From: Edaphobacter aggregans
GTDB taxonomy: Bacteria; Acidobacteriota; Terriglobia; Terriglobales; Acidobacteriaceae
Assembly: GCA_022736715.1 (NCBI GenBank)
Contig: DZDJ01000011.1
Coordinates: forward strand, 16,493 to 80,492
Direction: 5' to 3'
DNA: 64,000 nt
Part shown: positions 1 to 64,000 of the stretch, piece after piece
Numbering within the stretch: the stretch's first letter is position 1
Layout: each line of letters starts with the position of its first letter
Made by a program: the position numbers and the translations under genes
The notes under the pieces: model-generated
The model's input: the letters and a program-made list of their open reading frames with translations, nothing else
Database searches by the model: none
Told to the model about the DNA's origin: nothing

Positions 1-279
1 GATAAGCGGCGAAGCGGCAGGATTCCGCGAGCGCCATGGCGATGGATGAAACGGCGCACTGCGGTCGAACCAAGCATCGGACATCGGAAGAGCGAACACC
101 GGTTGGAACGCAATCGGCTGAAGGGTGTCGTCGGCAATGCGATCAATTCCGTGCTGGCTGCCGCCGCAATGAACTTCCATAAGCTTCTCGGAGCTTTTTG
201 GCGCATTTTTCTGTGCCGCGTGTTGGTCGTCTGGAACGGACGTCAGTGCCTGCAAGACCCTGAAGCCCGCCCGGCTTAA
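1..279 (+). CDS. IS5-family transposase, C-terminal end (cut by window edge)
   Basis: The open frame runs in from the window edge and ends at TAA 277-279. The visible part carries the C-terminal DDE signature of IS4/IS5 transposases: R-x3-E-x6-K in RRTAVEPSIGHRK, followed by the typical SEHRLERNRLKG and GNAIN segments. The Glu is the third catalytic acid. The first Met inside the window is at 46, but homology starts upstream of it, so the true start lies outside. No terminal inverted repeat can be confirmed with only one end visible; the AT-rich tract at 300-330 is where the right end would be expected. Whether the element is intact cannot be judged. Confidence 0.75.
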   Translation, partial: DKRRSGRIPRAPWRWMKRRTAVEPSIGHRKSEHRLERNRLKGVVGNAINSVLAAAAMNFHKLLGAFWRIFLCRVLVVWNGRQCLQDPEARPA

Positions 280-352
280 CATCAATATGCCTGAAATCAA
301 CTTTTTCAGGGTCGACTAAATTAGATTACAAAGATTTCTACATGCACATAAA

Positions 353-385
353 GTGAGATGGCCCACACAGTATGGGCCATCTCAC
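353..385 (-). terminator. Terminator of the TonB-receptor gene
   Basis: A perfect 13-bp inverted repeat (GTGAGATGGCCCA at 353-365, its complement at 373-385) surrounds a 7-nt loop. On the minus strand it is followed by TTTATG. It lies 35 bp past the stop of the receptor gene at 420. Confidence 0.75.
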
Positions 386-419
386 GGATAACACTCTTTA
401 GCGCAGGTTTACCCAGCAG

Positions 420-3134
420 TTAGAAGTGAGTATCCACGCTGAAGTACGCGGTAAGGGGAGCTCCCGGATATGCGGTCACATAGTTGTAGGCATAGGGTGA
501 GCCGGACGGTGCTGTCGAAGACGTGTTGAAATAGGAGCCTGCTGAGATGTATTGGAAAATGTTGTAGTTCTTGTCCAACACATTCAAAGCCATCACAGTG
601 AAGTCGAAGCGTTTGTAGGGCACCTTCGCTCCCAGGTTGAGCGTAGCGTAGGCCGGCATGGTTACGGACTTGCTGGGCGCAGGGCTCTGACAGCTCCCCG
701 TTGCAACATCCAAAGCGCAGTTGTCAAAGACATGCTGGCTGCCAATAAACTGGAACGAGGCCGTTGGCTGAATGGTCAAGTTCGCTTTAGGGTGCAGACT
801 ATAGAATACGCCGGCGTTCAGTGTCGACGTGGGCACGTAGGACACGGGATAGCCTTTGTAATCCAGACAGCCGGCGATAGGACCGCTGGGTGGGTTGCAG
901 GTTGCCTGACCGTTATAAAAGATTCCTCCGGTGACATAGCTGTCGTAGCTGGCAGCTTCGATGTTGGCATTGGCAAACAGGTGCAGGTTATGTAGCGGGT
1001 CGTCATCGAAGAAAATATTGACGCCGTTGTAGTTGGAGGTGCCATTGGCAGAGAAGGTGTCGCCATTGGCCAGCGTGGTGTCGATTTCCTGGTTGGCGAA
1101 CTTATTGTGATAGTAGTTGGCGCCGAACAGCATATTGTTCTTGAAGCCGGTACCTTCCGTGTGCGCCTTGAATCCGAACTGATAGTAGGTACCGCGCTCC
1201 AGGTGATAGCTGACGGGATCAACGGACTGAAAGATCCCACCACCACCGCCGAGTTCCGGCGCACGCAGTGCCTCCTGAAATCCGCCATACACACTCAGCC
1301 ATGGACGAGCCTGAACGGCAACATCGACTGACGGCTCTACCCCGCTGCGATTCTCGTTCGCAGCCGGACATGCGTCCTGCACGCTGACTGTCCCCTTCAC
1401 ACCGCCAAAGTCGCCGTACCGGCAAGTGGTGCTCAGGGTCGCTCCGGGAGCAAGGTTGAAATCCTGCTGGACGGCATTGTAGAAACCCGTGGCAAAACCA
1501 ACATACCGGATGCCGGGCGTGATGTGCAGCGTGGGAATCGGATGAAAGTCGTCCTGCAGGAAGATGGCAAAGTCGTTCTGATTAAAGTAGCTGGAACGGA
1601 TCTTACCTCCCACATTCGCAGTGCGCTTGGCGCCGCCCCAAGCTGGACCGTAAAAATTATTCCGGCTGTTGTATAAGGCGTGAATGTAGTAGCCGCCGCC
1701 ACTGACCGTGTTCCACGGCAGGCTTTTCGTCAGCAGTAGCTTGTCGCCAATGGTATTGGTGTAGGGGTTGTTGTATTCGTTCTGCTGCTGGTCGCCGTTC
1801 GTGCCGGAATTGTTCTGATAGACGTCAGTGTAGCGAGCATGTAGTCGCGCGACGTGCATGTACCAGGACAGGTTTTGCATGGTTGTCGTGTTGTCCAGGC
1901 GGATGTTTTCCCGGCCGTAGATCAGCCCCATCTGGTTTACGTCGTATTTGTTGTAGCTGTTGAAGGGAAGCGTGCTGAAGAAGCCTGAACTTGGCTGGCT
2001 GTACTTCTGGCCGGTTGCAGTACCATCCATGGTGATGTAGGGGTTTGCCACGACGGGGATCACCTGGGAGCGGTAGCCGCCAGAGTAGGCGTAGTAGCTG
2101 CCCAGTTCAAAGCTGTTCCCGTTAAATGATTTCAGGGCTTTGCCAAGAACTGCCCAGTCCTTGCCCGGATTATTGAAGCCATCGGGAGCTTTGCGGAAGT
2201 CATCGCCTTTGCCTGCGCCCCCACCAAGAACTACAGACCAGCCGTGATGGAGGCCAAAACTAGAGTTTGCGACAAGGTCTTTCTGCTGGTAGCTGCCGTA
2301 CGTTGCTGTCACATTCGCCTGCGGTTTCTCGGTCGGCTGGACTGGAGTAAATTCCACCGCTCCGCCGACGTTGGTGTACCAGCGGTCGGCAGGGCTACCC
2401 GGACCATAGGTCACGTTCAGATTTTGAATCAAACCGCTTTCAGGAATGCTCGCCGATGGCCAAAGGTTGGTCGCTGGGTCTACGATTGGTACACCATCGA
2501 AGGTAACGCCCAGCGCGGCGCCGCCGGTATACCCGCCGTAGCCGCCCCAGCCTTGGTTCAGACCGTTCAATGTAACTGTATATTTTGTGGCTCCTGTGTT
2601 GCCGTAGCCGGTAACAATAGCACCCGGTGCCGTGGAAATGGCCTGTGCTCCACCGGCAACGGGTCCCACGATGCTCATCTGCTGGCGGTCAATGACGCGG
2701 ATGGACTGGTTGGACAGCAGCACTTGTTGCTGCGAAGGCTTTGTCGTCACGCCGTCGAGCGCTCCGCCATGCACAGTTACCGATTGCGTCACAACTGGCA
2801 GAGACATGGAGATGTCGGCGTTCAGCATCTGGCCGGCGCCGAGCTGCAGGCTGTCCTGATGATATTCGACAAAACCCGCCTTTGAAACCACCAAAGTATA
2901 GGTGCCAGGCACCAACCCGTCCAATTCGTACTGGCCGTTGGCATCTGCGACGGTATGGGCGACGGCTCCGGAGTCTGACTGCGTCAGCGAGACTTCAGCA
3001 GCTGGAATGACATCACCGGCAGCATCCAGCACGCTGCCGCGAATACGAGCCGTTGAACGGGGTGTTACTGACCTTTGAGCACTGGCGAAAAAGCTGCACA
3101 GTACAATTCCACACACAACAAGTAATTTGCGCAT
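420..3134 (-). CDS. TonB-dependent outer-membrane receptor with N-terminal carboxypeptidase-regulatory domain
   Basis: Outer-membrane transporter, 904 aa, for an unknown ligand, probably a sugar or siderophore. Residues 1-19 form a signal peptide ending ASAQ. Residues about 28-110 are a CarboxypepD_reg-like beta-sandwich (RIRGSVLDAAGDVIPAAEV, then LVPGTYTLVVSKAGF). A plug-like segment follows at about 140-270 and a long aromatic-rich beta-barrel to the end, closing on a terminal Phe (SVDTHF) as expected for BAM-assembled barrels. AGGAGG at 3151-3156 precedes the ATG. The N-terminal regulatory domain is typical of the large receptor families of Acidobacteria. The gene stands alone between its own terminator and a 633-bp leader region, so gene context does not reveal the ligand. 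Confidence 0.88.
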   Translation of the reverse strand: MRKLLVVCGIVLCSFFASAQRSVTPRSTARIRGSVLDAAGDVIPAAEVSLTQSDSGAVAHTVADANGQYELDGLVPGTYTLVVSKAGFVEYHQDSLQLGAGQMLNADISMSLPVVTQSVTVHGGALDGVTTKPSQQQVLLSNQSIRVIDRQQMSIVGPVAGGAQAISTAPGAIVTGYGNTGATKYTVTLNGLNQGWGGYGGYTGGAALGVTFDGVPIVDPATNLWPSASIPESGLIQNLNVTYGPGSPADRWYTNVGGAVEFTPVQPTEKPQANVTATYGSYQQKDLVANSSFGLHHGWSVVLGGGAGKGDDFRKAPDGFNNPGKDWAVLGKALKSFNGNSFELGSYYAYSGGYRSQVIPVVANPYITMDGTATGQKYSQPSSGFFSTLPFNSYNKYDVNQMGLIYGRENIRLDNTTTMQNLSWYMHVARLHARYTDVYQNNSGTNGDQQQNEYNNPYTNTIGDKLLLTKSLPWNTVSGGGYYIHALYNSRNNFYGPAWGGAKRTANVGGKIRSSYFNQNDFAIFLQDDFHPIPTLHITPGIRYVGFATGFYNAVQQDFNLAPGATLSTTCRYGDFGGVKGTVSVQDACPAANENRSGVEPSVDVAVQARPWLSVYGGFQEALRAPELGGGGGIFQSVDPVSYHLERGTYYQFGFKAHTEGTGFKNNMLFGANYYHNKFANQEIDTTLANGDTFSANGTSNYNGVNIFFDDDPLHNLHLFANANIEAASYDSYVTGGIFYNGQATCNPPSGPIAGCLDYKGYPVSYVPTSTLNAGVFYSLHPKANLTIQPTASFQFIGSQHVFDNCALDVATGSCQSPAPSKSVTMPAYATLNLGAKVPYKRFDFTVMALNVLDKNYNIFQYISAGSYFNTSSTAPSGSPYAYNYVTAYPGAPLTAYFSVDTHF

Positions 3135-3767
3135 CCTATTTGGAGCCTCCTGAAAATTTGGTGTTTGGCCGGGGTAGTGAAGTGGAAGCGGTTGCCAGGC
3201 ATGACAGTCATTGTTGCTTCACGACGTTGCTGCACAGTTACAGCATTGTGAACGCCCAATTAAAAATCCCTGCAAGTGATAGTGAACGGAGAAAATGTGC
3301 GCAATGAAATGAAATTCCCGCGTCTTACCAATCAGTAAGGGAGGAGTGGAGGAGATGCTTTTGGCCTCCGCCGGGAACACTCTCCGATTAGAAACGAATC
3401 GCCGATGATCCGAAGTTGAGTGATTTTAAAGGAAGCAGGAGTATAGGAATGGATATTCAAACAATCGATCAGAAGTACAGCCAGATACAGAATGCTGAAC
3501 GCGTGGGCGTGCCAGCCGATGTTCTTGTTGATGCCAAGCTGCTGAGCGGTAGGCTTGATGTTTGTCTTGCTGTCCTGAAGACGGATCAACGACAGCGCCA
3601 CTATTGGGTGTTGCCGGCGCGGCCAACCCAGCGAAAGGAGTACTTGTCCTGCTTGTGCTCATCAAAGTGAGATTTCTTTCCCCGCCCTACAGCAATTGTT
3701 GAGGGGCCGCTTGTCTCACTCCTGTTGGCGCAGAGAGGTATGGGATGCGTATTCGCCACTTGCAGGT
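3135..3767. other. Intergenic region without a convincing gene
   Basis: This 633-bp stretch holds the leader of the receptor gene and several short overlapping open frames on both strands (for example 3332-3601 minus and 3416-3670 plus). None has a good ribosome-binding site or a family I recognise. The minus-strand frame around 3430-3660 has fairly gene-like codon use but no start, so it may be the eroded end of a lost gene. A LacI-type operator-like sequence sits at 3183-3197. Confidence 0.5.
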
Positions 3768-4268
3768 TCAGTCTTCTTCCGCTTTCTTTTTCAGCCCGAA
3801 ACCTGCGCCGATAGCATAGCCCACCATCGCAAGGGCAGGCCAGGTTCCGACGACGCGGCCCAGTCCGTTGATCAGGCCGCTGTCATGGGTGAAGTCAAAG
3901 AAGGACAGCCAGATCTTGTTGCCAGCGTCGCATTTTTCACACAGACCGGGGCCGGTGGGCATGTCCAGTACCCATACCATCACAATCGACATCCATAAGA
4001 TCCCGGCAATCCAGATGTAGCGGGCCACAGAGTCGTTGCGTATCCTGGCAATCACGAATCCGGCCAAGGCCGGGACAACAAAGGCCAGCGCCGCAGCCAG
4101 CGCCATGGAAAAGGACTGTGGCTGGGCCAGGGTAATGACACCGCCAACAGCCAGCAGCACCAGCATGCTGATCACCATGTGCAGCAGAAAGCTGAGGGCC
4201 TCCTTCAAAAGTTGTCCCGGGGTCTTGTCTTCAGCCAATTCAGGGGTTTGACCCAACTCTTCTGCCAT
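3768..4268 (-). CDS. Conserved small integral membrane protein, unknown function
   Basis: A protein of 166 aa with a charged N-terminus and four hydrophobic segments (about residues 24-48, 54-77, 84-103 and 140-160), ending in a KKKAEED tail. A CEKC pair sits in the loop between the third and fourth segments, on the likely periplasmic side, and could form a disulfide or bind metal. I do not recognise the family. The neighbours are a receptor gene (same strand, more than 600 bp away) and a divergent aldolase gene, so context gives no clear role. The ATG at 4268 is the only sensible start. Confidence 0.7.
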   Translation of the reverse strand: MAEELGQTPELAEDKTPGQLLKEALSFLLHMVISMLVLLAVGGVITLAQPQSFSMALAAALAFVVPALAGFVIARIRNDSVARYIWIAGILWMSIVMVWVLDMPTGPGLCEKCDAGNKIWLSFFDFTHDSGLINGLGRVVGTWPALAMVGYAIGAGFGLKKKAEED

Positions 4269-4409
4269 GGTGTCTGTCTCCAGCGCTGTGTACGGTATCT
4301 GTGTTTAAGCTTGTGTCTAGCCTAGCCCAAATGGAAGTCGTTGCGCGAATGTTCTGCGCTGTTCAGGGGTAATCGTCTTTGTTACCCATGGATGCTTTAA
4401 GATGGATAT

Positions 4410-5480
4410 ATGTTGCTTGAAGGCATGTTCGCCCCTGTTCCTACGCCATTTCACGTGGATGGCAGTCTGTATCTGCGCAAGCTGGAAGAAAATGTGCGCC
4501 ATTATTCCCGCACGCCTCTGGCTGGCATGGTGATTTTAGGCTCAACAGGAGAGGCGATCTTGTTGTCAGACGAGGAGTCACGCGAGGTGCTTACCGTGGC
4601 CGCCGCTGCTGCTGCGCCGCACAAGGTCCTGCTGGCTGGCGTGGGCCGCGAAAGCGTTGCCGGAACAGTGGGACTGGCCGAGCTTGCCGCGCGGCTGAAT
4701 TACGATGCCGTGCTGGTGCGCACGCCACATTTTTATCGCCCGCAGCTGCACCGCGCGGACAACAGCACGGCCATGCTCACTTATTATCGCGCCGTGGCAG
4801 ACCGTTCTCCGCTGCCGGTTGTTCTTTACAGCGTTTCTGCCCTGACGCAGTATGACCTGCCCGTTGCGGTGATCGCCGAACTGGCTCAACACCCCAACAT
4901 CCTTGGGCTGAAGGAGTCCAACGGCAGTGTGGAGCGCATTGCAGAGATTGTTGCGCTCACGAAAAACATCCGGCACGCAGTCACAGTCACGCCGGTATTT
5001 GCCGCAGTCACAGGACGCATGCTGGCCGGGGGTCGCGCCGCGGAAGCGGTTGCCAGCATAGTAACGGCCGATGCCCTGAGCACAGGCAGCGCACTGGCCG
5101 TTGCTCCGGCCAGACCTGGCTTGAAGACACGTACCAAAGAGGTCAGCTTCCAGGTGCTGGCCGGGAGCGCGCAAAAAATGTTGCCGTGCCTGCAGGCCGG
5201 AGCTGCGGGCACGGTGCTTTCCTTTAGCTGTTGCGCGCCGCAGGCCTGCTATGAGGTTTTTGCAGCCTGGAAAGATGGAGATGACAAACTGGCGGAAGAG
5301 AAGCAGCAGCGCATTGTGCCTGCCGCTACGCGGATTGCCAGCCAGATGGGCATACCGGGCATCAAATATGCTGCTGATTTAAATGGCTATTATGGCGGAT
5401 TTCCACGTCTGCCGCTGCTGCCGCTTACGGCTGCCGAACGGGCGGAAGTCGGGAGGTTGATGGCGGATATGCGTCATTAA
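4410..5480 (+). CDS. Dihydrodipicolinate synthase / N-acetylneuraminate lyase family aldolase
   Basis: Class I aldolase of the DapA/NanA superfamily, 356 aa against the usual 290-310. The hallmarks are visible: GSTGE at 44-48 (usually GTTGE), catalytic Tyr140 in VVLYSV and the Schiff-base Lys168 in GLKESNG. The extra length is an Ala/Val/Thr-rich insertion at about 190-245, between the Schiff-base strand and the segment FQVLAGSAQKM. The substrate cannot be read from sequence. No lysine-pathway genes are adjacent, so a catabolic 2-keto acid or sugar-acid aldolase is as likely as true DapA. The gene stands alone, with ATG at 4410 and no strong Shine-Dalgarno. Confidence 0.85.
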   Translation: MLLEGMFAPVPTPFHVDGSLYLRKLEENVRHYSRTPLAGMVILGSTGEAILLSDEESREVLTVAAAAAAPHKVLLAGVGRESVAGTVGLAELAARLNYDAVLVRTPHFYRPQLHRADNSTAMLTYYRAVADRSPLPVVLYSVSALTQYDLPVAVIAELAQHPNILGLKESNGSVERIAEIVALTKNIRHAVTVTPVFAAVTGRMLAGGRAAEAVASIVTADALSTGSALAVAPARPGLKTRTKEVSFQVLAGSAQKMLPCLQAGAAGTVLSFSCCAPQACYEVFAAWKDGDDKLAEEKQQRIVPAATRIASQMGIPGIKYAADLNGYYGGFPRLPLLPLTAAERAEVGRLMADMRH

Positions 5481-5754
5481 TTCTGTCCGTTTCTGTAGCA
5501 GTGCCGTTGTTGGCCTTCGGCAGCGCAATTCCTGCAAATCCTGTGATTTCTATTGCAAACCGGGTACCTGTCGCAAAAATGCGGTAATCGAACGCAAGGG
5601 CGAATTTCCGCTCTCTTCGGTGCGTATAACTGCTAGGTAGTCAATTTTCACCTTCCGGTGTTCTGAAATGCTTGCAGAGCATTCCTGAAGCCAGTGAAAA
5701 GTTGCTATTCTTGTGAGTCGTAAATTATCTCCTTACGTGAAGGGACATTCCCAC

Positions 5755-7626
5755 ATGGCGACAGGTAACGTCGCGCTGGGGGCCAACGGCAAAAGTTCCA
5801 CGCTGAGCAACCCAGACACAGCAAATGCTCCCGCTGCCAAGCGGATCGTCAATGACTTCAGCATCCAGGTGGCCACAGTCAATGGTTCCGGCTCCCAGTC
5901 CGCTAATAGTGTGCTTCTGAAAAGCATTTTCCGGATGGGTGTCCCGGTCAGTGGCAAAAACCTTTTCCCCTCGAACATCGCCGGCCTGCCAACGTGGTAC
6001 ACCATCCGCGCCAGCAAGCATGGTTATGTTGCGCGCAAGAAAGAGATTGACGTTCTTGTGGCGATGAATCCCGAGACTGCGAAGGAAGACATTCTTTCGC
6101 TGCCGCCGGGCGCTGCGGCCATCTACGAAGAGGCGATGGATCTCAGGCAATACCGCGACGATGTGGCCTGTTATTCGGTTCCGTTCGATAAGATCACGGC
6201 GGCTGTCTGCCCAGAGGCCAAACTGCGCAAACTGGTCAAGAACATGGTCTATGTGGGCGTGGTCGCCAGGCTCGTCGCGATGGACATGGTTGCGGTGGAA
6301 GCTGCGCTGCGCAGGCAGTTTGCCAAGAAGGTGAAGGCTGCCGACCTGAACTGGGCGGCGGTGCAGGCTGGCTATGACTACGCCAGCAGCAACTTTACCA
6401 AGCAGGACCCGTTCGTGCTGGAGCCGATGAATGAAACGGCCGGCAAGATCATCATCGATGGCAATCAGGCTGCTGCGCTGGGCTGCATGTTTGCCGGCGT
6501 CACGGTGGTCACATGGTATCCCATTACGCCGTCCTCTTCTCTGGTCGAACAGTTGATCGACTATATGAAGAAGTATCGTGTTGAGCCGGACGGCAAGTCG
6601 ACCTTTGCCATTGTGCAGGCGGAAGACGAACTGGCCGCAATTGGCGCAGTGTTTGGCGCAGGCTGGGCTGGTGCACGCTCCATGACGGCCACCAGCGGCC
6701 CGGGCATCTCGCTGATGGCGGAGTTTGCCGGTCTGGGCTACTATGCTGAACTGCCGGGCGTCATCTTCGACATTCAGCGCACCGGCCCCTCCACCGGTAT
6801 GCCCACACGGAACCAGCAATGCGACATTCTGTCGGTTGCCTTCCTTTCACATGGAGACACCAGGCACGTCATGCTGATTCCGGGCAGCGTAAAGGAATGC
6901 TACGAGTTTGCGCAGGCCGCCTTTGATCTGGCCGAGCATCTGCAGACGCCGATCTTCGTGATGTCGGACCTGGATCTGGGGATGAACAACTGGATGTCCG
7001 AGCCGTTCTCGTATCCGGAGAAGCCGATTGCCCGTGGCAAGGTGCTGACGGCCGAGGACCTGACGAAGCTGGGTGGCTTTGCCCGTTACAAGGATGTGGA
7101 CGGCGACGGTATTGGCTATCGCACGCTGCCGGGCACGGAACATCCGTTGGCGGCCTACTTTACCCGTGGCAGCGGCCACAATGAAAAGGCTCAGTACACT
7201 GAGCGTCCGGACGATTATCAGAACAACATGGAGCGTCTGGCCAGGAAGTTTGAGACGGCCCGCTCGCTGGTGCCGCGTCCGGAAGTGGTGCAGACCGGCA
7301 AGGCCAGGGTGGGGCTGATCGCCTACGGCTCTTCGGACTTTGCCGTGCTCGAAAGCCGCGACCAGTTGCAAAAGGAATACGGCGTTGAGACGGACTATCT
7401 GCGTCTGCGCGCCTATCCGTTCTCGCGCGAAGTGCAGGACTTTGTGGCCTCGCACGAGCGCGTGTACGTGATTGAACAGAACCGCGATGCGCAGATGCTG
7501 AGCCTGCTGAAGCTGGATCTGCCAGCCGTAGAAGTGGTCAAGTTGCGCAGCATCCGTCACTTCAACGGGCTGCCAATTGACGCGCGATCCGTCACGGACG
7601 AACTGGTGACGCAGGAGGGAATCTAA
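5755..7626 (+). CDS. korA: 2-oxoacid:ferredoxin oxidoreductase, gamma-alpha fused subunit
   Basis: Large subunit of a thiamine-diphosphate and ferredoxin-dependent 2-oxoacid oxidoreductase, probably for 2-oxoglutarate. Residues about 20-200 form the gamma (POR) domain (VNGSGSQSANSVLLKSIFR, FPSNIAGLPTWYTIRAS). From about 225 comes the pyrimidine-binding alpha domain (GNQAAALGCMFAGV, YPITPSSSL), then the transketolase C-terminal-like domain. I chose ATG 5755 because GAAGGGA lies 9 nt upstream; a GTG at 5713 in the same frame would add 14 residues. The 274-bp upstream gap contains an AATGCT/AGCATT inverted repeat at 5667-5683 but no clear promoter. The next gene starts immediately after the stop, so the pair is an operon. 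Confidence 0.9.
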   Translation: MATGNVALGANGKSSTLSNPDTANAPAAKRIVNDFSIQVATVNGSGSQSANSVLLKSIFRMGVPVSGKNLFPSNIAGLPTWYTIRASKHGYVARKKEIDVLVAMNPETAKEDILSLPPGAAAIYEEAMDLRQYRDDVACYSVPFDKITAAVCPEAKLRKLVKNMVYVGVVARLVAMDMVAVEAALRRQFAKKVKAADLNWAAVQAGYDYASSNFTKQDPFVLEPMNETAGKIIIDGNQAAALGCMFAGVTVVTWYPITPSSSLVEQLIDYMKKYRVEPDGKSTFAIVQAEDELAAIGAVFGAGWAGARSMTATSGPGISLMAEFAGLGYYAELPGVIFDIQRTGPSTGMPTRNQQCDILSVAFLSHGDTRHVMLIPGSVKECYEFAQAAFDLAEHLQTPIFVMSDLDLGMNNWMSEPFSYPEKPIARGKVLTAEDLTKLGGFARYKDVDGDGIGYRTLPGTEHPLAAYFTRGSGHNEKAQYTERPDDYQNNMERLARKFETARSLVPRPEVVQTGKARVGLIAYGSSDFAVLESRDQLQKEYGVETDYLRLRAYPFSREVQDFVASHERVYVIEQNRDAQMLSLLKLDLPAVEVVKLRSIRHFNGLPIDARSVTDELVTQEGI

Positions 7627-8682
7627 ATGGCTACACCGACGGTTACAAATCCGCCTGCACCAGCGCCGAAGACGAACCGGATTGGTCTGCAGGTGCTCGA
7701 TTATCGCGGCGGCAAGACCACGCTTTGCGCGGGTTGCGGCCACAATGCCATCTCAGAGCGCATCATTGATGCGATGTATGAGATGGGCGTGCAGCCGGAA
7801 CGCGTGATGAAGCTCTCCGGCATTGGCTGCTCGTCCAAGAGTCCGGCCTACTTTATGAGCCGGGCCCACAGCTTCAACAGCGTGCATGGCCGTATGCCTT
7901 CGGTGGCAACGGGTGCGATCCTGGCCAACAAGACGATGACTTCCATCGGCGTCAGCGGCGACGGCGACACGGCGTCCATTGGCATGGGGCAGTTCGTCCA
8001 CCTGATGCGCCGCAATCTGCCGATGATTTACGTCATCGAAGACAATGGCGTGTATGGCCTGACCAAGGGCCAGTTCTCGGCCACGGCCGATCTCGGCTCC
8101 AGGCTGAAGACGGGTGTGGTCAACGATCTGCCTGCGATTGATACCTGCTCGCTGGCGATTGAGCTGGGCGCCACCTTTGTGGGCCGTTCCTTTTCTGGCG
8201 ACAAGAAGCAACTGCTCGCCATGCTGAAGGCCGCCATTGCTCACAAGGGCACGGTGATGCTGGATGTCATCTCGCCCTGCGTGACCTTCAACGATCATGA
8301 AGGCTCCACGAAGAGCTACAAGTACATGCAGGAGCACGAAGAGGCGATCAACGAGATTGGCTTCGTGCCGCACTTCCAGGACATCGCTGTCGATTACGAT
8401 CCAGGCACAACCTACGATGTGCGCATGCACGATGGCAGCCATCTGCGCCTGCGTAAGCTGCATGAGGACTACAACCCGACCGATCGTGTTTCGGCTGTGA
8501 AGACGCTGATGGAGGCCCACTCCAAAGGCGAGGTGCTGACGGGTGTCTTCTACATTGATACCCAGAAGCCGACCTTCACCGATCTGCTGAATCTGGTGGA
8601 TGAGCCGCTGGCAACCTTGCCACAGGAGCGCATCCGTCCGGGCAAACAGGCGCTGGAAGAGATCATGACCAGGTTGCAGTAG
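7627..8682 (+). CDS. korB: 2-oxoacid:ferredoxin oxidoreductase, beta subunit
   Basis: Thiamine-diphosphate-binding beta subunit (351 aa), partner of the gamma-alpha subunit whose stop codon directly abuts this ATG. It shows CAGCGHN near residue 38, LSGIGCSSKSP, HSVHGRMPS-like sequence and the GDGD diphosphate-binding motif near residue 116 followed by the asparagine of EDNGVYGLTKGQ. Known members oxidise 2-oxoglutarate (or another 2-oxoacid) to the acyl-CoA and pass electrons to ferredoxin. No separate ferredoxin-type delta subunit is encoded beside it, which is the usual two-subunit arrangement. A strong terminator follows. Confidence 0.92.
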   Translation: MATPTVTNPPAPAPKTNRIGLQVLDYRGGKTTLCAGCGHNAISERIIDAMYEMGVQPERVMKLSGIGCSSKSPAYFMSRAHSFNSVHGRMPSVATGAILANKTMTSIGVSGDGDTASIGMGQFVHLMRRNLPMIYVIEDNGVYGLTKGQFSATADLGSRLKTGVVNDLPAIDTCSLAIELGATFVGRSFSGDKKQLLAMLKAAIAHKGTVMLDVISPCVTFNDHEGSTKSYKYMQEHEEAINEIGFVPHFQDIAVDYDPGTTYDVRMHDGSHLRLRKLHEDYNPTDRVSAVKTLMEAHSKGEVLTGVFYIDTQKPTFTDLLNLVDEPLATLPQERIRPGKQALEEIMTRLQ

Positions 8683-8706
8683 CAGCCTGCAAACAGCTGG
8701 CATACC

Positions 8707-8736
8707 AAAGCCCCGCTTTCCGGCGGGGCTTTTATT
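8707..8736 (+). terminator. Terminator of korAB
   Basis: AGCCCCGC (8709-8716) pairs with GCGGGGCT (8723-8730) around a 6-nt loop and runs into TTTTATTT. It lies 25 bp after the korB stop. Confidence 0.88.
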
Positions 8737-8903
8737 TGGGGCTGTACCAGATAATGACGTGAGGACCTGGTATGGCGAGCGGGTTTCGTAAGAGTCGTTT
8801 GTCGTTGGGAAGCAGGTTCGCCTGGTGGAGCATTTTGTGGCCGGGACCACGGCGCGGACTGCGGCTTCGTCGTACACTCCCTCTGCTTTTGCTTCGTTCT
8901 GGC

Positions 8904-9107
8904 TTAGTTCTGGCCGCTGTGTTCTGCTTCGGCGTCCGGTTCCGGGAAGTCGGTGTCGCTGGCCTTCAGCATCTCGTCCTGGTCGCGATGGCCCAGTTGC
9001 CCTTGCAGGCACTGGTTGCCGCCCGGCTTTTCTCCGGGCAGGTGCGGCGCGTCGTCTTCCGTGGCGCCCTTTTGTATATCGCTGTCCGCCGGTCTGATTT
9101 TTGCCAT
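8904..9107 (-). CDS. Small hydrophilic protein, unknown function
   Basis: A protein of 67 aa beginning MAKIRPADSDIQKG and ending EAEHSGQN. It is rich in Asp, Glu, Gly and Gln and has no hydrophobic segment, so it is probably cytosolic and largely disordered. I chose the ATG at 9107 because AGGAGAACAGCG sits directly before it; the same frame extends to 9167 but lacks such a site. No family is recognised. Short, charged, Gly-rich proteins of this kind are often stress-related, but that is only a guess. Confidence 0.6.
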   Translation of the reverse strand: MAKIRPADSDIQKGATEDDAPHLPGEKPGGNQCLQGQLGHRDQDEMLKASDTDFPEPDAEAEHSGQN

Positions 9108-9215
9108 CGCTGTTCTCCTGAGCTGTTTTTTTACGCCGCAAAAACTGCCAAGTCCTGAAAAACACAAGGGGCAGATTGCGCCTCCGCATCTCTGTCCCTA
9201 TTTTGCAGTGCAAGT

Positions 9216-9611
9216 TTAGAGCCGCGCTGTGACGGCCTTCACTTCTGTGCAGTTGTTCAGCACCTCGGCGCCCATTTCGCGTCCCCAGCCGGACTGTTTG
9301 TAACCGCCGAAGGGCAGGGCCGCATCGAAGACATTGTGGCAATTGATCCAGACGGTGCCGGAGCGAATGCGGCGGGCCATCTTATGCGCAATGCTGAGGT
9401 TATTGGTCCACACACTGGCGGCCAGCCCGTAAATGGCAGCTTCGGCTTCCGGTACGTGCGCCATCACCTCGCCGGTGGCGGGACTGTGAACAGGGAAGGA
9501 CCTGCCTGAGAGGGCTTTTACAAACTGGCCATCGATCAACAGTTGATGGTCGTGGATCACGAAGGAGCTGGTATGCGTGCTGAGACGGGGATCAACTGCA
9601 AGGGTTGCCAT
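9216..9611 (-). pseudogene. Aldehyde dehydrogenase with the whole middle deleted in frame
   Basis: A 131-aa frame joins two distant parts of an NAD-dependent aldehyde dehydrogenase (normally about 480-500 aa). Residues about 15-50 are the N-terminal strand region ([20 protein letters not shown], then [14 protein letters not shown]). Immediately after comes the far C-terminus ([39 protein letters not shown]). Roughly 350 residues are missing, including the cofactor site, the catalytic Cys and the general-base Glu, so no dehydrogenase activity is possible. GGAGGAACCC precedes ATG 9611 and no stop interrupts the frame, so a product could still be made. The join sits at PEAE|AAIYG. Confidence 0.8.
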
Positions 9612-9820
9612 GGGTTCCTCCGGCTGGCCGACTGCGGAAGCAGGACTGCAGGACGGGCCTCTCGCGGGGGTCGCGCCAGCATTCCAGAACGCGATCGTTG
9701 CCGGTCTCAATGCCGCTGCAACGATAGCACTCCCGGGCTCTCTCTGTCACAAGCGGTGCTGGGTATGGAAAGCAGTTTTCGGGAAATCAAAGAGATAGCA
9801 CTGTCAGGGAAGTAGGCGTT

Positions 9821-9853
9821 GTGCAAAACAAAGCGCGAGCCGAAGCCCGCGCT
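9821..9853 (-). terminator. Terminator of the tol-pal operon
   Basis: On the minus strand AGCGCGGGC-TTCG-GCTCGCGCT forms a stable tetraloop hairpin (9832-9853) with one mismatch, followed by TTGTTTTG. It lies 22 bp past the cpoB stop. Confidence 0.78.
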
Positions 9854-9875
9854 GATTGCGGCAAGTGGGGTTCCA

Positions 9876-10781
9876 TTAGCGGATGCGCACACCCATGCCA
9901 TTCAGACGGGAGCGGGCCGCCATCGCTTCCGGAGAATTCGGATAGCGCTGGATCAGGCTCCGCAGCTCCTTGATGCCAGCCTCTGTCTGCTTGACGGCGA
10001 TCAGGCTCTGCCCACGGCGTAACTGTGCGGATGGGATTTTGTTGTTGCCCGGGTAGCCAGAAAGCACCTTGTTGTAGTTCTTGATGGCGTCCACGTACTT
10101 GTGGGCCTTGAACTGGATTTCGCCCAGATAGAAGTAAGCATTGCCGGAGAGGTTGTTGTCCGGATAGTACTTGATCACATCGCCGAATTCCGAGGCGGCC
10201 AGTGTGATATTGCCGGCGTTGTAGTCCCCATAGGCTGTTTGGTAGAGCTGTTCCACTGGCGGCGCCGCAGGCGCGGGCGGTGCTGACGGGGCCGCATTGT
10301 CGAGTGGAGCACCGGCAGCATTGGGCTGCTGTGCTGTGCCGGCCACGCCACCAGGCTGGGGCAGGTTCTGCTGCACGGCCGCATTAATGGATTGCTGCTG
10401 GTTTTCGATGTCCTGTAGCTGCTTGTTGATCTTGTCCAGCCTTGCCTGCAGCTCGTCGACGGAATCATTGAGAGCCTGAATCTGCCCGGAGACCTGGTCC
10501 AGCTTACCGCTCTGCGCATCCTGCTGCTGCGACATTGTCTTTTGCAGATTTGTCATGCTGGCCGACATGCTGTTGACGTTGTCCGTCGTCTGCTGCAACA
10601 GGCTTTTCAGGACGCCAATCTGTTCCGTATTGGACAGTTGCATCTTCAGCACAGCATCCTGCAACTGCTGCACCTGGGTCTGCAACTGGATGATTTCCTT
10701 GCTGACAGCGAAAGCGCGAGGAGCAGCGCAGAAGACCAGAAGCACAGTTGCGGAGACGAAAATTCCGATGGATTTCTTCAT
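9876..10781 (-). CDS. cpoB: Cell division coordinator CpoB (YbgF), periplasmic Tol-Pal accessory protein
   Basis: Periplasmic protein, about 301 aa, that links the Tol-Pal system to peptidoglycan synthesis. It has a signal peptide (MKKSIGIF... to AFA), a long coiled coil rich in Gln and Leu at about 28-140, a Pro/Ala-rich linker and C-terminal TPR repeats (LYQTAYGDYNAGN, AYFYLGEIQFKAHKYVDAI, RYPNSPEA). This order is diagnostic for YbgF/CpoB. I prefer the ATG at 10781; an in-frame GTG three codons upstream (10790) is possible. It is the last gene of the operon, 164 bp after pal, with its own terminator. Confidence 0.9.
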   Translation of the reverse strand: MKKSIGIFVSATVLLVFCAAPRAFAVSKEIIQLQTQVQQLQDAVLKMQLSNTEQIGVLKSLLQQTTDNVNSMSASMTNLQKTMSQQQDAQSGKLDQVSGQIQALNDSVDELQARLDKINKQLQDIENQQQSINAAVQQNLPQPGGVAGTAQQPNAAGAPLDNAAPSAPPAPAAPPVEQLYQTAYGDYNAGNITLAASEFGDVIKYYPDNNLSGNAYFYLGEIQFKAHKYVDAIKNYNKVLSGYPGNNKIPSAQLRRGQSLIAVKQTEAGIKELRSLIQRYPNSPEAMAARSRLNGMGVRIR

Positions 10782-10945
10782 GGTGTGCACCCGATGAAAG
10801 ATTTTTAGCTCTGTCTTGTCTTTCGCGGCCGGCCAATGTTGCTCACAGGCAAAGCCAGGACAGATTGGATGCTAAAAGTGTACGGCAGCAATGCCCTGCA
10901 CGGCCAGTGGTGCAAGCGCATTGCTGCCGGTGGAACTGCAACAGT

Positions 10946-11698
10946 TTAGCGGTCCAGCGAGAACTGGTCGCGGCGGTTCTGCTGCCAGCAGCTCTCAGTC
11001 TCTTCCGTGCAGAACTGCTTTTCTTTGCCATAGCTGATGACGCGGATGCGGTTGGCGGCAACGCCTGCGTTCACCAGAGCCGTCTTGGCGGAGTTGGCGC
11101 GGTTTTCGCCCAGGGCCAGGTTGTACTCTGCCGAACCGCGATCATCGCAGTAGCCGCCGATCACGATGCGGACGCCCGGATGCGAGTTCAGGAAGGACGC
11201 CGACTGTTCCAGCGCAGCGCGGGCATCGGGACGGATGTCATAGCTGTCGTAATCGAAGAAGACCGGACGCACATTCTGCTCGAAGATGGTCTCGTCCGTA
11301 TTGTCCGCCGCAGGGGCCGTTGGAACCTCAGGAACGCGAACTGTGACGCGCACATCCGCTTCCGCCGTGCCGCCGTCGCCCTTGGCCACCAGGTGGTAGT
11401 CGGTGGAAGTGGTGGGAGCAACGGTGCGGGTGCCATTGGCGTTCACCGGACCAACGCTGTCGATGCTGACGCTGTCGGCATTGGTGGTGCGCCAGTTGAG
11501 GACAACCGACTGGCCGAGGTCAATGGCGACCGGGTCCGCCGTGATGTTGGCGGTCGGCGCCGGAGCTGCGGCCGGGGTTTCTGCGGGAAGCGGAGCTGCT
11601 GCCTGCTTCTTGTGGCAGCCCGTTACCAAAGCAAGAGATAAGAAAATGGCAGTTGTTGCAAGTGGCTTACGTTGCACGATGGTCATAAATCGGTTCAC
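10946..11698 (-). CDS. pal: Peptidoglycan-associated lipoprotein Pal, with an extra Ig-like region
   Basis: Outer-membrane lipoprotein (250 aa) that binds peptidoglycan and TolB. The lipobox LVTGC places the lipidated Cys at residue 28. The C-terminal OmpA-like domain is clear (FFDYDSYDIRPDARAAL, GYCDDRGSAEYNLALGENRA). Between an Ala/Pro-rich linker and the OmpA domain lies an insert at about 50-125 with Ig-like features (LGQSVVLNWRTTNADSVSI, STDYHLVAKGDGG), making the protein about 80 residues longer than Proteobacterial Pal. The start is GTG 11698, supported by AAGGAGGAGACC directly upstream. It lies between tolB and cpoB. Confidence 0.93.
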   Translation of the reverse strand: MNRFMTIVQRKPLATTAIFLSLALVTGCHKKQAAAPLPAETPAAAPAPTANITADPVAIDLGQSVVLNWRTTNADSVSIDSVGPVNANGTRTVAPTTSTDYHLVAKGDGGTAEADVRVTVRVPEVPTAPAADNTDETIFEQNVRPVFFDYDSYDIRPDARAALEQSASFLNSHPGVRIVIGGYCDDRGSAEYNLALGENRANSAKTALVNAGVAANRIRVISYGKEKQFCTEETESCWQQNRRDQFSLDR

Positions 11699-11778
11699 GG
11701 TCTCCTCCTTGGGGATGACGCGATGACAAGTATTTCACTACAAATATATCGCACTGCGACATGCCTGCCGGGAGCAAA

Positions 11779-13140
11779 TCACTTCCAGCTCCAGTTGGGC
11801 ATGTCGTTGCTGCCGTTCGTCGTCAGACGATGCCTCTGCGTTCCATCCGCAAGCATGGTCCAGATTTGATTGCGGTTGCCAACCTGGTCAGCGTAGACGA
11901 TATGCCGTCCATCGGGAGACCAGGAGGGGAAGTCGCAGCGGCCGGAATCGTGTGTCAACTGGATCCAGCGCTTGGTGGCCACTTCCATCACGTAGATGTC
12001 CTGTCCGCCCGGCGCGCCCGGACCGTATTTGCGGTCCCAGGCAAAGGCGAGGAACTGCCCATTCGGAGACCAGGAGGGCGAGGTTGCGTAGCCGCCATCG
12101 GTCATGCGCTGTACGTTGGTGCCGTCCGCATCCATGATGTAGAGCTGCGGCAGGCCGGTGCGTCCGCTGATCCAGGCAATCTGCGAGTTGGTGCGCGGAT
12201 TCCACACCGGGGAAACATCCGGTCCGCGGAAAGCGGTGATGCGGTGCAGATTGCTGCCATCGGGGTCAAGCGTCCAGATTTCCGGGTCGCCGGTGCGCGA
12301 GGACGAGAAGGCCAGGTGCTGGCCATCGGAAGACCATGCCGGGGAAAGATTCGTGCCGCCAAAGGCTGGAAAGCGCACCATGCGGTGCAGCAGCATGGAG
12401 TACATGCGGATGTTCCAGCCCTCGCGGCCAAGCGAGGCAAAGGCCAGCCGGGAACCGTCCGGCGAGATGCGCGGCGACAGAGAGACCGTGCCAAGATGCG
12501 TAATCTGCTGCTGGTTGGCTCCGTCGTAGTCCATTTCCCAGATTTCTTTGTTGCCGTGCTGCGAAGACACGTAGAAGATCTTGCTTTCTGCAATGCCCGG
12601 AACGCCACCCCCCAGCCGGAAGATGATTTCATCGGCAAACTCGTGCGCAACCTGCCGCGCCATCTGGTCCGTGGCATTTTCGTTGTACTGCTTGCCCAGC
12701 ACCTGCGGAGACTGCGCGTTCCTGGTGTCGTAGACCCAGCCGTTCACCACCATGCGGCCAGCCATCACGCTGAAAGAGCCAAAGGTGACCATGGCGGCAT
12801 TCGACGGCGCGGCGCTCCACTGGCCCACACTCAGCTCTGTTGGTGAGCCGGGAGTGGCATCCGGCGCCATGCTCCTGGACACCATGTCGAAGATGCCGGC
12901 ATTCGACAGGTCATTGTAGAGAACAGAATCGAAGGTGGCCTTTAGCGGCGTGGTCTGCGGATCAGTAGAAACGGGCTTGAAATTGGCAACGGCAATGCGG
13001 ATTTTATCCATGCCGAGGTTGGTGCCGGTGCGTACCCAGTCCTGCGCAAGCGCAGATGCGCTGTACAGAAAGACGGCCGCGGCAGCGGTGGAGACGAGCA
13101 AAAGCTTACGGAAGATTGGTGTCGTGCGGTGCATTCTCAT
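11779..13140 (-). CDS. tolB: Tol-Pal system beta-propeller protein TolB
   Basis: Periplasmic TolB (453 aa): a signal peptide ending SALAQ, an N-terminal alpha/beta domain (MDKIRIAVANFKP, YNDLSNAGIFDMVSR) and a six-bladed propeller with repeated W-S-x-D/N-G units (SPRISPDGSRLAFAS, SPAWSSDGQHLAFSS, SPSWSPNGQFLAFAW, FPSWSPDGRHIVYAD). In the family it links Pal to the inner-membrane TolQRA motor. It is in order between tolA and pal. The start is ATG 13140. Confidence 0.95.
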   Translation of the reverse strand: MRMHRTTPIFRKLLLVSTAAAAVFLYSASALAQDWVRTGTNLGMDKIRIAVANFKPVSTDPQTTPLKATFDSVLYNDLSNAGIFDMVSRSMAPDATPGSPTELSVGQWSAAPSNAAMVTFGSFSVMAGRMVVNGWVYDTRNAQSPQVLGKQYNENATDQMARQVAHEFADEIIFRLGGGVPGIAESKIFYVSSQHGNKEIWEMDYDGANQQQITHLGTVSLSPRISPDGSRLAFASLGREGWNIRMYSMLLHRMVRFPAFGGTNLSPAWSSDGQHLAFSSSRTGDPEIWTLDPDGSNLHRITAFRGPDVSPVWNPRTNSQIAWISGRTGLPQLYIMDADGTNVQRMTDGGYATSPSWSPNGQFLAFAWDRKYGPGAPGGQDIYVMEVATKRWIQLTHDSGRCDFPSWSPDGRHIVYADQVGNRNQIWTMLADGTQRHRLTTNGSNDMPNWSWK

Positions 13141-13180
13141 TACAGTAGACGCTCTCTGTCACGATTTGGTTGGCACTGCG

Positions 13181-13972
13181 TTATTGGTGGGCCACATAAT
13201 CAAAGTAATATTCCACGGTGATATAGCTGCCGTTGTAGCCAGGCGGCAACGGTCCGAAGTTATTCACCCTCTGCACGGCATGGAGGGCAGATATGTCCAG
13301 CGTTGGCGACCCGCTTGGGGTCTCAATGCGGACATTGCTGGGCGTGCCATCGCGGGAAATATCGAAAAGCACGGTGGCTTTGCGGCCGTTGGAGGACTTC
13401 GGGTCCGCCTCGGCCCGTAGCCAGTTCTGTGACACGCGCTGGTTCACCACATTGACATACCAGGAAAAGCGGCTGCCGAAGTCCCCGCTCTTGACGGCCA
13501 TGCTGGATGTGCCATTCTGCGTCTGCACGGTGGACATGGCCACCGGCAGGCCCGCGGCTTCGCCATACGTAGCGCGATCCGGCTTCTGGACGGGCGGCTT
13601 GTACTGCGGCGGTTTCGGGTGCTGTTCCGGGGCGATCTTCTTGGGCGGCTTTTTCTTTTCCGGAATGGGAATCGCGTCCAGCGGCATTTTCTGTGCTGCT
13701 TGCGGCTTGGGCAGCTCAGGTGCCGGGCTGGGCGTCTCCGTTGCCAGCACGTTGTCCGTAGGCGGTTGCGTCTGCGGCAGCGGAATGGCGGAGACCATGG
13801 ATGCCTGAATCGCGCCTTGCGCCATCTGGGCGTCTCCCCACTCGCGTCCATGCCAGCGGAAGACCGCGTAGACCAAAATAAAACCGATGACAGCAAGATG
13901 AAGCAGCACCGAACCGCCAAGGTTGTTGCCGAAGGGGTCGTTCCTGTTCCAGCTGCCTTTCGTCTGCGCCAT
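13181..13972 (-). CDS. tolA: TolA/TonB-type energy transducer
   Basis: Inner-membrane-anchored periplasm-spanning protein, about 263 aa. A short cytoplasmic N-terminus (MAQTKGSWNRNDPFG) precedes one transmembrane helix (VLLHLAVIGFILVYAVF). Then comes a Pro/Lys-rich spacer (KKKPPKKIAPEQHPKPPQYK) and a C-terminal TonB/TolA-like domain (NWLRAEADPKSSNGRKATV, FDISRDGTPSNVRI). The position between tolR and tolB identifies it as TolA, although the C-terminal domain resembles TonB. The frame extends to 14059, but ATG 13972 puts the membrane helix where this family has it. Confidence 0.85.
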   Translation of the reverse strand: MAQTKGSWNRNDPFGNNLGGSVLLHLAVIGFILVYAVFRWHGREWGDAQMAQGAIQASMVSAIPLPQTQPPTDNVLATETPSPAPELPKPQAAQKMPLDAIPIPEKKKPPKKIAPEQHPKPPQYKPPVQKPDRATYGEAAGLPVAMSTVQTQNGTSSMAVKSGDFGSRFSWYVNVVNQRVSQNWLRAEADPKSSNGRKATVLFDISRDGTPSNVRIETPSGSPTLDISALHAVQRVNNFGPLPPGYNGSYITVEYYFDYVAHQ

Positions 13973-14065
13973 GCCTGCTTCAGCTTTCCTGTGAAAACTG
14001 CCGGAGCGAGTGCTCCGGACGGGTACAAGTTGTCGATCCTGTGCAGCGCGAAGCCACACAAACGG

Positions 14066-14488
14066 CTATTGCGACTGTCTTTCCAGGGGCCGCGTAACAA
14101 TGCTGATGTTGGTAATGCCTGCCTGCTTCACTGCATCCATGACGGAAGCAAATGCGCCAAAGGGGACCTTTTCATCGGCGCGCAGATAAATGACGCGCTG
14201 CGCGTTGTCCTCGTTTCCTGTGCGCAGCAGCGAAGGAAGATCGTTGATGTTCACCTGTTTGTCGCCAATGTAGACGCGCTGCTGCCGGTCAATCGTAACC
14301 ACGGTGCGCTGCTGTGTGACTTCCTTGACGGTCCTGGTCTGTGGCACCGATACGTCAATGCCCGACTGCAGCACCGGAGCCGTGAGCATAAAGATGAGCA
14401 GCAGCACCAGCACCACGTCCACCAGCGGAACAATGTTGATCTCCGCCAGCGAGGTCTGCGTCCGTCCATTTTGCGCTGTAAAAGCCAT
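14066..14488 (-). CDS. tolR: TolR/ExbD-family proton channel subunit
   Basis: Biopolymer transport protein of 140 aa. It has one N-terminal transmembrane helix carrying the conserved channel Asp (INIVPLVDVVLVLLLIFMLT) and a periplasmic domain ending RPLERQSQ. With TolQ it forms the proton-driven motor that powers TolA. It starts 23 bp after tolQ stops and ends just before tolA, in the standard order. Confidence 0.93.
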   Translation of the reverse strand: MAFTAQNGRTQTSLAEINIVPLVDVVLVLLLIFMLTAPVLQSGIDVSVPQTRTVKEVTQQRTVVTIDRQQRVYIGDKQVNINDLPSLLRTGNEDNAQRVIYLRADEKVPFGAFASVMDAVKQAGITNISIVTRPLERQSQ

Positions 14489-14511
14489 AATTCTTTCTGA
14501 ACGCTCCGGCG

Positions 14512-15330
14512 TTAGTTGCGAAGACGTGGTTCACGGCGTGGATCGCGGGCTTCCCGCAGGTCCCGTGCTTCATCGTCCATCTGGGCCGCCGTTACGGAAA
14601 GCGCGGCATTTTCAATGGCATTGATCAGCTCACGGGAGAAGTCGTCGGTTTTGGAGGCAAATTCCCGCAGACGGGCGGCAAACTGGTTGTATCCCACCAC
14701 GGCGGGTACGGCCACCAGCAGTCCGGCGGCGGTCGTAATCAGCGCTTCGGAAACGCCAGGCGCTACGGCGCGCAGGGTTGCGGCTCCGGCGGTTCCCAGC
14801 CCGTGAAAGGCATCAATGATGCCCATGGTGGTGCCGAAAAGGCCAACGTAGGTGGCAATGGAGCCGATGGTGGCCAGCGAGGTCATGCGTTGTTCCATGC
14901 CGGTCAGCGCTTCGCTGGAGGCCGTTTGAGCAGCGCGCTCCAGCGCGAGCGGATTGCGCGGCAGGCCCTTGCCGCCGGTCTGGCGCGTGTACTCGGCATA
15001 AATCTCATCGAAGACGGCCACCAGCGGGCTGGGGCGGAACTGTTCGCTGACCGTGGCAATCTCGCTCAGGCGGCTGGCCTTGCGAAAGGCGCGCAGAAAG
15101 CGTGCCCCCTGCCGGCGGGCGCGCTTGAAGCCGGACCACTTCGACAGCATGATGCTCCAGGAGTACAGGCTCAGGAGCAGCAGCAGCCCCAGAACGGCCA
15201 TGGCTACCGGACCGCTGTGATGAATCATCTCCAGCACGGCGCTGCCGCCGCTGGATGGAAGCGCAGCCTGGGTGGAGGCGTCGTCCTGTTGGAACAGGAG
15301 GAAGGTGGCAAGTGCTGTTAAGTGTGTCAT
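14512..15330 (-). CDS. tolQ: TolQ/ExbB-family proton channel subunit
   Basis: MotA/TolQ/ExbB protein, about 272 aa. The first membrane helix is at about 37-60 (PVAMAVLGLLLLLSLYSWSI). The paired helices of the proton channel follow at about 150-180 (LATIGSIATYVGLFGTTMGI) and 195-220 (SEALITTAAGLLVAVPAVVG). I set the start at ATG 15330; the open frame reaches back to 15468 but would then run into the divergent recN start. First gene of the six-gene tol operon. The 137-bp gap to recN must hold both promoters. Confidence 0.93.
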   Translation of the reverse strand: MTHLTALATFLLFQQDDASTQAALPSSGGSAVLEMIHHSGPVAMAVLGLLLLLSLYSWSIMLSKWSGFKRARRQGARFLRAFRKASRLSEIATVSEQFRPSPLVAVFDEIYAEYTRQTGGKGLPRNPLALERAAQTASSEALTGMEQRMTSLATIGSIATYVGLFGTTMGIIDAFHGLGTAGAATLRAVAPGVSEALITTAAGLLVAVPAVVGYNQFAARLREFASKTDDFSRELINAIENAALSVTAAQMDDEARDLREARDPRREPRLRN

Positions 15331-15467
15331 CGCGTTCTGCTCTAGTGTATAGACTCGGAAAGCGCTGTCCAAGTTGGTTTCCAGATTCCGGTAATTTTTG
15401 CCGGTGGACTCTTCTGCGTTATGGGACGTGCTATGCTGCGCACTTAAAGGACACTTGAGGCAAGTCA

Positions 15468-17162
15468 ATGCTGCTGGAGCTGCGTGCGGAAAATTATGCT
15501 GTGATTGACCATGCGGTCGCCGTTTTTGGGCCGGGGCTGAACCTTTTGACCGGGGAGACCGGGGCAGGGAAATCCATCCTGATCGACGCCCTGGCGTTGC
15601 TTCTGGGCGACAAAGGCTCGGCCGATGTGGTGCGTCATGGCGCGGAAAAGGCCGTGGTGAGCTGCGTTTTTGAGAGCACGCCCGGCGCGGAAGCGGTTCT
15701 GGAAACCAACGGCATTGACCCGGCCGACGGCGAAATCCTGCTGCGGCGCGAGATCGCGCTCAGTGGTAAGGGGCGTGTCTTCATCAACAATCAACCGGCC
15801 ACGGTGGGGGCCTTGCGGCAGCTTGCCCCGGAACTGGCGCTGGTGCATGCGCAGAGCGAAACCCTGGGTGCTTTTGACCAGGCACAGCAACGGGGCCTGC
15901 TGGACCGCTTTGGCAGCATCGGCACGGATGCGGTTACCGCAGCCTATGCGGCGTGGCAGGCTGTTAAAAATCGCCTGGAAGAGCTGGAACGCGACGAGCA
16001 GGACCGCTTGCGCCTGGCCGACCTTTGGGGCTTCCAGAAGCGGGAGATCGAGCAGGCGCAACTGGCGGCGGAGGATGAAGATGCGGCGCTCGAAACAGAA
16101 AAGCGCGTGCTGGCCAATGCGGAAAAGCTGTACGCGGCTGCGATGAGCGCGCAGGACCTGCTCTATGAATCGGAAACTTCTGCAGAAGCAGCGCTGCTGG
16201 CGGGGTTGAAGCATCTGGAAGATCTGGCCCGCTACGATACAAGGTTCGAGGATGCGGTGCAGACGCTGGCAGCGGCGCGGGCCACCGTGCAGGACATCAG
16301 CGCCACCATGCGCGACTATGCCGAGGGCATCAATGCTTCGCCGGAGCGGCTGGCGGAAATCGAAGACCGGCTGGCAGCGCTCGACCGCCTGAAGCGCAAG
16401 TACGGGCAGACACTGGCAGGGGTGATGGCATACGGGGTTGAAGTTGCTGCAAAGCTGGCCGAGATTGAAAACCGCGACCAGTTGCTGGTGGAGTTGCGCA
16501 AGCAGATGGACAAGGAGGCTGTAGCCTATCGCATAGCAGCAAAAACCGTCACCGAGCTGCGCTCCGCGGCGGCAAAAAAGCTGGAAAAACTGGCCGAATC
16601 GCAGATCAACGACCTGGCCATGAAGGTGCGGTTTGAGGTGCATGTTACGGTGCAGCAGGACCAGGACTACTGGTCGTCGCATGGCTGGGACCATGTGGAA
16701 TATCGCATTGCAACCAATGCCGGAGAACCACTGAAGCCGCTGGATGAGATTGCTTCGGGCGGAGAGATGTCGCGCGTGCTGCTGGCGCTGAAGGTCAGCG
16801 TGGAAGAGGGTGCCAATGCGGGAAGCAAAGGGAAAAAGCGCACCGTGCTGCCGCGCACGCTGGTTTTTGACGAAATTGACATCGGCATTGGCGGCCGGGC
16901 GGCGGAAGCGGTGGGGCAAAAGCTGAAGGCGTTGTCGCGCGCGCAGCAGGTGCTGTGCATTACGCATCTGCCCCAGATTGCCGCTTTTGCCGACCAGCAT
17001 TTTCTGATCGAAAAAACGGAAAAGAGCAGCCGCACCAGGACGACCGTCCGTCAAATGACAGAAAATGAACGCACGGAAGAGGTTGCACGTATGCTGAGTG
17101 GGTCTACCTTGACCGATACCAGCCTGAAGCACGCCGAGCAGATGCTGAAAGCCAGCCGTTGA
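15468..17162 (+). CDS. recN: DNA repair ATPase RecN
   Basis: SMC-like ATPase (564 aa) acting in double-strand-break repair. Walker A is GETGAGKS at 29-36. Long coiled-coil arms (about 150-340) flank the hinge. The ABC signature is ASGGEMSRVLLALK and Walker B is LVFDEIDIGIGG, followed by the CITHLPQIAAFADQHF loop typical of RecN. Start ATG 15468. The gene is divergent from tolQ. I did not find a recognisable LexA box in the 137-bp gap, although recN is often SOS-regulated. Confidence 0.95.
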   Translation: MLLELRAENYAVIDHAVAVFGPGLNLLTGETGAGKSILIDALALLLGDKGSADVVRHGAEKAVVSCVFESTPGAEAVLETNGIDPADGEILLRREIALSGKGRVFINNQPATVGALRQLAPELALVHAQSETLGAFDQAQQRGLLDRFGSIGTDAVTAAYAAWQAVKNRLEELERDEQDRLRLADLWGFQKREIEQAQLAAEDEDAALETEKRVLANAEKLYAAAMSAQDLLYESETSAEAALLAGLKHLEDLARYDTRFEDAVQTLAAARATVQDISATMRDYAEGINASPERLAEIEDRLAALDRLKRKYGQTLAGVMAYGVEVAAKLAEIENRDQLLVELRKQMDKEAVAYRIAAKTVTELRSAAAKKLEKLAESQINDLAMKVRFEVHVTVQQDQDYWSSHGWDHVEYRIATNAGEPLKPLDEIASGGEMSRVLLALKVSVEEGANAGSKGKKRTVLPRTLVFDEIDIGIGGRAAEAVGQKLKALSRAQQVLCITHLPQIAAFADQHFLIEKTEKSSRTRTTVRQMTENERTEEVARMLSGSTLTDTSLKHAEQMLKASR

Positions 17163-17199
17163 GGCGGAGACACACTCCTGTGGTAAAACTGCACCATAG

Positions 17200-18273
17200 A
17201 TGGTTCATCTTTCCGGTATCCACAGCAGCAAACAAGATATACTGGGAGACGTGAATACCATCGCATCTGAACCAACACTCAACGTCCCAGCCGACAACAC
17301 TGCCGCCACCAGGAAGGTGTTGCTGCTCAAGCCCCGCGGTTTCTGCGCCGGAGTGGTGCGCGCGGTCGATATCGTCAAGATTGCGCTGGAGACATTTGGC
17401 GCTCCGATCTACGTCCGCAAGGAGATTGTTCACAACAGTTACGTGGTGAACGATCTGGCGGAAAAGGGTGCGATTTTCGTCAATGATCTGGACGAAGTTC
17501 CGGAAGGCAGGCGGGTCATCTTTTCCGCCCATGGTGTTTCTCCTGCCGTGCGGGAGCGCGCGAAGGAGCGCAACCTAAAGGTGATTGACGCCACCTGCCC
17601 GCTGGTGACCAAGGTGCACGTGGAAGCGATCAAGTTTGCCCGGCAGGGTTACTCGCTGGTGCTGGTTGGTCATCGCGACCACGATGAGGTGGAAGGCACG
17701 CAGGGGGAAGCTCCGGATGTGACGCAGGTGGTCTCCACGGTGGAAGAAGTGGACCAGTTGCAGGTGCCGGATCCAAACCGCGTTGCCTATCTGACGCAGA
17801 CCACGCTGAGCCTGGACGAAGCGCGCGACATGATCGAAGCGCTCAAGCGCAAGTTCCCCAACATTGTTGGTCCGCATGCGCAGGACATCTGCTACGCCAC
17901 GGAAAATCGCCAGATTGCCGTGAAGAACGTCGCGTACAGTGCGGACCTGGTGCTGGTGGTAGGTTCCAACAATAGTTCGAACTCCAACCGTCTGGTGGAG
18001 GTCTCCCGCAATCTGAATACGGTGGCGTACCTGATTGATAACTCCTCGGCAATCGATGCTGCATGGCTGCAGAATGCAGGCACGGTCGCTGTTACGGCTG
18101 GCGCCTCTGCTCCGGAAATTCTGGTGGAGGAAGTGGTGGCATATCTGAGGGAGAATGGCTTTGGTTCGGTCGAAGAAGTGGAGGTCATGCCGGAAAATGT
18201 ACGGTTTGGCCTGCCTCCGGAGATTGTGCAGGCCATTGCGGCGGCACCGGCGCAAACCTCCGCGACGGTTTAG
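17200..18273 (+). CDS. ispH: 4-hydroxy-3-methylbut-2-enyl diphosphate reductase (IspH/LytB)
   Basis: Last enzyme of the MEP pathway, an iron-sulfur protein giving IPP and DMAPP. The three cluster cysteines are visible in GFCAG (Cys49), DATCPLV and QDICYATE. Other family motifs are SAHGVSPAVRE, GHRDHDEVEGTQGE and the SSNSNRL segment near the active site. At 357 aa it is slightly longer than usual because of an N-terminal extension of about 40 residues; a GTG at 17251 would remove 17 of them, and neither start has a convincing Shine-Dalgarno at good spacing. It lies directly upstream of squalene-hopene cyclase, which uses the product of this pathway. Confidence 0.95.
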   Translation: MVHLSGIHSSKQDILGDVNTIASEPTLNVPADNTAATRKVLLLKPRGFCAGVVRAVDIVKIALETFGAPIYVRKEIVHNSYVVNDLAEKGAIFVNDLDEVPEGRRVIFSAHGVSPAVRERAKERNLKVIDATCPLVTKVHVEAIKFARQGYSLVLVGHRDHDEVEGTQGEAPDVTQVVSTVEEVDQLQVPDPNRVAYLTQTTLSLDEARDMIEALKRKFPNIVGPHAQDICYATENRQIAVKNVAYSADLVLVVGSNNSSNSNRLVEVSRNLNTVAYLIDNSSAIDAAWLQNAGTVAVTAGASAPEILVEEVVAYLRENGFGSVEEVEVMPENVRFGLPPEIVQAIAAAPAQTSATV

Positions 18274-18397
18274 TGGCAGCGTAGAAGTCATAGCGATTGA
18301 CTGCATCAATTCCTTGATGGGCAGAGTCTAAAACATTGTTCGATCAAGAGAGTTTTTCAGAAGAGTTTTGAGCTTTATTTTGAGCGCTGATCTAAAC

Positions 18398-20419
18398 ATG
18401 GATATACCAAAAGGCAACACAAAAACTTTAGCCGGAATTCAGCGGGAAGGGTATCGCGCCAGGCCGCGCTTCGGGCGTCTGGATGAGGGGTTGGATCGTG
18501 TCGAGGAGGGCGTTCTCCGCTCGCGCGAATACATCCTTTCTTTGCAGCACCCCGATGGCTACTGGTGTAGCGAGCTGGAAGCCGATCCCATGCTGGAAGC
18601 CGACTACATTTTTGGGCACCTGTTTCTGGGAACTGGCGACCCGGAGAGGCTGCGGCGCGCTTTGAATGAGATTATGCGCTATCAGAACGAAGATGGTGGC
18701 TGGAGCATTTATCCTGGCGGGCCGTCGAACATCAGCCTGTCAGTGAAGTGCTACTTCGCCTGCAAACTGATGGGCTGGTCCAGGGACGAGCCGTCGCTGG
18801 TGAAGGCGCGGGGGTGGATTCTGGCCAATGGTGGCGTGACGGCGTGCAACACTTTTACCAAAATTTACCTCTGCGTTATGGGGCAGTATGACTATGATGC
18901 GGTTCCGGCCATTCCTCCGGAGATCGTGCTGTTTCCGAATTGGTTTTACTTCAATCTGTATGAGATTTCTTCGTGGTCGCGCGGCATGCTGGTGCCGTTG
19001 TCGATTGCATATGCGAAGAAGCCCTTCAAGAAAATTCCAGCCGGGCAGGGCATTGATGAGCTGTTTGTGGGCGGACGTGAAAGCGCCAACCTGCATTTGC
19101 ACTGGAACAAGCAGAAGATCTTCAGCTGGCGGAATTTTTTCCTGTTCTGCGACCGTATGACGCATTGGTTTGAGCGGATTCACATTCGGCCGCTGCGCAA
19201 GATCGCGCTGAAGAAGGCAGAAAAGTGGATGGTGGCGCGCTTTGAAAAGTCTGATGGTCTGGCGGCAATCTTCCCGGCCATTCTGAATTCCATCATTGCT
19301 TTGCGGTGTCTTGGCTATTCGGTGGACGATCCGCAGGTGATCCGCGCGATGGATGAATTCGAGCGGCTGGGCATTGATGCGCCGCATGGTACGCCGGATT
19401 ATCCAGTGCCCACATTCCGCATGCAGCCCTGTGTTTCTCCGGTGTGGGACACGGCGCAGGCGCTATTTGCCCTGGGCGAGGCGGGCGTTTCTGCCGATGA
19501 TCCGCGCATGATCCAGGCTGCCGACTGGATGTTGACGAAGGAAGTGCGCGACAAGGGTGACTGGGCAGTGAAGGCGCCGAATACGGAGCCGGGCGGCTGG
19601 TACTTCGAATTCAACAACGAGTTTTACCCGGACGTGGATGATTCGGCGATGGTGCTGCTGGCACTCAACAAGGTGAATAGCCCGCGGGAGCGCTACCAGT
19701 ATGAGTCGGCACAGCGGGCCATTGCATGGATTTTTGCCATGCAGTGCAAAAATGGCGGATGGGCCAGCTTCGATAAAGACAACACGAAGATGATCTTCCA
19801 GTACATCCCGTTTGCCGACCACAATGCAATGCTGGATCCGCCGACGGTGGACATTACCGGCCGCGTGCTGGAGATGCTGGCGAACTACGGCTACACGCGC
19901 AAGGACAAGCGTGTGGAAAAGGCCATCCAGTTCATCTACAAGGAGCAGGAAGCGGATGGGAGCTGGTTTGGCCGCTGGGGTGTGAATTATCTGTATGGCA
20001 CGTTCCTGGTGCTGCGTGGGCTGGAGGCCATGGGCGTGGACAACCATGAGCCGCAGGTGCAGCAGGCTGCCGAGTGGATTCGCATGGTGCAGAACCCGGA
20101 TGGTGGATGGGGCGAAAGCTGTGAAAGCTATGACGATCCCATTACGCGCGGTGTTGGCGTGAGCACACCATCGCAGACGGCCTGGGCATTGCTGGGGCTG
20201 CTGGCTGCCGGCGACACGCGCAGCGACTCCGTAGCCAAGGGCATTCGCTGGCTGCTGGACAATCAGAATGAAGACGGCTCATGGAGTGAAACGCAGTATA
20301 CGGGAACGGGTTTCCCGCGCGTGTTCTATCTGGGCTATCAGTATTACCGGTATTACTTCCCGCTGGTGGCGCTTACGACGTACAAGCGCGCCATGGAAGC
20401 GGAAAATCAGGCTGCCTGA
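18398..20419 (+). CDS. shc: Squalene-hopene cyclase
   Basis: Membrane-associated triterpene cyclase (673 aa) converting squalene to hopene. The catalytic acid motif DVDDSA sits near residue 412. At least five QW repeats are visible (QNEDGGWSIYPGG, QCKNGGWASFDK, QEADGSWFGRWG, QNPDGGWGESCESY, QNEDGSWSETQYTG). I prefer ATG 18398; a TTG at 18368 would add ten residues. It opens the hopanoid operon, and hpnH starts 34 bp after its stop. Confidence 0.95.
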   Translation: MDIPKGNTKTLAGIQREGYRARPRFGRLDEGLDRVEEGVLRSREYILSLQHPDGYWCSELEADPMLEADYIFGHLFLGTGDPERLRRALNEIMRYQNEDGGWSIYPGGPSNISLSVKCYFACKLMGWSRDEPSLVKARGWILANGGVTACNTFTKIYLCVMGQYDYDAVPAIPPEIVLFPNWFYFNLYEISSWSRGMLVPLSIAYAKKPFKKIPAGQGIDELFVGGRESANLHLHWNKQKIFSWRNFFLFCDRMTHWFERIHIRPLRKIALKKAEKWMVARFEKSDGLAAIFPAILNSIIALRCLGYSVDDPQVIRAMDEFERLGIDAPHGTPDYPVPTFRMQPCVSPVWDTAQALFALGEAGVSADDPRMIQAADWMLTKEVRDKGDWAVKAPNTEPGGWYFEFNNEFYPDVDDSAMVLLALNKVNSPRERYQYESAQRAIAWIFAMQCKNGGWASFDKDNTKMIFQYIPFADHNAMLDPPTVDITGRVLEMLANYGYTRKDKRVEKAIQFIYKEQEADGSWFGRWGVNYLYGTFLVLRGLEAMGVDNHEPQVQQAAEWIRMVQNPDGGWGESCESYDDPITRGVGVSTPSQTAWALLGLLAAGDTRSDSVAKGIRWLLDNQNEDGSWSETQYTGTGFPRVFYLGYQYYRYYFPLVALTTYKRAMEAENQAA

Positions 20420-20453
20420 GCGGCAGCAGAAGAAGTTTCTGGAGGAGACGCGG

Positions 20454-21581
20454 ATGGCAGTGCCAGTTTCGCAGATGTGGACGGTAGCAACTTACGTCCT
20501 GAAGCAGAAGATGAAAGGCCATCAGCAGTATCCGCTGGTGCTGATGCTGGAGCCGCTTTTCCGCTGCAATCTGGCCTGTGCCGGATGCGGCAAGATTCAG
20601 TATCCCGCGCATATTCTGAAGTCGGAACTGACGCCGGAAGAGTGCTTCAGGGCGGTGGACGAATGCGGCACGCCGATGGTCTCCATTCCCGGCGGCGAAC
20701 CGCTGCTGCACCCGCAGATTGTGGAAATTGTGGAGGGCCTGGCGGCGCGGAAGAAGTACATCTATCTGTGCACCAACGCGCTGCTGCTGAAGGAGAAGAT
20801 TCATCTCTTCAAGCCGAGCAAATACCTTTCCTTCTCCGTGCATGTGGACGGCCAGCGTGAGCATCACGATTTTTCCGTATGCCGCGAAGGCGGACATGAA
20901 CTGGCGATGGAGGGTGTCAGGGAGGCGTTGCGCCTTGGCTTCCGCGTTACCACGAATACCACGCTCTTTGATGGCGCTGATCCGAACAGCGTGCGCGCGC
21001 ATTTTGATGAGTTGATGGAAGTGGGCGTCGAGAGCATGATGCTCTCGCCCGGATACACCTACGACAAGGCCCCGAACCAGAAGAGCTTTCTGGGCCGCGC
21101 GCGCTCGCGCCGTCTGTTCCGTGCGATTCTGTCGAACCGCAAGAAGTCATGGCGCTTCAATGCGAACCCGCTTTTCCTCGAATTCCTGATGGGCAAGCGC
21201 AACTTTACCTGCACGCCGTGGGGTATGCCGACCTACAACATTTTCGGCTGGCAGAAGCCCTGCTATCTGTTGCAGGATGGCTATGCGGATAGCTACCAGG
21301 AGTTGTTGGAGTCCACTGACTGGGCCAACTATGGCACGGAGAGCGGCAACCCGCGCTGCGCCAATTGCATGGTGCATTCCGGGTATGAGGCTTCGGGCGT
21401 GAACTACACCTTTGGCTCGCTGAAAGGATTTCTGGAGACGGTCAAAGCGACGCTCTTCAACGGCTACAAGGATGACCAGGCGCGGCGTTTGCTGGATGAT
21501 TTCAGGCCCGCGCATCAGAATCCGCTGGTGCAGATTGAGCCTGCGCGGCAGGAACAACTGCAGAGCGTGTCAGGAGATTAG
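20454..21581 (+). CDS. hpnH: Adenosyl-hopene synthase HpnH (radical SAM)
   Basis: Radical SAM enzyme (375 aa) that joins the adenosyl radical to the hopene side chain, the first step to extended hopanoids. The 4Fe-4S motif is CNLACAGC (Cys38, Cys42, Cys45), with GGEPLLHP following and further cysteines near the C-terminus (GNPRCANCMVHSGYEA). GGAGGAG lies upstream of ATG 20454; the frame extends further 5' inside shc but without support. It sits between shc and a small unknown gene whose ATG begins 2 bp after this stop. Confidence 0.94.
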   Translation: MAVPVSQMWTVATYVLKQKMKGHQQYPLVLMLEPLFRCNLACAGCGKIQYPAHILKSELTPEECFRAVDECGTPMVSIPGGEPLLHPQIVEIVEGLAARKKYIYLCTNALLLKEKIHLFKPSKYLSFSVHVDGQREHHDFSVCREGGHELAMEGVREALRLGFRVTTNTTLFDGADPNSVRAHFDELMEVGVESMMLSPGYTYDKAPNQKSFLGRARSRRLFRAILSNRKKSWRFNANPLFLEFLMGKRNFTCTPWGMPTYNIFGWQKPCYLLQDGYADSYQELLESTDWANYGTESGNPRCANCMVHSGYEASGVNYTFGSLKGFLETVKATLFNGYKDDQARRLLDDFRPAHQNPLVQIEPARQEQLQSVSGD

Positions 21582-21583
21582 CC

Positions 21584-22033
21584 ATGACGACAACGGTGGA
21601 AGTAGCACATGGCGCAGCCGTGAATCCCGATGAGGTTGAAGTCGCGGAAGGCCGGGAACGGGAGCAACTCGAAGGCTGGGTGCCGAATCTGGCGACGGAC
21701 GAAGAGATTCGCGTGGCGCTGGAGAAGGCCTTCGACTATCGCGGTGATATTACGATCACGAAAAAGGACGGCTCCAAGGTGGAGGGCTATCTCTTCGACC
21801 GCCGCACGGGAACCACGTTGCAGGACTCGTTTGTTCGTGTGATGCCGCCGCCCGCATCCCAGTCGGATGCACGGACGAAGGTGAGCATTGCCTATAGCGA
21901 GATTGCTGCGCTGGCCTTTACTGGACGGGACACGGCGGCTGGCAAGACCTTTGATGCCTGGGTGAAGAAATACTGGGAAAAGAAGGCTGCGGGCGAGAGG
22001 AACATTCAGATTGAGCCGGAGAAGCTGGACTAG
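21584..22033 (+). CDS. Conserved protein of unknown function in the hopanoid operon
   Basis: Soluble acidic protein of 149 aa with no signal peptide or membrane segment. A Glu-rich N-terminus leads to a beta-strand-rich core (FDYRGDITITKKDGSKVEG, SIAYSEIAALAFTGRDTA) that suggests an Sm-like or small beta-barrel fold, then a Lys-rich helix (AWVKKYWEKKAAGE). I do not recognise a named family. The gap of 2 bp after hpnH argues for co-translation and a role linked to HpnH or hopanoids. Its last codons and stop lie in the first copy of a 19-bp tandem repeat. Confidence 0.75.
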   Translation: MTTTVEVAHGAAVNPDEVEVAEGREREQLEGWVPNLATDEEIRVALEKAFDYRGDITITKKDGSKVEGYLFDRRTGTTLQDSFVRVMPPPASQSDARTKVSIAYSEIAALAFTGRDTAAGKTFDAWVKKYWEKKAAGERNIQIEPEKLD

Positions 22034-22096
22034 ATCAAAGAAGCTGGACTAGATCAAAGAAGCTGGGCCAAGTCGGAGAAGCCGGACCAGGCCAGA
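22021..22096 (+). repeat. Four tandem copies of a 19-bp unit
   Basis: Copies run at 22021-22039, 22040-22058, 22059-22077 and 22078-22096. The unit is GAAGCTGGACTAGATCAAA. The first two copies are identical; the third and fourth diverge. The first copy contains the stop codon of the preceding gene (GACTAG), so the array starts inside coding sequence. Confidence 0.9.
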
Positions 22097-22137
22097 AAAG
22101 CGGGAGCGCAAGGCCCTGGGGCAGAGACAATCAGCAG

Positions 22138-22166
22138 GTGCGGGCAACAGGCCCGCACTTTTCATT
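22138..22166 (+). terminator. Terminator within the hopanoid gene run
   Basis: GTGCGGGC (22138-22145) pairs with GCCCGCAC (22151-22158) around AACAG and is followed by TTTTCATTT. It would end or attenuate the shc-hpnH transcript before hpnA. Confidence 0.85.
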
Positions 22167-22201
22167 TGTAGCAGCGGATTGGGGCGTAGGATTCAGTACG
22201 T

Positions 22202-23212
22202 ATGAAAGTTTTTCTGACCGGGGCAACCGGATTTGTTGGCCATCATGTAGCGCAAGCCTATGCCGCGGCGGGGGCGGAGTTGCGGCTGCTGACGCGCGGC
22301 ACCAGCCGGCTGGACGGCCTGGCCGGACTTTCCTTTGATGCAGTGGTGGGGGATCTGCGTCAGCCAGCCGGGTTGCGTTCGGCGCTCGAAGGCTGCGATG
22401 CGCTGGTGCATGTGGCGGCGGACTACCGGCTGTGGGTGCTCAATCCGCAGGAGATGTACGCGGCCAATGTGGATGGTACGCGCGAGTTGTTGCGTATGGC
22501 GCGCGAGGCAGGCGTGCCGCGCGTGGTGTACACCTCCAGCGTGGCCACGATGGGCTTTTTGACGGATGGCACCATTGTGGACGAGGAGACGCCAGTTTCG
22601 CTGGCGGAGATGGTGGGCCATTACAAGCGGTCGAAGTTTCTGGCCGAGCAGGAAGCGATTGCCGCCGCGCGCGCTGGTCAGTATGTGATGATCCTGAACC
22701 CCACGACACCAATCGGCCCGAACGATGCCAAGCCAACGCCGACGGGCCGTATTGTGGTGGATTTTCTCAACCGGAAATTTCCTGCTTATGTCGATACCGG
22801 GCTGAACCTGGTGGATGTGCGCGAAGTGGCGCGCATGCACGTGGCGGCGCTGGAGCAGGGGCGGCCGGGCGAGCGCTACATTCTGGGCGGAGAAAACCTG
22901 ACGCTGAAGCAGATTCTGGACAAGATGTCAGCCATCACCGGGTTGCCGTCGCCCACCATGCAGGTGCCACATGCTGTGGCTATGGCGTTCGCATTTTTGG
23001 ACGAGTGGGTGACCGGCAGGATGCTGGGCAAGGAGCCGCGTGCCACGGTGGAAGCAGTTCGCATGGGCAAAAAGAAGATGTTTGCCTCTTCGAGAAAAGC
23101 GGAGCGGGAGTTGGGTTTCCAGGTGCAGCCGGTCTACGCCGCCTTGCGTGGAGCCATTGACTGGTTTGTAGCCAACGGCCATGCGCCGAAGTATGAGGGG
23201 CCCCCGGCGTGA
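22202..23212 (+). CDS. hpnA: Hopanoid-associated NAD-dependent sugar epimerase HpnA
   Basis: Extended short-chain dehydrogenase (336 aa), Rossmann motif GATGFVGHHVA at the N-terminus, then YTSSVATMGF and the YKRSK catalytic Tyr-Lys pair (GHYKRSKFLAEQEA). The segment LNPTTPIGPNDAKPTPTG is typical of HpnA. Family members are encoded in hopanoid operons, but the reaction is not settled; a role in head-group sugars has been supposed. ATG 22202 begins 36 bp after a terminator, so it may have its own promoter. It overlaps hpnG by 4 bp. Confidence 0.9.
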   Translation: MKVFLTGATGFVGHHVAQAYAAAGAELRLLTRGTSRLDGLAGLSFDAVVGDLRQPAGLRSALEGCDALVHVAADYRLWVLNPQEMYAANVDGTRELLRMAREAGVPRVVYTSSVATMGFLTDGTIVDEETPVSLAEMVGHYKRSKFLAEQEAIAAARAGQYVMILNPTTPIGPNDAKPTPTGRIVVDFLNRKFPAYVDTGLNLVDVREVARMHVAALEQGRPGERYILGGENLTLKQILDKMSAITGLPSPTMQVPHAVAMAFAFLDEWVTGRMLGKEPRATVEAVRMGKKKMFASSRKAERELGFQVQPVYAALRGAIDWFVANGHAPKYEGPPA

Positions 23213-23892
23213 AGGCCCGCAAAGCCATTGTGGCTGCGCTGCCACGCGAAGTTGCAGCGCTGGTGCGTGGCTGGCAGCGGGAGGAAGCACTGTTGGCGAA
23301 GAAGATCCTGCTTGCATGGAATGACGATGCGGTGGTGGCCTGTGCAGGAATGGGCGCGGCTCGTGTTTCACTGGCGGTGCAGGCCGTTCTGAGCCGCGGA
23401 CCGATCAGCGAACTGGTTTCCATCGGCTGGGTTGGGGGTCTGCATTCGGGCCTACAGGTGGGGCAGGTGTATACGCCGAAGACGGTCATCGACGCGGCTA
23501 CGGGCGAGCGCTTTTCCGCAGAGAGCGGCGCGGGGGTTCTGGTGACGGTGCGCAGCTTTGCCAACGCCACGGAAAAGCAGCGGCTGCATGCGACATATAG
23601 TGCGGATCTGGTGGACATGGAGGCCGCGGCAGTGGCGCGGCTGGCGCAGGCGCATCAGTTGCCGTTTCGCATGTGGAAGGCGGTTTCCGATGACAATGCG
23701 TTTGCGTTTCCGGAGCTGTCGCGCTTTTACACCGCAGAGGGGTGGTTTCGTGAAGGCGCATTTGCTATGTATCTGATTCCACGGCCGCATTTGTGGGGCA
23801 AGGTGATTCAGATGGCGCGAAACAGTAAACTGGCAGCAGCGAATCTTGGCAAAACAGTGCAACAACAGATGGAAAGCAGACCACAGCAATAA
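23209..23892 (+). CDS. hpnG: Hopanoid-associated nucleoside phosphorylase HpnG
   Basis: Phosphorylase of the PNP/MTA-nucleosidase fold, 227 aa. In the pathway it removes adenine from adenosylhopane to give a (phospho)ribosylhopane. Motifs visible: CAGMGAARVS, SIGWVGGLHSGLQVGQV and the substrate-binding VDMEAAAVARLA followed by KAVSDDNAF. The GTG start overlaps the hpnA stop (GTGA), indicating coupled translation. Confidence 0.9.
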   Translation: MKARKAIVAALPREVAALVRGWQREEALLAKKILLAWNDDAVVACAGMGAARVSLAVQAVLSRGPISELVSIGWVGGLHSGLQVGQVYTPKTVIDAATGERFSAESGAGVLVTVRSFANATEKQRLHATYSADLVDMEAAAVARLAQAHQLPFRMWKAVSDDNAFAFPELSRFYTAEGWFREGAFAMYLIPRPHLWGKVIQMARNSKLAAANLGKTVQQQMESRPQQ

Positions 23893-23900
23893 GTGGAAAG

Positions 23901-25025
23901 ATGGACAGTGAGACAGGCATGAAGACGCAGGCAGGCAGCAGTGCAGTGATGGATGCGGTAAAGATTCCCACAACGATGCGGGCAGCGGTGTACCACGCCG
24001 TGAATGAGGTGCGCGTGGAGACGGTGCCGGTGCCGGAGATTGGCCAGGGCGAGGTGCTGGTGCGCATCCACACCTGCGGCATTTGCGGGACGGACCTGAA
24101 GAAAATTCACACTGGATCGCACTCCGCGCCGCGCATCTTCGGGCACGAGATGGCTGGAACCATTGTGGCCGTGGGCGAAGCTGTGCAGGGCTTTGCCGTG
24201 GGCGATCGCGTGATGGCCTTTCATCACATTCCGTGCGGCAAATGCTATTACTGCCGCAAGAAGACCTTCGCCCAGTGCGAGATCTACAAAAAGGTGGGCT
24301 GCACGGCAGGATATGAACCCGCCGGTGGCGGCTTTGCAGAGTACATCCGGGTGATGGACTGGATCGTGCGTGGCGGGCTGGTGAAGATTCCCGATGGCGT
24401 GCCGTTGGAGCAGGCATCGTTCATTGAGCCGGTGAACACCTGCCTGAAGGGCATTCAACTGCTCGGTCTGCAACCGGACGAGACGGTGCTGGTGATTGGG
24501 CAGGGGCCGATTGGCATTCTGCTGGCGGCGCTGGCAAAGAAGGCCGGGGCCAAGGTGCTGACCTCGGATTTTTACGCGGAGCGGCACCATGTTGCAGCGA
24601 AGTTTGGGCTGGAGCATCCGATCGACGCGGCCAGGGAAGATGTGGTGGCCGCGGCCAGGGCGGCCAGCGAAGGCCGTGGCGCCGATGCGGTAATTCTGGC
24701 CGTAGGGGTGGATGCGTTGATCCGGACGGCGATGGAGGCTGCCCGTCCCGGCGGCCGCGTAATGCTGTTTGCGCAGACGCAGCGCGGAGAGGCGAGCATT
24801 GATCCGGCGGCGGTCTGCATGGACGAGAAGACCTTGCTGGGTTCGTACAGCGCCTCGGTGGAGATGCAGGGCGAAGGGGCCGCGCTGGTGCTGGAGGGAC
24901 ACCGCAACGGCTTTGACCTGACGCAGCTGATCTCGCACCGCTTTACGCTGGAGCAGGCCGTAGAGGCGATCGAACTGGCTTCGCACCCGAAGGCCGACTC
25001 CATGAAGATTGTGATTCAGCCCTGA
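23901..25025 (+). CDS. Zinc-dependent medium-chain dehydrogenase, first of a pair
   Basis: MDR-superfamily alcohol dehydrogenase of 374 aa. The catalytic zinc site shows in CGICGTD and GHEMAG; the structural zinc lobe has four cysteines in CGKCYYCRKKTFAQC. The Rossmann domain starts at VLVIGQGPIGILLAALAKKAG. It most resembles sorbitol/threonine dehydrogenase-like members. The gene begins 8 bp after hpnG and is followed by a second dehydrogenase and then hpnC, so it is part of the hopanoid transcript. The substrate is unknown; reduction of an aldehyde form of ribosylhopane is an attractive guess. ATG 23901 or 23919 could be the start. Confidence 0.88.
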   Translation: MDSETGMKTQAGSSAVMDAVKIPTTMRAAVYHAVNEVRVETVPVPEIGQGEVLVRIHTCGICGTDLKKIHTGSHSAPRIFGHEMAGTIVAVGEAVQGFAVGDRVMAFHHIPCGKCYYCRKKTFAQCEIYKKVGCTAGYEPAGGGFAEYIRVMDWIVRGGLVKIPDGVPLEQASFIEPVNTCLKGIQLLGLQPDETVLVIGQGPIGILLAALAKKAGAKVLTSDFYAERHHVAAKFGLEHPIDAAREDVVAAARAASEGRGADAVILAVGVDALIRTAMEAARPGGRVMLFAQTQRGEASIDPAAVCMDEKTLLGSYSASVEMQGEGAALVLEGHRNGFDLTQLISHRFTLEQAVEAIELASHPKADSMKIVIQP

Positions 25026-25051
25026 CTGCGCGAGAGTGAGAAAATATCGAA

Positions 25052-26110
25052 ATGGCTGTGAAGATGCACGCTGCCGTGTTGTACGGCAAAGAAGACTTGC
25101 GGATGGAGCAGGTCCCGGTGCCCAGGGCTGGCGCGGGTGAGGTGGTGGTGCGCGTGAAGGCGGCGCTAACCTGCGGTACTGACCTGAAGGTCTATCGTCG
25201 CGGCTACCATGCCAGGATGCTGAATCCGCCGATCCCGTTTGGCCATGAGCTGGCGGGCGAAATCTCCGAAGTGGGCGAAGGCGTAACGGAGTTCAAGGTT
25301 GGTGACCGCGTGGTGGCGTTGAACTCAGCCCCCTGCGATGCCTGTTATTTCTGCCAGCGCGGACAGCAGAATCTGTGTGACGATCTGCTCTTCAACAATG
25401 GCGCTTATGCGGAGTACATTCTGATTCCGGCGCGCATTGTGGCCAAAAACATGCTGCATGTTCCGCAGCAGGTCTCGTTTGAGCACGCTGCGTTGACGGA
25501 GCCGCTGGCCTGCGTGGTGCGCGGACTGGAGGAAAGCGGCATACGCTCCGGCGATGTGGTGGTGGTGATCGGCGCAGGCCCTATCGGGTTGATGTTCATG
25601 CACGTGGCGGAGCTGGCGGGTGCGCAGGTGATTGCCGTTGTCAAACGCGATGACCAGATTGCCGCCGCACAGACCTTTGGCGCAGGCAAGGTGGTGCAGA
25701 CCACAGCGGTGGACGGTCCGATTGCTGCTGTCCGTGCGTTGACGCCCGAAGGCCGTGGTGCGGATGTAGTGATTGAGGCCGTTGCCACGCCGATGACCTG
25801 GGAGTGGGCGGTGGAAATGGCGCGTAAAGGCGGCACGGTGAACTTCTTTGGCGGGCCACCGTCGGGCACCAAAGTGGCGCTGGATACCAACCGGCTGCAT
25901 TACAACGACATCACGCTGAAGGCCAGTTTTCACCACACGCCGGGCACCTGCCGCCGCGCATTTGAGCTGATCACCAGCGGACGCTTCAAGTGTGCGGAAT
26001 ATATTACCGGACGGGCCTCCCTGGCTGAGGTCGCTGCGGTCTTTGCCCGGATGATGACTCGTTCGGAGCGGCCGGAGACCATCGACATCAAAACGGCGAT
26101 TCTTCCGTAG
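25052..26110 (+). CDS. Zinc-dependent medium-chain dehydrogenase, second of a pair
   Basis: MDR dehydrogenase of 352 aa with the same layout as its neighbour: catalytic Cys in LTCGTDLK, GHELAG, a structural zinc lobe CDACYFCQRGQQNLC, and Rossmann motif VVVIGAGPIGLMFMHVAELAG. The two proteins differ clearly in sequence, so they are probably not a recent duplication and may act on different substrates or form a heteromer. A gap of 26 bp separates them, and hpnC follows after 32 bp. ATG 25052. Confidence 0.88.
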   Translation: MAVKMHAAVLYGKEDLRMEQVPVPRAGAGEVVVRVKAALTCGTDLKVYRRGYHARMLNPPIPFGHELAGEISEVGEGVTEFKVGDRVVALNSAPCDACYFCQRGQQNLCDDLLFNNGAYAEYILIPARIVAKNMLHVPQQVSFEHAALTEPLACVVRGLEESGIRSGDVVVVIGAGPIGLMFMHVAELAGAQVIAVVKRDDQIAAAQTFGAGKVVQTTAVDGPIAAVRALTPEGRGADVVIEAVATPMTWEWAVEMARKGGTVNFFGGPPSGTKVALDTNRLHYNDITLKASFHHTPGTCRRAFELITSGRFKCAEYITGRASLAEVAAVFARMMTRSERPETIDIKTAILP

Positions 26111-26142
26111 ACTGTTTGTATTCAAAATAATTGGAAAGCGTT

Positions 26143-27138
26143 ATGAGCCGGAACGGAACGGAAAATTCGCAGCCCCTGCAACTGGATGAGCCGCAGGCCC
26201 TGCTGCAGACGTGTGCGCTGGTTCCGGAGGCGTATCGGACGCCGGCAGTGCGGCCTTCGCTGGAAGAGGCAAAGGCATACTGCAAGCATCTGGCGGAAGC
26301 GCACTATGAGAATTTCCATGTAGCAACGTGGTTTCTGCCGAAGCGGCTGCGTCCGCACTTCCAAAGCATTTATGCGTATTGCCGCATTGCCGATGACCTG
26401 GGCGATGAGATTGGCGATGCGCAGGTCTCCCTGCAATTGCTGGATGCGTGGGAGCAGATGCTGCATGAGTGCTATGACGATCCGCAGCGCTCCCGGCATC
26501 CGGTTTTTGTGGCTTTGGCGGAAACGGTGAGCACCTGCCGCATTCCGCGCGGGCCTTTTGCCGATCTGCTGGTGGCCTTTCGACAGGACCAGACCGTGAC
26601 GCGTCATGCTACGCTGCACAGCCTGCTGGAGTATTCGCGCTACTCGGCCGATCCTGTGGGCAGGCTGGTGCTGTATGCCTGCGGATACGACGATCCGGAG
26701 CTGCAGGCACTTTCAGACAAGGTCTGCACCGCGCTGCAACTGGCAAACTTCTGGCAGGATGTTTCCGTGGACTGTCCGCGTGGCCGCATTTATCTGCCAG
26801 CCGATGCCATGCAGCAGCATGGTGTTACCGGGCAGCAACTGGCGGAGAGAAAATTTACGCCTGGATTTCGCAACATGATGCAGGAGCTGGTTGCGCTGAC
26901 ACGCCAGAGGATGCAGGAAGGTGCTGTCATCAGCCGTAAAGTGGATGCGGAGCTGGCCGTGACGCTGGAGCTGTTTCAGAAAGGCGGCATGGCTACTTTG
27001 CAGGCGATTGAGGATCAGAATTACGATGTGTTGCAGCGCCGTCCCGTGGTTTCCAAAGCGCGCAAGGTCATCTTGCTTGTGGAGGCGCTCGCGGGGAAGG
27101 CGGCTTCAGCATTTTCAGGGAAAAGGAAGATGGCGTGA
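26143..27138 (+). CDS. hpnC: Hydroxysqualene synthase HpnC
   Basis: Squalene/phytoene synthase-family enzyme (331 aa) that in the HpnCDE route converts presqualene diphosphate to hydroxysqualene. The first Asp-rich motif is YCRIADDLGDE. The second region reads NFWQDVSVDCPRGRIYLP, where the usual DxxxD pair is retained in altered form. The ENFHVATWFLPKRLRP segment near residue 55 is typical of HpnC. I chose ATG 26143 (GGAAAG upstream) over an in-frame TTG at 26131. It overlaps hpnD by 4 bp. Confidence 0.92.
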   Translation: MSRNGTENSQPLQLDEPQALLQTCALVPEAYRTPAVRPSLEEAKAYCKHLAEAHYENFHVATWFLPKRLRPHFQSIYAYCRIADDLGDEIGDAQVSLQLLDAWEQMLHECYDDPQRSRHPVFVALAETVSTCRIPRGPFADLLVAFRQDQTVTRHATLHSLLEYSRYSADPVGRLVLYACGYDDPELQALSDKVCTALQLANFWQDVSVDCPRGRIYLPADAMQQHGVTGQQLAERKFTPGFRNMMQELVALTRQRMQEGAVISRKVDAELAVTLELFQKGGMATLQAIEDQNYDVLQRRPVVSKARKVILLVEALAGKAASAFSGKRKMA

Positions 27139-28136
27139 GCAAAGCTGTGTCGGAGATGAGCCTGCAACATGCTTACGCAGCCTGCCGCGAGATTGCCCGG
27201 CGCGAAGCAAAGAACTTCTACTACGCTTTTCTGGCGCTGCCCCGCCACAAAAGCGATGCCATGTGCGCAGTCTATGCGTTCATGCGCCGTGCGGACGACA
27301 TTGCGGACGATGAGTCGCTGCCGATGGAGGCGCGCCGCCATGAGATGCAGCGCTGGATGGATGCCTGGCATTGCGCGCAGCAGGGCGGGGCCACGGACGA
27401 TCCTGTTTTTATTGCCCTGCGTGATGCGCAGCGGCGCTTTGGCATTCGCAATGCTTTGCTGGACCAGTTGGTGCAGGGCACGGCGATGGACTTGTCGCTG
27501 GATCTGCATACGGCATCCGGCGCAGAAGGCGTTACGCAGCCGGTGGCATGGATCACCATTGCTTCAGAAGAGGCCGATGGGCAGGAGTTTCAGGGGTGCG
27601 AGCGGTTCGACGAACTCTACCGTTATTGTTATCTGGTGGCCTCGGTGGTGGGCCTGGTTTGCATCCGCATTTTTGGCTATGAGGACCAGCGCGCGGAAAA
27701 ACTGGCTGAAGAAACGGGCGTTGCCTTCCAGTTGACGAACATTCTGCGCGACATCCGCGAGGATGCCGAGCGTGGGCGTGTTTATCTTCCCACGAAAGAC
27801 TTCGAGCAGTTTTCCGTGGAGGTGGCCGGATTTGCGCAGTTAAAAGACGGCCATCACATGACGCTGAACCAGCGCGAACTGATGGAGTTTGAGGTGCAGC
27901 GGGCCTACAAGTTCTACCAATCGGCGGAGGCGCTGCTGCCATTGATTGCGCCGGACAGCCGCCCGGCGCTGTGGGTTCTGGTGACGATCTATCGCACGCT
28001 GCTCGACCGCATCGTTGCGGAAAACTTCAACGTCTTTTCCCATCGGCTTCAGGTGTCCACTGCAACCAAGCTGCGCATTCTGCTGCGCGGTCTGCTGGCC
28101 ATGCTGCGGTATCGCACTACAGGCAAGGCAAGTTGA
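27135..28136 (+). CDS. hpnD: Presqualene diphosphate synthase HpnD
   Basis: Squalene/phytoene synthase-family enzyme (333 aa) that condenses two farnesyl diphosphates to presqualene diphosphate. Both Asp-rich motifs are intact: AFMRRADDIADDE and NILRDIREDAERGRVYLP. The substrate-positioning segment REIARREAKNFYYAF is also clear. The GTG start overlaps the hpnC stop, and the stop overlaps the hpnE start by one base (TGATG), so hpnCDE are translationally coupled. Confidence 0.94.
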   Translation: MSKAVSEMSLQHAYAACREIARREAKNFYYAFLALPRHKSDAMCAVYAFMRRADDIADDESLPMEARRHEMQRWMDAWHCAQQGGATDDPVFIALRDAQRRFGIRNALLDQLVQGTAMDLSLDLHTASGAEGVTQPVAWITIASEEADGQEFQGCERFDELYRYCYLVASVVGLVCIRIFGYEDQRAEKLAEETGVAFQLTNILRDIREDAERGRVYLPTKDFEQFSVEVAGFAQLKDGHHMTLNQRELMEFEVQRAYKFYQSAEALLPLIAPDSRPALWVLVTIYRTLLDRIVAENFNVFSHRLQVSTATKLRILLRGLLAMLRYRTTGKAS

Positions 28137-29554
28137 TGGCCGGGGAACGCGCAATTCGCAACGTGCTGGTGGTTGGCGGAGGCATTGCCGGGCTGGGTGC
28201 GGCCACGGCGCTGGCGCAGGCCGGCTATCCGGTGGAGGTGCTGGAGCGCAGGCCCTACGTGGGCGGGCGCGCATCGTCGTATGAGCATCCAGCGCTGGGC
28301 GAGGTGGTGGACTGCCAGCATGTGCTGCTGGGCTGTTGCACCAACCTGATCCACCTGTACACGCAGGCCGGGGTTGCGGACAAGATTCGCTGGTACGACG
28401 AACTGACGTTTCTGGAGCCGAATGGCCGCGCCAGCAAAATCCGGCCCAGCGGTCTGCCGGCGCCAATGCACTCTACGCTCAGCTTTCTGCGCGCTCCCAT
28501 GCTGGGCCCCTGGGACAAGCTGGCGATCGCGCGCGGATTGCTTGGCTTTTTCACGGGCATTCCGGCGGACTCCAGCGAAAGCGTTGCCGGCTGGCTGCGG
28601 CGCACCGGGCAAACGGATCGGGCCATTCGCCACTTCTGGGAGCCGGTGCTGGTCGGCGCATTGAATGACAGCTTTGAGAACTGCTCGGTGCGTTATGCCG
28701 GACAGGTCTTCCGCGAATCTTTTCTGAAGTCCGCGCAGGGCGGGCGGCTGGGGATTCCTGCGGTGCCGCTCAGCGAGCTTTACGCCGGGGCTGCGCGGTT
28801 GGTGGAGCAGCATGGCGGCGTGGTGCATCTGCGGGAAAGTGTCGAGGCCTTTGCGCAGGAGCCGGACGGAAGTTGGTGCGTGCGCACGCAAAATGGTTCT
28901 TATGGCGCGGACGCCATTGTGCTGGCGCTGCCGTTTGAGCAGGTGCAGCGCTTGCTGCCGACATTGCCGCAGGTTGCTGGCGTGGACGCGCTGCAGCGGC
29001 AGATGGCGCAGTTTGTGCCTTCGCCCATCACCACGTTGCAGTTGTGGTTTGACCGCGAGATCACCGATCTGGACCATGCGGTACTGTTGGATACGACGAT
29101 CCAGTGGCTCTTCCATAAGTCGCGCATCCGTGGATTTGCGCCAGATGAATTTGCGCCAGCCAGGGGCAGCTATCTGGAACTGACGATCAGCGCTTCCAAG
29201 GCGCAGTTGAAGATGGAGCGAGGCGAAATCCTGCAAAATGCCCTGCAGGAGCTGGCGCTCTTTTTCCCGAAGGTAAAAGATGCGAAGCTGCTGAAGAGCG
29301 GCATTCTGAAGGAGGCGCGCGCCACGTTTTCCGTGCTTCCCGGCCTGGATGCGGCGCGTCCGGGCAATGTAAGCCCGTGGCCGGGCATTTTTCTGGCCGG
29401 GGACTGGACGGCTACGGACTGGCCTTCCACCATGGAAGGAGCCGTGCGCAGCGGGTATCTTGCGGCCGAGGCGGTTGTGCGCGCGAATGGCAGCCCACGC
29501 AAATTTCTGCAACCCGATCTGCCAGCGCAGGGTCTGATGCGGCTCTTCGGATAG
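28136..29554 (+). CDS. hpnE: Hydroxysqualene dehydroxylase HpnE (FAD amine-oxidase family)
   Basis: FAD-dependent oxidoreductase (472 aa) that reduces hydroxysqualene to squalene, completing the HpnCDE pathway. The dinucleotide motif is VVGGGIAGLGAATALAQAG at the N-terminus, followed by ERRPYVGGRASSYEH. The C-terminal FAD motif is IFLAGDWTATDWPSTMEGA. The ATG overlaps the hpnD stop; an in-frame start further 5' would lie deep in hpnD and is not supported. The gene ends base-to-base with a convergent membrane-protein gene. Confidence 0.94.
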   Translation: MAGERAIRNVLVVGGGIAGLGAATALAQAGYPVEVLERRPYVGGRASSYEHPALGEVVDCQHVLLGCCTNLIHLYTQAGVADKIRWYDELTFLEPNGRASKIRPSGLPAPMHSTLSFLRAPMLGPWDKLAIARGLLGFFTGIPADSSESVAGWLRRTGQTDRAIRHFWEPVLVGALNDSFENCSVRYAGQVFRESFLKSAQGGRLGIPAVPLSELYAGAARLVEQHGGVVHLRESVEAFAQEPDGSWCVRTQNGSYGADAIVLALPFEQVQRLLPTLPQVAGVDALQRQMAQFVPSPITTLQLWFDREITDLDHAVLLDTTIQWLFHKSRIRGFAPDEFAPARGSYLELTISASKAQLKMERGEILQNALQELALFFPKVKDAKLLKSGILKEARATFSVLPGLDAARPGNVSPWPGIFLAGDWTATDWPSTMEGAVRSGYLAAEAVVRANGSPRKFLQPDLPAQGLMRLFG

Positions 29555-29938
29555 CTACTGTGCCAGCAGCGCCACCCCGGCACAGACAAACAGAGCGGCA
29601 ATCCAGCGGCGGCGGTCAACATTCTCTTTTAGAAAAATCTTTGCGGCAAAGGCATTGCTGATGAAGGTGAGCGAGGCGGAGGCCGGCGCCACCAGGCTGA
29701 CGTCCGTCCAACTGAGCGCAAAGAGCAGCGAGAAGAAGCTGAGCGCCATGCAGACCACCCCGGCGAGGAACATACCATTGCCAACCACGGCGCGAATGGC
29801 TCCCGGCAGGCCGGAGCGGGCCTTGATGCTGTCCAGATCGCCGATGCGACGCATCGCGCCCGCCGTCAGCACATCGCCAGCCGTTGCAGTGACGACGATG
29901 GCGAGAATCATGCTCCAGGTTGCTGCCCAGCTCGTCAT
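29555..29938 (-). CDS. Half-size DMT-superfamily transporter, member A of a pair
   Basis: A membrane protein of 127 aa with four predicted helices (about 6-25, 49-72, 78-98 and 108-126), the size of one EamA or SMR unit. Its N-terminus has the ILAIVVTATAGDVLTAGAM segment typical of such half transporters. It overlaps its partner by 4 bp (ATGA) and ends directly at hpnE. Paired small DMT proteins usually act as heterodimers, as in ArnE/ArnF, which flip a lipid-linked sugar. That analogy and the location suggest a lipid or hopanoid flippase, but this is inference. Confidence 0.75.
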   Translation of the reverse strand: MTSWAATWSMILAIVVTATAGDVLTAGAMRRIGDLDSIKARSGLPGAIRAVVGNGMFLAGVVCMALSFFSLLFALSWTDVSLVAPASASLTFISNAFAAKIFLKENVDRRRWIAALFVCAGVALLAQ

Positions 29939-30369
29939 CCCACCTTCTCCAGTGCTTTCTCCGTCGTCTGTGCCGGGGCATGCTCTGTCAGCGATGGTCC
30001 CTGCGATACAAAACCCACGCCGGCCACAACCAGCAGCACGCCCAGCCAGCGCATCAGCGAGACATGCTCATGCAGCCAGAAGGTGGAAAGCAGCTCCACG
30101 ACAACATAGCCAAAGGCGGTGGAGGGCAGCACAAATGTGAGGTCTGCCCAGCTCAGCGCCGTCAGGTACGAGGCAAAAAAGCCGATCAGCAGCAGAATGC
30201 CAGCCATGATCCAGGGGTTCCGCAGGGCATGGAGCAGCGTGACCAGTTGATGCAGCGAGACCGGGCCAACCTGCTTCATGCCGACGGAAAGAAAGGTGTC
30301 GCCTACGGAGGCCGTCAGCATCACGGCCAGCAGAACCAGATAGCGGCGAAATGTGAGCGTGTGTTTCAT
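29935..30369 (-). CDS. Half-size DMT-superfamily transporter, member B of a pair
   Basis: A protein of 144 aa with four hydrophobic helices (LVLLAVMLTASVGDTFLSVG, IMAGILLLIGFFASYLTAL, FVLPSTAFGYVVVELLS, WLGVLLVVAGVGFVSQG) and a soluble tail. It shares the T-A-S/T-G-D motif in the first helix with its neighbour and so is the second unit of a heteromeric DMT pair. It starts the two-gene unit; a terminator for the upstream hpnJ lies just before it. Loss of either unit should abolish function if the pair is obligate. Confidence 0.75.
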   Translation of the reverse strand: MKHTLTFRRYLVLLAVMLTASVGDTFLSVGMKQVGPVSLHQLVTLLHALRNPWIMAGILLLIGFFASYLTALSWADLTFVLPSTAFGYVVVELLSTFWLHEHVSLMRWLGVLLVVAGVGFVSQGPSLTEHAPAQTTEKALEKVG

Positions 30370-30376
30370 GCAGTAG

Positions 30377-30412
30377 AAAGAGAAAAGCGGCCAGCAGTTC
30401 CCGGCTGACCGC
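30377..30412 (-). terminator. Terminator downstream of hpnJ
   Basis: On the minus strand GCGGTCAGC (30412-30404) pairs with GCTGGCCGC (30395-30387), one mismatch, and is followed by TTTTCTCTTTC. It separates hpnJ from the DMT pair. Confidence 0.72.
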
Positions 30413-30438
30413 CTCTTGTGATGGTTGTGCGCCGCAGC

Positions 30439-31935
30439 TTAGTCACCAGCGCTCAGGGCCGTGCTGGCCTCTGCGCTGGCCTTGTTCTTGCTGGCCTTCA
30501 CAATCTTGTTGCGCTGCGCACGCAGCTTCAGGAAGGACTTTGCCTCCTGGTACAGGCGCGGCACATCGCGGTTGATGATCGCCTTGCTCACCACGCGCCA
30601 CGCAGCCTTTGGGCGGAAGTAATACTCGTCATAGAAGCGGTGCACCATTTCCAGGACGTACTCCACCGCCAGGCCGGGGTACTCAATGTGCGCCATCTGG
30701 TGACCGCCTTCATCCGCCATGTCCTGGTTGGTGATGAAGCCGTGTTCCTTGGCAAAGTCGTAGAACTCGGTCCCCGGAAAGGCATGCGCAATGGAGACCT
30801 GAATGGTTTCCACATCCAGCGACTTGGCGAAGTTGATCGTGTTGCGGATCGACTCCCTGGTTTCTCCCGGCAGGCCCAGAATGAAGTCGCCATGGATGGT
30901 GAGGCCCAGCTTGTGGCAGTCCCGCGTAAAGTCACGCGCGCGCTCCACCGTGGCGCCTTTCTTGATGTTCTTCAGAATCTGCGGATCGCCGGACTCATAG
31001 CCCACAATCAGCAAGCGGCAGCCAGCATCGCGCATGGCCTTCAGCGTGTCGTAATCGGTCGTCACACGCGAGGTGCAGGACCACGTCAGCTTCAGCGGCT
31101 TCAGTTTTTCGCACAGTTCAATGGTGCGGGCCTTCTGAATGTTGAAGGTGTCATCGTCAAAGAAGAACTCCTTCACATGCGGGAAGAGCTCCTTGGCGTG
31201 CGCCATTTCCGCGGCGACGTCATCGGTGGAGCGCTTGCGCCAGGCATGGCCGCTCAGCGTCTGTGGCCACAGGCAGAAGGTGCACTGCGCCGGGCAGCCG
31301 CGCGTGGAGTAAAGCGCCACATACGGATGCAGCAGGAACGGCACGTTGTACTTCGTCACATCCATGTCGCGGGCATAGATGTCCGTCACCCACGGCATCG
31401 CGTCCAGGTTGTCCACCTGTGGGCGGTCCGGGTTATGGATAATCTGGCCGTCCTGGATGTAGCTGATGCCGAGAATCTCTTGCAGCGGCTTGCCGTTGGC
31501 GTACTCCACCACGGAGTAGTCAAACTCGCGGCGGCAGATGAAGTCGATGGCGCTGCACTCGGTCAGCGCTTTTTCCGGCGACGTGGTGACCGGAGGGCCA
31601 ACGAAGGCGATCTTGATGTTGGGGTGGGTCTCTTTCAGCCGTTCCGCCATGCGCTGGTCGCCAGACCAGCCAATGGTGCTGGTGAAGAGCACCAGAAATT
31701 CATAGTCCTTGGCAATGTCGATCACCTGCTGCCAGGAGATGTGGTGCGGCGGCGCATCCAGCAGGCGCGCACCCTCCAGCATGCCCGTGGGGTAGGCAAG
31801 CCAGACCGGATACCAGTAGGACTCAATCTCGCGGGTCGCGGGCCAGCGAGAGCTGGCACCACCGTCAAAATTCTCAAACGAGGGCGGGTTCAAAAACAGT
31901 GTTTTCAGTGGCATGTCAATTTTTAAGTCTACCAT
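30439..31935 (-). CDS. hpnJ: Hopanoid biosynthesis radical SAM protein HpnJ
   Basis: B12-binding-domain radical SAM protein (498 aa). An N-terminal cobalamin-binding-like domain (residues about 10-180, PPVTTSPEKAL) precedes the 4Fe-4S motif RGCPAQCTFC (Cys214, Cys218, Cys221) and the radical SAM barrel (FDDDTFN, GYESGDPQILKNIKKGA, GDFILGLPGET). HpnJ is known to be needed for the cyclitol-ether head group of bacteriohopanetetrol. It stands alone on the minus strand. The partner genes hpnI and hpnK are not seen in the window. ATG 31935 sits next to a hairpin; ATG 31914 is an alternative. Confidence 0.93.
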   Translation of the reverse strand: MVDLKIDMPLKTLFLNPPSFENFDGGASSRWPATREIESYWYPVWLAYPTGMLEGARLLDAPPHHISWQQVIDIAKDYEFLVLFTSTIGWSGDQRMAERLKETHPNIKIAFVGPPVTTSPEKALTECSAIDFICRREFDYSVVEYANGKPLQEILGISYIQDGQIIHNPDRPQVDNLDAMPWVTDIYARDMDVTKYNVPFLLHPYVALYSTRGCPAQCTFCLWPQTLSGHAWRKRSTDDVAAEMAHAKELFPHVKEFFFDDDTFNIQKARTIELCEKLKPLKLTWSCTSRVTTDYDTLKAMRDAGCRLLIVGYESGDPQILKNIKKGATVERARDFTRDCHKLGLTIHGDFILGLPGETRESIRNTINFAKSLDVETIQVSIAHAFPGTEFYDFAKEHGFITNQDMADEGGHQMAHIEYPGLAVEYVLEMVHRFYDEYYFRPKAAWRVVSKAIINRDVPRLYQEAKSFLKLRAQRNKIVKASKNKASAEASTALSAGD

Positions 31936-31936
31936 T

Positions 31937-31962
31937 GGAGGGCTGTCTGCAACCGGCCCTCC
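31937..31962. promoter_or_regulatory. Hairpin abutting the hpnJ start codon
   Basis: GGAGGGC (31937-31943) and GCCCTCC (31956-31962) form a 7-bp stem that ends one or two bases from the hpnJ ATG. No T-run follows on the minus strand, so it is not a clear terminator. It could limit ribosome access to hpnJ. Confidence 0.35.
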
Positions 31963-32061
31963 TGTTGTGATTTATCTCCAGCTCCAGCCCTGGAAGTTTA
32001 GCAATATTTCTCCCCAAGTATTTTATTTTCAATAATTTGGTTTCGAATGGAGGAGGTTTTA

Positions 32062-33390
32062 TCAGGGGCGGGAGTTGACTGAAGAGCGAACCCAGGACTC
32101 AATGCGTCCCGTGGCCCGCAACAGATTCAGTTGCGCCTGCGTCAGTTGGAAATCCACATCCAGCAGGTTGATGTACTTCTGTCGCTCAGAGATGCGCGCC
32201 ATCGCGGCATCTTTCGGCGTCATGGGCGGTGTGCTGGGCGAGCCGCTGCCGGACTTCATCTGCGTCAGCACAGTGTCCAGTTGATCCTGCGCCAGTTGGC
32301 GCTCCAGGCTGGCCACCTGCTGTTGCGCCGCCAGTTCGCGCAGCCCATGCTGCAGTTGGAGCGTGCTTTCCAGCATCTGGTCCCGGGTCTGGTCGGCTGC
32401 GCGCTGGGCGCGGACGGCCTCCGCCGCTGACTGCGCTGCACGGGAGCGGCGGCTGGCATCAAACAGTGGCACAGAAATCTGGACACCGATCCCCAGGTTG
32501 TTCTCCTGAAAGTTCTTATAGTAATCGGCGTAGTTGTTGAAGCGGGCATAGCGGCTGTACTGCACGCTGAAGGCGACTTCCGGGCGGAGCATTTGCCGCG
32601 CATCGCCGTAGGAGGTCTGCAGCTTGGAGTGCGCATCGGCATAAGCGGCCAGTATGCCGGGGTTGTTATTGATGGCCGCCTGCGGATGATCAGAAAGCTG
32701 TGGCGGCGGAGGAATGCTGTCTGGGTTTGTGGTCAGGTCATTCGCTGGCAGCCCGGTAACATGCGCAAGATGCTGGCGTTTCGATGCGATCTGGTCCTCT
32801 GTCTGTATCTGTTTCAGTTGGACCTGCGCGGCTGTGAGCCGGGCCTGCGTGTAGGCGGTCTTGCTGTCCAGCCCGGCATTCATCCTCTGTTCTTCGATGG
32901 AGACGAGCTGTGTGGCCGCCGCAAACTCATCGTCCAGCGCACTTTTCTGTTGCAGCAGGGTATTGAGCTGGATGTAAGTGAGCGCGGCATCCTCTGCCAC
33001 CTGCTGGCGAATGTTTTCGAGCGACAGGCGGCTGGACCGCACCGAATCGCGCGCTGAGCGGACGTAGTCGATCTGCGAGAAGTTGAAGACCAGCGATTGC
33101 GCCGTCAGGTTGTAGATGGAGGGCTGCCCGATGGGGAATCCATAGGAGTACCCAAGGCTTGACCCAAAGGTGATGCTGGGAATGTAGACGTCCTTCGACT
33201 GCGACAACCCGGCCTCTGCCTTCTGCTCTTCGGCCACCGCAATCTGTACCTTGTTGCTGTTGCGCAGGGCCAGATCAACCACAGTGTAAAGCGAGATCTG
33301 CGCGGCTGCGTAGCCGGTGCCCACGCACAGTACGGCGGCGCACGCAAGCGCACGGAACAGGAAGCGGTCTGGAGAGGCGCTGAGCTTCAA
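32062..33390 (-). CDS. TolC-family outer-membrane efflux protein
   Basis: Outer-membrane channel protein, about 442 aa from the start chosen. The signal peptide runs from MKLSASPDRFLF to YAAAQ. Two repeats of the OEP fold follow, rich in Gln, Ala and Leu coiled coil (RLSLENIRQQVAEDAALTYI, LQHGLRELAAQQQVASLERQ) with the conserved N-P-G-I step in the middle. I chose TTG 33390, preceded by AAAGGGA; a TTG at 33465 extends the protein by 25 residues and would give an unusually long leader. It is last in a minus-strand set with a TPR protein and an HlyD-like adaptor. Confidence 0.88.
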   Translation of the reverse strand: MKLSASPDRFLFRALACAAVLCVGTGYAAAQISLYTVVDLALRNSNKVQIAVAEEQKAEAGLSQSKDVYIPSITFGSSLGYSYGFPIGQPSIYNLTAQSLVFNFSQIDYVRSARDSVRSSRLSLENIRQQVAEDAALTYIQLNTLLQQKSALDDEFAAATQLVSIEEQRMNAGLDSKTAYTQARLTAAQVQLKQIQTEDQIASKRQHLAHVTGLPANDLTTNPDSIPPPPQLSDHPQAAINNNPGILAAYADAHSKLQTSYGDARQMLRPEVAFSVQYSRYARFNNYADYYKNFQENNLGIGVQISVPLFDASRRSRAAQSAAEAVRAQRAADQTRDQMLESTLQLQHGLRELAAQQQVASLERQLAQDQLDTVLTQMKSGSGSPSTPPMTPKDAAMARISERQKYINLLDVDFQLTQAQLNLLRATGRIESWVRSSVNSRP

Positions 33391-33467
33391 GCGGTCCCTT
33401 TCCCGGCTGCATGCAGATTGAACGTCATTCTTTGCGGCATGAAAACTTTCTCTTTGTCCTTCCAATG

Positions 33468-34460
33468 CTAATTGGTCATTGCCTTTTTTGCTGGGGCATA
33501 GTCATGCGCCAATGACAGTGCGGCGGCAAATTCTTTTTGCGCTGCTGCGCGATCGCCCTGCTGTTGCAGCAACTGGCCCAGCATCACATGTGCTTGAAAA
33601 GCCGGCGCGCTCTCACTCTTGTCGGGTGAAGCAAGATACAGCTCCAACGCATGGATGGCCAGTTGTGGCTCGCGATTCATGCGCTGCAACAGTCCAGCCG
33701 CATCCACCAGCGCAGCATCGTGCTCCGCATCTGTCCGGACCGCATTGCGGGCTGCGTCCACGGCGGCATCCAGCTTGTTCTGCCTGCGATAGAAGCCGGC
33801 CAGATCGACCCAGGCCCGCGCTGTATTGCTGCCCGCCGCGATGGCTTTCTTGTATTCGGTCTCAGCAGTGGCGTAGTCCTTGTTGTGCCCGGCAATGCGC
33901 GCCAGCAGCCAATGGGCGCGCGCGGCATTTTTGCTTTCGAGCTGTGGAACCAGCCTCCGGGCCTTGTCAATTCCACCACCAACAATCCCCGGCGCTTCCA
34001 CATAGAACTCTCCCAGGTCGGTCATGGCATCCACATTGTTGGGATCCAGCTTTACAGCCTGCTCAAAGTGGCTGCTCACCTGCCTGGCCATGCCATAGGC
34101 GGAAAAGATGGAAGCATGGTCGGCCTTGTCTCCCAGAGCACGGCCCAGCCACAGGTGGTAGCTGGCATTGCCCGCGGACAGGCCGACGGCCTTCTGGCAT
34201 TCCTTCACGGCGTTGTCCAGGTCGCCTTCGGAGTAATAAACGCGGCACAGCAGGTTGTGTGCCTCAGCATTGTCCGGATTCGCGGCCAGCAGTGGCTTCA
34301 GAATGGAAATGGCCTCATCGGCGCGGCCCTGCTCCAGCGCTGCATGCGCATCTGCCTCTGTGCCGGCCGCCAGCAGGGGTAAGGAAATCAGGCCATGCAG
34401 AAGCACGCCTGCAAGGCCTACAGTCATGAACCGGCGGAACGGAAATGATAGGTGACTCAT
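33468..34460 (-). CDS. Periplasmic TPR-repeat protein
   Basis: A secreted protein of 330 aa with a signal peptide ending LLAAG and about seven tetratricopeptide repeats (AHAALEQGRADEAISILKPL, AHNLLCRVYYSEGDLDNAV, AMTDLGEFYVEA, AHVMLGQLLQQQGDRAAAQK). TPR solenoids are scaffolds, so no reaction is implied. It sits between the outer-membrane channel and the HlyD-like adaptor, 21 bp after the latter, and may help assemble that envelope complex. The stop is close to the channel gene start. Confidence 0.82.
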   Translation of the reverse strand: MSHLSFPFRRFMTVGLAGVLLHGLISLPLLAAGTEADAHAALEQGRADEAISILKPLLAANPDNAEAHNLLCRVYYSEGDLDNAVKECQKAVGLSAGNASYHLWLGRALGDKADHASIFSAYGMARQVSSHFEQAVKLDPNNVDAMTDLGEFYVEAPGIVGGGIDKARRLVPQLESKNAARAHWLLARIAGHNKDYATAETEYKKAIAAGSNTARAWVDLAGFYRRQNKLDAAVDAARNAVRTDAEHDAALVDAAGLLQRMNREPQLAIHALELYLASPDKSESAPAFQAHVMLGQLLQQQGDRAAAQKEFAAALSLAHDYAPAKKAMTN

Positions 34461-34481
34461 TGCGGTTACTCTCGAAGTCTG

Positions 34482-35723
34482 CTATCTGGCAACTTGTACT
34501 TCCTCTCCATTGGAGAGGGTTTGCCCGTCAACAGCATTCCGGGCGACAACATCACCAGCCTGGATACCGCTCCTGATCTCCACGCTGGTCAGGTTCAGCG
34601 CGCCAATCTGCACCGGCGTGCGCTTCAACTTGCCGTCGGCCACCTGGAAGACGAAGTTTGCCGAGCCGTCAGTCCGCAGGGCCTCGCGCGGAATGTTCAG
34701 CACATTTTCCTTGTTCTGCGTGATCACCGTAACAGTCACGTTGGTGTTCGGCAGCAGCTTGCCGTCGGCGTCATCCACGTTGATGAGCACTTCTCCCACA
34801 TTGCGCGTGCCATACGGGATGATGGTTGTCGGCGTGCGCTCAATGTGGCCATGCCACACCAGTCCCGGCTGTGCATCCCACACAATGGAGACCTTCTGTC
34901 CAACCGCAAGCTGGCCAATCTCCGGCTCGTCAAAGTAGGCGCGGATGCGGATATGCTTAAGGTCGGCCATCTGCAGCAGCACGCCGCCTGTCTGTACATA
35001 GTCCGACTGCGCGACCGGAATGGAATACACCGTACCGGCCAGGGGGGCGCGCACGTTGCACTGCGCCACAACCTGTTCCGCCGCGACATAGGCCGCCTGG
35101 GCATCGGCCAGTTGCGCCTTGGCGTGGGAAAGATCGAGCGAACTATAACGGTCTGCTTTTTTCAGCTCCAGCGAAGTCAGGTTGCTTTGTGCCACCTGTA
35201 GGCGCTGCTGAGCAGAGGCCACTTCACTCTGCGAGGCGGCTCCGCGCCCCAGCAGTTGCTGCAGGCCGATGAGTTCGTGGGAGGCCTGCTGCTGGTCCAG
35301 TTGCGCCCGCTGAATCTGCCCGGCCAGGTTCACCTGCTCTTCGCGCGTGCCGCCCTGCTCGGTTGACTGCAATGCAGCCTGAGCGCCGCGCAGCGCCGTT
35401 ACGGCTATAGCGAGCCGGGACTGTGCCTCGGCATCATCCAGCGAGAGCAGCAGTGTGCCTGCCGCAACATGATCGCCTTCACGGACGTATACCTTCTTTA
35501 CCGTCGTATTAATTGGGCTATGCGCCTGAAAGTTCCGGATCGGCTCCACTTTGCCGTTGGTCGGAATGGTGCTCACCAGGTTGCCATAGCTGACCGTGGC
35601 CGTGTGGATGACAACATCCTTACGCAACAGGCTGCGCAGGCCAAGGGTGGCCAGGATCAGGACGACCAGTCCGATGAGCCAAAACAGTTTGGAACTGCTG
35701 CGGTTTGTAGGAGGCGTAGACAT
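34482..35723 (-). CDS. HlyD/RND-type periplasmic adaptor (membrane fusion protein)
   Basis: Membrane fusion protein, about 413 aa. One N-terminal membrane anchor (LFWLIGLVVLILATLGL) is followed by a lipoyl-like half-motif (HSPINTTVKKVYVREGDHV), a long coiled-coil hairpin (about 90-215), the second lipoyl half (CNVRAPLAGTVYSIPVAQ) and beta-barrel domains with a MacA/YknX-like C-terminus. ATG 35723 is preferred over GTG 35729; neither has a clear Shine-Dalgarno. First gene of the set. A MacB-type ABC or RND pump would be expected next, but none is present in the window. Confidence 0.88.
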   Translation of the reverse strand: MSTPPTNRSSSKLFWLIGLVVLILATLGLRSLLRKDVVIHTATVSYGNLVSTIPTNGKVEPIRNFQAHSPINTTVKKVYVREGDHVAAGTLLLSLDDAEAQSRLAIAVTALRGAQAALQSTEQGGTREEQVNLAGQIQRAQLDQQQASHELIGLQQLLGRGAASQSEVASAQQRLQVAQSNLTSLELKKADRYSSLDLSHAKAQLADAQAAYVAAEQVVAQCNVRAPLAGTVYSIPVAQSDYVQTGGVLLQMADLKHIRIRAYFDEPEIGQLAVGQKVSIVWDAQPGLVWHGHIERTPTTIIPYGTRNVGEVLINVDDADGKLLPNTNVTVTVITQNKENVLNIPREALRTDGSANFVFQVADGKLKRTPVQIGALNLTSVEIRSGIQAGDVVARNAVDGQTLSNGEEVQVAR

Positions 35724-35872
35724 GGGCACAAGGAATCATTGTATAAGACTCGGCAGGGAGAGTCAGAGAATCAAAAAGTTTTATGACAGTTATTTAGGAG
35801 CTGCCTGGTGTGGCAAATATGCCATAGGTGCTGCGCTGCAAACGCCAAAAGAAAAAACCGTACAATAGAGGC

Positions 35873-36289
35873 ATGGCAAAGAAACCGCAACACACGACCG
35901 GCTACACGGACGACCACGCAAAGGCCGGTCTCGACACTCAATTTCCTGCAATTGAGACCTGGCAGAACCAGTTTCCAGCCTATGAGATTCTCGTCGACGA
36001 TCCGGAGTTCACCTCCGTCTGTCCCAAGACCGGCCTGCCGGACTTTGGCGCGCTGACCATCCGTTACATGCCGCGCAAGCGCTGCCTGGAACTGAAGTCG
36101 CTGAAGGAATATCTGTTCTGCTATCGCAGTCTGGGCATCTTCCAGGAGAACATCGTCAACCAGGTGCTGGAAGATGTGGTGAAGGCCTGTGACCCGGTGT
36201 GGGCCGTGGTCAAGGGGGATTTCCGCCCCCGCGGTGGCATTTCTACCATTGTGGAAGCCAGTTGGCCGCGCCCGAAGACGCGCAAATAG
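35873..36289 (+). CDS. queF: NADPH-dependent preQ0 reductase QueF
   Basis: Type I (short) QueF of 138 aa, reducing the nitrile of preQ0 to preQ1 for tRNA queuosine. The nucleophile Cys50 and the acid Asp57 lie in FTSVCPKTGLPDFG, and the substrate/NADPH motif is ELKSLKEYLFCYR. ATG 35873 gives the usual length; the frame also reaches back to 35828. No other queuosine genes adjoin it, and I see no preQ1 riboswitch in the 149-bp leader. Confidence 0.95.
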   Translation: MAKKPQHTTGYTDDHAKAGLDTQFPAIETWQNQFPAYEILVDDPEFTSVCPKTGLPDFGALTIRYMPRKRCLELKSLKEYLFCYRSLGIFQENIVNQVLEDVVKACDPVWAVVKGDFRPRGGISTIVEASWPRPKTRK

Positions 36290-36298
36290 ACTGGGCCC

Positions 36299-36322
36299 CT
36301 TCCGCGGAACGGAAGATTTTCC
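36299..36322 (+). terminator. Weak terminator after queF
   Basis: CTTCCG (36299-36304) pairs with CGGAAG (36310-36315) across CGGAA, followed by ATTTTCC. The short stem makes it a tentative call. Confidence 0.4.
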
Positions 36323-36379
36323 TGCAAATGCAGCAAAGAATTTCCGGCGCAGGCTGGTTGCCTGATATTCTTTGCCCGC

Positions 36380-37636
36380 ATGCCCTCCATTACTCAATCC
36401 ATGAGCCGTACTTCGGGCCGGTTGCGCGTCAAGGGCGCGTTCGTCGCGCTGGGACTGCTGACGTTGCTCAACTTTGTCAATTATCTGGACCGCTATGTGC
36501 TGCCCGGTGTACAGCCGCTGGTGCAGCGCGAGTTCCGGGTGAATGACGAGCGGATGGGCGCGCTCACCTTCGCCTTTTTCATCACCTATATGCTGGCGGC
36601 GCCGGTCACGGGCTGGCTGGGAGACCACTTTCCGCGCAAGCCGTTGATCCTGATGGGCACGCTGCTGTGGAGCGTGGCCACGCTCTTTACGGCGATGGTG
36701 CACAGCTACAGGGGACTTTACATCCGGCATGCCGTGGTGGGCATTGGCGAGGCCACATTCTGCATCTTCGCTCCCGCGGTACTGGCAGACTTCTTCCCGG
36801 ACGAGGAGCGCAACCGCATTCTGAGCATCTTTTATCTGGCGATTCCAGTGGGCGCTGCCATGGGCTATGTGGTGGGTGGTGTGCTGGGTTCCCGTTACGG
36901 ATGGCGCGCGCCTTTTTACGTGAGCGCTGTGCCAGGGCTGCTGCTGGCGTTGCTGATCCTGTTCTGGATGCGGGAGCCGGAGCGTGGTTCCAGCGAGCGG
37001 CTGACGCCTACAGCGGACCGCGCCACCTTTGCCGGACTGTTGCGCAACCGCGCCTACTGGTATGCCACGCTGGGGATGGCGATGATGGTCTTTACCATGG
37101 GCGGAATCTCCGTCTGGCTGCCGACCTTTCTGTATCGCCATGTTGGCTATTCGCTTTCCTCGGCCAATCAACTCCTGGGTGCGGTCACGGTGGTGGATGG
37201 CGTTGCAGGCACCTGGTTTGGCGGCTGGCTGGCGCAGCGCTGGATGCGGACAAACGATCAGGCGCTGTACCTGGTTTCTGCCTGGAGCATGCTGCTGGCG
37301 GTTCCGGGGGGACTTGTGGCCTTCTTTGGACCGCATTGGAGCGTGCTGCCGGGCATTGCCGTGGCGGAGTTTTTCCTGTTCATGAACACAGGGCCGCTGA
37401 ATGCCGCCATTGTGAATGCCGTCTCCGCAGAGGTGCGGTCCACGGCCATTGCCATTGAGTTGTTTGTGATTCATGCGCTGGGAGATGCACCCTCGCCGCG
37501 CATTATTGGCGCTGTGTCCGACCATAGCAGCCTGCAGATTGGGCTGGCAGTTACGCTGGTGACGATGCTGGTCTCGGCTGCGCTGCTCTTCCGCGGTGCG
37601 CGGTTCGCTCCGGAACTGCATCTGGCGGAAGCGTAA
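36380..37636 (+). CDS. Major facilitator superfamily transporter (Spinster-like)
   Basis: Twelve-helix MFS permease of 418 aa. The first helix has LLTLLNFVNYLDRYVLPGVQ, with the N-Y-x-D-R motif seen in Spinster and hexuronate-type members. The loop-2 motif is GWLGDHFPRKPLI, and GIGEATFCIFAPAVLADFFP follows. Spinster proteins move lipids or organic anions in other organisms; the substrate here is unknown. ATG 36380 or ATG 36401 may be the start. It lies 90 bp after queF and 74 bp before a glycosyltransferase gene, in the wider hopanoid area. Confidence 0.82.
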   Translation: MPSITQSMSRTSGRLRVKGAFVALGLLTLLNFVNYLDRYVLPGVQPLVQREFRVNDERMGALTFAFFITYMLAAPVTGWLGDHFPRKPLILMGTLLWSVATLFTAMVHSYRGLYIRHAVVGIGEATFCIFAPAVLADFFPDEERNRILSIFYLAIPVGAAMGYVVGGVLGSRYGWRAPFYVSAVPGLLLALLILFWMREPERGSSERLTPTADRATFAGLLRNRAYWYATLGMAMMVFTMGGISVWLPTFLYRHVGYSLSSANQLLGAVTVVDGVAGTWFGGWLAQRWMRTNDQALYLVSAWSMLLAVPGGLVAFFGPHWSVLPGIAVAEFFLFMNTGPLNAAIVNAVSAEVRSTAIAIELFVIHALGDAPSPRIIGAVSDHSSLQIGLAVTLVTMLVSAALLFRGARFAPELHLAEA

Positions 37637-37710
37637 ATGCTGGTGATGCGCGGCGCTGATGCGGCAAAACGGCATACATAGGACTGGCAAAAGCGGCATA
37701 CTGGAAAGGT

Positions 37711-38910
37711 ATGCACTTTTTTTTGAAGTATGGGCATCCTGTTTTGTTGTTTGTGGCCTGGGGAATTGCGGCGGCCTGGGCGTGGCGCGTATTGGCGGCA
37801 CTGTTGAATCTTTCGAAAGTTCCGGATCTGCTGCGAGCGGAATATGATACGTTGCCGGAAAAAGATGGCCGCCAGCCAACGCTGACGGTCATCGTTCCTG
37901 CAAAAAATGAAGGCAAGGATATAGAGGCGGCTCTGCGCTCGCTACTGCAGCAGGACTATCCGCATATGCAGGTGCTTGCCGTGAATGATCGCTCCACCGA
38001 TGCCACCGGCGAAATCATGGAGCATGTGGCGGCCAGCTCCGAGGGACGGCTGCGCGTGATCCACATCCGCGAACTGCCCGAAGGCTGGATGGGCAAGACG
38101 CATGCCATGGCCCTGGCTGCGCGGCAATGCGCGACCGACTGGATTCTGTTCACAGATGGCGATATTTTCTATCGCACGGACGCGATTCGGCGCACGCTGG
38201 CGATGGCGGAACAGAGCCGCGCAGACCATCTGGTCGTTTTTCCCACCATGATTCTGCGCAACTGGGGCGAGCGGATGATGCTTTCGTTCTTCCAGAGCAT
38301 CACGGTGTGGGCATCGCGGCCCTGGCGCATTGCCGACCCCGAATCCAAGCGCGACTACATCGGTATTGGCGCCTTCAATATGATCCGCCGGGAGGTGTAT
38401 CAGGCGATTGGCGGTTATGAGTCGCTGCGGATGGAAGTGCTGGAAGACGTGCGGCTCGGCTACAAGGTGAAGCAGGCCGGCTATGCGCAGCGGGTTGGCT
38501 TTGGACGTGGACTGGTGAATGTGCACTGGGCCTCGGGCGCGTTTGGCATTGTGAATGTGCTGACGAAAAACATGTTCTCCGCCTTCCGCTTCCGTCCCGG
38601 GCTGCTGATGCTGGCCTGTGTGTGGATGCTGCTCTTCTGCCTGGCTCCGTTCCTCGGCGTCTTTACGTCTGGCGGGCTGCAACTGGCCTGCGCCTTTACG
38701 CTGCTGGCCGTGCTGCTGGCTTACTGGGCGTATGCGCCGCGTAGCGGCATCCACTGGATTTATGTGCTTACTTATCCCCTCAGCACCAGCCTGTTCATCT
38801 ACACGCTGCTGCGCTCCATGCTGACGACGCTGGTGCAGGGCGGCGTTATCTGGCGTGGCACGCTGTATCCGCTGAAGGAGCTGCGCAAGAACGCCGGGCC
38901 GCTGTGGTAA
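37711..38910 (+). CDS. Membrane-bound family-2 glycosyltransferase, HpnB/CrtQ-like
   Basis: GT-A fold glycosyltransferase of 399 aa. An N-terminal membrane helix precedes the catalytic domain: VIVPAKNEGKDIEAALRSLL, VNDRSTDATGE, the acceptor segment LPEGWMGKTHAMALAA, the metal-binding FTDGDIFY, and the ED base in LEDVRLGYKVK. Three or four helices follow at the C-terminus. The G-W-x-G-K segment and layout match HpnB and CrtQ-type enzymes that glycosylate polyterpenoids. The location near the hopanoid genes supports HpnB, but HpnB function is itself poorly known, so no symbol is assigned. Confidence 0.8.
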   Translation: MHFFLKYGHPVLLFVAWGIAAAWAWRVLAALLNLSKVPDLLRAEYDTLPEKDGRQPTLTVIVPAKNEGKDIEAALRSLLQQDYPHMQVLAVNDRSTDATGEIMEHVAASSEGRLRVIHIRELPEGWMGKTHAMALAARQCATDWILFTDGDIFYRTDAIRRTLAMAEQSRADHLVVFPTMILRNWGERMMLSFFQSITVWASRPWRIADPESKRDYIGIGAFNMIRREVYQAIGGYESLRMEVLEDVRLGYKVKQAGYAQRVGFGRGLVNVHWASGAFGIVNVLTKNMFSAFRFRPGLLMLACVWMLLFCLAPFLGVFTSGGLQLACAFTLLAVLLAYWAYAPRSGIHWIYVLTYPLSTSLFIYTLLRSMLTTLVQGGVIWRGTLYPLKELRKNAGPLW

Positions 38911-38911
38911 A

Positions 38912-38945
38912 GAAAATGGCATGGCGTAGGGCCATGCCATTTTCC
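38912..38945 (+). terminator. Long hairpin terminator after the glycosyltransferase
   Basis: A perfect 14-bp inverted repeat (GAAAATGGCATGGC at 38912-38925, its complement at 38931-38944) surrounds GTAGG. The A/T ends let it serve both the plus-strand gene and, 130 bp on, ispG from the minus strand. Confidence 0.8.
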
Positions 38946-39076
38946 GGATGCTTCCGCCGGTTTATAGCGATTTTCCAGTTGGTGTAGAGGAAACGCGATG
39001 CCCTGAAATGGCTTTTTTCTCAAGAAAAAGCCATCCTGCATATTCTTTGAAACTCCACGAAAACTGGAGAACCGCT

Positions 39077-40318
39077 CTAGTGTGTTGCTGCCAGCTCCTC
39101 TTTCCTGCCGTAGCGGGCTTCCACATACTCATCCAGAATGACCTTGAACTCGGCCACAATGTTGTCGCCGCGCAGGGTGGTCTTCAGCTTGCCATCTACG
39201 TAAACCGGGGCGACGGGATCTTCAAACGTGCCGGGTAGAGAGATGCCGATGTTGGCGTGCTTGCTTTCGCCGGGCCCGTTCACCACGCAGCCCATTACGG
39301 CGAGCTTCATCTCTTCTACGCCAGGGTAGCGGGTCTTCCACTCCGGCATGCTTTCGCGCAGATGGCCCTGCACCTGTTCGGCAAGTTGCTGGAAGTAGGT
39401 ACTGGTGGTGCGTCCGCAGCCGGGGCAGGCCGTTACCTGTGGCGTAAAGCTGCGGATGCTGAGGGACTGCAGAATCTGCTGGCCGCAGCGGACTTCCTCT
39501 GAGCGGTCGCCGCCGGGTGTGGGCGTCAGAGAAACGCGGATGGTGTCGCCAATGCCATTGAGCAGCAGCGGCGCCAGTCCGGCAGTGGAGGCCACAATGC
39601 CTTTCATGCCCATGCCGGCTTCCGTCAGGCCCAAGTGCAGTGCGTAGTCGCAGCGCGAGGCCAGCGAACTGTAGACATCGATCAGATCGCGCACGCCAGA
39701 GACCTTGGCGCTCAGGATAATCTGGTCGCGGCGCAGGCCGTAGCGCTCGGCGGCAGCGGCGTTGTCCAGCGCGCTGACCACCATGGCCTCCATCATCACG
39801 TCACGGGCATCCAGCGGCTGGGTCAGCCTGGAATTCTCATCCATCATGCGCGTCAGCAGGGCCTGATCCAGCGAACCCCAGTTGACGCCAATGCGTACGG
39901 GCTTCTGGTTTTCCACGGCGCACTCCACCATGGTGCGGAAGTTGTCGTCGTCCTTGCGGCCGATGGAGACATTGCCGGGATTGATGCGATATTTGGCCAG
40001 CGCCCTGGCACAGTCCGGATACTTCTTCAGCAGCAGATGGCCGTTGTAGTGAAAGTCGCCGATGATGGGCGTGGTCCAGCCCTTTTTGGCAATGCCTTCC
40101 ACGATGTAGGGAACGGCCCGGGCGGCGTCGTCATTGTTGACGGTGACGCGCACCATCTCGGAGCCGGCGCGGGCGAGCGCGGCAACCTGCTGGATGGTGC
40201 TTTCCACGTCCGCAGTGTCAGTGTTGGTCATCGACTGCACGATGACCGGACAGTCTGACCCCACGAGAACGTTGCCAATTTTGACAGAGACGGACTTGCG
40301 ACGGTTGATCTGCGGCAT
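39077..40318 (-). CDS. ispG: 4-hydroxy-3-methylbut-2-en-1-yl diphosphate synthase IspG
   Basis: Penultimate MEP-pathway enzyme (413 aa), a 4Fe-4S protein. The TIM-barrel part begins [20 protein letters not shown]. The cluster cysteines are in [11 protein letters not shown] and in [16 protein letters not shown], together with the Glu of that motif. It is the two-domain bacterial form. It lies beyond the hopanoid genes on the opposite flank from ispH, so both iron-sulfur enzymes of the MEP pathway border the block. ATG 40318. Confidence 0.95.
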
Positions 40319-40388
40319 AAATTTCTCTTTCCTCAGTTTACGGCATTTTGCAGCAGAACGGCTGCAACCGGCTCTCTATACTAAAGTT

Positions 40389-41033
40389 GTGCCTGTCAAA
40401 TCAGAAATCCCGGAATATCTTGCTCCGAAATATATCCCTTCTGCGCGGTTTACGCTGGCGCTGGAGTTTGCCACAGCGCTGCATGGCCGCCAGCAGCGGA
40501 AGCGCACCGGCGTGCCGTATGTGGCACATCTGCTGGATGTTTGCAGTATTGTGATGCAGGCCGACGGTGACGAGGAGCAGGCTATTGCCGCTCTGCTGCA
40601 CGATGCGCCGGAGGACCAGGGCGGACTGGAGACGCTGCACATGATCCGGCGGCTCTTCGGCAAACGTGTTTCGACCATTGTGAAGGACTGCACGGATTCC
40701 TACGACGGGGAAGAGGACGGACTGTGCTGGCGCGAGCGCAAGCAGGCGCATGTGACGCACTTCCGCGAGCACGGGCTGGCGGAAAGCTGCCTGGTGTATG
40801 CGGCGGACAAGCTGGCCAACAGCCGCTCCATGCTGCGCGATCTGCGACGCTATGGCTCCGATGTATGGCAGTTGTTCAGCGGTGGCCGCGAAGACACGCT
40901 GTGGTATCTGGAGTCGCTGAGCCAGACCTTTCGCGAGCGGGTACGCGAGGACGCCGGGCGGCTGGCTCCCGGCAATACGCTGGAAGTGCTGGATGAGTTG
41001 AACCGTGCGATTGCGGAGATGAAAACGTACTAA
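40389..41033 (+). CDS. HD-domain metal-dependent phosphohydrolase (RelA/SpoT hydrolase-like)
   Basis: A protein of about 214 aa with the metal-binding histidines and HD pair of (p)ppGpp hydrolase-like domains: RTGVPYVAHLLDV, then AALLHDAPEDQG, then the later ADKLANSRSMLRDL. It lacks a synthetase or regulatory domain, so it may be a small alarmone or nucleotide hydrolase; the substrate is not proven. The most likely start is GTG 40389. Longer in-frame starts would run into the divergent ispG. The tRNA gene follows after 51 bp. Confidence 0.8.
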   Translation: MPVKSEIPEYLAPKYIPSARFTLALEFATALHGRQQRKRTGVPYVAHLLDVCSIVMQADGDEEQAIAALLHDAPEDQGGLETLHMIRRLFGKRVSTIVKDCTDSYDGEEDGLCWRERKQAHVTHFREHGLAESCLVYAADKLANSRSMLRDLRRYGSDVWQLFSGGREDTLWYLESLSQTFRERVREDAGRLAPGNTLEVLDELNRAIAEMKTY

Positions 41034-41084
41034 GAAGAGCTGGTGCGGATTTACAGCCGCTCATCGTTATAGAATCAGATTATC

Positions 41085-41161
41085 GGCCCGGTAGCTCAGT
41101 TGCATAGAGCAGCGCACTCCTAACGCGAAGGTCGCAGGTTGGACTCCTGCCCGGGCCACCA
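41085..41161 (+). tRNA. tRNA-Arg (anticodon CCT) with unusual D- and T-loops
   Basis: A 77-nt cloverleaf with encoded CCA: acceptor GGCCCGG/CCGGGCC, D-stem GCTC/GAGC, anticodon loop CTCCTAA (anticodon 41119-41121) and T-stem GCAGG/CCTGC. Odd points: D-loop AGTTGCATA has C where G19 belongs (41103) and T-loop TTGGACT has G where C56 belongs (41141), a compensatory swap. The anticodon stem has mismatches at 27-43 (G-A) and 31-39 (A-C). Confidence 0.92.
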
Positions 41162-41330
41162 TTTCATCAACAAAATAAAGTGCTTATAGGGCGATCGACC
41201 CGGCCGGCCGGCAGTCATCATCGTTTGGTACACCTTCCCACGCTGCAGCCCATTGCATAAATAACCAAGTGGCCCGTTGCGACGATTGCCCGCGCCAACC
41301 AGGAGTCTCCGTGGCACTGCCAGGGGAAAC

Positions 41331-42500
41331 TTACGTGTTGCGCAGACGACGGCACGCCTCCTGCAGATCTGCGTCCTTTTTGGCAAAGCAGAAGCGGAGC
41401 AGATTTTCTCCATTGCCGCTGCCGAAGAAGGCCGTGCCCGCTACGGCCGCGATGCCAGTGTCCTTCAGCAATTGTCGCGCCTTGATTTTGGCGGTGGCGC
41501 CTGGAATGCGGGAGGAGTCTGCCAGCACGTAGTAGGCGCCCTGCGGAACTGAGGGTGTCAGTCCGGCTTCGGCGAGCGCAGTGCAGAGGGTGTTGCGCTT
41601 CTGCTCGTAGTCCTGCGACATCTCCGTGTAGAAATGGTCCGGAAGTGCCAGCAGGCCGGCTGCGGCTCCGTGTTGCAGCGGAGACGGAGCGCAGACGTAA
41701 GTGAGATCGTGAAAGTAGCCGATGGAGGGAATCCACCGTTCGCTGGCCGTGAGGTAGCCAAGACGCCAGCCGGTGACGCTGAAGGTTTTGGAAAATCCGG
41801 AGATGGTGATGGTGCGTTCCGCCATGCCGGGCAGGGTTGCTGGGCTGATATGCTGCGTGCCGTCGTAAAGGAAGTATTCGTAAATCTCGTCGGTAAAGAC
41901 GAAGAGATTGGCCCCGATGGCGATGTCGGCGAGGGACTCCAGCTCTTTGCGAAAAAAAACTTTGCCGCTTGGGTTGCCCGGCGAGTTCAGAATAATGGCC
42001 CTGGTACGTGATGTGAGGGCGGCCTCTACGGCACGCAGATCCAGTTGCCAGTCAGGAGCCTGCATAGGAACGAAAACGGGCTTTATGCGAAGCGAGAGCA
42101 GCGTGCTGGCATGGTAGCCGTAGCAGGGTTCAAAAATGATGACCTCATCCCCAGGATTGAGCAGCGCCAGGCAGGCGGCGTAGAGCGCTCCGGTGGCGCC
42201 GGAGGTGACCAGCACCTGGGTGTCCGGGTTGGCGGTAATGCCGTTGTAGTGAGCAAGTTTTTGCGCGATGGCCGTTCGCAGTGTGCTGATTCCGTCCAGC
42301 CGGGTATAGGTGTTGAAGCCATCGCGGATGGCGGCAAGAGCTGCTTCGACAACCGGCGCAGGCGGGTCAGTGTCGCATACGCCCTGCGCCATGTTGATAC
42401 CGTTGATGGCAGCACATTCTACCGTCATGGAACGGATTTCCGATTGAATGATGGCGGGGGAAATATCGCTCAACTGCAACGGCGTGGACGTAGTGGGCAT
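41331..42500 (-). CDS. PLP-dependent aminotransferase, class I/II
   Basis: Fold-type I aminotransferase of 389 aa. PLP contacts are TSGATGALYAAC, NSPGNPSGKV, FTDEIYEYF and the Schiff-base Lys in SGFSKTFSVTGWRLGY; the substrate-carboxylate Arg is in NLLRFCFAKK. It resembles the methionine/kynurenine-type group (YbdL-like) as well as aspartate aminotransferases, so the amino donor is not assigned. It lies alone on the minus strand downstream of lon, separated by a terminator. ATG 42500. Confidence 0.88.
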   Translation of the reverse strand: MPTTSTPLQLSDISPAIIQSEIRSMTVECAAINGINMAQGVCDTDPPAPVVEAALAAIRDGFNTYTRLDGISTLRTAIAQKLAHYNGITANPDTQVLVTSGATGALYAACLALLNPGDEVIIFEPCYGYHASTLLSLRIKPVFVPMQAPDWQLDLRAVEAALTSRTRAIILNSPGNPSGKVFFRKELESLADIAIGANLFVFTDEIYEYFLYDGTQHISPATLPGMAERTITISGFSKTFSVTGWRLGYLTASERWIPSIGYFHDLTYVCAPSPLQHGAAAGLLALPDHFYTEMSQDYEQKRNTLCTALAEAGLTPSVPQGAYYVLADSSRIPGATAKIKARQLLKDTGIAAVAGTAFFGSGNGENLLRFCFAKKDADLQEACRRLRNT

Positions 42501-42539
42501 ACAGACTCCGGTCTGGCAGAATTCGAATTACGGCAGAGA

Positions 42540-42573
42540 GAAGAAAGCGAGGCCGATTTCCGAAAGCCGGCCT
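42540..42573 (-). terminator. Terminator of lon
   Basis: On the minus strand AGGCCG (42573-42568) pairs with CGGCCT (42555-42550), with an inner TTTC/GAAA stem, followed by CGCTTTCTTCTC. It lies between the lon stop and the aminotransferase start. Confidence 0.7.
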
Positions 42574-42599
42574 TATCCGTGTGTCTGCACTTCCAGAGG

Positions 42600-45029
42600 C
42601 TACTGATGCGCAACCGGCTGCTTGCTGCCAGATGTGGGCGGAGCGGGAACTGCCAGCGATTCCGGCGCTTCTTCCTTCAACTCTGGCAGTGGGCCTTCCA
42701 GCGCCAGCCGGAGCACTTCATCCATCTGCTCGACAAAATGCAGCTTCATGGAAGTCTTGAGCAGCTCCGGCAGGTCTGCAAGATCTTTCTCGTTTTCCTT
42801 GCAGAGAACCGCCTCAAAGATGCCGGCGCGGTGGGCTGCCAGCAGCTTTTCCTTCAGTCCGCCAATGGGAAGCACTTTGCCGCGCAGGGTGATCTCTCCG
42901 GTCATGGCAATGTCGCGGCGCACTGGAATTTTAGTGAGCGCGCTGGCCAGGCCGGTGGCAATGGTGATGCCAGCGGAGGGGCCGTCCTTGGGAATAGCGC
43001 CCTCGGGCACATGCACGTGAATGTCCACGTTGCGGTAGAAATCACGCGACAGGCCAAGCTGGTTGGCGCGCGAACGGATGTAGCTGAGCGCGGCCTGCGC
43101 CGATTCCTGCATCACATCGCCAAGCTGGCCGGTGAGTGTGAGCTTGCCTTTGCCATCGAGCACCTGCACTTCTGTGGACAGGATGCTGCCGCCAACTTCT
43201 GTCCAGGCAAGGCCGGTGACCAGGCCCACTTCGCTCTTTTCGTGCAGTTGCGAGTCGCGGAACTTTGCCACGCCAAGAAATTCAGAGACATTCCCGGCAG
43301 TGATCTCTTCCTTGTGTTTGTTGCCATTCTTTACCACGCGGCGGGCCACCTTGCGGCAGACATTGCCGATCTCGCGCTCCAGATTACGGACGCCAGCCTC
43401 GCGTGTATACGAGCGGATGATCTCTTTCAGCGCATCATCTGCAAACATAATTTGCTTCTCCGTCAGGCCGGTGGCTTCGCGCTGCTTTTTGAGCAGGTAC
43501 TGCTTGGCGATCTCCAGCTTTTCCAACTCGGTATATCCGTGCAGACGCAGAATTTCCATGCGGTCCTGCAGCGGGCCGGGGATGGTGTGGAGCACGTTGG
43601 CTGTAGCAACGAAGAGCACCTGCGACAGGTCATATTCCACGTCGAGGTAGTGGTCCTGAAAGCTGGTGTTCTGCTCCGGATCCAGCACTTCCAGCAGCGC
43701 CGAGGCCGGATCGCCGCGAAAGTCGGAGGCCATCTTGTCGATTTCGTCGAGCATGAACACAGGATTGCGTGTTCCGGCCTTTTTCATCGACTGGATGATC
43801 TGGCCGGGAAGTGCGCCAATGTAAGTCCGCCGGTGGCCGCGGATTTCCGCTTCATCACGCACGCCGCCTAACGACATGCGGACAAACTTGCGGCCCGTTG
43901 CCTTGGCGATCGACATCCCCAGAGAGGTTTTGCCAACACCCGGAGGTCCGACAAAGCAGAGAATGGAGCCCTTGGGATTCTTCACCAGCTGGCGCACCGC
44001 CAGGAACTCCAGGATGCGCTCCTTGATTTTTTCCAGCCCGTAATGGTCTTGATTCAGGATTTTTTCCGCATGGTCAATGCTGCGGATTTCCTTGGATTTT
44101 TTCTTCCACGGAACGGCCAGCAGCCAGTCCAGATAATTGCGGGAAACGGTCGACTCGGCCGACATTGGCGGCATGGCTTCCAGCTTCTTCAGTTCCTGGA
44201 TGGCCTTGTCAAAAACCTCCTTCGGCATTCCGGCGGTTTCAATCTTCTTTTTCAGCTCATCAAATTCTGATTTTTCTCCGCGGCCCAGTTCCTTCTGGAT
44301 GGCCTTGATTTTTTCGTTGAGGTAGTACTCTTTCTGGGCGCGCTCCATCTGCCGCTTCACGCGCGACTGGATGCTGCGGTCCATGTTCAGCTTTTCAATT
44401 TCAATGTCCAGCACTTCACCCACGCGCACCAGCCGCGACTCGGTGTTGAAGATGTCCAGCAGACCCTGCTTTTCTTCAATGGTGAGTTGCAGATTGGCGG
44501 CAATAGTGTCGGCCAGCTTGGCGGGCTCGTCCATGCGGACGGCGGCAATCATGGTTTCGTAATTGAGCGACTGCTGCAGCTTGACGTACTGCTCGAAGAG
44601 GGAAGAGACGCGCTGCATCAACTGCTCGATGGCCGGGGTGATCTCAATGGGAGCATTGGCCGTGCGCACGGTGGCGACAAAGAAGCCATCGGAGTCGGTA
44701 ATCTCGATGGCCTTGGCGCGCTCAACACCCTCTACTAGCACCTTGATGTTGCCGTCGGGCATTTTGACGCTTTGCACGATGTTGCCGATGGTGCCGGTGG
44801 TGTAAATGTCCTCCGGCCGCGGCTCGTCAATGGAGGCGTCATGCTGGGTGGCGAGGAAGATTTTGCGGTCGCCGGTCAGGGCCTCTTCCAGCGCACGAAC
44901 GCTGGATTCGCGCCCGACAACAAAGGGCGTCATCATGAACGGGAAGATGACCATGTCCCGGATCGGCATCATGGGCAGTTTGCGCGCTTCGCCGAGCTCT
45001 TTTTCTTTGGTCGTCGTTGGTGTGGCCAT
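42600..45029 (-). CDS. lon: ATP-dependent protease Lon
   Basis: Cytosolic AAA+ serine protease of 809 aa. The N-terminal substrate domain begins [19 protein letters not shown]. Walker A is GPPGVGKT and Walker B is [10 protein letters not shown]. The protease domain carries the Ser-Lys dyad: Ser685 in PKDGPSAG and the Lys in [13 protein letters not shown] 45029 has AGGGGGACTGG directly before it; the open frame extends 64 codons upstream but through the promoter region. A Pro/Ala-rich tail ([16 protein letters not shown]) extends the C-terminus. The promoter shows an inverted repeat over the -10 box. Confidence 0.96.
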
Positions 45030-45064
45030 CCAGTCCCCCTGGGTGAAAAACCTTGCATTCTTTT

Positions 45065-45099
45065 GGATGCGCCGCAGTATAAGACGGTGCAGCGCATCC
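45065..45099 (-). promoter_or_regulatory. lon promoter -10 box inside an inverted repeat
   Basis: On the minus strand a TATACT -10 box (45081-45076) lies between the halves of a perfect 8-bp inverted repeat, GGATGCGC and GCGCATCC (45092-45099 and 45065-45072), 19 bp apart. No good -35 box is found at 16-18 bp. Transcription would start about 40 bp before the lon ATG. The layout suits a dimeric regulator covering the promoter. Confidence 0.5.
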
Positions 45100-45296
45100 T
45101 TCGCCGAAAGGCCAGAACACTTGATTGAGATTGTAATGCGTTGGTCTGGGAATTTGTTGCGGCACCTGTGGATTGCGTGGTATCGCCAACACAAAACAGT
45201 GGAATGGCTTGCGGGAAACAAGAGCTGTGTTGTACGTCACAGTTTGGCGGCTGGTGGGCCGCTTAGGCTGACAGGTGAAAGTTGAGGCCCTGCACC

Positions 45297-46181
45297 ATGA
45301 CGATGAAGCCGGAACGCCCGGAGCTGAGTTTGGATTACGTGGTTTTTGCAACAGATTTTTCCGGGCATTCCGAGGTGGCCGGGCAATATGCCGGTCTGTT
45401 CGCGCAATACAGCGGCGCACGGCTGGTGGCCATGCACTCGTTTATTCCACTGCGGCCCGCGATAACTGTAGAAATGGAAGGATTTACGAGCACTGAACAA
45501 CGCCATACAGCAGAAAAGAACCTGGAAGAAGTGGCTGCGCGGCTTGCTCCGGCAGAGACGCGCTGGCAAACGGTTCTGCTGGAAGGCGAACCGGCAGAGA
45601 TGGTCGCCCGCATTGAACAGTTGCCCGGCTCTTCGCTGCTGGTGATGGGGACGCAGGGAAAGGGGCGCATCCAGCATCACCTGATCGGTTCTACGGCAGA
45701 AGATCTGCTGCGCTCGGTAACGTGCCCGGTGATGACGGTCGGGCCGAATGTGCTGACTCCGGGGAAGACCCTGACTTTTCGAAATATTTTGTACGCTACG
45801 GACTTCTCGCCGGAGGCCATGCAGGCGGCGGTTTATGCGGTAACGTTGGCGCAGGCCTTTGGCGCGCATCTGCACATCCTGAACGTGCTGACACTGGATG
45901 AGGTGGGCTCAGTGGACGAGCTGCATGCCAAGCAGCGTGCTTTTCATCGGGAACTGAACAAGCTGGTGCCCGATGAGGCGCGTGCCTTTATGGAACCCAG
46001 CAGCTATGTGGAGCTGGGCGAAGTGCGCGAACGCATTCTGGAACACGCAAAGGCCCACCGGATCGACCTGATTGTGGTAGGCCCCCGCAGCATAGAAAAG
46101 GTGAGAATGCCCTTTGGTCGCGGGCTGACGTATCGCCTGATTGCGGAGGCAGAGTGCCCGGTGATGACACTCCGCCAATAG
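45297..46181 (+). CDS. Universal stress protein with two UspA domains
   Basis: A protein of about 294 aa with tandem UspA domains. The first domain has YVVFATDFSGHSEVA and the ATP-binding G-x2-G-x9-G-S motif (GTQGKGRIQHHLIGST). The second begins RNILYATDFSPEAMQAAVY; its nucleotide loop is degenerate (VGPRSIEKVRMPFGRGLT). So probably only the first half binds ATP. ATG 45297 has GAGG about 9 nt upstream; ATG 45303 and TTG 45282 are alternatives. Divergent from lon and convergent with clpX, in a proteostasis and stress neighbourhood. Confidence 0.88.
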   Translation: MTMKPERPELSLDYVVFATDFSGHSEVAGQYAGLFAQYSGARLVAMHSFIPLRPAITVEMEGFTSTEQRHTAEKNLEEVAARLAPAETRWQTVLLEGEPAEMVARIEQLPGSSLLVMGTQGKGRIQHHLIGSTAEDLLRSVTCPVMTVGPNVLTPGKTLTFRNILYATDFSPEAMQAAVYAVTLAQAFGAHLHILNVLTLDEVGSVDELHAKQRAFHRELNKLVPDEARAFMEPSSYVELGEVRERILEHAKAHRIDLIVVGPRSIEKVRMPFGRGLTYRLIAEAECPVMTLRQ

Positions 46182-46184
46182 CGC

Positions 46185-47462
46185 TTAGCCTGCTTTTTCC
46201 AGCAAGCAGTGCGAAAGGTCACGCTTCTGCACCATTTCTTCTGTAATCTCTAACTCTTTTATTTTCTTGTTACTTGGTAGGTGATACATCAAGTCCAGCA
46301 TTAACTCTTCCAGGATCATGCGCAGTCCGCGCGCGCCGACTTTGCGGTTCAGGGCCTCGCGGGCAACAGCGCGTGCCGCCTCGTCGCTGAAGTGCATGCG
46401 GACGCCCTCGAACTCGAAGAGCTTCTGGTACTGCTTCAGGATGGCATTGCGCGGCTTGGTGAGGATTTCGATTAAGGCGGCCTCGTCCAGCTCGTCCAGA
46501 ATGCCGATGACAGGCAGACGGCCCACAAATTCGGGAATCAGGCCGTACTTGATGAGGTCCTGTGGCTCGGTCTGGCGCAGCAGTTCGACATCGCGCTGAG
46601 CGCGGATCGGGGTGGCCTCCAGGGCATCGCTTTCCGCAACCGCCTTGAAGCCCAGGGCTTTTTTGCCGACGCGACGGCCCACGACACGCTCCAGCCCGAC
46701 GAAAGCACCACCGCAGATGAACAGGATGTTGGTGGTGTCCACCGGGGTGAACTCCTGGTGCGGATGCTTTCTGCCGCCTTGTGGCGGCACATTGGCAACG
46801 GTACCTTCCAGAATCTTGAGCAGCGCCTGCTGAACGCCTTCGCCGGAAACATCGCGGGTAATGGACGGGTTTTCGTCCTTGCGGCCGATCTTGTCGATTT
46901 CGTCGATGTAAATGATGCCGCTCTGGGCACGGGCAACGTCTCCGTCCGCCGCCTGCAGCAGCTTGAGGATGATGTTTTCCACATCTTCGCCAACATAGCC
47001 AGCTTCGGTGAGGGTAGTGGCGTCGACAATGGCGAAGGGTACATCCAGCATTTTGGCGAGGGTGTGAGCGAGCAGAGTTTTGCCGGAGCCGGTCGGCCCG
47101 ACCAGCAGGATATTGGACTTGGAAAGCTCCACATCATTGCCGCGGGTACGGTTCATCTGGATGCGCTTGTAGTGGTTGTATACGGCAACGGCAAGTTTCT
47201 TCTTGGTCTGGTCCTGGCCGATGACGTACTCATCCAGAAACGCCTTTACTTCCTGCGGCTTGGGTAGCTGGGGTGGAGCAGCCCCGGGCTGAGCTTCGCT
47301 GCGGTCGTCTTCCAGAATGGAGTTGCAGACAGCCACGCATTCGTCGCAAATGTAAGCGCGCGGATAATCTGACGGTGAGGAGATGAGTTTAGCGACTGAG
47401 TCCTGCGATTTATGGCAGAACGAGCAGCGGAGAGTTTCTTCAGATCCCCTAGGGGTTTTCAT
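46185..47462 (-). CDS. clpX: ATP-dependent Clp protease, ATPase subunit ClpX
   Basis: AAA+ unfoldase (425 aa). The N-terminal zinc-binding domain has Cys13, Cys16, Cys39 and Cys42 ([18 protein letters not shown]). Walker A is GPTGSGKT and Walker B is [10 protein letters not shown]. The ClpP-docking region appears as the usual loop between about 265 and 285, though its exact IGF-type motif is hard to fix by eye. It is third in the order tig-clpP-clpX and ends 3 bp from the convergent usp gene. Confidence 0.96.
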
Positions 47463-47763
47463 TGCTACAGCTCCTTGGCCTTGCCGATCATACGGGAACC
47501 CTTTACTCAGAGTTTACACCCGGCAATGGAAATCAGTCTCGCCAGCAGCGGGGGACGCATTGCTGAACGGGACATGTCGCGGTCTTTCGGTTCGACAATG
47601 AGCGGGGATCAAGGAGGTGTCCCCTGAAAAGTGGAAGAGCCACTGGCATTGAGTACAAACACGGGGCTTTGGCCCTCTTATAGATTTAGCTCCCACAGGA
47701 TACCGGGAATTCCCGGCTCCTGTGGGTCGATCTTGCAGCCAAACCGGCCTCATTACTAACAAG
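47463..47763. other. clpP-clpX intergenic region with a long palindrome
   Basis: This 301-bp gap contains no gene. It holds CCCACAGGA (47692-47700), a CCGGGAATTCCCGG palindrome (47703-47716) and TCCTGTGGG (47718-47726), which together fold into one long hairpin. No T-run follows on the minus strand, so it is more likely an mRNA-processing, stability or attenuation element than a plain terminator. A shorter GGGGA/TCCCC hairpin lies at about 47605-47625. Confidence 0.6.
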
Positions 47764-48354
47764 CTAGGTACGTGGCTTGTCGATGATGTCATCAATGATG
47801 CCATATTCCTTGGCCTGGGGCGCGTTCATGATGAAATCGCGCTCCACGTCCCGTTCGATCCGTTCCAGCGTCTGGCCGGTGTTCTGGCTCATCAGCCGGT
47901 TGGTGATCTCACGGATGCGCAGAATCTCGCGTGCGTGGATGTCAATGTCAGTGGCCTGGCCGGAAAGCCCTCCCATGGAGGGCTGATGGATCAGGATGCG
48001 GGAGTTCGGCAGGGCGAAGCGTTTGCCCTTTTTGCCAGCCATGAGCAGGAAGGCTCCCATGCTGGCGGCCTGCCCGATGCAGAAGGTGACTACATCGTTC
48101 TTGATGTACTGCATGGTGTCATAAATGGCCAGTCCTGCGGTGGTGGAGCCGCCGGGCGAGTTGATGTACAGCTGGATGTCCTTCTCCGGGTCTTCACCGG
48201 AGAGAAAGAGCATCTGCGCGATGATGAGGTTGGCAATGTTGTCGTCAATCGGTGTGCCGAGAAAGATGATGTTGTCGCGCAGCAGACGGGAATAGATGTC
48301 GTAGGCGCGTTCGCCACGGCTCGTCTGCTCAATAACCATCGGTACCAATGCCAT
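47764..48354 (-). CDS. clpP: ATP-dependent Clp protease proteolytic subunit ClpP
   Basis: Tetradecameric serine peptidase (196 aa). The catalytic triad is visible: Ser98 in [11 protein letters not shown], His123 in LIHQPSMGG and Asp173 in ERDVERDF. The N-terminus ([19 protein letters not shown]) is standard. It lies between tig and clpX; the gap to clpX holds a large hairpin that may tune their ratio. Confidence 0.97.
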
Positions 48355-48432
48355 GCTAGTTCCTTATCGCTCTGGCCACAGATTCTGTGCCGATGGCGCA
48401 GTTCCCGTGGCTTGCAGTGGTGGATGCGGACT

Positions 48433-49818
48433 TTACGAAGCGTGCTTCTCGTAAAGCAGATTGCCCGTTTTCTCGCGGCGCAGCTGTTCCCGAATTCTAT
48501 TAAGACCGCCTTCCTGCGTCAAACGGCTGCGCAGGGAGTCTATCGGCTCGCGGGTCTGCAGCGAGAGGAGCAACAGCTCGCGATCGACTTCGTCGTCGCT
48601 GATCTCGATATTTTCCGCTGTGGCAATCTTGTCCAGAATGAGCGAAGCCTTCACTTCATTCAGGGCCGAGTCGCGCTGGGCGGCGCGCAGGCGAGCAAAG
48701 TCGAGCTTGCGCATCTCCTCTGCCTGCATACCCTGGGCTGCCAGGGCGCGCAGACCGCGGTCCAGCCGCGCGTCCACCTGCTGCTGCACGAGCGATTCCG
48801 GAACCGGGAAGGCGAACCTGGCAACCAGATCGTCGACCAGCTTCTCCTTGGCCTGGCTCTCCAGCCGCTGTTTTTTGCTGCCGGCGGCATGCTCGCGGAG
48901 CTTGGCGGCAAAGTCGTCGTAGGACTCGTAATTGCCCATCTCCCTGGCAAACTCGTCATTCAGCTCCGGCATGATCTTTTTCTTGATGCCGGTGATGGTC
49001 ACGTCATACGTGACCGTCTTGCCGGCAAGACGCTTTTCGCCGAAATCGAGTGGATACTCCACCTCAAACTGCAGCTCCTGTCCTGCCCTGGAACCGCGGA
49101 GGGCGTCGTTGAAGGCGGGCAGGGTATTTTCGCCGCCAACCTCGATGGTGACATTGTCGCCAGCGATGGGCTGCTGTTCGGCAGCCTCCGCATCCTTAAA
49201 GCTGCCCTTGAAGTTAATCTCGGCCCAGTCTCCATCTACAAGAGCGCGATCTTCTGCGACCGGCTCCATGGTGGAGCGGGAATCGCGGACGTGGGCGATT
49301 TCTGTCTCAAACTCGGCATCGGTCAGCGTGGTGTCCGGCTTTTCGGCTGTTACGGTCTCGTAGCCGGTGATGTCGATCTCTGGCAGCACCTCAAATGCAG
49401 CCTTGAAGCGGAGTGCATCGCCTTCATTCAGGTGCAGATCGACGATCTGCGGCTGCGAAACGGGCGTGATGCCTTGTGCATCGAGCGTTTCGCGGAAACG
49501 CTGGGGTACAAGCTGCTCCAGCACTTCCTGGCGCAGTTCGGAGGCGAATTTGGAACGAATGAGCGATTCCGGCACTTTGCCGGCGCGGAAGCCCGGAATG
49601 CGGGCCTGTTTCTGGATGCGCTTCAGTACGCTGCGGAATGCTCTGGTGACATCTTCCGCCGGAGCCTCGACTTCAATTTCACGGGTACACTCGGGGTTCA
49701 GGGACGGGCCATGCGTATGGCCTTCGTGCGAGTGGTCATTACCAGCGTGGTCGTGTGCGGCTTCGGCATCGGGTTGCTGCGGGGTGGTCTCAATCGTCTC
49801 TGTCGTTGAATCAGTCAT
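48433..49818 (-). CDS. tig: Trigger factor with an unusual His-rich N-terminal extension
   Basis: Ribosome-associated chaperone and peptidyl-prolyl isomerase, 461 aa. The ribosome-binding signature GFRAGKVP sits in RIPGFRAGKVPESLI. The FKBP-type domain is at about 185-280 and the helical arms follow to the end. ATG 49818 starts the protein; the open frame upstream to 50049 has no support. Before the normal trigger-factor start lie about 40 extra residues with the stretch HDHAGNDHSHEGHTHG, which looks able to bind metal ions. First gene of tig-clpP-clpX. Confidence 0.93.
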   Translation of the reverse strand: MTDSTTETIETTPQQPDAEAAHDHAGNDHSHEGHTHGPSLNPECTREIEVEAPAEDVTRAFRSVLKRIQKQARIPGFRAGKVPESLIRSKFASELRQEVLEQLVPQRFRETLDAQGITPVSQPQIVDLHLNEGDALRFKAAFEVLPEIDITGYETVTAEKPDTTLTDAEFETEIAHVRDSRSTMEPVAEDRALVDGDWAEINFKGSFKDAEAAEQQPIAGDNVTIEVGGENTLPAFNDALRGSRAGQELQFEVEYPLDFGEKRLAGKTVTYDVTITGIKKKIMPELNDEFAREMGNYESYDDFAAKLREHAAGSKKQRLESQAKEKLVDDLVARFAFPVPESLVQQQVDARLDRGLRALAAQGMQAEEMRKLDFARLRAAQRDSALNEVKASLILDKIATAENIEISDDEVDRELLLLSLQTREPIDSLRSRLTQEGGLNRIREQLRREKTGNLLYEKHAS

Positions 49819-50059
49819 GGGTTCAGTCGGGGTCAAGAGTTTGCCTTCCAGATGGGGTCGCCAAGCGTCTGCCGGTTGTATCACGTCCTCAAAAAATCGG
49901 GCTACGTCCAGGCAGTCAGCTACCGCAGTGGATGCGGAGCCGGGCGTATCTGTATGTATGGTACGGGCCTTCTGGTGGAGGGTCAAACTGCGGAGGATGT
50001 GGATTTTCGCTGCCTGGCCCAGGGGGGCGCACTGACTGCGAAAATCCACGAGAAATCCG

Positions 50060-51340
50060 CTAAAGAGTGTTGTTGGGCGGAGCAGCGGGGATGAACAGCT
50101 CCAGACGGACTTTCCAGGTGACGGACTCCCCGGGATTGAGCGTGACCATGCCGGTGTCCTGGCCTTTCCACTCCTTGCCGAGGGGGTCGCCGTAGTTGAA
50201 CTGCGGCTCGATCGCGACGAATTTGCTGTCAGGAGGCGAGTAGACCTGGAATGCCTTAATCCGGGGGCTCAGTGCAGTCAGGCGCAATCCATAACCGGAG
50301 GCCGGGTCGCGCAGCTCTGCGCTGGGACCAAGATCGAAGATGTTGGCGTGGAGATCCGCAAAGCTGTCATCAAGGTAGGTTTTGCCCAGCGGCGCTCCCT
50401 CACGGCGGGTGAAGTCGTAGGGGGTTCCGGTGACGGAGAGCATCTTGCCGGTGGGGAAGACGTTCTGATAGTTGTCTATTTCAGCGCGTCTGGAGGGTGG
50501 CAGGCGCAGCGTGGCCTGGGGGCGGTCGCCACTGGGGATGGCGAAGTATGGGTGCCAGCCGATGGACATGGGCTCTGGTTCTTTGCCGACGTTGGTGGCG
50601 GTGACGATCGCATCAATTGCCTGGCCGGTGAGCACGATGGAGATGGCAAGGTCGGTCTGTGAAAGCCAATGCCCGCCAAAGTCTCCTGCGTGGTAAAGCG
50701 CTTTGACGGCTTCACCATCGGCCAGGGGGCTGGTTTGCACTGTGTTCATGCGGGCCTGCAGGATCAGTCCATGCATCGCAACGGCCTCTTTGCCCGGCGT
50801 ATGTGCGTTGAGATTGGCCGGGAGGGAAAGGGTGTGGCCATGCCAGTCCGCCAGCACAGTATTGCCGTCGGCGGAGACCTTGCCGCGGATGCGGCCCGGG
50901 TAAGGAACCAGGAATGCGCCGCCAAAGAGGAAGCTCTGGCTGCCATTGGCATCGTTGCCGGTGCCGGTCATCCGGCGGGAGGCTTCTTCGAGTGTTGGCG
51001 ACGCAAGCAGCCTGGTAACGCCGAGGCCAGGGATGTAGGCTTCAATCTGAAACAGGTTCATGCCGCGGCCGGGAAGGATGGTGGCGGACAGGAACTCCGG
51101 CAGGTTGCCGTCGCCGGTCTGAAGGCGGTTGAGAACAACCGGTGCTTGACCACCAATCAACATGGGAGCAGGCTCCTTGGGGGCGGTAGATGCTTCTGGT
51201 GAGTGTGATTTGCAGCCCAGACTCAGCAGAAGAACCAGAGTACAAAGTAAGCTGGCTGCGACACAACTGCAGGGACCGGAAGGGAATGTGCCGACATTCG
51301 TGCGGCGGGCGCAAAGAGGGAAGGAATTTTGTGGATTCAA
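50060..51340 (-). CDS. Aldose 1-epimerase-like (galactose mutarotase-like) lipoprotein
   Basis: A secreted protein of about 425 aa with a supersandwich mutarotase fold: GGAFLVPYPGRIRG with the substrate Arg, a His in AMHGL, GWHPYFAIPSGD with the catalytic-type His, and a Glu near the end in FVAIEPQFNYGDP. The N-terminus is hydrophobic with lipobox LSLGC, so it is probably a lipoprotein. The start is uncertain: TTG 51340 has GGGGA at good spacing, and a GTG at 51430 would add 30 residues. It is divergent from a uracil-DNA glycosylase gene. Secretion suggests use on extracellular sugars. Confidence 0.8.
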   Translation of the reverse strand: MNPQNSFPLCARRTNVGTFPSGPCSCVAASLLCTLVLLLSLGCKSHSPEASTAPKEPAPMLIGGQAPVVLNRLQTGDGNLPEFLSATILPGRGMNLFQIEAYIPGLGVTRLLASPTLEEASRRMTGTGNDANGSQSFLFGGAFLVPYPGRIRGKVSADGNTVLADWHGHTLSLPANLNAHTPGKEAVAMHGLILQARMNTVQTSPLADGEAVKALYHAGDFGGHWLSQTDLAISIVLTGQAIDAIVTATNVGKEPEPMSIGWHPYFAIPSGDRPQATLRLPPSRRAEIDNYQNVFPTGKMLSVTGTPYDFTRREGAPLGKTYLDDSFADLHANIFDLGPSAELRDPASGYGLRLTALSPRIKAFQVYSPPDSKFVAIEPQFNYGDPLGKEWKGQDTGMVTLNPGESVTWKVRLELFIPAAPPNNTL

Positions 51341-51475
51341 GAGAGTTGTCCCCAGTGCAAAAAATATGAAGTCTACGTTTCTGGCGTTGAAAAATGCAGA
51401 AAATAGCTGTGAGATGCTGTTGTAATGCACGGTACAGCGTCATTTTACCCCCATGTCGTGCCGGATGGACAGTAC

Positions 51476-52225
51476 ATGCGAAGAACAGCCGGAAGAGAAG
51501 CAGGGAAGCCGGTACAGAAGAAAAAGCAAAGTGCGCTGGAGGCGCTGCAGAAGCGCATTGCGGCTTGCAACCAGTGCGTGCGCCTGCGCGAGTATTGCGC
51601 TGAGATTGGCCGTGTGAAGCGGAGGGCATATAGCGACTGGGAGTACTGGGCCAGGCCTGTGCCGTCGTTTGGTGATCCGCGCGCGCGCGTGCTGATTCTG
51701 GGGCTGGCGCCGGGAGCGCACGGCTCCAACCGCACGGGCAGGCCGTTTACGGGGGATGGATCGGGGGATTTTTTGTGGCCGGTGTTGTACGAAGCGGGCT
51801 TTGCGTCGCAGGCGGAGTCACATTCGCGCGACGATGGCATGAAGATGACTGGCGCGTGGATCACTTCCGTTGGGCGATGTGCGCCGCCGAAGAACAAGCC
51901 TTTGCCGGAAGAGTTGCGGAACTGCGCGCCGTTTCTGGATGAAGAGCTGCATGCGCTGCGGCAACTGCGGGTGGTGGTCTGCCTGGGGAAGATTGCATTT
52001 GACGGGTATTTGGCGCACCTGACGCGCACCGGAGTCCTCGAAAGCCGCCGGGGGTATGACTTTGCGCATGCGGCGGAATACAGGCTGCCGCATGGGATGC
52101 ACCTGCTGGCCAGCTACCACCCTTCACTGCAGAATACGAACACTGGCAAGCTGACGCGGGCAATGTTTATGAGGATTTTTGACCGGGCACGTTTGCTGGC
52201 GGGGATTCCGCAACAGCGTGCATAG
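51476..52225 (+). CDS. Uracil-DNA glycosylase, family 5 (UdgB-like)
   Basis: A DNA repair glycosylase of about 249 aa. Motif A is LGLAPGAHGSNRTGRPFTGD (family 5 lacks the catalytic Asp of other UDGs) and motif C is SYHPSLQNTNTGKLT. The 4Fe-4S cysteines include the pair in ACNQCVRLREYC. The residues WARPVPSFGDP are typical of the UdgB group. ATG 51476 gives a normal N-terminus; ATG 51425 is in frame and would add 17 residues. It removes uracil and related damaged bases from DNA. Confidence 0.9.
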   Translation: MRRTAGREAGKPVQKKKQSALEALQKRIAACNQCVRLREYCAEIGRVKRRAYSDWEYWARPVPSFGDPRARVLILGLAPGAHGSNRTGRPFTGDGSGDFLWPVLYEAGFASQAESHSRDDGMKMTGAWITSVGRCAPPKNKPLPEELRNCAPFLDEELHALRQLRVVVCLGKIAFDGYLAHLTRTGVLESRRGYDFAHAAEYRLPHGMHLLASYHPSLQNTNTGKLTRAMFMRIFDRARLLAGIPQQRA

Positions 52226-52307
52226 CCAACCGGATGGGCGCATACTGAATCTGAGCTGAAAGGAAGCCTGTGAAACGGGAAGCAGGAACAGCAGAGGAGG
52301 AGCCGCA

Positions 52308-52592
52308 ATGAACGCAGCGAAGGTCTGGATTGCTTTTGGAGTTGGAGTGGTGGCGGGAGCAACGGTGGCACTGCTGTATGCGCCGCAGTCTGGCGAGCGC
52401 ACCCGCCGGCAGTTGCGTCGCACGCTGGAGGATGCGGGCGATTCTCTGGATGATGCCCGCGATTTTCTGCGCGACAAGACGGGGCGCCTTGGGGACCAGG
52501 CGGAGCGCGTGCTGCGCAAAACACGCGGCCAGGTGGAAGATGCGGTGGAACGCGCAAGCGGGGCCGTGAAAACGGTGACGGACCACTTCTAA
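52308..52592 (+). CDS. YtxH-domain small membrane protein
   Basis: A protein of 94 aa with one N-terminal membrane helix ending in the YtxH signature (GVVAGATVALLYAPQSGERTR) and a long charged helix rich in Arg, Asp and Glu. GAGGAGGAGCC before ATG 52308 gives a strong start. Family members are linked to general stress and envelope stress in Firmicutes; a role here is not known. It stands alone between the UDG gene and a regulator. Confidence 0.85.
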   Translation: MNAAKVWIAFGVGVVAGATVALLYAPQSGERTRRQLRRTLEDAGDSLDDARDFLRDKTGRLGDQAERVLRKTRGQVEDAVERASGAVKTVTDHF

Positions 52593-52749
52593 GGCAAAAG
52601 CAGAATTACTGTGAGGTGCACGCTTCTTGAAGGGAGTGCCCGGCCGCCGCCCCCTGTTGGTCGCGTCGGCCAAAGGCCTTCGGCTTTCTCTTACACTCTC
52701 TCTGCTTTTGCTCGAAACCGCGGATCTGCGGGGACTGCTCCGGCGGCAT

Positions 52750-53193
52750 TTACATGCTGGAGCAGATTTCCTCGACCTGTTGGATGGCCTGCAGTGCCGC
52801 CTTCAGATTGGCAGTGCCAAGCTTCTTTTCAAACTGCTTCTGCATATGGTCAAGGGTACGGATGGCCTCGAGCGCGCAGCGCCTGCCCTGCGGGCGAAGC
52901 TGCAACAACATGCCCCGTGCGTCTTCAGGATCGATGCGCCGGCGTACCAGCGACTTTGCCTCCAGCGAAGAGAGGCAATGGCTGATGTTGCCGCGGGTGG
53001 TGGAGAATGTGACTGCCAACTGCGATGGCCTGGCTGCGCTGGGCTCTTCAAAAAAGATGGCGATCAGCGCCAGTGCCTCCAGAAATGTGATGCCTTCTGT
53101 CTGGAGAATGCGCGCCAGGTGGGCGTCCAGCTTGCGCGCGGCGCGGCTGACCTCAAAGAGTGGGCTTTGCTGTAGAAATGTTTCGATGCGCAT
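52750..53193 (-). CDS. MarR-family transcriptional regulator
   Basis: Winged-helix regulator of 147 aa. The recognition region reads PSQLAVTFSTTRGNISHCLS and the wing is LVRRRIDPEDARGMLLQLRPQGRR, both standard for MarR. It is divergent from a TonB-receptor gene with about 120 bp between the starts, so that receptor is its likely target. The gap contains TAGTTGAACAAGTAAACTA, an imperfect inverted repeat that may be its operator. The ligand is unknown. Confidence 0.9.
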   Translation of the reverse strand: MRIETFLQQSPLFEVSRAARKLDAHLARILQTEGITFLEALALIAIFFEEPSAARPSQLAVTFSTTRGNISHCLSSLEAKSLVRRRIDPEDARGMLLQLRPQGRRCALEAIRTLDHMQKQFEKKLGTANLKAALQAIQQVEEICSSM

Positions 53194-53315
53194 GGTTCTG
53201 TCCCTAATAGTTGAACAAGTAAACTATATACCACAATGCTAAATTGCCGTTGCCTCGCGTGCGAATGCCGTGGATGATAAGCACCAGATTCGCAGCAAGT
53301 GAAAGAGGTTGGGCT

Positions 53316-55142
53316 TTGAGCAGGATTCTGAAGAGTGTAGTGTGTTGTGCCGTGTTGGTTGGTGGCGTACAGGCACAGCAATCGCAGCAGCAGAAAAAAT
53401 CGGCGACCAGCGCGGTGAAGCCGGTCAGCGAGACGGTGGTGGTGGTGGGCAGCCCGGAGCCGGTCAGCGAAGGGCAGAATGCCCGCTCGGTGGTGGTGCT
53501 GGATACGCAGGAGCATCCGCTGGCATTCCAGACGCTGGAAGATTACCTGCGGACGGACGCTTCTGTGGACATTCAGCAGCGGGGCGCAGGGGGTGTGCAG
53601 TCCGATATTTCCATTCGCGGAGCTTCCTTTGAACAGACGCTGGTGCTGGTGAATGGCCTGCGCATGAATGATGTGGAGACGTCGCACTTCAACCTGGACA
53701 TGCCGGTGCCGTTGCAGGCGATTCACAGCATCGACGTGCTGCACGGCGCAGGGTCGACACTGTATGGATCGGATGCCATTGGTGGAGTGGTGGACTTTAC
53801 GACAGCGAAGCCAGTGGCGCCTGTGTTGCAATTGCGGGCTGGTGCGGGCAGCTTTGGAGAAAATCAGCAGGCCTTTCTGGGGTCGATGCTGGGGCGGAAG
53901 TGGAGCGGAACAGTTGCGGGCGGGCGAGATTTTTCGACCGGGTTTATGCCGGACAGGGACTATCGCAGTGAGGAGGCCAGCTCTGAAACATGGCTGCAGA
54001 GTGCGCTGGGGAAAACGGACCTGCTATTTGCCGGAAGCGACCGTCCATTTGGGGCAAACCAGTTTTATGGCAATTACAACTCGTGGGAGCGCACCAAGGG
54101 GTGGTTTGCGTCGATACGGCAGCAGTTGGGCAGCAAGACGGAAGCAGCGGTCGCGTACCGGCGGCATTCGGACATCTTTGTGCTTTTCCGGAATGATCCG
54201 GCAGCGTACAAGAACCAGCATATTGATGAAAGCTGGCAAGGGGCGGTGAGGCGTAAGGACCAGATATTCAACCGGGCAAAGCTGTTTTATGGGCTGGAGG
54301 AAAATACTGATGCGATTCAGAGCACCAGCCTGGGCGATCATGGCCGCAACCAGGGCGCTGGCTACGTCGATCTGGATATGAGCCCAACGCAGCGGACAAC
54401 GTTGTCGGCAGGGTTGCGCGAAGAGGTGTTCAGCGGAGGCAGATCGGTGCTGAGCCCAACGGTTGCAGGAAGCATCTGGGTGCATCCTGCGGTGAAGCTG
54501 CGCGCTTCGGCTGGATATGGGTTTCGTCTGCCGACGTACATTGATCTTTACTACAGTGATCCTTCGACGATTGGCAATCCAAACCTGAAGCCGGAGTCGG
54601 CGTGGAACTATGACGGCGGAGTGGACTGGTATCCGGGGGCGCGGACGGCGGCTTCGCTGACGGTCTTCTATTCGCACCAGCAGAATGCGATTGATTATGT
54701 ACGCGCCTCTACAAGTGAGCCGTGGCATGCGGCGAACCTGGTGGGACTGCGCTTTACCGGCGTGGAAAGTTCGCTGCAATGGCAGCCGGTTGCCGGGCAG
54801 CAGGTAAGGCTGGCGTGGACGATGCTTTCTGGAGCGCAGGACGCTTTGCACGGGTTGCTTTCGGAATATGTCTTCAACTACCCGACGAACAATGCCAGCT
54901 TTTCCTGGACATCCTCTCTGCCGCGTGGGCTGCTGATGCGGACGCGCGTGGGCGTGACGCAGCGATACAAGCAGGAAGCGTATCCGGTGTGGGATGTTGC
55001 TCTGTTGCGTGGAGTGGGCCATGTGCAGCCTTTTTTGCAGATGATGAATTTGAGCAACACCGGGTATCAGGAGATTGAGGGCGTGGCCATGCCGGGAAGA
55101 AGTTTTACCGGTGGCGTACAGTTTGTTTTTGGCGGGCACTGA
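53316..55142 (+). CDS. TonB-dependent outer-membrane receptor (BtuB/FepA-like)
   Basis: Outer-membrane transporter of about 608 aa. The signal peptide begins MSRILKSVV and ends VQAQ. The plug domain shows the TonB-box-like SETVVVVG, DVLHGAGSTLYGSDAIGGVV and SIRGASFEQTLVLVNGLR, and the barrel has the usual NPNLKPE and aromatic-rich end. It lacks the carboxypeptidase-like domain of the first receptor. The TTG at 53316, with AGAGG upstream, is favoured because the signal peptide begins there; the frame extends to 53244. Divergent from the MarR gene. Confidence 0.88.
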   Translation: MSRILKSVVCCAVLVGGVQAQQSQQQKKSATSAVKPVSETVVVVGSPEPVSEGQNARSVVVLDTQEHPLAFQTLEDYLRTDASVDIQQRGAGGVQSDISIRGASFEQTLVLVNGLRMNDVETSHFNLDMPVPLQAIHSIDVLHGAGSTLYGSDAIGGVVDFTTAKPVAPVLQLRAGAGSFGENQQAFLGSMLGRKWSGTVAGGRDFSTGFMPDRDYRSEEASSETWLQSALGKTDLLFAGSDRPFGANQFYGNYNSWERTKGWFASIRQQLGSKTEAAVAYRRHSDIFVLFRNDPAAYKNQHIDESWQGAVRRKDQIFNRAKLFYGLEENTDAIQSTSLGDHGRNQGAGYVDLDMSPTQRTTLSAGLREEVFSGGRSVLSPTVAGSIWVHPAVKLRASAGYGFRLPTYIDLYYSDPSTIGNPNLKPESAWNYDGGVDWYPGARTAASLTVFYSHQQNAIDYVRASTSEPWHAANLVGLRFTGVESSLQWQPVAGQQVRLAWTMLSGAQDALHGLLSEYVFNYPTNNASFSWTSSLPRGLLMRTRVGVTQRYKQEAYPVWDVALLRGVGHVQPFLQMMNLSNTGYQEIEGVAMPGRSFTGGVQFVFGGH

Positions 55143-55214
55143 GTGCGCTGCAGATCGCGAGCGTGCGCATGAGACTGCTCTGGACAAGCGCCATACACTG
55201 GCCACCATTCCGGG

Positions 55215-55382
55215 GTGAAGACTCCAACAATCCTTTTCGGACTGGGCCCGGACTCAGCCGGCTGGATCTGGGTGGAGGCGAAGCGTGAAGCTGACGGCAC
55301 GGTCTCCTTTTTGAGGCGAAAGCAGGGCATTCCTGTCTGGTACGCCTTGCCCGATAGATGCTTGGCCGATTTGAGTCAGTAA
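55215..55382 (+). CDS. Possible small ORF, unknown
   Basis: A GTG-initiated 55-aa frame between a receptor and a glycosyltransferase gene, with protein-like composition (GWIWVEAKREADGTVSF, then PVWYALPD). There is no Shine-Dalgarno and no recognised family, so it may be a chance frame or the eroded end of a lost gene. Apart from this, the 349-bp gap shows no other clear feature. Confidence 0.25.
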   Translation: MKTPTILFGLGPDSAGWIWVEAKREADGTVSFLRRKQGIPVWYALPDRCLADLSQ

Positions 55383-55491
55383 GTTTCATTTTAGAAATAT
55401 CAGGGCGGGGACGAAAGCTTGTTAGAAGCTTCTTATCCTCACCCATTTTTCTGGCAGAAAACTTGCAGCGTGTTGAGTGCCGGAGGTTGGC

Positions 55492-56871
55492 TTGGCCTCG
55501 ATTGGTCTCGCAATGATCGTCAAAAATGGCGCCGAAGATTTGCGCTGTTGTTTGGAGAGTGTACGCGGTCTGACGCAACAGATTGTTGTTGCTGATACTG
55601 GATCGACAGATGGCTCGCCGGCAATTGCGCGGGAATTTGGTGCTGAAATTATCAGCGTGCCGTGGGAGCAGCATTATGCAAAGGCCCGCAATGCTGCACT
55701 GGAACGGATGACAACGGATTGGGCCCTGGTGTTGGATGCGGACGAAGAGCTGGCAGAGGAGGCCCGGCAAAAAATTCCTGCACTGCTGGATTGTGATGCC
55801 ACAGTTGGCGGCCTTCAGGTATGGCAGCGCAATTATCTGAAGGAGCGGTTCCTCTATGCAAACGGAAAATTGTCGCGCAGGCATGAGGGCGGTCATCCGC
55901 GCGCGTCCGGGGCGCTTTCCTATCTGGACAATCCAATCTGCCGCATTTTTCGCGCGCACCCGCTGGTCCGTTTTTCTGGGCGCATCCACGAGCTGGTTGA
56001 GCCGCAGTTGAGCGCGCTCAAGTTGCAACTGGTGGACACTGATCTGGTGGTGCATCACTTCGGCAAGCTTTGCCGGTGGGATGCGGAGCTGGAGAAGCAG
56101 AAGACGTATCGTGATTTGTTGCGCGCATCGCTGGAAGAAACTCCCGGTCATGCAAGGCAATGGGTGCAACTGGGGCTGACGGAAAAGGACTATTTCGGCA
56201 ATTCAGAAGAGGCGCTGCGTTGCTATGAAAGAGCAGTGCAATTCAGGCCCACGGTCGCAGACGCGTGGATCGGTTTGTCACGATTGCTGCGCGAGCGGCG
56301 AGAATTTGGCCGCGCGATGGAGGCGATTGCGCACCTGCCGCAGACGGGAGAGCAGGGCATTCTGCGACAGGAGATGGTGGCGGATTTATTGCACGATATG
56401 GGCCGCCTGAAGGAGGCGTGCGCTGCGTATCGTGTTGTGGCGCAGCAATCGCAAAAGAGCAGCATGTACCGTGCTATGGGGAAAAGCGCTTCCCTGGAAA
56501 GTAAGCTGGGGTACGTAGAGGTACGCCTGGGGATGCAACGTGCCGGTTTGCGCAAACTGCGGACGGCTGTTCAGCAGATGCCGGACGTTCTGGAGCTGCA
56601 TGACAGATTGGTGAAGGCGTTGGTGTGGCTGCACCAGGACGGAGAAGCGGCGGATGCGGCCGAGACGATACTAGAGCATTTTGTGAGTGAGAATATTTTC
56701 GCCCGTGCGGTCGCACTACGACTGAGGACTGGGCAAAAGGGGCGCGCTGAGCAATTACGGACGCGCGGTCTGCAATGTTTTCCAGAGTCAGAAGCATTGC
56801 GCAGGTTGCATATTTCAGTTGCGGAAAAATTATCTGGTGCCACGGAGAGCCGATCATGTCTGGTTTCCTGA
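55492..56871 (+). CDS. Family-2 glycosyltransferase with C-terminal TPR repeats
   Basis: About 459 aa. Residues 1-200 are a GT-A domain: IGLAMIVKNGAEDLRCCL, VVADTGSTDGSPAIARE, and the metal-binding LVLDADEEL. The rest has TPR-like repeats (EEALRCYERAVQFRPTVADA, DMGRLKEACAAYRVVAQQ). This SunS/WaaE-type layout is known in enzymes that glycosylate proteins, peptides or LPS core. TTG 55492 has GGAGG five bases upstream; GTG 55477 is also in frame. The next gene overlaps by 16 bp, so the two probably act together. Confidence 0.85.
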   Translation: MASIGLAMIVKNGAEDLRCCLESVRGLTQQIVVADTGSTDGSPAIAREFGAEIISVPWEQHYAKARNAALERMTTDWALVLDADEELAEEARQKIPALLDCDATVGGLQVWQRNYLKERFLYANGKLSRRHEGGHPRASGALSYLDNPICRIFRAHPLVRFSGRIHELVEPQLSALKLQLVDTDLVVHHFGKLCRWDAELEKQKTYRDLLRASLEETPGHARQWVQLGLTEKDYFGNSEEALRCYERAVQFRPTVADAWIGLSRLLRERREFGRAMEAIAHLPQTGEQGILRQEMVADLLHDMGRLKEACAAYRVVAQQSQKSSMYRAMGKSASLESKLGYVEVRLGMQRAGLRKLRTAVQQMPDVLELHDRLVKALVWLHQDGEAADAAETILEHFVSENIFARAVALRLRTGQKGRAEQLRTRGLQCFPESEALRRLHISVAEKLSGATESRSCLVS

Positions 56872-58505
56872 TTTCCATCATTCGCCCCCAGGGGTATTTG
56901 CACAGCGATGCTTTCCGCGAAGTGGCGGAATCACTACAGTTCGGCCTGCGCAGGCTGGGACATGCCGCCGCCATCTTTGAAAACGTGGTCGATCCGAGTG
57001 CAACGAACATCATTCTGGGTGCTCATCTGCTGAATGAGGAGGACCAGCAGGCTTTGCCAGAGCAAAGCATCATTTACAACCTGGAACAGCTCGGCGCGCC
57101 GCATCTGGGTGTGGGCTACTACCGGCTGGCAGAGCGGTACAGGATATGGGACTACAGCCCGATCAATGTGCAGCGCTGGAACCAATTGACATGTGCTCAT
57201 CCAGTGCGACTGGTTGAAGTGGGATACGTCCCCGAACTGTGCCGGATTGCCCCTGCAGCGGTGCAGGACATAGATGTGCTGTTCTATGGTTCCATGACGG
57301 AACCGCGCATGGCTGTGCTTCGTCAGCTTGAGCAGGCTGGGGTGCGCGTGCATGCAGCCTTTGGGGTGTATGGGAAAGAGAGGGACGCACTGATTGCACG
57401 GGCAAAGATTGTTCTAAATCTCCATTGCTATGAAACACAGTTGTTTGAAGTGGTCCGTGTGTCCTATCTGCTGGCAAATTCCAAAGCGGTCATCAGCGAG
57501 ACCTCACCGGATATTGGCGATTTTGAACATGCCGTGATTGCTGTTCCGTATGGACTGATTGTGCAGAGTTGCCTGGGACTTCTGCAGGAGGAACGAAGAC
57601 GGCGACTGCTGGAGTCGCAGGGGTCTGCATTTTTTCAACAACGGGAGATGGGCCATATTCTGGAACGCAGTCTGCGCGCCACTGCGGAAATTGCAGGTGA
57701 TAAACAGGAAACCCGGCGGCTGTATCTGGATATGGTGCAGCGCTGCTTGATCAATGTGATCTACGAGGACCCCAATCAGGACCGCTGGTCTCCGCACGAG
57801 TACCACAGCCGGCTGCGCGAACTGGGGCGTGATTGGCCATCGCAGGCGCACAGCATGATCGGAAAGCTGCGCATGGCAAACCTGCGCTGGGTTGTCGAAC
57901 AGGTAATTCAGCAGCAGATTCCGGGAGATTTGATTGAGACAGGAGTGTGGCGCGGCGGGGCCTGCATTTTGATGCGCGCGGTCTTGAAAGCCTATGGAGT
58001 GACGGACCGCCGCGTCTGGGTTGCAGATTCTTTTTGCGGTCTTCCGGCGCCTGTGCCAGGGGTTGAGGCGGATGCTGGTGACCAGCACCACACTTTTCCG
58101 GAACTGGCAATTTCCCTGGAAGAGGTGAAAGCCAACTTTGCCAAGTATGATCTGTTGGACCAGCAGGTGCGCTTTTTGCCGGGCTGGTTTTCGGAGACGC
58201 TACCAGATGCGCCGATCAAAGAACTGGCAGTGCTGCGGCTGGATGGCGATATGTATTCCTCGACAATGGATGCTCTGGCGGGCCTGTATGACAAAGTAGC
58301 TATTGGTGGCTTCGTTATTGTGGATGACTTTGGGGCCGTGCCTGGTTGCAGAAAGGCGGTGCAGGATTTTCGCCGTGACCGCGGGATTGAGGATGCAATA
58401 CAGGACATTGATGGACTGGGTGTTTACTGGAGGAAGTCCGGCTCTGAAATCCGGACCCATTTGCAGCCACAAGCGCAGGCGGTGGCTGCACAGAGCGTGC
58501 TCTGA
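56856..58505 (+). CDS. Fusion protein: GT4-like N-terminal domain plus TylF/MycF-type O-methyltransferase
   Basis: A protein of 549 aa. Residues 1-310 resemble the glycosyltransferase-like module seen in surface-sugar proteins (GAHLLNEEDQ, DVLFYGSMTEPRMAVLRQLE, LNLHCYETQLFEVVRVSYLLAN). Residues about 330-530 are a TylF/macrocin O-methyltransferase domain: GDLIETGVWRGGACILMRAV binds SAM, and LRLDGDMYSSTMDAL and FVIVDDFGAVPGCRKAV hold the metal-binding acids. GGAGAGCCGATC precedes ATG 56856. It is predicted to add and methylate a sugar together with the preceding transferase; the target is unknown. Confidence 0.8.
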   Translation: MSGFLISIIRPQGYLHSDAFREVAESLQFGLRRLGHAAAIFENVVDPSATNIILGAHLLNEEDQQALPEQSIIYNLEQLGAPHLGVGYYRLAERYRIWDYSPINVQRWNQLTCAHPVRLVEVGYVPELCRIAPAAVQDIDVLFYGSMTEPRMAVLRQLEQAGVRVHAAFGVYGKERDALIARAKIVLNLHCYETQLFEVVRVSYLLANSKAVISETSPDIGDFEHAVIAVPYGLIVQSCLGLLQEERRRRLLESQGSAFFQQREMGHILERSLRATAEIAGDKQETRRLYLDMVQRCLINVIYEDPNQDRWSPHEYHSRLRELGRDWPSQAHSMIGKLRMANLRWVVEQVIQQQIPGDLIETGVWRGGACILMRAVLKAYGVTDRRVWVADSFCGLPAPVPGVEADAGDQHHTFPELAISLEEVKANFAKYDLLDQQVRFLPGWFSETLPDAPIKELAVLRLDGDMYSSTMDALAGLYDKVAIGGFVIVDDFGAVPGCRKAVQDFRRDRGIEDAIQDIDGLGVYWRKSGSEIRTHLQPQAQAVAAQSVL

Positions 58506-58518
58506 AGAGTTTCTTGAA

Positions 58519-59394
58519 CTACGTTTCAGGATACCAGCGGTGGCTGTACTTCTGATCGTCTTCAATCTGCTTCAGGACAGTCATGGTACGGGCCCGTTTC
58601 CGGTTGGCAATGGAACTCAGAATGACATCGAGCGCGGCCATGGGGGCCACGTAGGACGCGCCGAAGTGGGGCACGTCAACAGAGACAAGGATTGATTCGT
58701 CTGTCATGCGTGCGACAGGTGAAATAGATGTGTCCGTAATGCCGATGGTATAGCATCCTGTGGATCTTGCCTGGATCAGGCCCTCGATGGTCTGACGCAG
58801 ACCACGACGAAAGCTGATGGCAACGACGAGGTCATTTTTGGTCACGCGATGCATCAGATAGGTTGTGTGTCCGCTGCTGGTGACCGGTGTTACATCAAAT
58901 CCAAGCACCATTAGCTGGTAGTGCAGGAAGTAAACCAGGCTGGACGCCAGATCGCCGCCCAGGACAAAAATCCGGTTTGCAGCATAGAAACGGTCTGCCA
59001 GAGATTCCAGGCGGCCCACATCGAGGCTGTTGCAGAGGCCTTCAAGATTGTGGACAGCGCCATTCAGGGTTTCCCGCACCTTTGCCTCAAAGCTGGTGTC
59101 CACACTGGCAGTGGCGCTCATGCGCTCAAATGCTGTGGAGTGGGTGATGGAGCGTTGATGCAGATATTTCTGAAACTCCCGATAGTTCTGAAACCCCATG
59201 GCGATCACCGTTCTGGAAACCGTTGCAGGGTCTACCTGTAGCCGATTGGCCAATTCACGGATACTCAGCAGTACATACTCTCGCGGATGTTCCAGAATGG
59301 GCCGCATCATGTCCTGCCGGGTGCGGTAGATGCGCCGCAGCATGGTTCCTACCCGTTCCTGGGGGTCAACCTCTCGCGTCGATTTCTTGGGCAT
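58519..59394 (-). CDS. RpiR/MurR-family transcriptional regulator
   Basis: A regulator of 291 aa with an N-terminal HTH_6 domain (LSIRELANRLQVDPATVSR) and a C-terminal SIS domain (RFYAANRIFVLGGDLASSLV, DLVVAISFRRGLRQTIEGL) that binds a phosphorylated sugar or sugar acid in the family. It lies 91 bp downstream of an S9 peptidase gene on the same strand and may share its transcript. A palindrome before the GNAT-racemase operon is a candidate target. Confidence 0.9.
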   Translation of the reverse strand: MPKKSTREVDPQERVGTMLRRIYRTRQDMMRPILEHPREYVLLSIRELANRLQVDPATVSRTVIAMGFQNYREFQKYLHQRSITHSTAFERMSATASVDTSFEAKVRETLNGAVHNLEGLCNSLDVGRLESLADRFYAANRIFVLGGDLASSLVYFLHYQLMVLGFDVTPVTSSGHTTYLMHRVTKNDLVVAISFRRGLRQTIEGLIQARSTGCYTIGITDTSISPVARMTDESILVSVDVPHFGASYVAPMAALDVILSSIANRKRARTMTVLKQIEDDQKYSHRWYPET

Positions 59395-59485
59395 ACATGG
59401 TCCTGGAGGAGCAAAAGTGAAGTATGGCTTTAAAGTTCATCCTACAGGATGAGCTGGATGCGGAGGGCAGAAGAAAGCTGGTGCC

Positions 59486-61630
59486 TTAGCGCTTTGTGTC
59501 CTTGTTGAGATATTTCTCAAAGAACTGTGCCTCTGCTTTATAGGACTCTATCCAGTGGTGCCATAGTAAGAAACCGTGAATCTCATCCGGAAAAACTATT
59601 TGCTCAAATGGAACATGTTGTTCGCGCAGCTTTTGTACCAGATTGACCGTTTGATGAAATGTGACATTGCGGTCATCATCTCCCTGAATGAGCAGGACAG
59701 GTGATTTCCAAAGGTTCATGGTCGATTCAGGCGAAGAGGCCCATGCAACCTTCTGTGCCTCCTTCAGGTCTGGAGCAAAGAGGACTGATGGTGCTGCGGA
59801 TTGCACATGATGCATCAGGCTGCCCATTCCATGATAGTCCACGCCAGCCGAGAATATGTCTGAGTTACGGGCGAGCGCCATCGCCGTCAGGAAGCCCCCA
59901 TACGATCCTCCCCATATTCCAATGCGGTGTGGGTCGACGATTGGCAGCGAGTGGAGATACATTGCACCTGCCAGCACGTCCTTGTACTCGGATGCTCCAC
60001 GCCAGTAGGTGTTTGGAGCATGCTCAAAATCATAGCCATACATAACTCCAAGCCTGTAATTTACTGACAGGATGGTGAAGCCGAGACTAACCAGATACTC
60101 ATTTTCCGCATAAGAGTTGTGGTAGTATCCCATCGGGTTGAAGCCCAAAAGCATTTGCCGGTGTGGGCCGCCATGGACAAAAATGATGGCTGGTCCTGGA
60201 GCATGCTGGTTCCTGGGCTGGAAAAGCTGCCCGTGAATGGTGTACCCATCGGAGCTCTTAAAGATTACTGCTTTCGGCTCAACCAGTTCTGCAGAGGGGA
60301 AGTCTGCCGGTAACTGCTTTTTCGTTATAAGTTGTCGGCCGCGTTGCGTAACCTGATAAACAAGCGCAGGTGTTGTGGCGCTCGACCCCAGGCAGAAGAG
60401 CTTGCCATCTTCCAGCGGAACTGGTGCCCATTCAATTGTATTGCCCTGCGTCAGGGCCACGGGCGGCTTGCCTCCGGCGGCGTCGACCTTCCAGAGATGC
60501 CTTCTGTCCAGATCGTTCTGGTTTGATGAATAAAAGATGGTGTGACCGTCCGGGCCTATTTGTACATCTCTGACAGAGAACTCGCCGGGAGTGAGCCTGG
60601 TTGCCCTGCCTGCGCCATCTAGGGCAATCGAGTAGAGGTGGTTCCACCCATCTGCTTCTGAGTCAAAGATGATTCTGTTCGTTGTGGTGACATGGAGTGC
60701 GTCATCTGCAGAGGACGGCAAGGAATCGCGCATCCGGGTGCCGCTTTTCCATGTCCGCTGCGCCGTGTAGTCCTGAGCGTCACCTACCCAGATGCTCCAG
60801 GGTGCAGGTCTTACCAGAAGCAGGGGAAGACCACTCTCCTTGCCATTGTGCCGTAGAAAAACAATATGCTTGCCATCCGCTGTCCAGCGAGGGCTTTCAT
60901 CATAATCAACAGATGGCGCAATGTAGTGATATGCCGTAACGGCGCCGCGTGCAATATCGGCGATGACAATAAAACTGTGGTCGCCACGGTTCAGAGTGAA
61001 TGCAAGCCGCTGCCCATCAGCAGACCATGTCGGCTGTGAAGCGGGTCCTTGCAGGTCAGTCAACCGGGCCGCCGTCCGGCTGCCATTGACCGGAGCAAGC
61101 CAAAGCGCTCTATGCGCAGTCCATACAGCCCATTTTCCATCCGGCGAAAGCTGGATATTTTCGCAGTCTTCGCTGCCGCAGCCCATCCCGCCCAGCAGGC
61201 GTGGCTCCCCTGTTTCTACAGCGACAGCCCACACCTGTTGCTTCGGCTCCACGGGATCAGTTGTTGGATTCGCAACGTGGCCTGCATCATTCAGCTCTGT
61301 CCCCCGGGCATACACAACAGTATTTCCATCCGGGGTGATCGCCAGCGAGGCGATTGGCTGGCCGTTGTCTCCTGTGTAATGCGTCAACTGCCGCGGGGTC
61401 ATTTCCGGGCCGTCAGCAACCCAGATATTGCGGTCGCCGCGATCATTGAAAATCCAGGCAAGGCGATCGGCATGTTGCGCGGCAACGAGTTCGGATGGAA
61501 ATGGAGAACCCATCACCTGCTCGATTGTGAAGGATGCGGCAAAAGCAGAGGGAAGCGCACCCCAGGTAGAAGCCAAAAGAAGAAGTGCTGGCAAGGAGCG
61601 GAGGAACCGGTTGTGGGCAGGCAGATGCAC
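59486..61630 (-). CDS. Secreted S9-family prolyl oligopeptidase
   Basis: A peptidase of 714 aa with a signal peptide ending AFAAS, an N-terminal beta-propeller with WD-like repeats (SPDGKWAVWTAH, SQPTWSADGQRLAFTL, SPRWTADGKHIVFL) and a C-terminal alpha/beta hydrolase. The nucleophile Ser is in IWGGSYGGFLTA, the Asp in IQGDDDRNVTF and the His in PDEIHGFLLW. It is predicted to cut peptides in the periplasm or outside the cell. It is divergent from the GNAT-racemase operon and upstream of rpiR. Confidence 0.9.
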   Translation of the reverse strand: MHLPAHNRFLRSLPALLLLASTWGALPSAFAASFTIEQVMGSPFPSELVAAQHADRLAWIFNDRGDRNIWVADGPEMTPRQLTHYTGDNGQPIASLAITPDGNTVVYARGTELNDAGHVANPTTDPVEPKQQVWAVAVETGEPRLLGGMGCGSEDCENIQLSPDGKWAVWTAHRALWLAPVNGSRTAARLTDLQGPASQPTWSADGQRLAFTLNRGDHSFIVIADIARGAVTAYHYIAPSVDYDESPRWTADGKHIVFLRHNGKESGLPLLLVRPAPWSIWVGDAQDYTAQRTWKSGTRMRDSLPSSADDALHVTTTNRIIFDSEADGWNHLYSIALDGAGRATRLTPGEFSVRDVQIGPDGHTIFYSSNQNDLDRRHLWKVDAAGGKPPVALTQGNTIEWAPVPLEDGKLFCLGSSATTPALVYQVTQRGRQLITKKQLPADFPSAELVEPKAVIFKSSDGYTIHGQLFQPRNQHAPGPAIIFVHGGPHRQMLLGFNPMGYYHNSYAENEYLVSLGFTILSVNYRLGVMYGYDFEHAPNTYWRGASEYKDVLAGAMYLHSLPIVDPHRIGIWGGSYGGFLTAMALARNSDIFSAGVDYHGMGSLMHHVQSAAPSVLFAPDLKEAQKVAWASSPESTMNLWKSPVLLIQGDDDRNVTFHQTVNLVQKLREQHVPFEQIVFPDEIHGFLLWHHWIESYKAEAQFFEKYLNKDTKR

Positions 61631-61744
61631 GAATCACCTCGATGAGGGTTGTCAATACGGCAGCGGGTATCTTGAGAGCGCCGTTTGCGAGGACTATAGC
61701 ACCAGTACACTGCCAGATCACGGGTATTTCAGCAAAATATTCAA

Positions 61745-61798
61745 ATGCAATAAATGTTGCATGAAGTTCTTTTTAGTTTTAATGGGCTGACCTATAAT
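61745..61798 (+). promoter_or_regulatory. Palindrome and -10 box before the GNAT-racemase operon
   Basis: ATGCAA (61745-61750) and TTGCAT (61757-61762) form a perfect inverted repeat with a 6-bp spacer. A consensus TATAAT lies at 61793-61798, with a weak T-rich -35 region near 61770. The palindrome lies between the divergent peptidase and GNAT genes, so one regulator, perhaps the local RpiR protein, could control both. Confidence 0.5.
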
Positions 61799-61889
61799 AT
61801 CCATAATTCTCTTGCAGCTCCCTATTGAATGTGAACTAAGGGCAGGATTATCAGTTGAAATCAGTGCAAATGATGTTGCAAAGAGAGAA

Positions 61890-62633
61890 ATGAAAGCGGA
61901 AAAGTCAAGGAATATGCCCACGGAGCCTTCTCCAATCGTAGTTCGCCCAATACAGACGCATGACGAGATGCAGCAGGCAGTGCTGATCCAGAAGGACATT
62001 TGGGGCTTTGCCGATCTGGACGTCGACCCGCGCTCGATTATGGTGGTTGCCAGCCGGTTCGGAGGGCAGCTTTTGGGGGCCTATGACGGAGACCTTCTGG
62101 CAGGCTTCGCTGTGGGATTCAGTTGTTGTGAGAATGGGCATGCGCATATTCATTCTCACCGTGTTGGAGTTCTACCCGCATATCAAAACCGCGGCGTGGG
62201 TCGGCTATTGAAACTGGCACAGCGCGAGGACGCACTTGCACGCGGAATTCACCAGTTGCAGTGGACTTTTGACCCGCTACAGCCGCGCAATGCCTACTTC
62301 AACATCATGCGGCTGGGCGGTACGGCACGGACCTATATTCCAAATTTGTATGGCAGGACCAGCAGTCCTCTCCACGGTGGACTTCCGACGGATCGGTTGC
62401 TGATTGAGTGGGATTTGGACACTCCACGAGTGCTGGAGGCATTGGCCGGAAGAGCATCTCCGCCGTCGGATACGGCCCGGCAAATTTCATTCCTATTATC
62501 GCCGGATGCAAAATCTCCTGACTTGCTGGCACGCCTCCAGGTGGAATTTACCGGGGCCTTTTCTCAGGGATATAGAGTCACCTGTTTCCATTCAGATGAT
62601 ACGGCGGCAACATATTCCTTGGAGAAAGCATGA
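61890..62633 (+). CDS. GNAT acyltransferase, putative amino acid N-succinyltransferase (COG3375-like)
   Basis: A protein of about 247 aa with a GNAT fold: RPIQTHDEMQQAVLIQKDIW, the acyl-CoA loop VLPAYQNRGVGRLLK (Q/R-x-x-G-x-G/A), and the family segment TFDPLQPRNAYFNIMRLGG with GLPTDRLLIEWDL near the end. This type is known as the partner of N-succinylamino acid racemases, where it N-succinylates D-amino acids. Start choices are ATG 61890, ATG 61914 and TTG 61812. The stop overlaps the racemase ATG by 4 bp (ATGA). Confidence 0.82.
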   Translation: MKAEKSRNMPTEPSPIVVRPIQTHDEMQQAVLIQKDIWGFADLDVDPRSIMVVASRFGGQLLGAYDGDLLAGFAVGFSCCENGHAHIHSHRVGVLPAYQNRGVGRLLKLAQREDALARGIHQLQWTFDPLQPRNAYFNIMRLGGTARTYIPNLYGRTSSPLHGGLPTDRLLIEWDLDTPRVLEALAGRASPPSDTARQISFLLSPDAKSPDLLARLQVEFTGAFSQGYRVTCFHSDDTAATYSLEKA

Positions 62634-63742
62634 AGATCGAAGCAATTACAGCAAGAGAGCTCAGCATGAAGCTGGTTACCCCCTTTGAAACCAGCTTTGG
62701 AGTAACAGAGAACCGCCGCATTCTTCTTTTGGAGTTGCATACTGATGTAGGTACAGGATGGGGAGAGGTATCTGCAGGCGAAGGCCCGTTCTATAACTCG
62801 GAGACCACGGATACAGCCTGGGTGATTCTGGAAAAGTTTCTGGCGCCGATGGTGTTGGGGAAGAAGATTGCGGATGGAGAAGCAGCGCTACGGCAGATGG
62901 CGCCGGTGCGCGGTCATGAGATGACCAAGGCTGCGCTGGAAAATGCGGTTTGGGACGTTGACGCAAAATCCAGGGGCGTGAGCCTGAGCAATTTGCTGGG
63001 TGGCACGCTGCAGGAGATCTCTTCCGGTGTTTCGTTAGGTATCCAGGCGCAAACGGAACAACTGCTGGAGCGCATCGCAAAGGAACTCGCGGCGGGTTAT
63101 CAGCGCATTAAGCTGAAGATCAAGCCCGGAAAAGATGTTGAGGTTTTGAAGGCCGTTCGCAGCAAATACCCCGAAATTGCGCTCACGGTGGATGCAAATT
63201 CTGCATACCGTTTGGCAGATGCAGAGCTTCTTAAACAATTGGACGAATTCAATCTGACCTATATTGAGCAACCGCTCGACTGGAATGATATTTACCAGCA
63301 CTCACTGTTGCAGAAGCAGTTGAAAACTCCAATTTGCCTGGACGAGTGCATTCATGGCCTGAAGGATGCTGAGACTGCTGTGGCATTGGGCGCCTGTAAA
63401 GTCATCAACATCAAATTGGGCAGGGTTTCCGGACACGCTGAGGCGAGAAGAATTCAGGCCTTTGCGATGCAGAATGGCATTCCTGTATGGTGTGGTGGCA
63501 TGTTGGAGTCGGGTATTGGCCGCGCGCACAATATTGCCATGTCGACCCTTCCGGGCTTTGTATTGCCAGGAGATGTTTCTGCCAGCAGACGCTACTGGGA
63601 TGAAGATATTATTGTGCCGGATGTTCAGGTAAGCAATCGCGGTACGATTACTGTCTCAGACAAGCCTGGTATCGGTTATGAGGTCAACATGAAAAAAGTA
63701 GATGAGTTGACTGTACGCAAAGAGTATTGGAAGTCTTCTTAA
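62630..63742 (+). CDS. N-succinylamino acid racemase / o-succinylbenzoate synthase-like enzyme
   Basis: Enolase-superfamily enzyme of 370 aa matching the NSAR/OSBS group. The catalytic lysines are Lys163 in RIKLKIKPG and Lys262 in NIKLGRV. The Mg ligands are Asp188 (TVDANSAY), Glu213 (YIEQPL) and Asp238 (CLDEC). The signature WCGGMLESGIGRAHN follows. Because a COG3375-type acyltransferase overlaps it and no menaquinone genes adjoin, racemisation of N-succinyl amino acids is more likely than menaquinone synthesis. The deacylase that would complete a D-to-L pathway is not in the window. Confidence 0.88.
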   Translation: MKIEAITARELSMKLVTPFETSFGVTENRRILLLELHTDVGTGWGEVSAGEGPFYNSETTDTAWVILEKFLAPMVLGKKIADGEAALRQMAPVRGHEMTKAALENAVWDVDAKSRGVSLSNLLGGTLQEISSGVSLGIQAQTEQLLERIAKELAAGYQRIKLKIKPGKDVEVLKAVRSKYPEIALTVDANSAYRLADAELLKQLDEFNLTYIEQPLDWNDIYQHSLLQKQLKTPICLDECIHGLKDAETAVALGACKVINIKLGRVSGHAEARRIQAFAMQNGIPVWCGGMLESGIGRAHNIAMSTLPGFVLPGDVSASRRYWDEDIIVPDVQVSNRGTITVSDKPGIGYEVNMKKVDELTVRKEYWKSS

Positions 63743-63769
63743 GATAACCTGCTAAGTTTTTCGCGCATT

Positions 63770-63870
63770 TGATTTGCACTGGAGGTCTGTAGCCCAGTGA
63801 GGGGTGTGGACATTCGGTGTTGAAGTAGACACGCCAGAGTTCCGGCAGCACGCGTACTTCCTGCAATGAA
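63770..63870 (-). mobile_element. Remnant of an IS3-type transposase (C-terminal fragment)
   Basis: The minus-strand frame contains LPELWRVYFNTECPHPSLGY followed by RPPVQ, the end of an IS3-family OrfB integrase domain (compare W-x3-Y-N-x-x-R-P-H-S-S-L-G-Y). Only about 30 residues match; the rest of the transposase is gone and the flanking frame is unrelated. It is a dead fragment between the racemase gene and a tRNA. Confidence 0.65.
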
Positions 63871-63930
63871 GTGCCGAAGTGCATACTTTCGAGAGGCGTA
63901 TCTGTGGAAACCAACAGCCACCAACGAAAA

Positions 63931-63956
63931 TTGGCCTCTCGCTTTGGAGAGGCCGC
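63931..63956 (-). terminator. Terminator downstream of the minus-strand tRNA
   Basis: GGCCTCTC (63933-63940) pairs with GAGAGGCC (63947-63954) around a 6-nt loop; on the minus strand AATTTTCGTT follows. It lies about 29 bp past the tRNA 3' end. Confidence 0.75.
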
Positions 63957-63982
63957 TCTGCGTATAAGTCTTTTAGAATCTT

Positions 63983-64000
63983 TGGTGCCGGGAGGGGGGG
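63983..64000 (-). tRNA. 3' end of a tRNA, probably tRNA-Leu (cut by window edge)
   Basis: Read on the minus strand the last bases are CCCCCCC, then TCCCGGC, A and CCA, which fit the T-stem end, the 3' acceptor strand, the discriminator A and an encoded CCA. The implied 5' acceptor GCCGGGA and discriminator A suit tRNA-Leu. Only 18 nt are visible, so the identity is tentative. Confidence 0.55.

Follow-up and report, generated by a model that had tools for sequence, protein, structure and literature searches.

The tRNA-Arg(CCU) gene at positions 41085-41161 (+ strand) of the window, the whole 64,000-nucleotide stretch of Edaphobacter aggregans DNA that we analysed, very probably encodes a functional tRNA for AGG codons, in which the elbow pair G19-C56 has been replaced by C19-G56 through a compensatory change that left Watson-Crick pairing intact. 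The G19-C56 pair lies outermost in the tRNA elbow, forms a surface for stacking contacts with the ribosome and RNase P, and is usually treated as invariant. The gene is a real, conserved and recurrent exception to this near-universal feature and not a new kind of RNA. A literature search that covered subscription journals little turned up no report of C19-G56 occurring naturally in a bacterial tRNA-Arg, which is therefore weak evidence of absence.

ARAGORN predicted a tRNA-Arg(cct) on the + strand at exactly 41085-41161, and the Rfam tRNA covariance model scored the same interval at 56.5 bits (cut-off 29), bearing out the coordinates and identity proposed by a first-pass annotation made from the sequence alone. 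The 77-nt gene has the cloverleaf, class I length and encoded CCA (41159-41161) of an elongator tRNA-Arg(CCU); its acceptor, D and T stems are completely paired, and it also has U8, A14 and A73. In the D-loop (AGTTGCATA), G18 (41102) and A20 (41104) flank C19 (41103), a position that is normally G. In the T-loop (TTGGACT), T54 (41139), T55 (41140), G57 (41142) and A58 (41143) surround G56 (41141), which is normally C. Both partners of the G18-U55 contact (G18 and T55) are present, and positions 19 and 56 lack the G-C identity but are Watson-Crick complementary as C-G. The anticodon stem-loop (GCGCA CTCCTAA CGCGA, 41112-41128, with anticodon CCT at 41119-41121) contains two mismatches, G27.A43 (41112/41128) and A31.C39 (41116/41124). 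The arginine identity set comprises A20, C35, U36 and A or G at 73 (PMC9976931); the gene has A20, A73 and, in its CCU anticodon, C35 and U36.

The gene carries the only CCU anticodon among the 39 tRNA genes found in the source genome, a draft assembly. The other 38, all of them read and including tRNA-Arg(ACG), (CCG) and (UCU), have G19 and C56. Because AGG is in principle readable by tRNA-Arg(UCU), which this genome possesses, the tRNA-Arg(CCU) gene need not be essential. AGG codons are rare in the window: eight genes called with confidence contain 1.8 per thousand, and all long ORFs together about 5 per thousand. Upstream of the tRNA lies a gene for an HD-domain protein (40350-41033, + strand, 5' end provisional; Pfam HD_4), and downstream, on the opposite strand, a class I/II aminotransferase gene (41331-42500, - strand; Pfam Aminotran_1_2). 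A further upstream neighbour, ispG (39077-40318, - strand; Pfam GcpE), marks the orthologous locus by its synteny in named Terriglobales and in the canonical relative G044. A scan for sigma-70-type promoters and terminators gave no match near the tRNA, using a consensus that may not fit acidobacterial promoters.

Comparison with other acidobacterial tRNA-Arg(CCU) genes confirmed that positions 19 and 56 had changed in concert, as first claimed: canonical relatives such as G044 have both G19 and C56, swapped relatives have both C19 and G56, and the swap is conserved within its clade. It is shared by Terriglobus, Edaphobacter and Granulicella genomes, often with all 77 nt identical. The identical gene is present in the isolates Granulicella mallensis, Edaphobacter lichenicola and E. 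modestus, and Terriglobus roseus DSM 18391 has close variants. Among genomes of the Acidobacteriaceae, G034 carries an identical 77-nt gene and G031 one that is 96% identical, both swapped, and G044 and G013 are canonical. A pattern with positions 19 and 56 left free detected tRNA-Arg(CCU) in 125 of 150 Acidobacteriaceae genomes, and every listed match had either G19-C56 or C19-G56, with no mismatch.

In a tree of arginyl-tRNA synthetase (ArgRS), 24 swapped genomes formed one clade (SH-aLRT 99) with the source genome branching first. At many Terriglobus-, Edaphobacter- and Granulicella-type loci the swapped tRNA adjoins ispG, as does the canonical G19-C56 tRNA of G044, so the exchange most likely took place in situ. 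The G044 and window tRNAs share anticodon CCU, A20, the cloverleaf and CCA as well as this locus; they differ in that G044 has G19-C56 and a paired 31-39, whereas the window tRNA has C19-G56 and A31.C39. One swapped genome with canonical genus-mates, G106, falls outside the 24-genome clade. Horizontal gain is not favoured in its case: its tRNA is also near ispG, and the canonical copy of G156 is at another locus.

Both anticodon-stem mismatches pointed out by the first-pass annotation are present, and only one of them proved unusual. Position 27-43 is mismatched or wobble-paired (G.A, G.U or G.G) in many canonical relatives and so is no part of the anomaly. By contrast, among 72 distinct tRNA-Arg(CCU) sequences, A31.C39 and its Terriglobus counterpart A31.G39 occur in swapped Acidobacteriaceae only, 31-39 being paired in all 43 canonical sequences and in the other swapped lineages. 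The 31-39 mismatch is a second conserved oddity of the swapped Acidobacteriaceae clade.

To chart the swap beyond the family, we searched about 85,000 species, each represented by a single genome, for standard D- and T-arms that combine C19 with G56. At least 120 C19-G56 loci were found, and 113 of the 120 matches listed were tRNA-Arg (107 CCU, 3 CCG, 2 UCU and 1 ACG; the remaining 7 were other isotypes or ambiguous). Caulobacterales (Brevundimonas), Terriglobales and Blastocatellia supplied most of the matches listed. Metagenome-assembled genomes (MAGs) filed as Bordetella, Rhodanobacteraceae and Verrucomicrobia contributed a few, whose sequences match the main groups and which may be binning errors. 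Several non-arginine cases among the matches listed lie in tRNA arrays of phage-like appearance. About one third of the tRNAs covered by the pattern are arginine tRNAs (4 of 14 in the source genome), and collapsing the matches listed to order and isotype left roughly nine arginine against six other lineages. The arginine excess is strong by species and moderate by events, and counting species inflates the arginine share. The swap is no singular oddity, for it is found throughout an Acidobacteriaceae clade and in Brevundimonas, Blastocatellia and phages. The first-pass annotation had said that the swap proving common in other phyla would count against it; these further occurrences go part of the way, but the swap is still limited to particular lineages and mostly to tRNA-Arg.

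Other Watson-Crick pairs also occur at 19-56. In 396 Acidobacteriota genomes, every G56 tRNA found was a tRNA-Arg(CCU) with C19 (36 genomes). A search of 297 Acidobacteriota genomes for A or T at position 56 returned seven tRNA-Arg(UCG) with A19-U56 (G379, G415, G451, G364, G350, G423 and G319, of family f30), three tRNA-Arg(CCU) with U19-A56 (G224, G295 and G364), one valine-like tRNA with A19-U56 and one mismatched tRNA-Lys (G19.A56). Genus g138 contains both G19-C56 and U19-A56 forms of tRNA-Arg(CCU). In the Caulobacteraceae, 10 were swapped, the remainder canonical and none mismatched. Across 385 Alphaproteobacteria, C19-G56 was found only in Brevundimonas-type tRNA-Arg(CCU), and A19-U56 in tRNA-Val(UAC) and tRNA-Ala(CGC), mostly in small genomes (among them G728, G734, G854 and G1024). 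At least three separate origins of the C-G form are probable, judging from distribution and sequence rather than a species tree, because canonical relatives stand beside it in Acidobacteriaceae, Caulobacteraceae and Blastocatellia and the acceptor and anticodon stems differ. The tRNA-Arg genes of Brevundimonas and Blastocatellia show the same or an equivalent exchange (C19-G56, also A-U and U-A) as the window tRNA, with unlike acceptor and anticodon stems and canonical relatives nearby that point to separate origins.

The 72 distinct tRNA-Arg(CCU) sequences comprise 43 with G-C, 26 with C-G and 3 with U-A at 19-56, and none with a mismatch. An apparent A19-C56 tRNA-Arg(CCG) in this comparison was an artefact of D-loop numbering. 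Watson-Crick pairing in 72 of 72 compares with about 35 expected when partners were permuted (maximum 47 in 2000 permutations), a contrast that gives no formal p-value because the sequences are related; the pattern searches needed a standard D-arm, which rarer mismatched forms could escape. This covariation suggests that cells preserve pairing at 19-56 and not particular letters. The natural occurrence of the other three Watson-Crick pairs in place of G19-C56 separates, in living cells, the need for a pair from the need for its letters. The arginine bias, in turn, makes elbow constraints testable in culturable bacteria (Terriglobus roseus, Edaphobacter and Brevundimonas).

We propose that G19-C56 became C19-G56 in the ancestor of the Terriglobus/Edaphobacter/Granulicella clade, where the Watson-Crick pair would act as a structural lock and stacking surface and its letters would matter less to the partners of the elbow. 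The exchange would be tolerated because D-loop/T-loop docking, the ribosome, RNase P and ArgRS need the 19-56 pair more than its letters. We infer that tRNA-Arg(CCU) is expressed and charged and that the swap leaves elbow geometry unaltered. In mitochondrial tRNA-Ser(UGA), aminoacylation is lost with the G19C mutation and recovered when the pair is made C19:G56 or A19:U56 (PMC10412605), in keeping with a structural lock. That C19:G56 variant is the same swap and regains aminoacylation relative to the mismatch; it is, however, engineered and mitochondrial, whereas the window tRNA is natural, bacterial and conserved in species. Like the window tRNA, tRNA-Pyl and type II mitochondrial tRNAs are without G19-C56, but in these the GG/T-psi-C contact is lost or the elbow rebuilt (PMC7609411), whereas the window tRNA keeps a 19-56 pair capable of Watson-Crick pairing.

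The exchange may also bear on modification of the T-loop. The consensus of the pseudouridine synthase TruB is 53-GUUYRANYC-61 (PMC7912444), and the window tRNA, reading 53-GUUGGACUC-61, has a purine at 56 and lies outside it. Because G56 breaks this consensus, psi55 may be absent from the window tRNA-Arg(CCU). Swapped genes will be misjudged by tRNA gene models and by predictions of modification that take C56 for granted.

Several other accounts of the swap were weighed against a compensated, functional pair. The two anticodon-stem mismatches, and a draft source assembly whose contamination is estimated at about 6%, might suggest a pseudogene or a sequencing or assembly error. We give this practically no credence and reject both: independent isolate genomes carry the same 77 nt, upholding the earlier argument against sequencing error, and the concerted change, intact stems and CCA, and conservation over several genera are not those of a gene with broken stems or of a sporadic, unconserved copy. 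Neutral compensatory drift in a redundant tRNA, in which a slightly harmful intermediate is fixed and then repaired, is a serious contender, if somewhat short of probable. Only about 2-5 in every thousand codons of the window are AGG, a UCU tRNA is available as backup, and no ArgRS feature generalises; on the other hand, the C34 tRNAs Lys CUU, Thr CGU and Ala CGC, which are no less redundant and fall within the same search pattern, showed no C-G swap in Acidobacteriota, so redundancy alone is insufficient to explain the arginine bias. For that bias ArgRS is the natural suspect, because A20, next to 19-56, is the main bacterial arginine determinant, described as unique among tRNA families (PMC9976931). 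Our most plausible guess is that ArgRS, which reads the neighbouring A20, relaxes the constraint on 19-56 or even promotes change there. The stronger version, that ArgRS drives the swap by docking its N-terminal domain on the D-loop and elbow to read A20, enzyme and pair having co-evolved, seems to us rather doubtful. It accords with the share of tRNA-Arg among swapped loci (113 of 120 matches listed in the species scan, 36 of 36 in Acidobacteriota, with A20 in all CCU cases) and with the Acidobacteriaceae ArgRS residue matched by eye to E. coli Y39, which is aromatic in all canonical genomes read and aliphatic in most swapped ones. Yet G106, G167 and G187 are swapped and aromatic at this position, Brevundimonas and all its canonical relatives have F there, the contrasts number only one or two independent cases (sign test p=1), and the one ArgRS of each cell must also charge G19-C56 tRNA-Arg. 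A Y39-type residue was accordingly rejected as a general cause, as was a second ArgRS dedicated to the swapped tRNA, a single argS being evident per genome. In E. coli ArgRS the A20 pocket includes F36 and Q40, with Y39 beside them (PMC8975779); the corresponding motif FGDYQ is mostly G(D/E)xA in Acidobacteriota ArgRS, with A at the Q40 position in those read (L222-L281). More speculatively, and in our view unlikely, ArgRS may be alone in reading the D-loop corner at A20, and this may have freed the tRNA-Arg class as a whole from G19-C56 identity, so that it explores each of the four Watson-Crick pairs across bacteria and phages; purine-56 forms might then evade TruB, giving a naturally hypomodified tRNA that serves as a regulated or protected AGG decoder.

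Mobile elements or phages could instead have brought or favoured the swap, by replacing the 3' half of the tRNA at each insertion or through phage tRNAs-Arg that are often C19-G56 and perhaps escape elbow-recognising enzymes. In a related genome, the 3' half of the gene, from position 27 to CCA (41112-41161, + strand, in the window), forms the core of an integration (att) site: G034 has a prophage of about 16 kb in its swapped tRNA-Arg(CCU) (L069 2372-18558; G034:C1 about 880371-896557), with a 51-nt direct repeat of the tRNA 3' half at its far end and genes for a portal, prohead protease, HK97-type capsid and tyrosine integrase. Three IMG/VR viral contigs (L429, L430 and L431) contain this 3' half but lack the 5' half, likely as att sites of further elements that use this gene, and 31 of 55 C19-G56 tRNA matches in viral contigs were arginine tRNAs. 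Against such an origin, position 19 lies outside the 3' half, the Acidobacteriaceae tRNA at the ispG locus tracks the ArgRS tree, and some CCU tRNAs in the 'viral' set clearly belong to the Brevundimonas host. At the window tRNA itself no element is inserted, and a second copy of the 3' half was not found in the source genome. We regard this account as improbable; a phage contribution to the origin of the swap is possible in general but is unsupported in this Acidobacteriaceae clade, whose tRNA agrees with the host tree.

Most C19-G56 tRNAs of viral contigs (L376-L428) are tRNA-Arg(UCU/CCU); tRNA-Thr(UGU) forms another group, with 8 of the 55 matches. A dense array of some 30 tRNA genes at about 3656-7271 of L102, from a Verrucomicrobia MAG, includes a C19-G56 tRNA-Ala(CGC) and is probably of phage or mobile-element origin.
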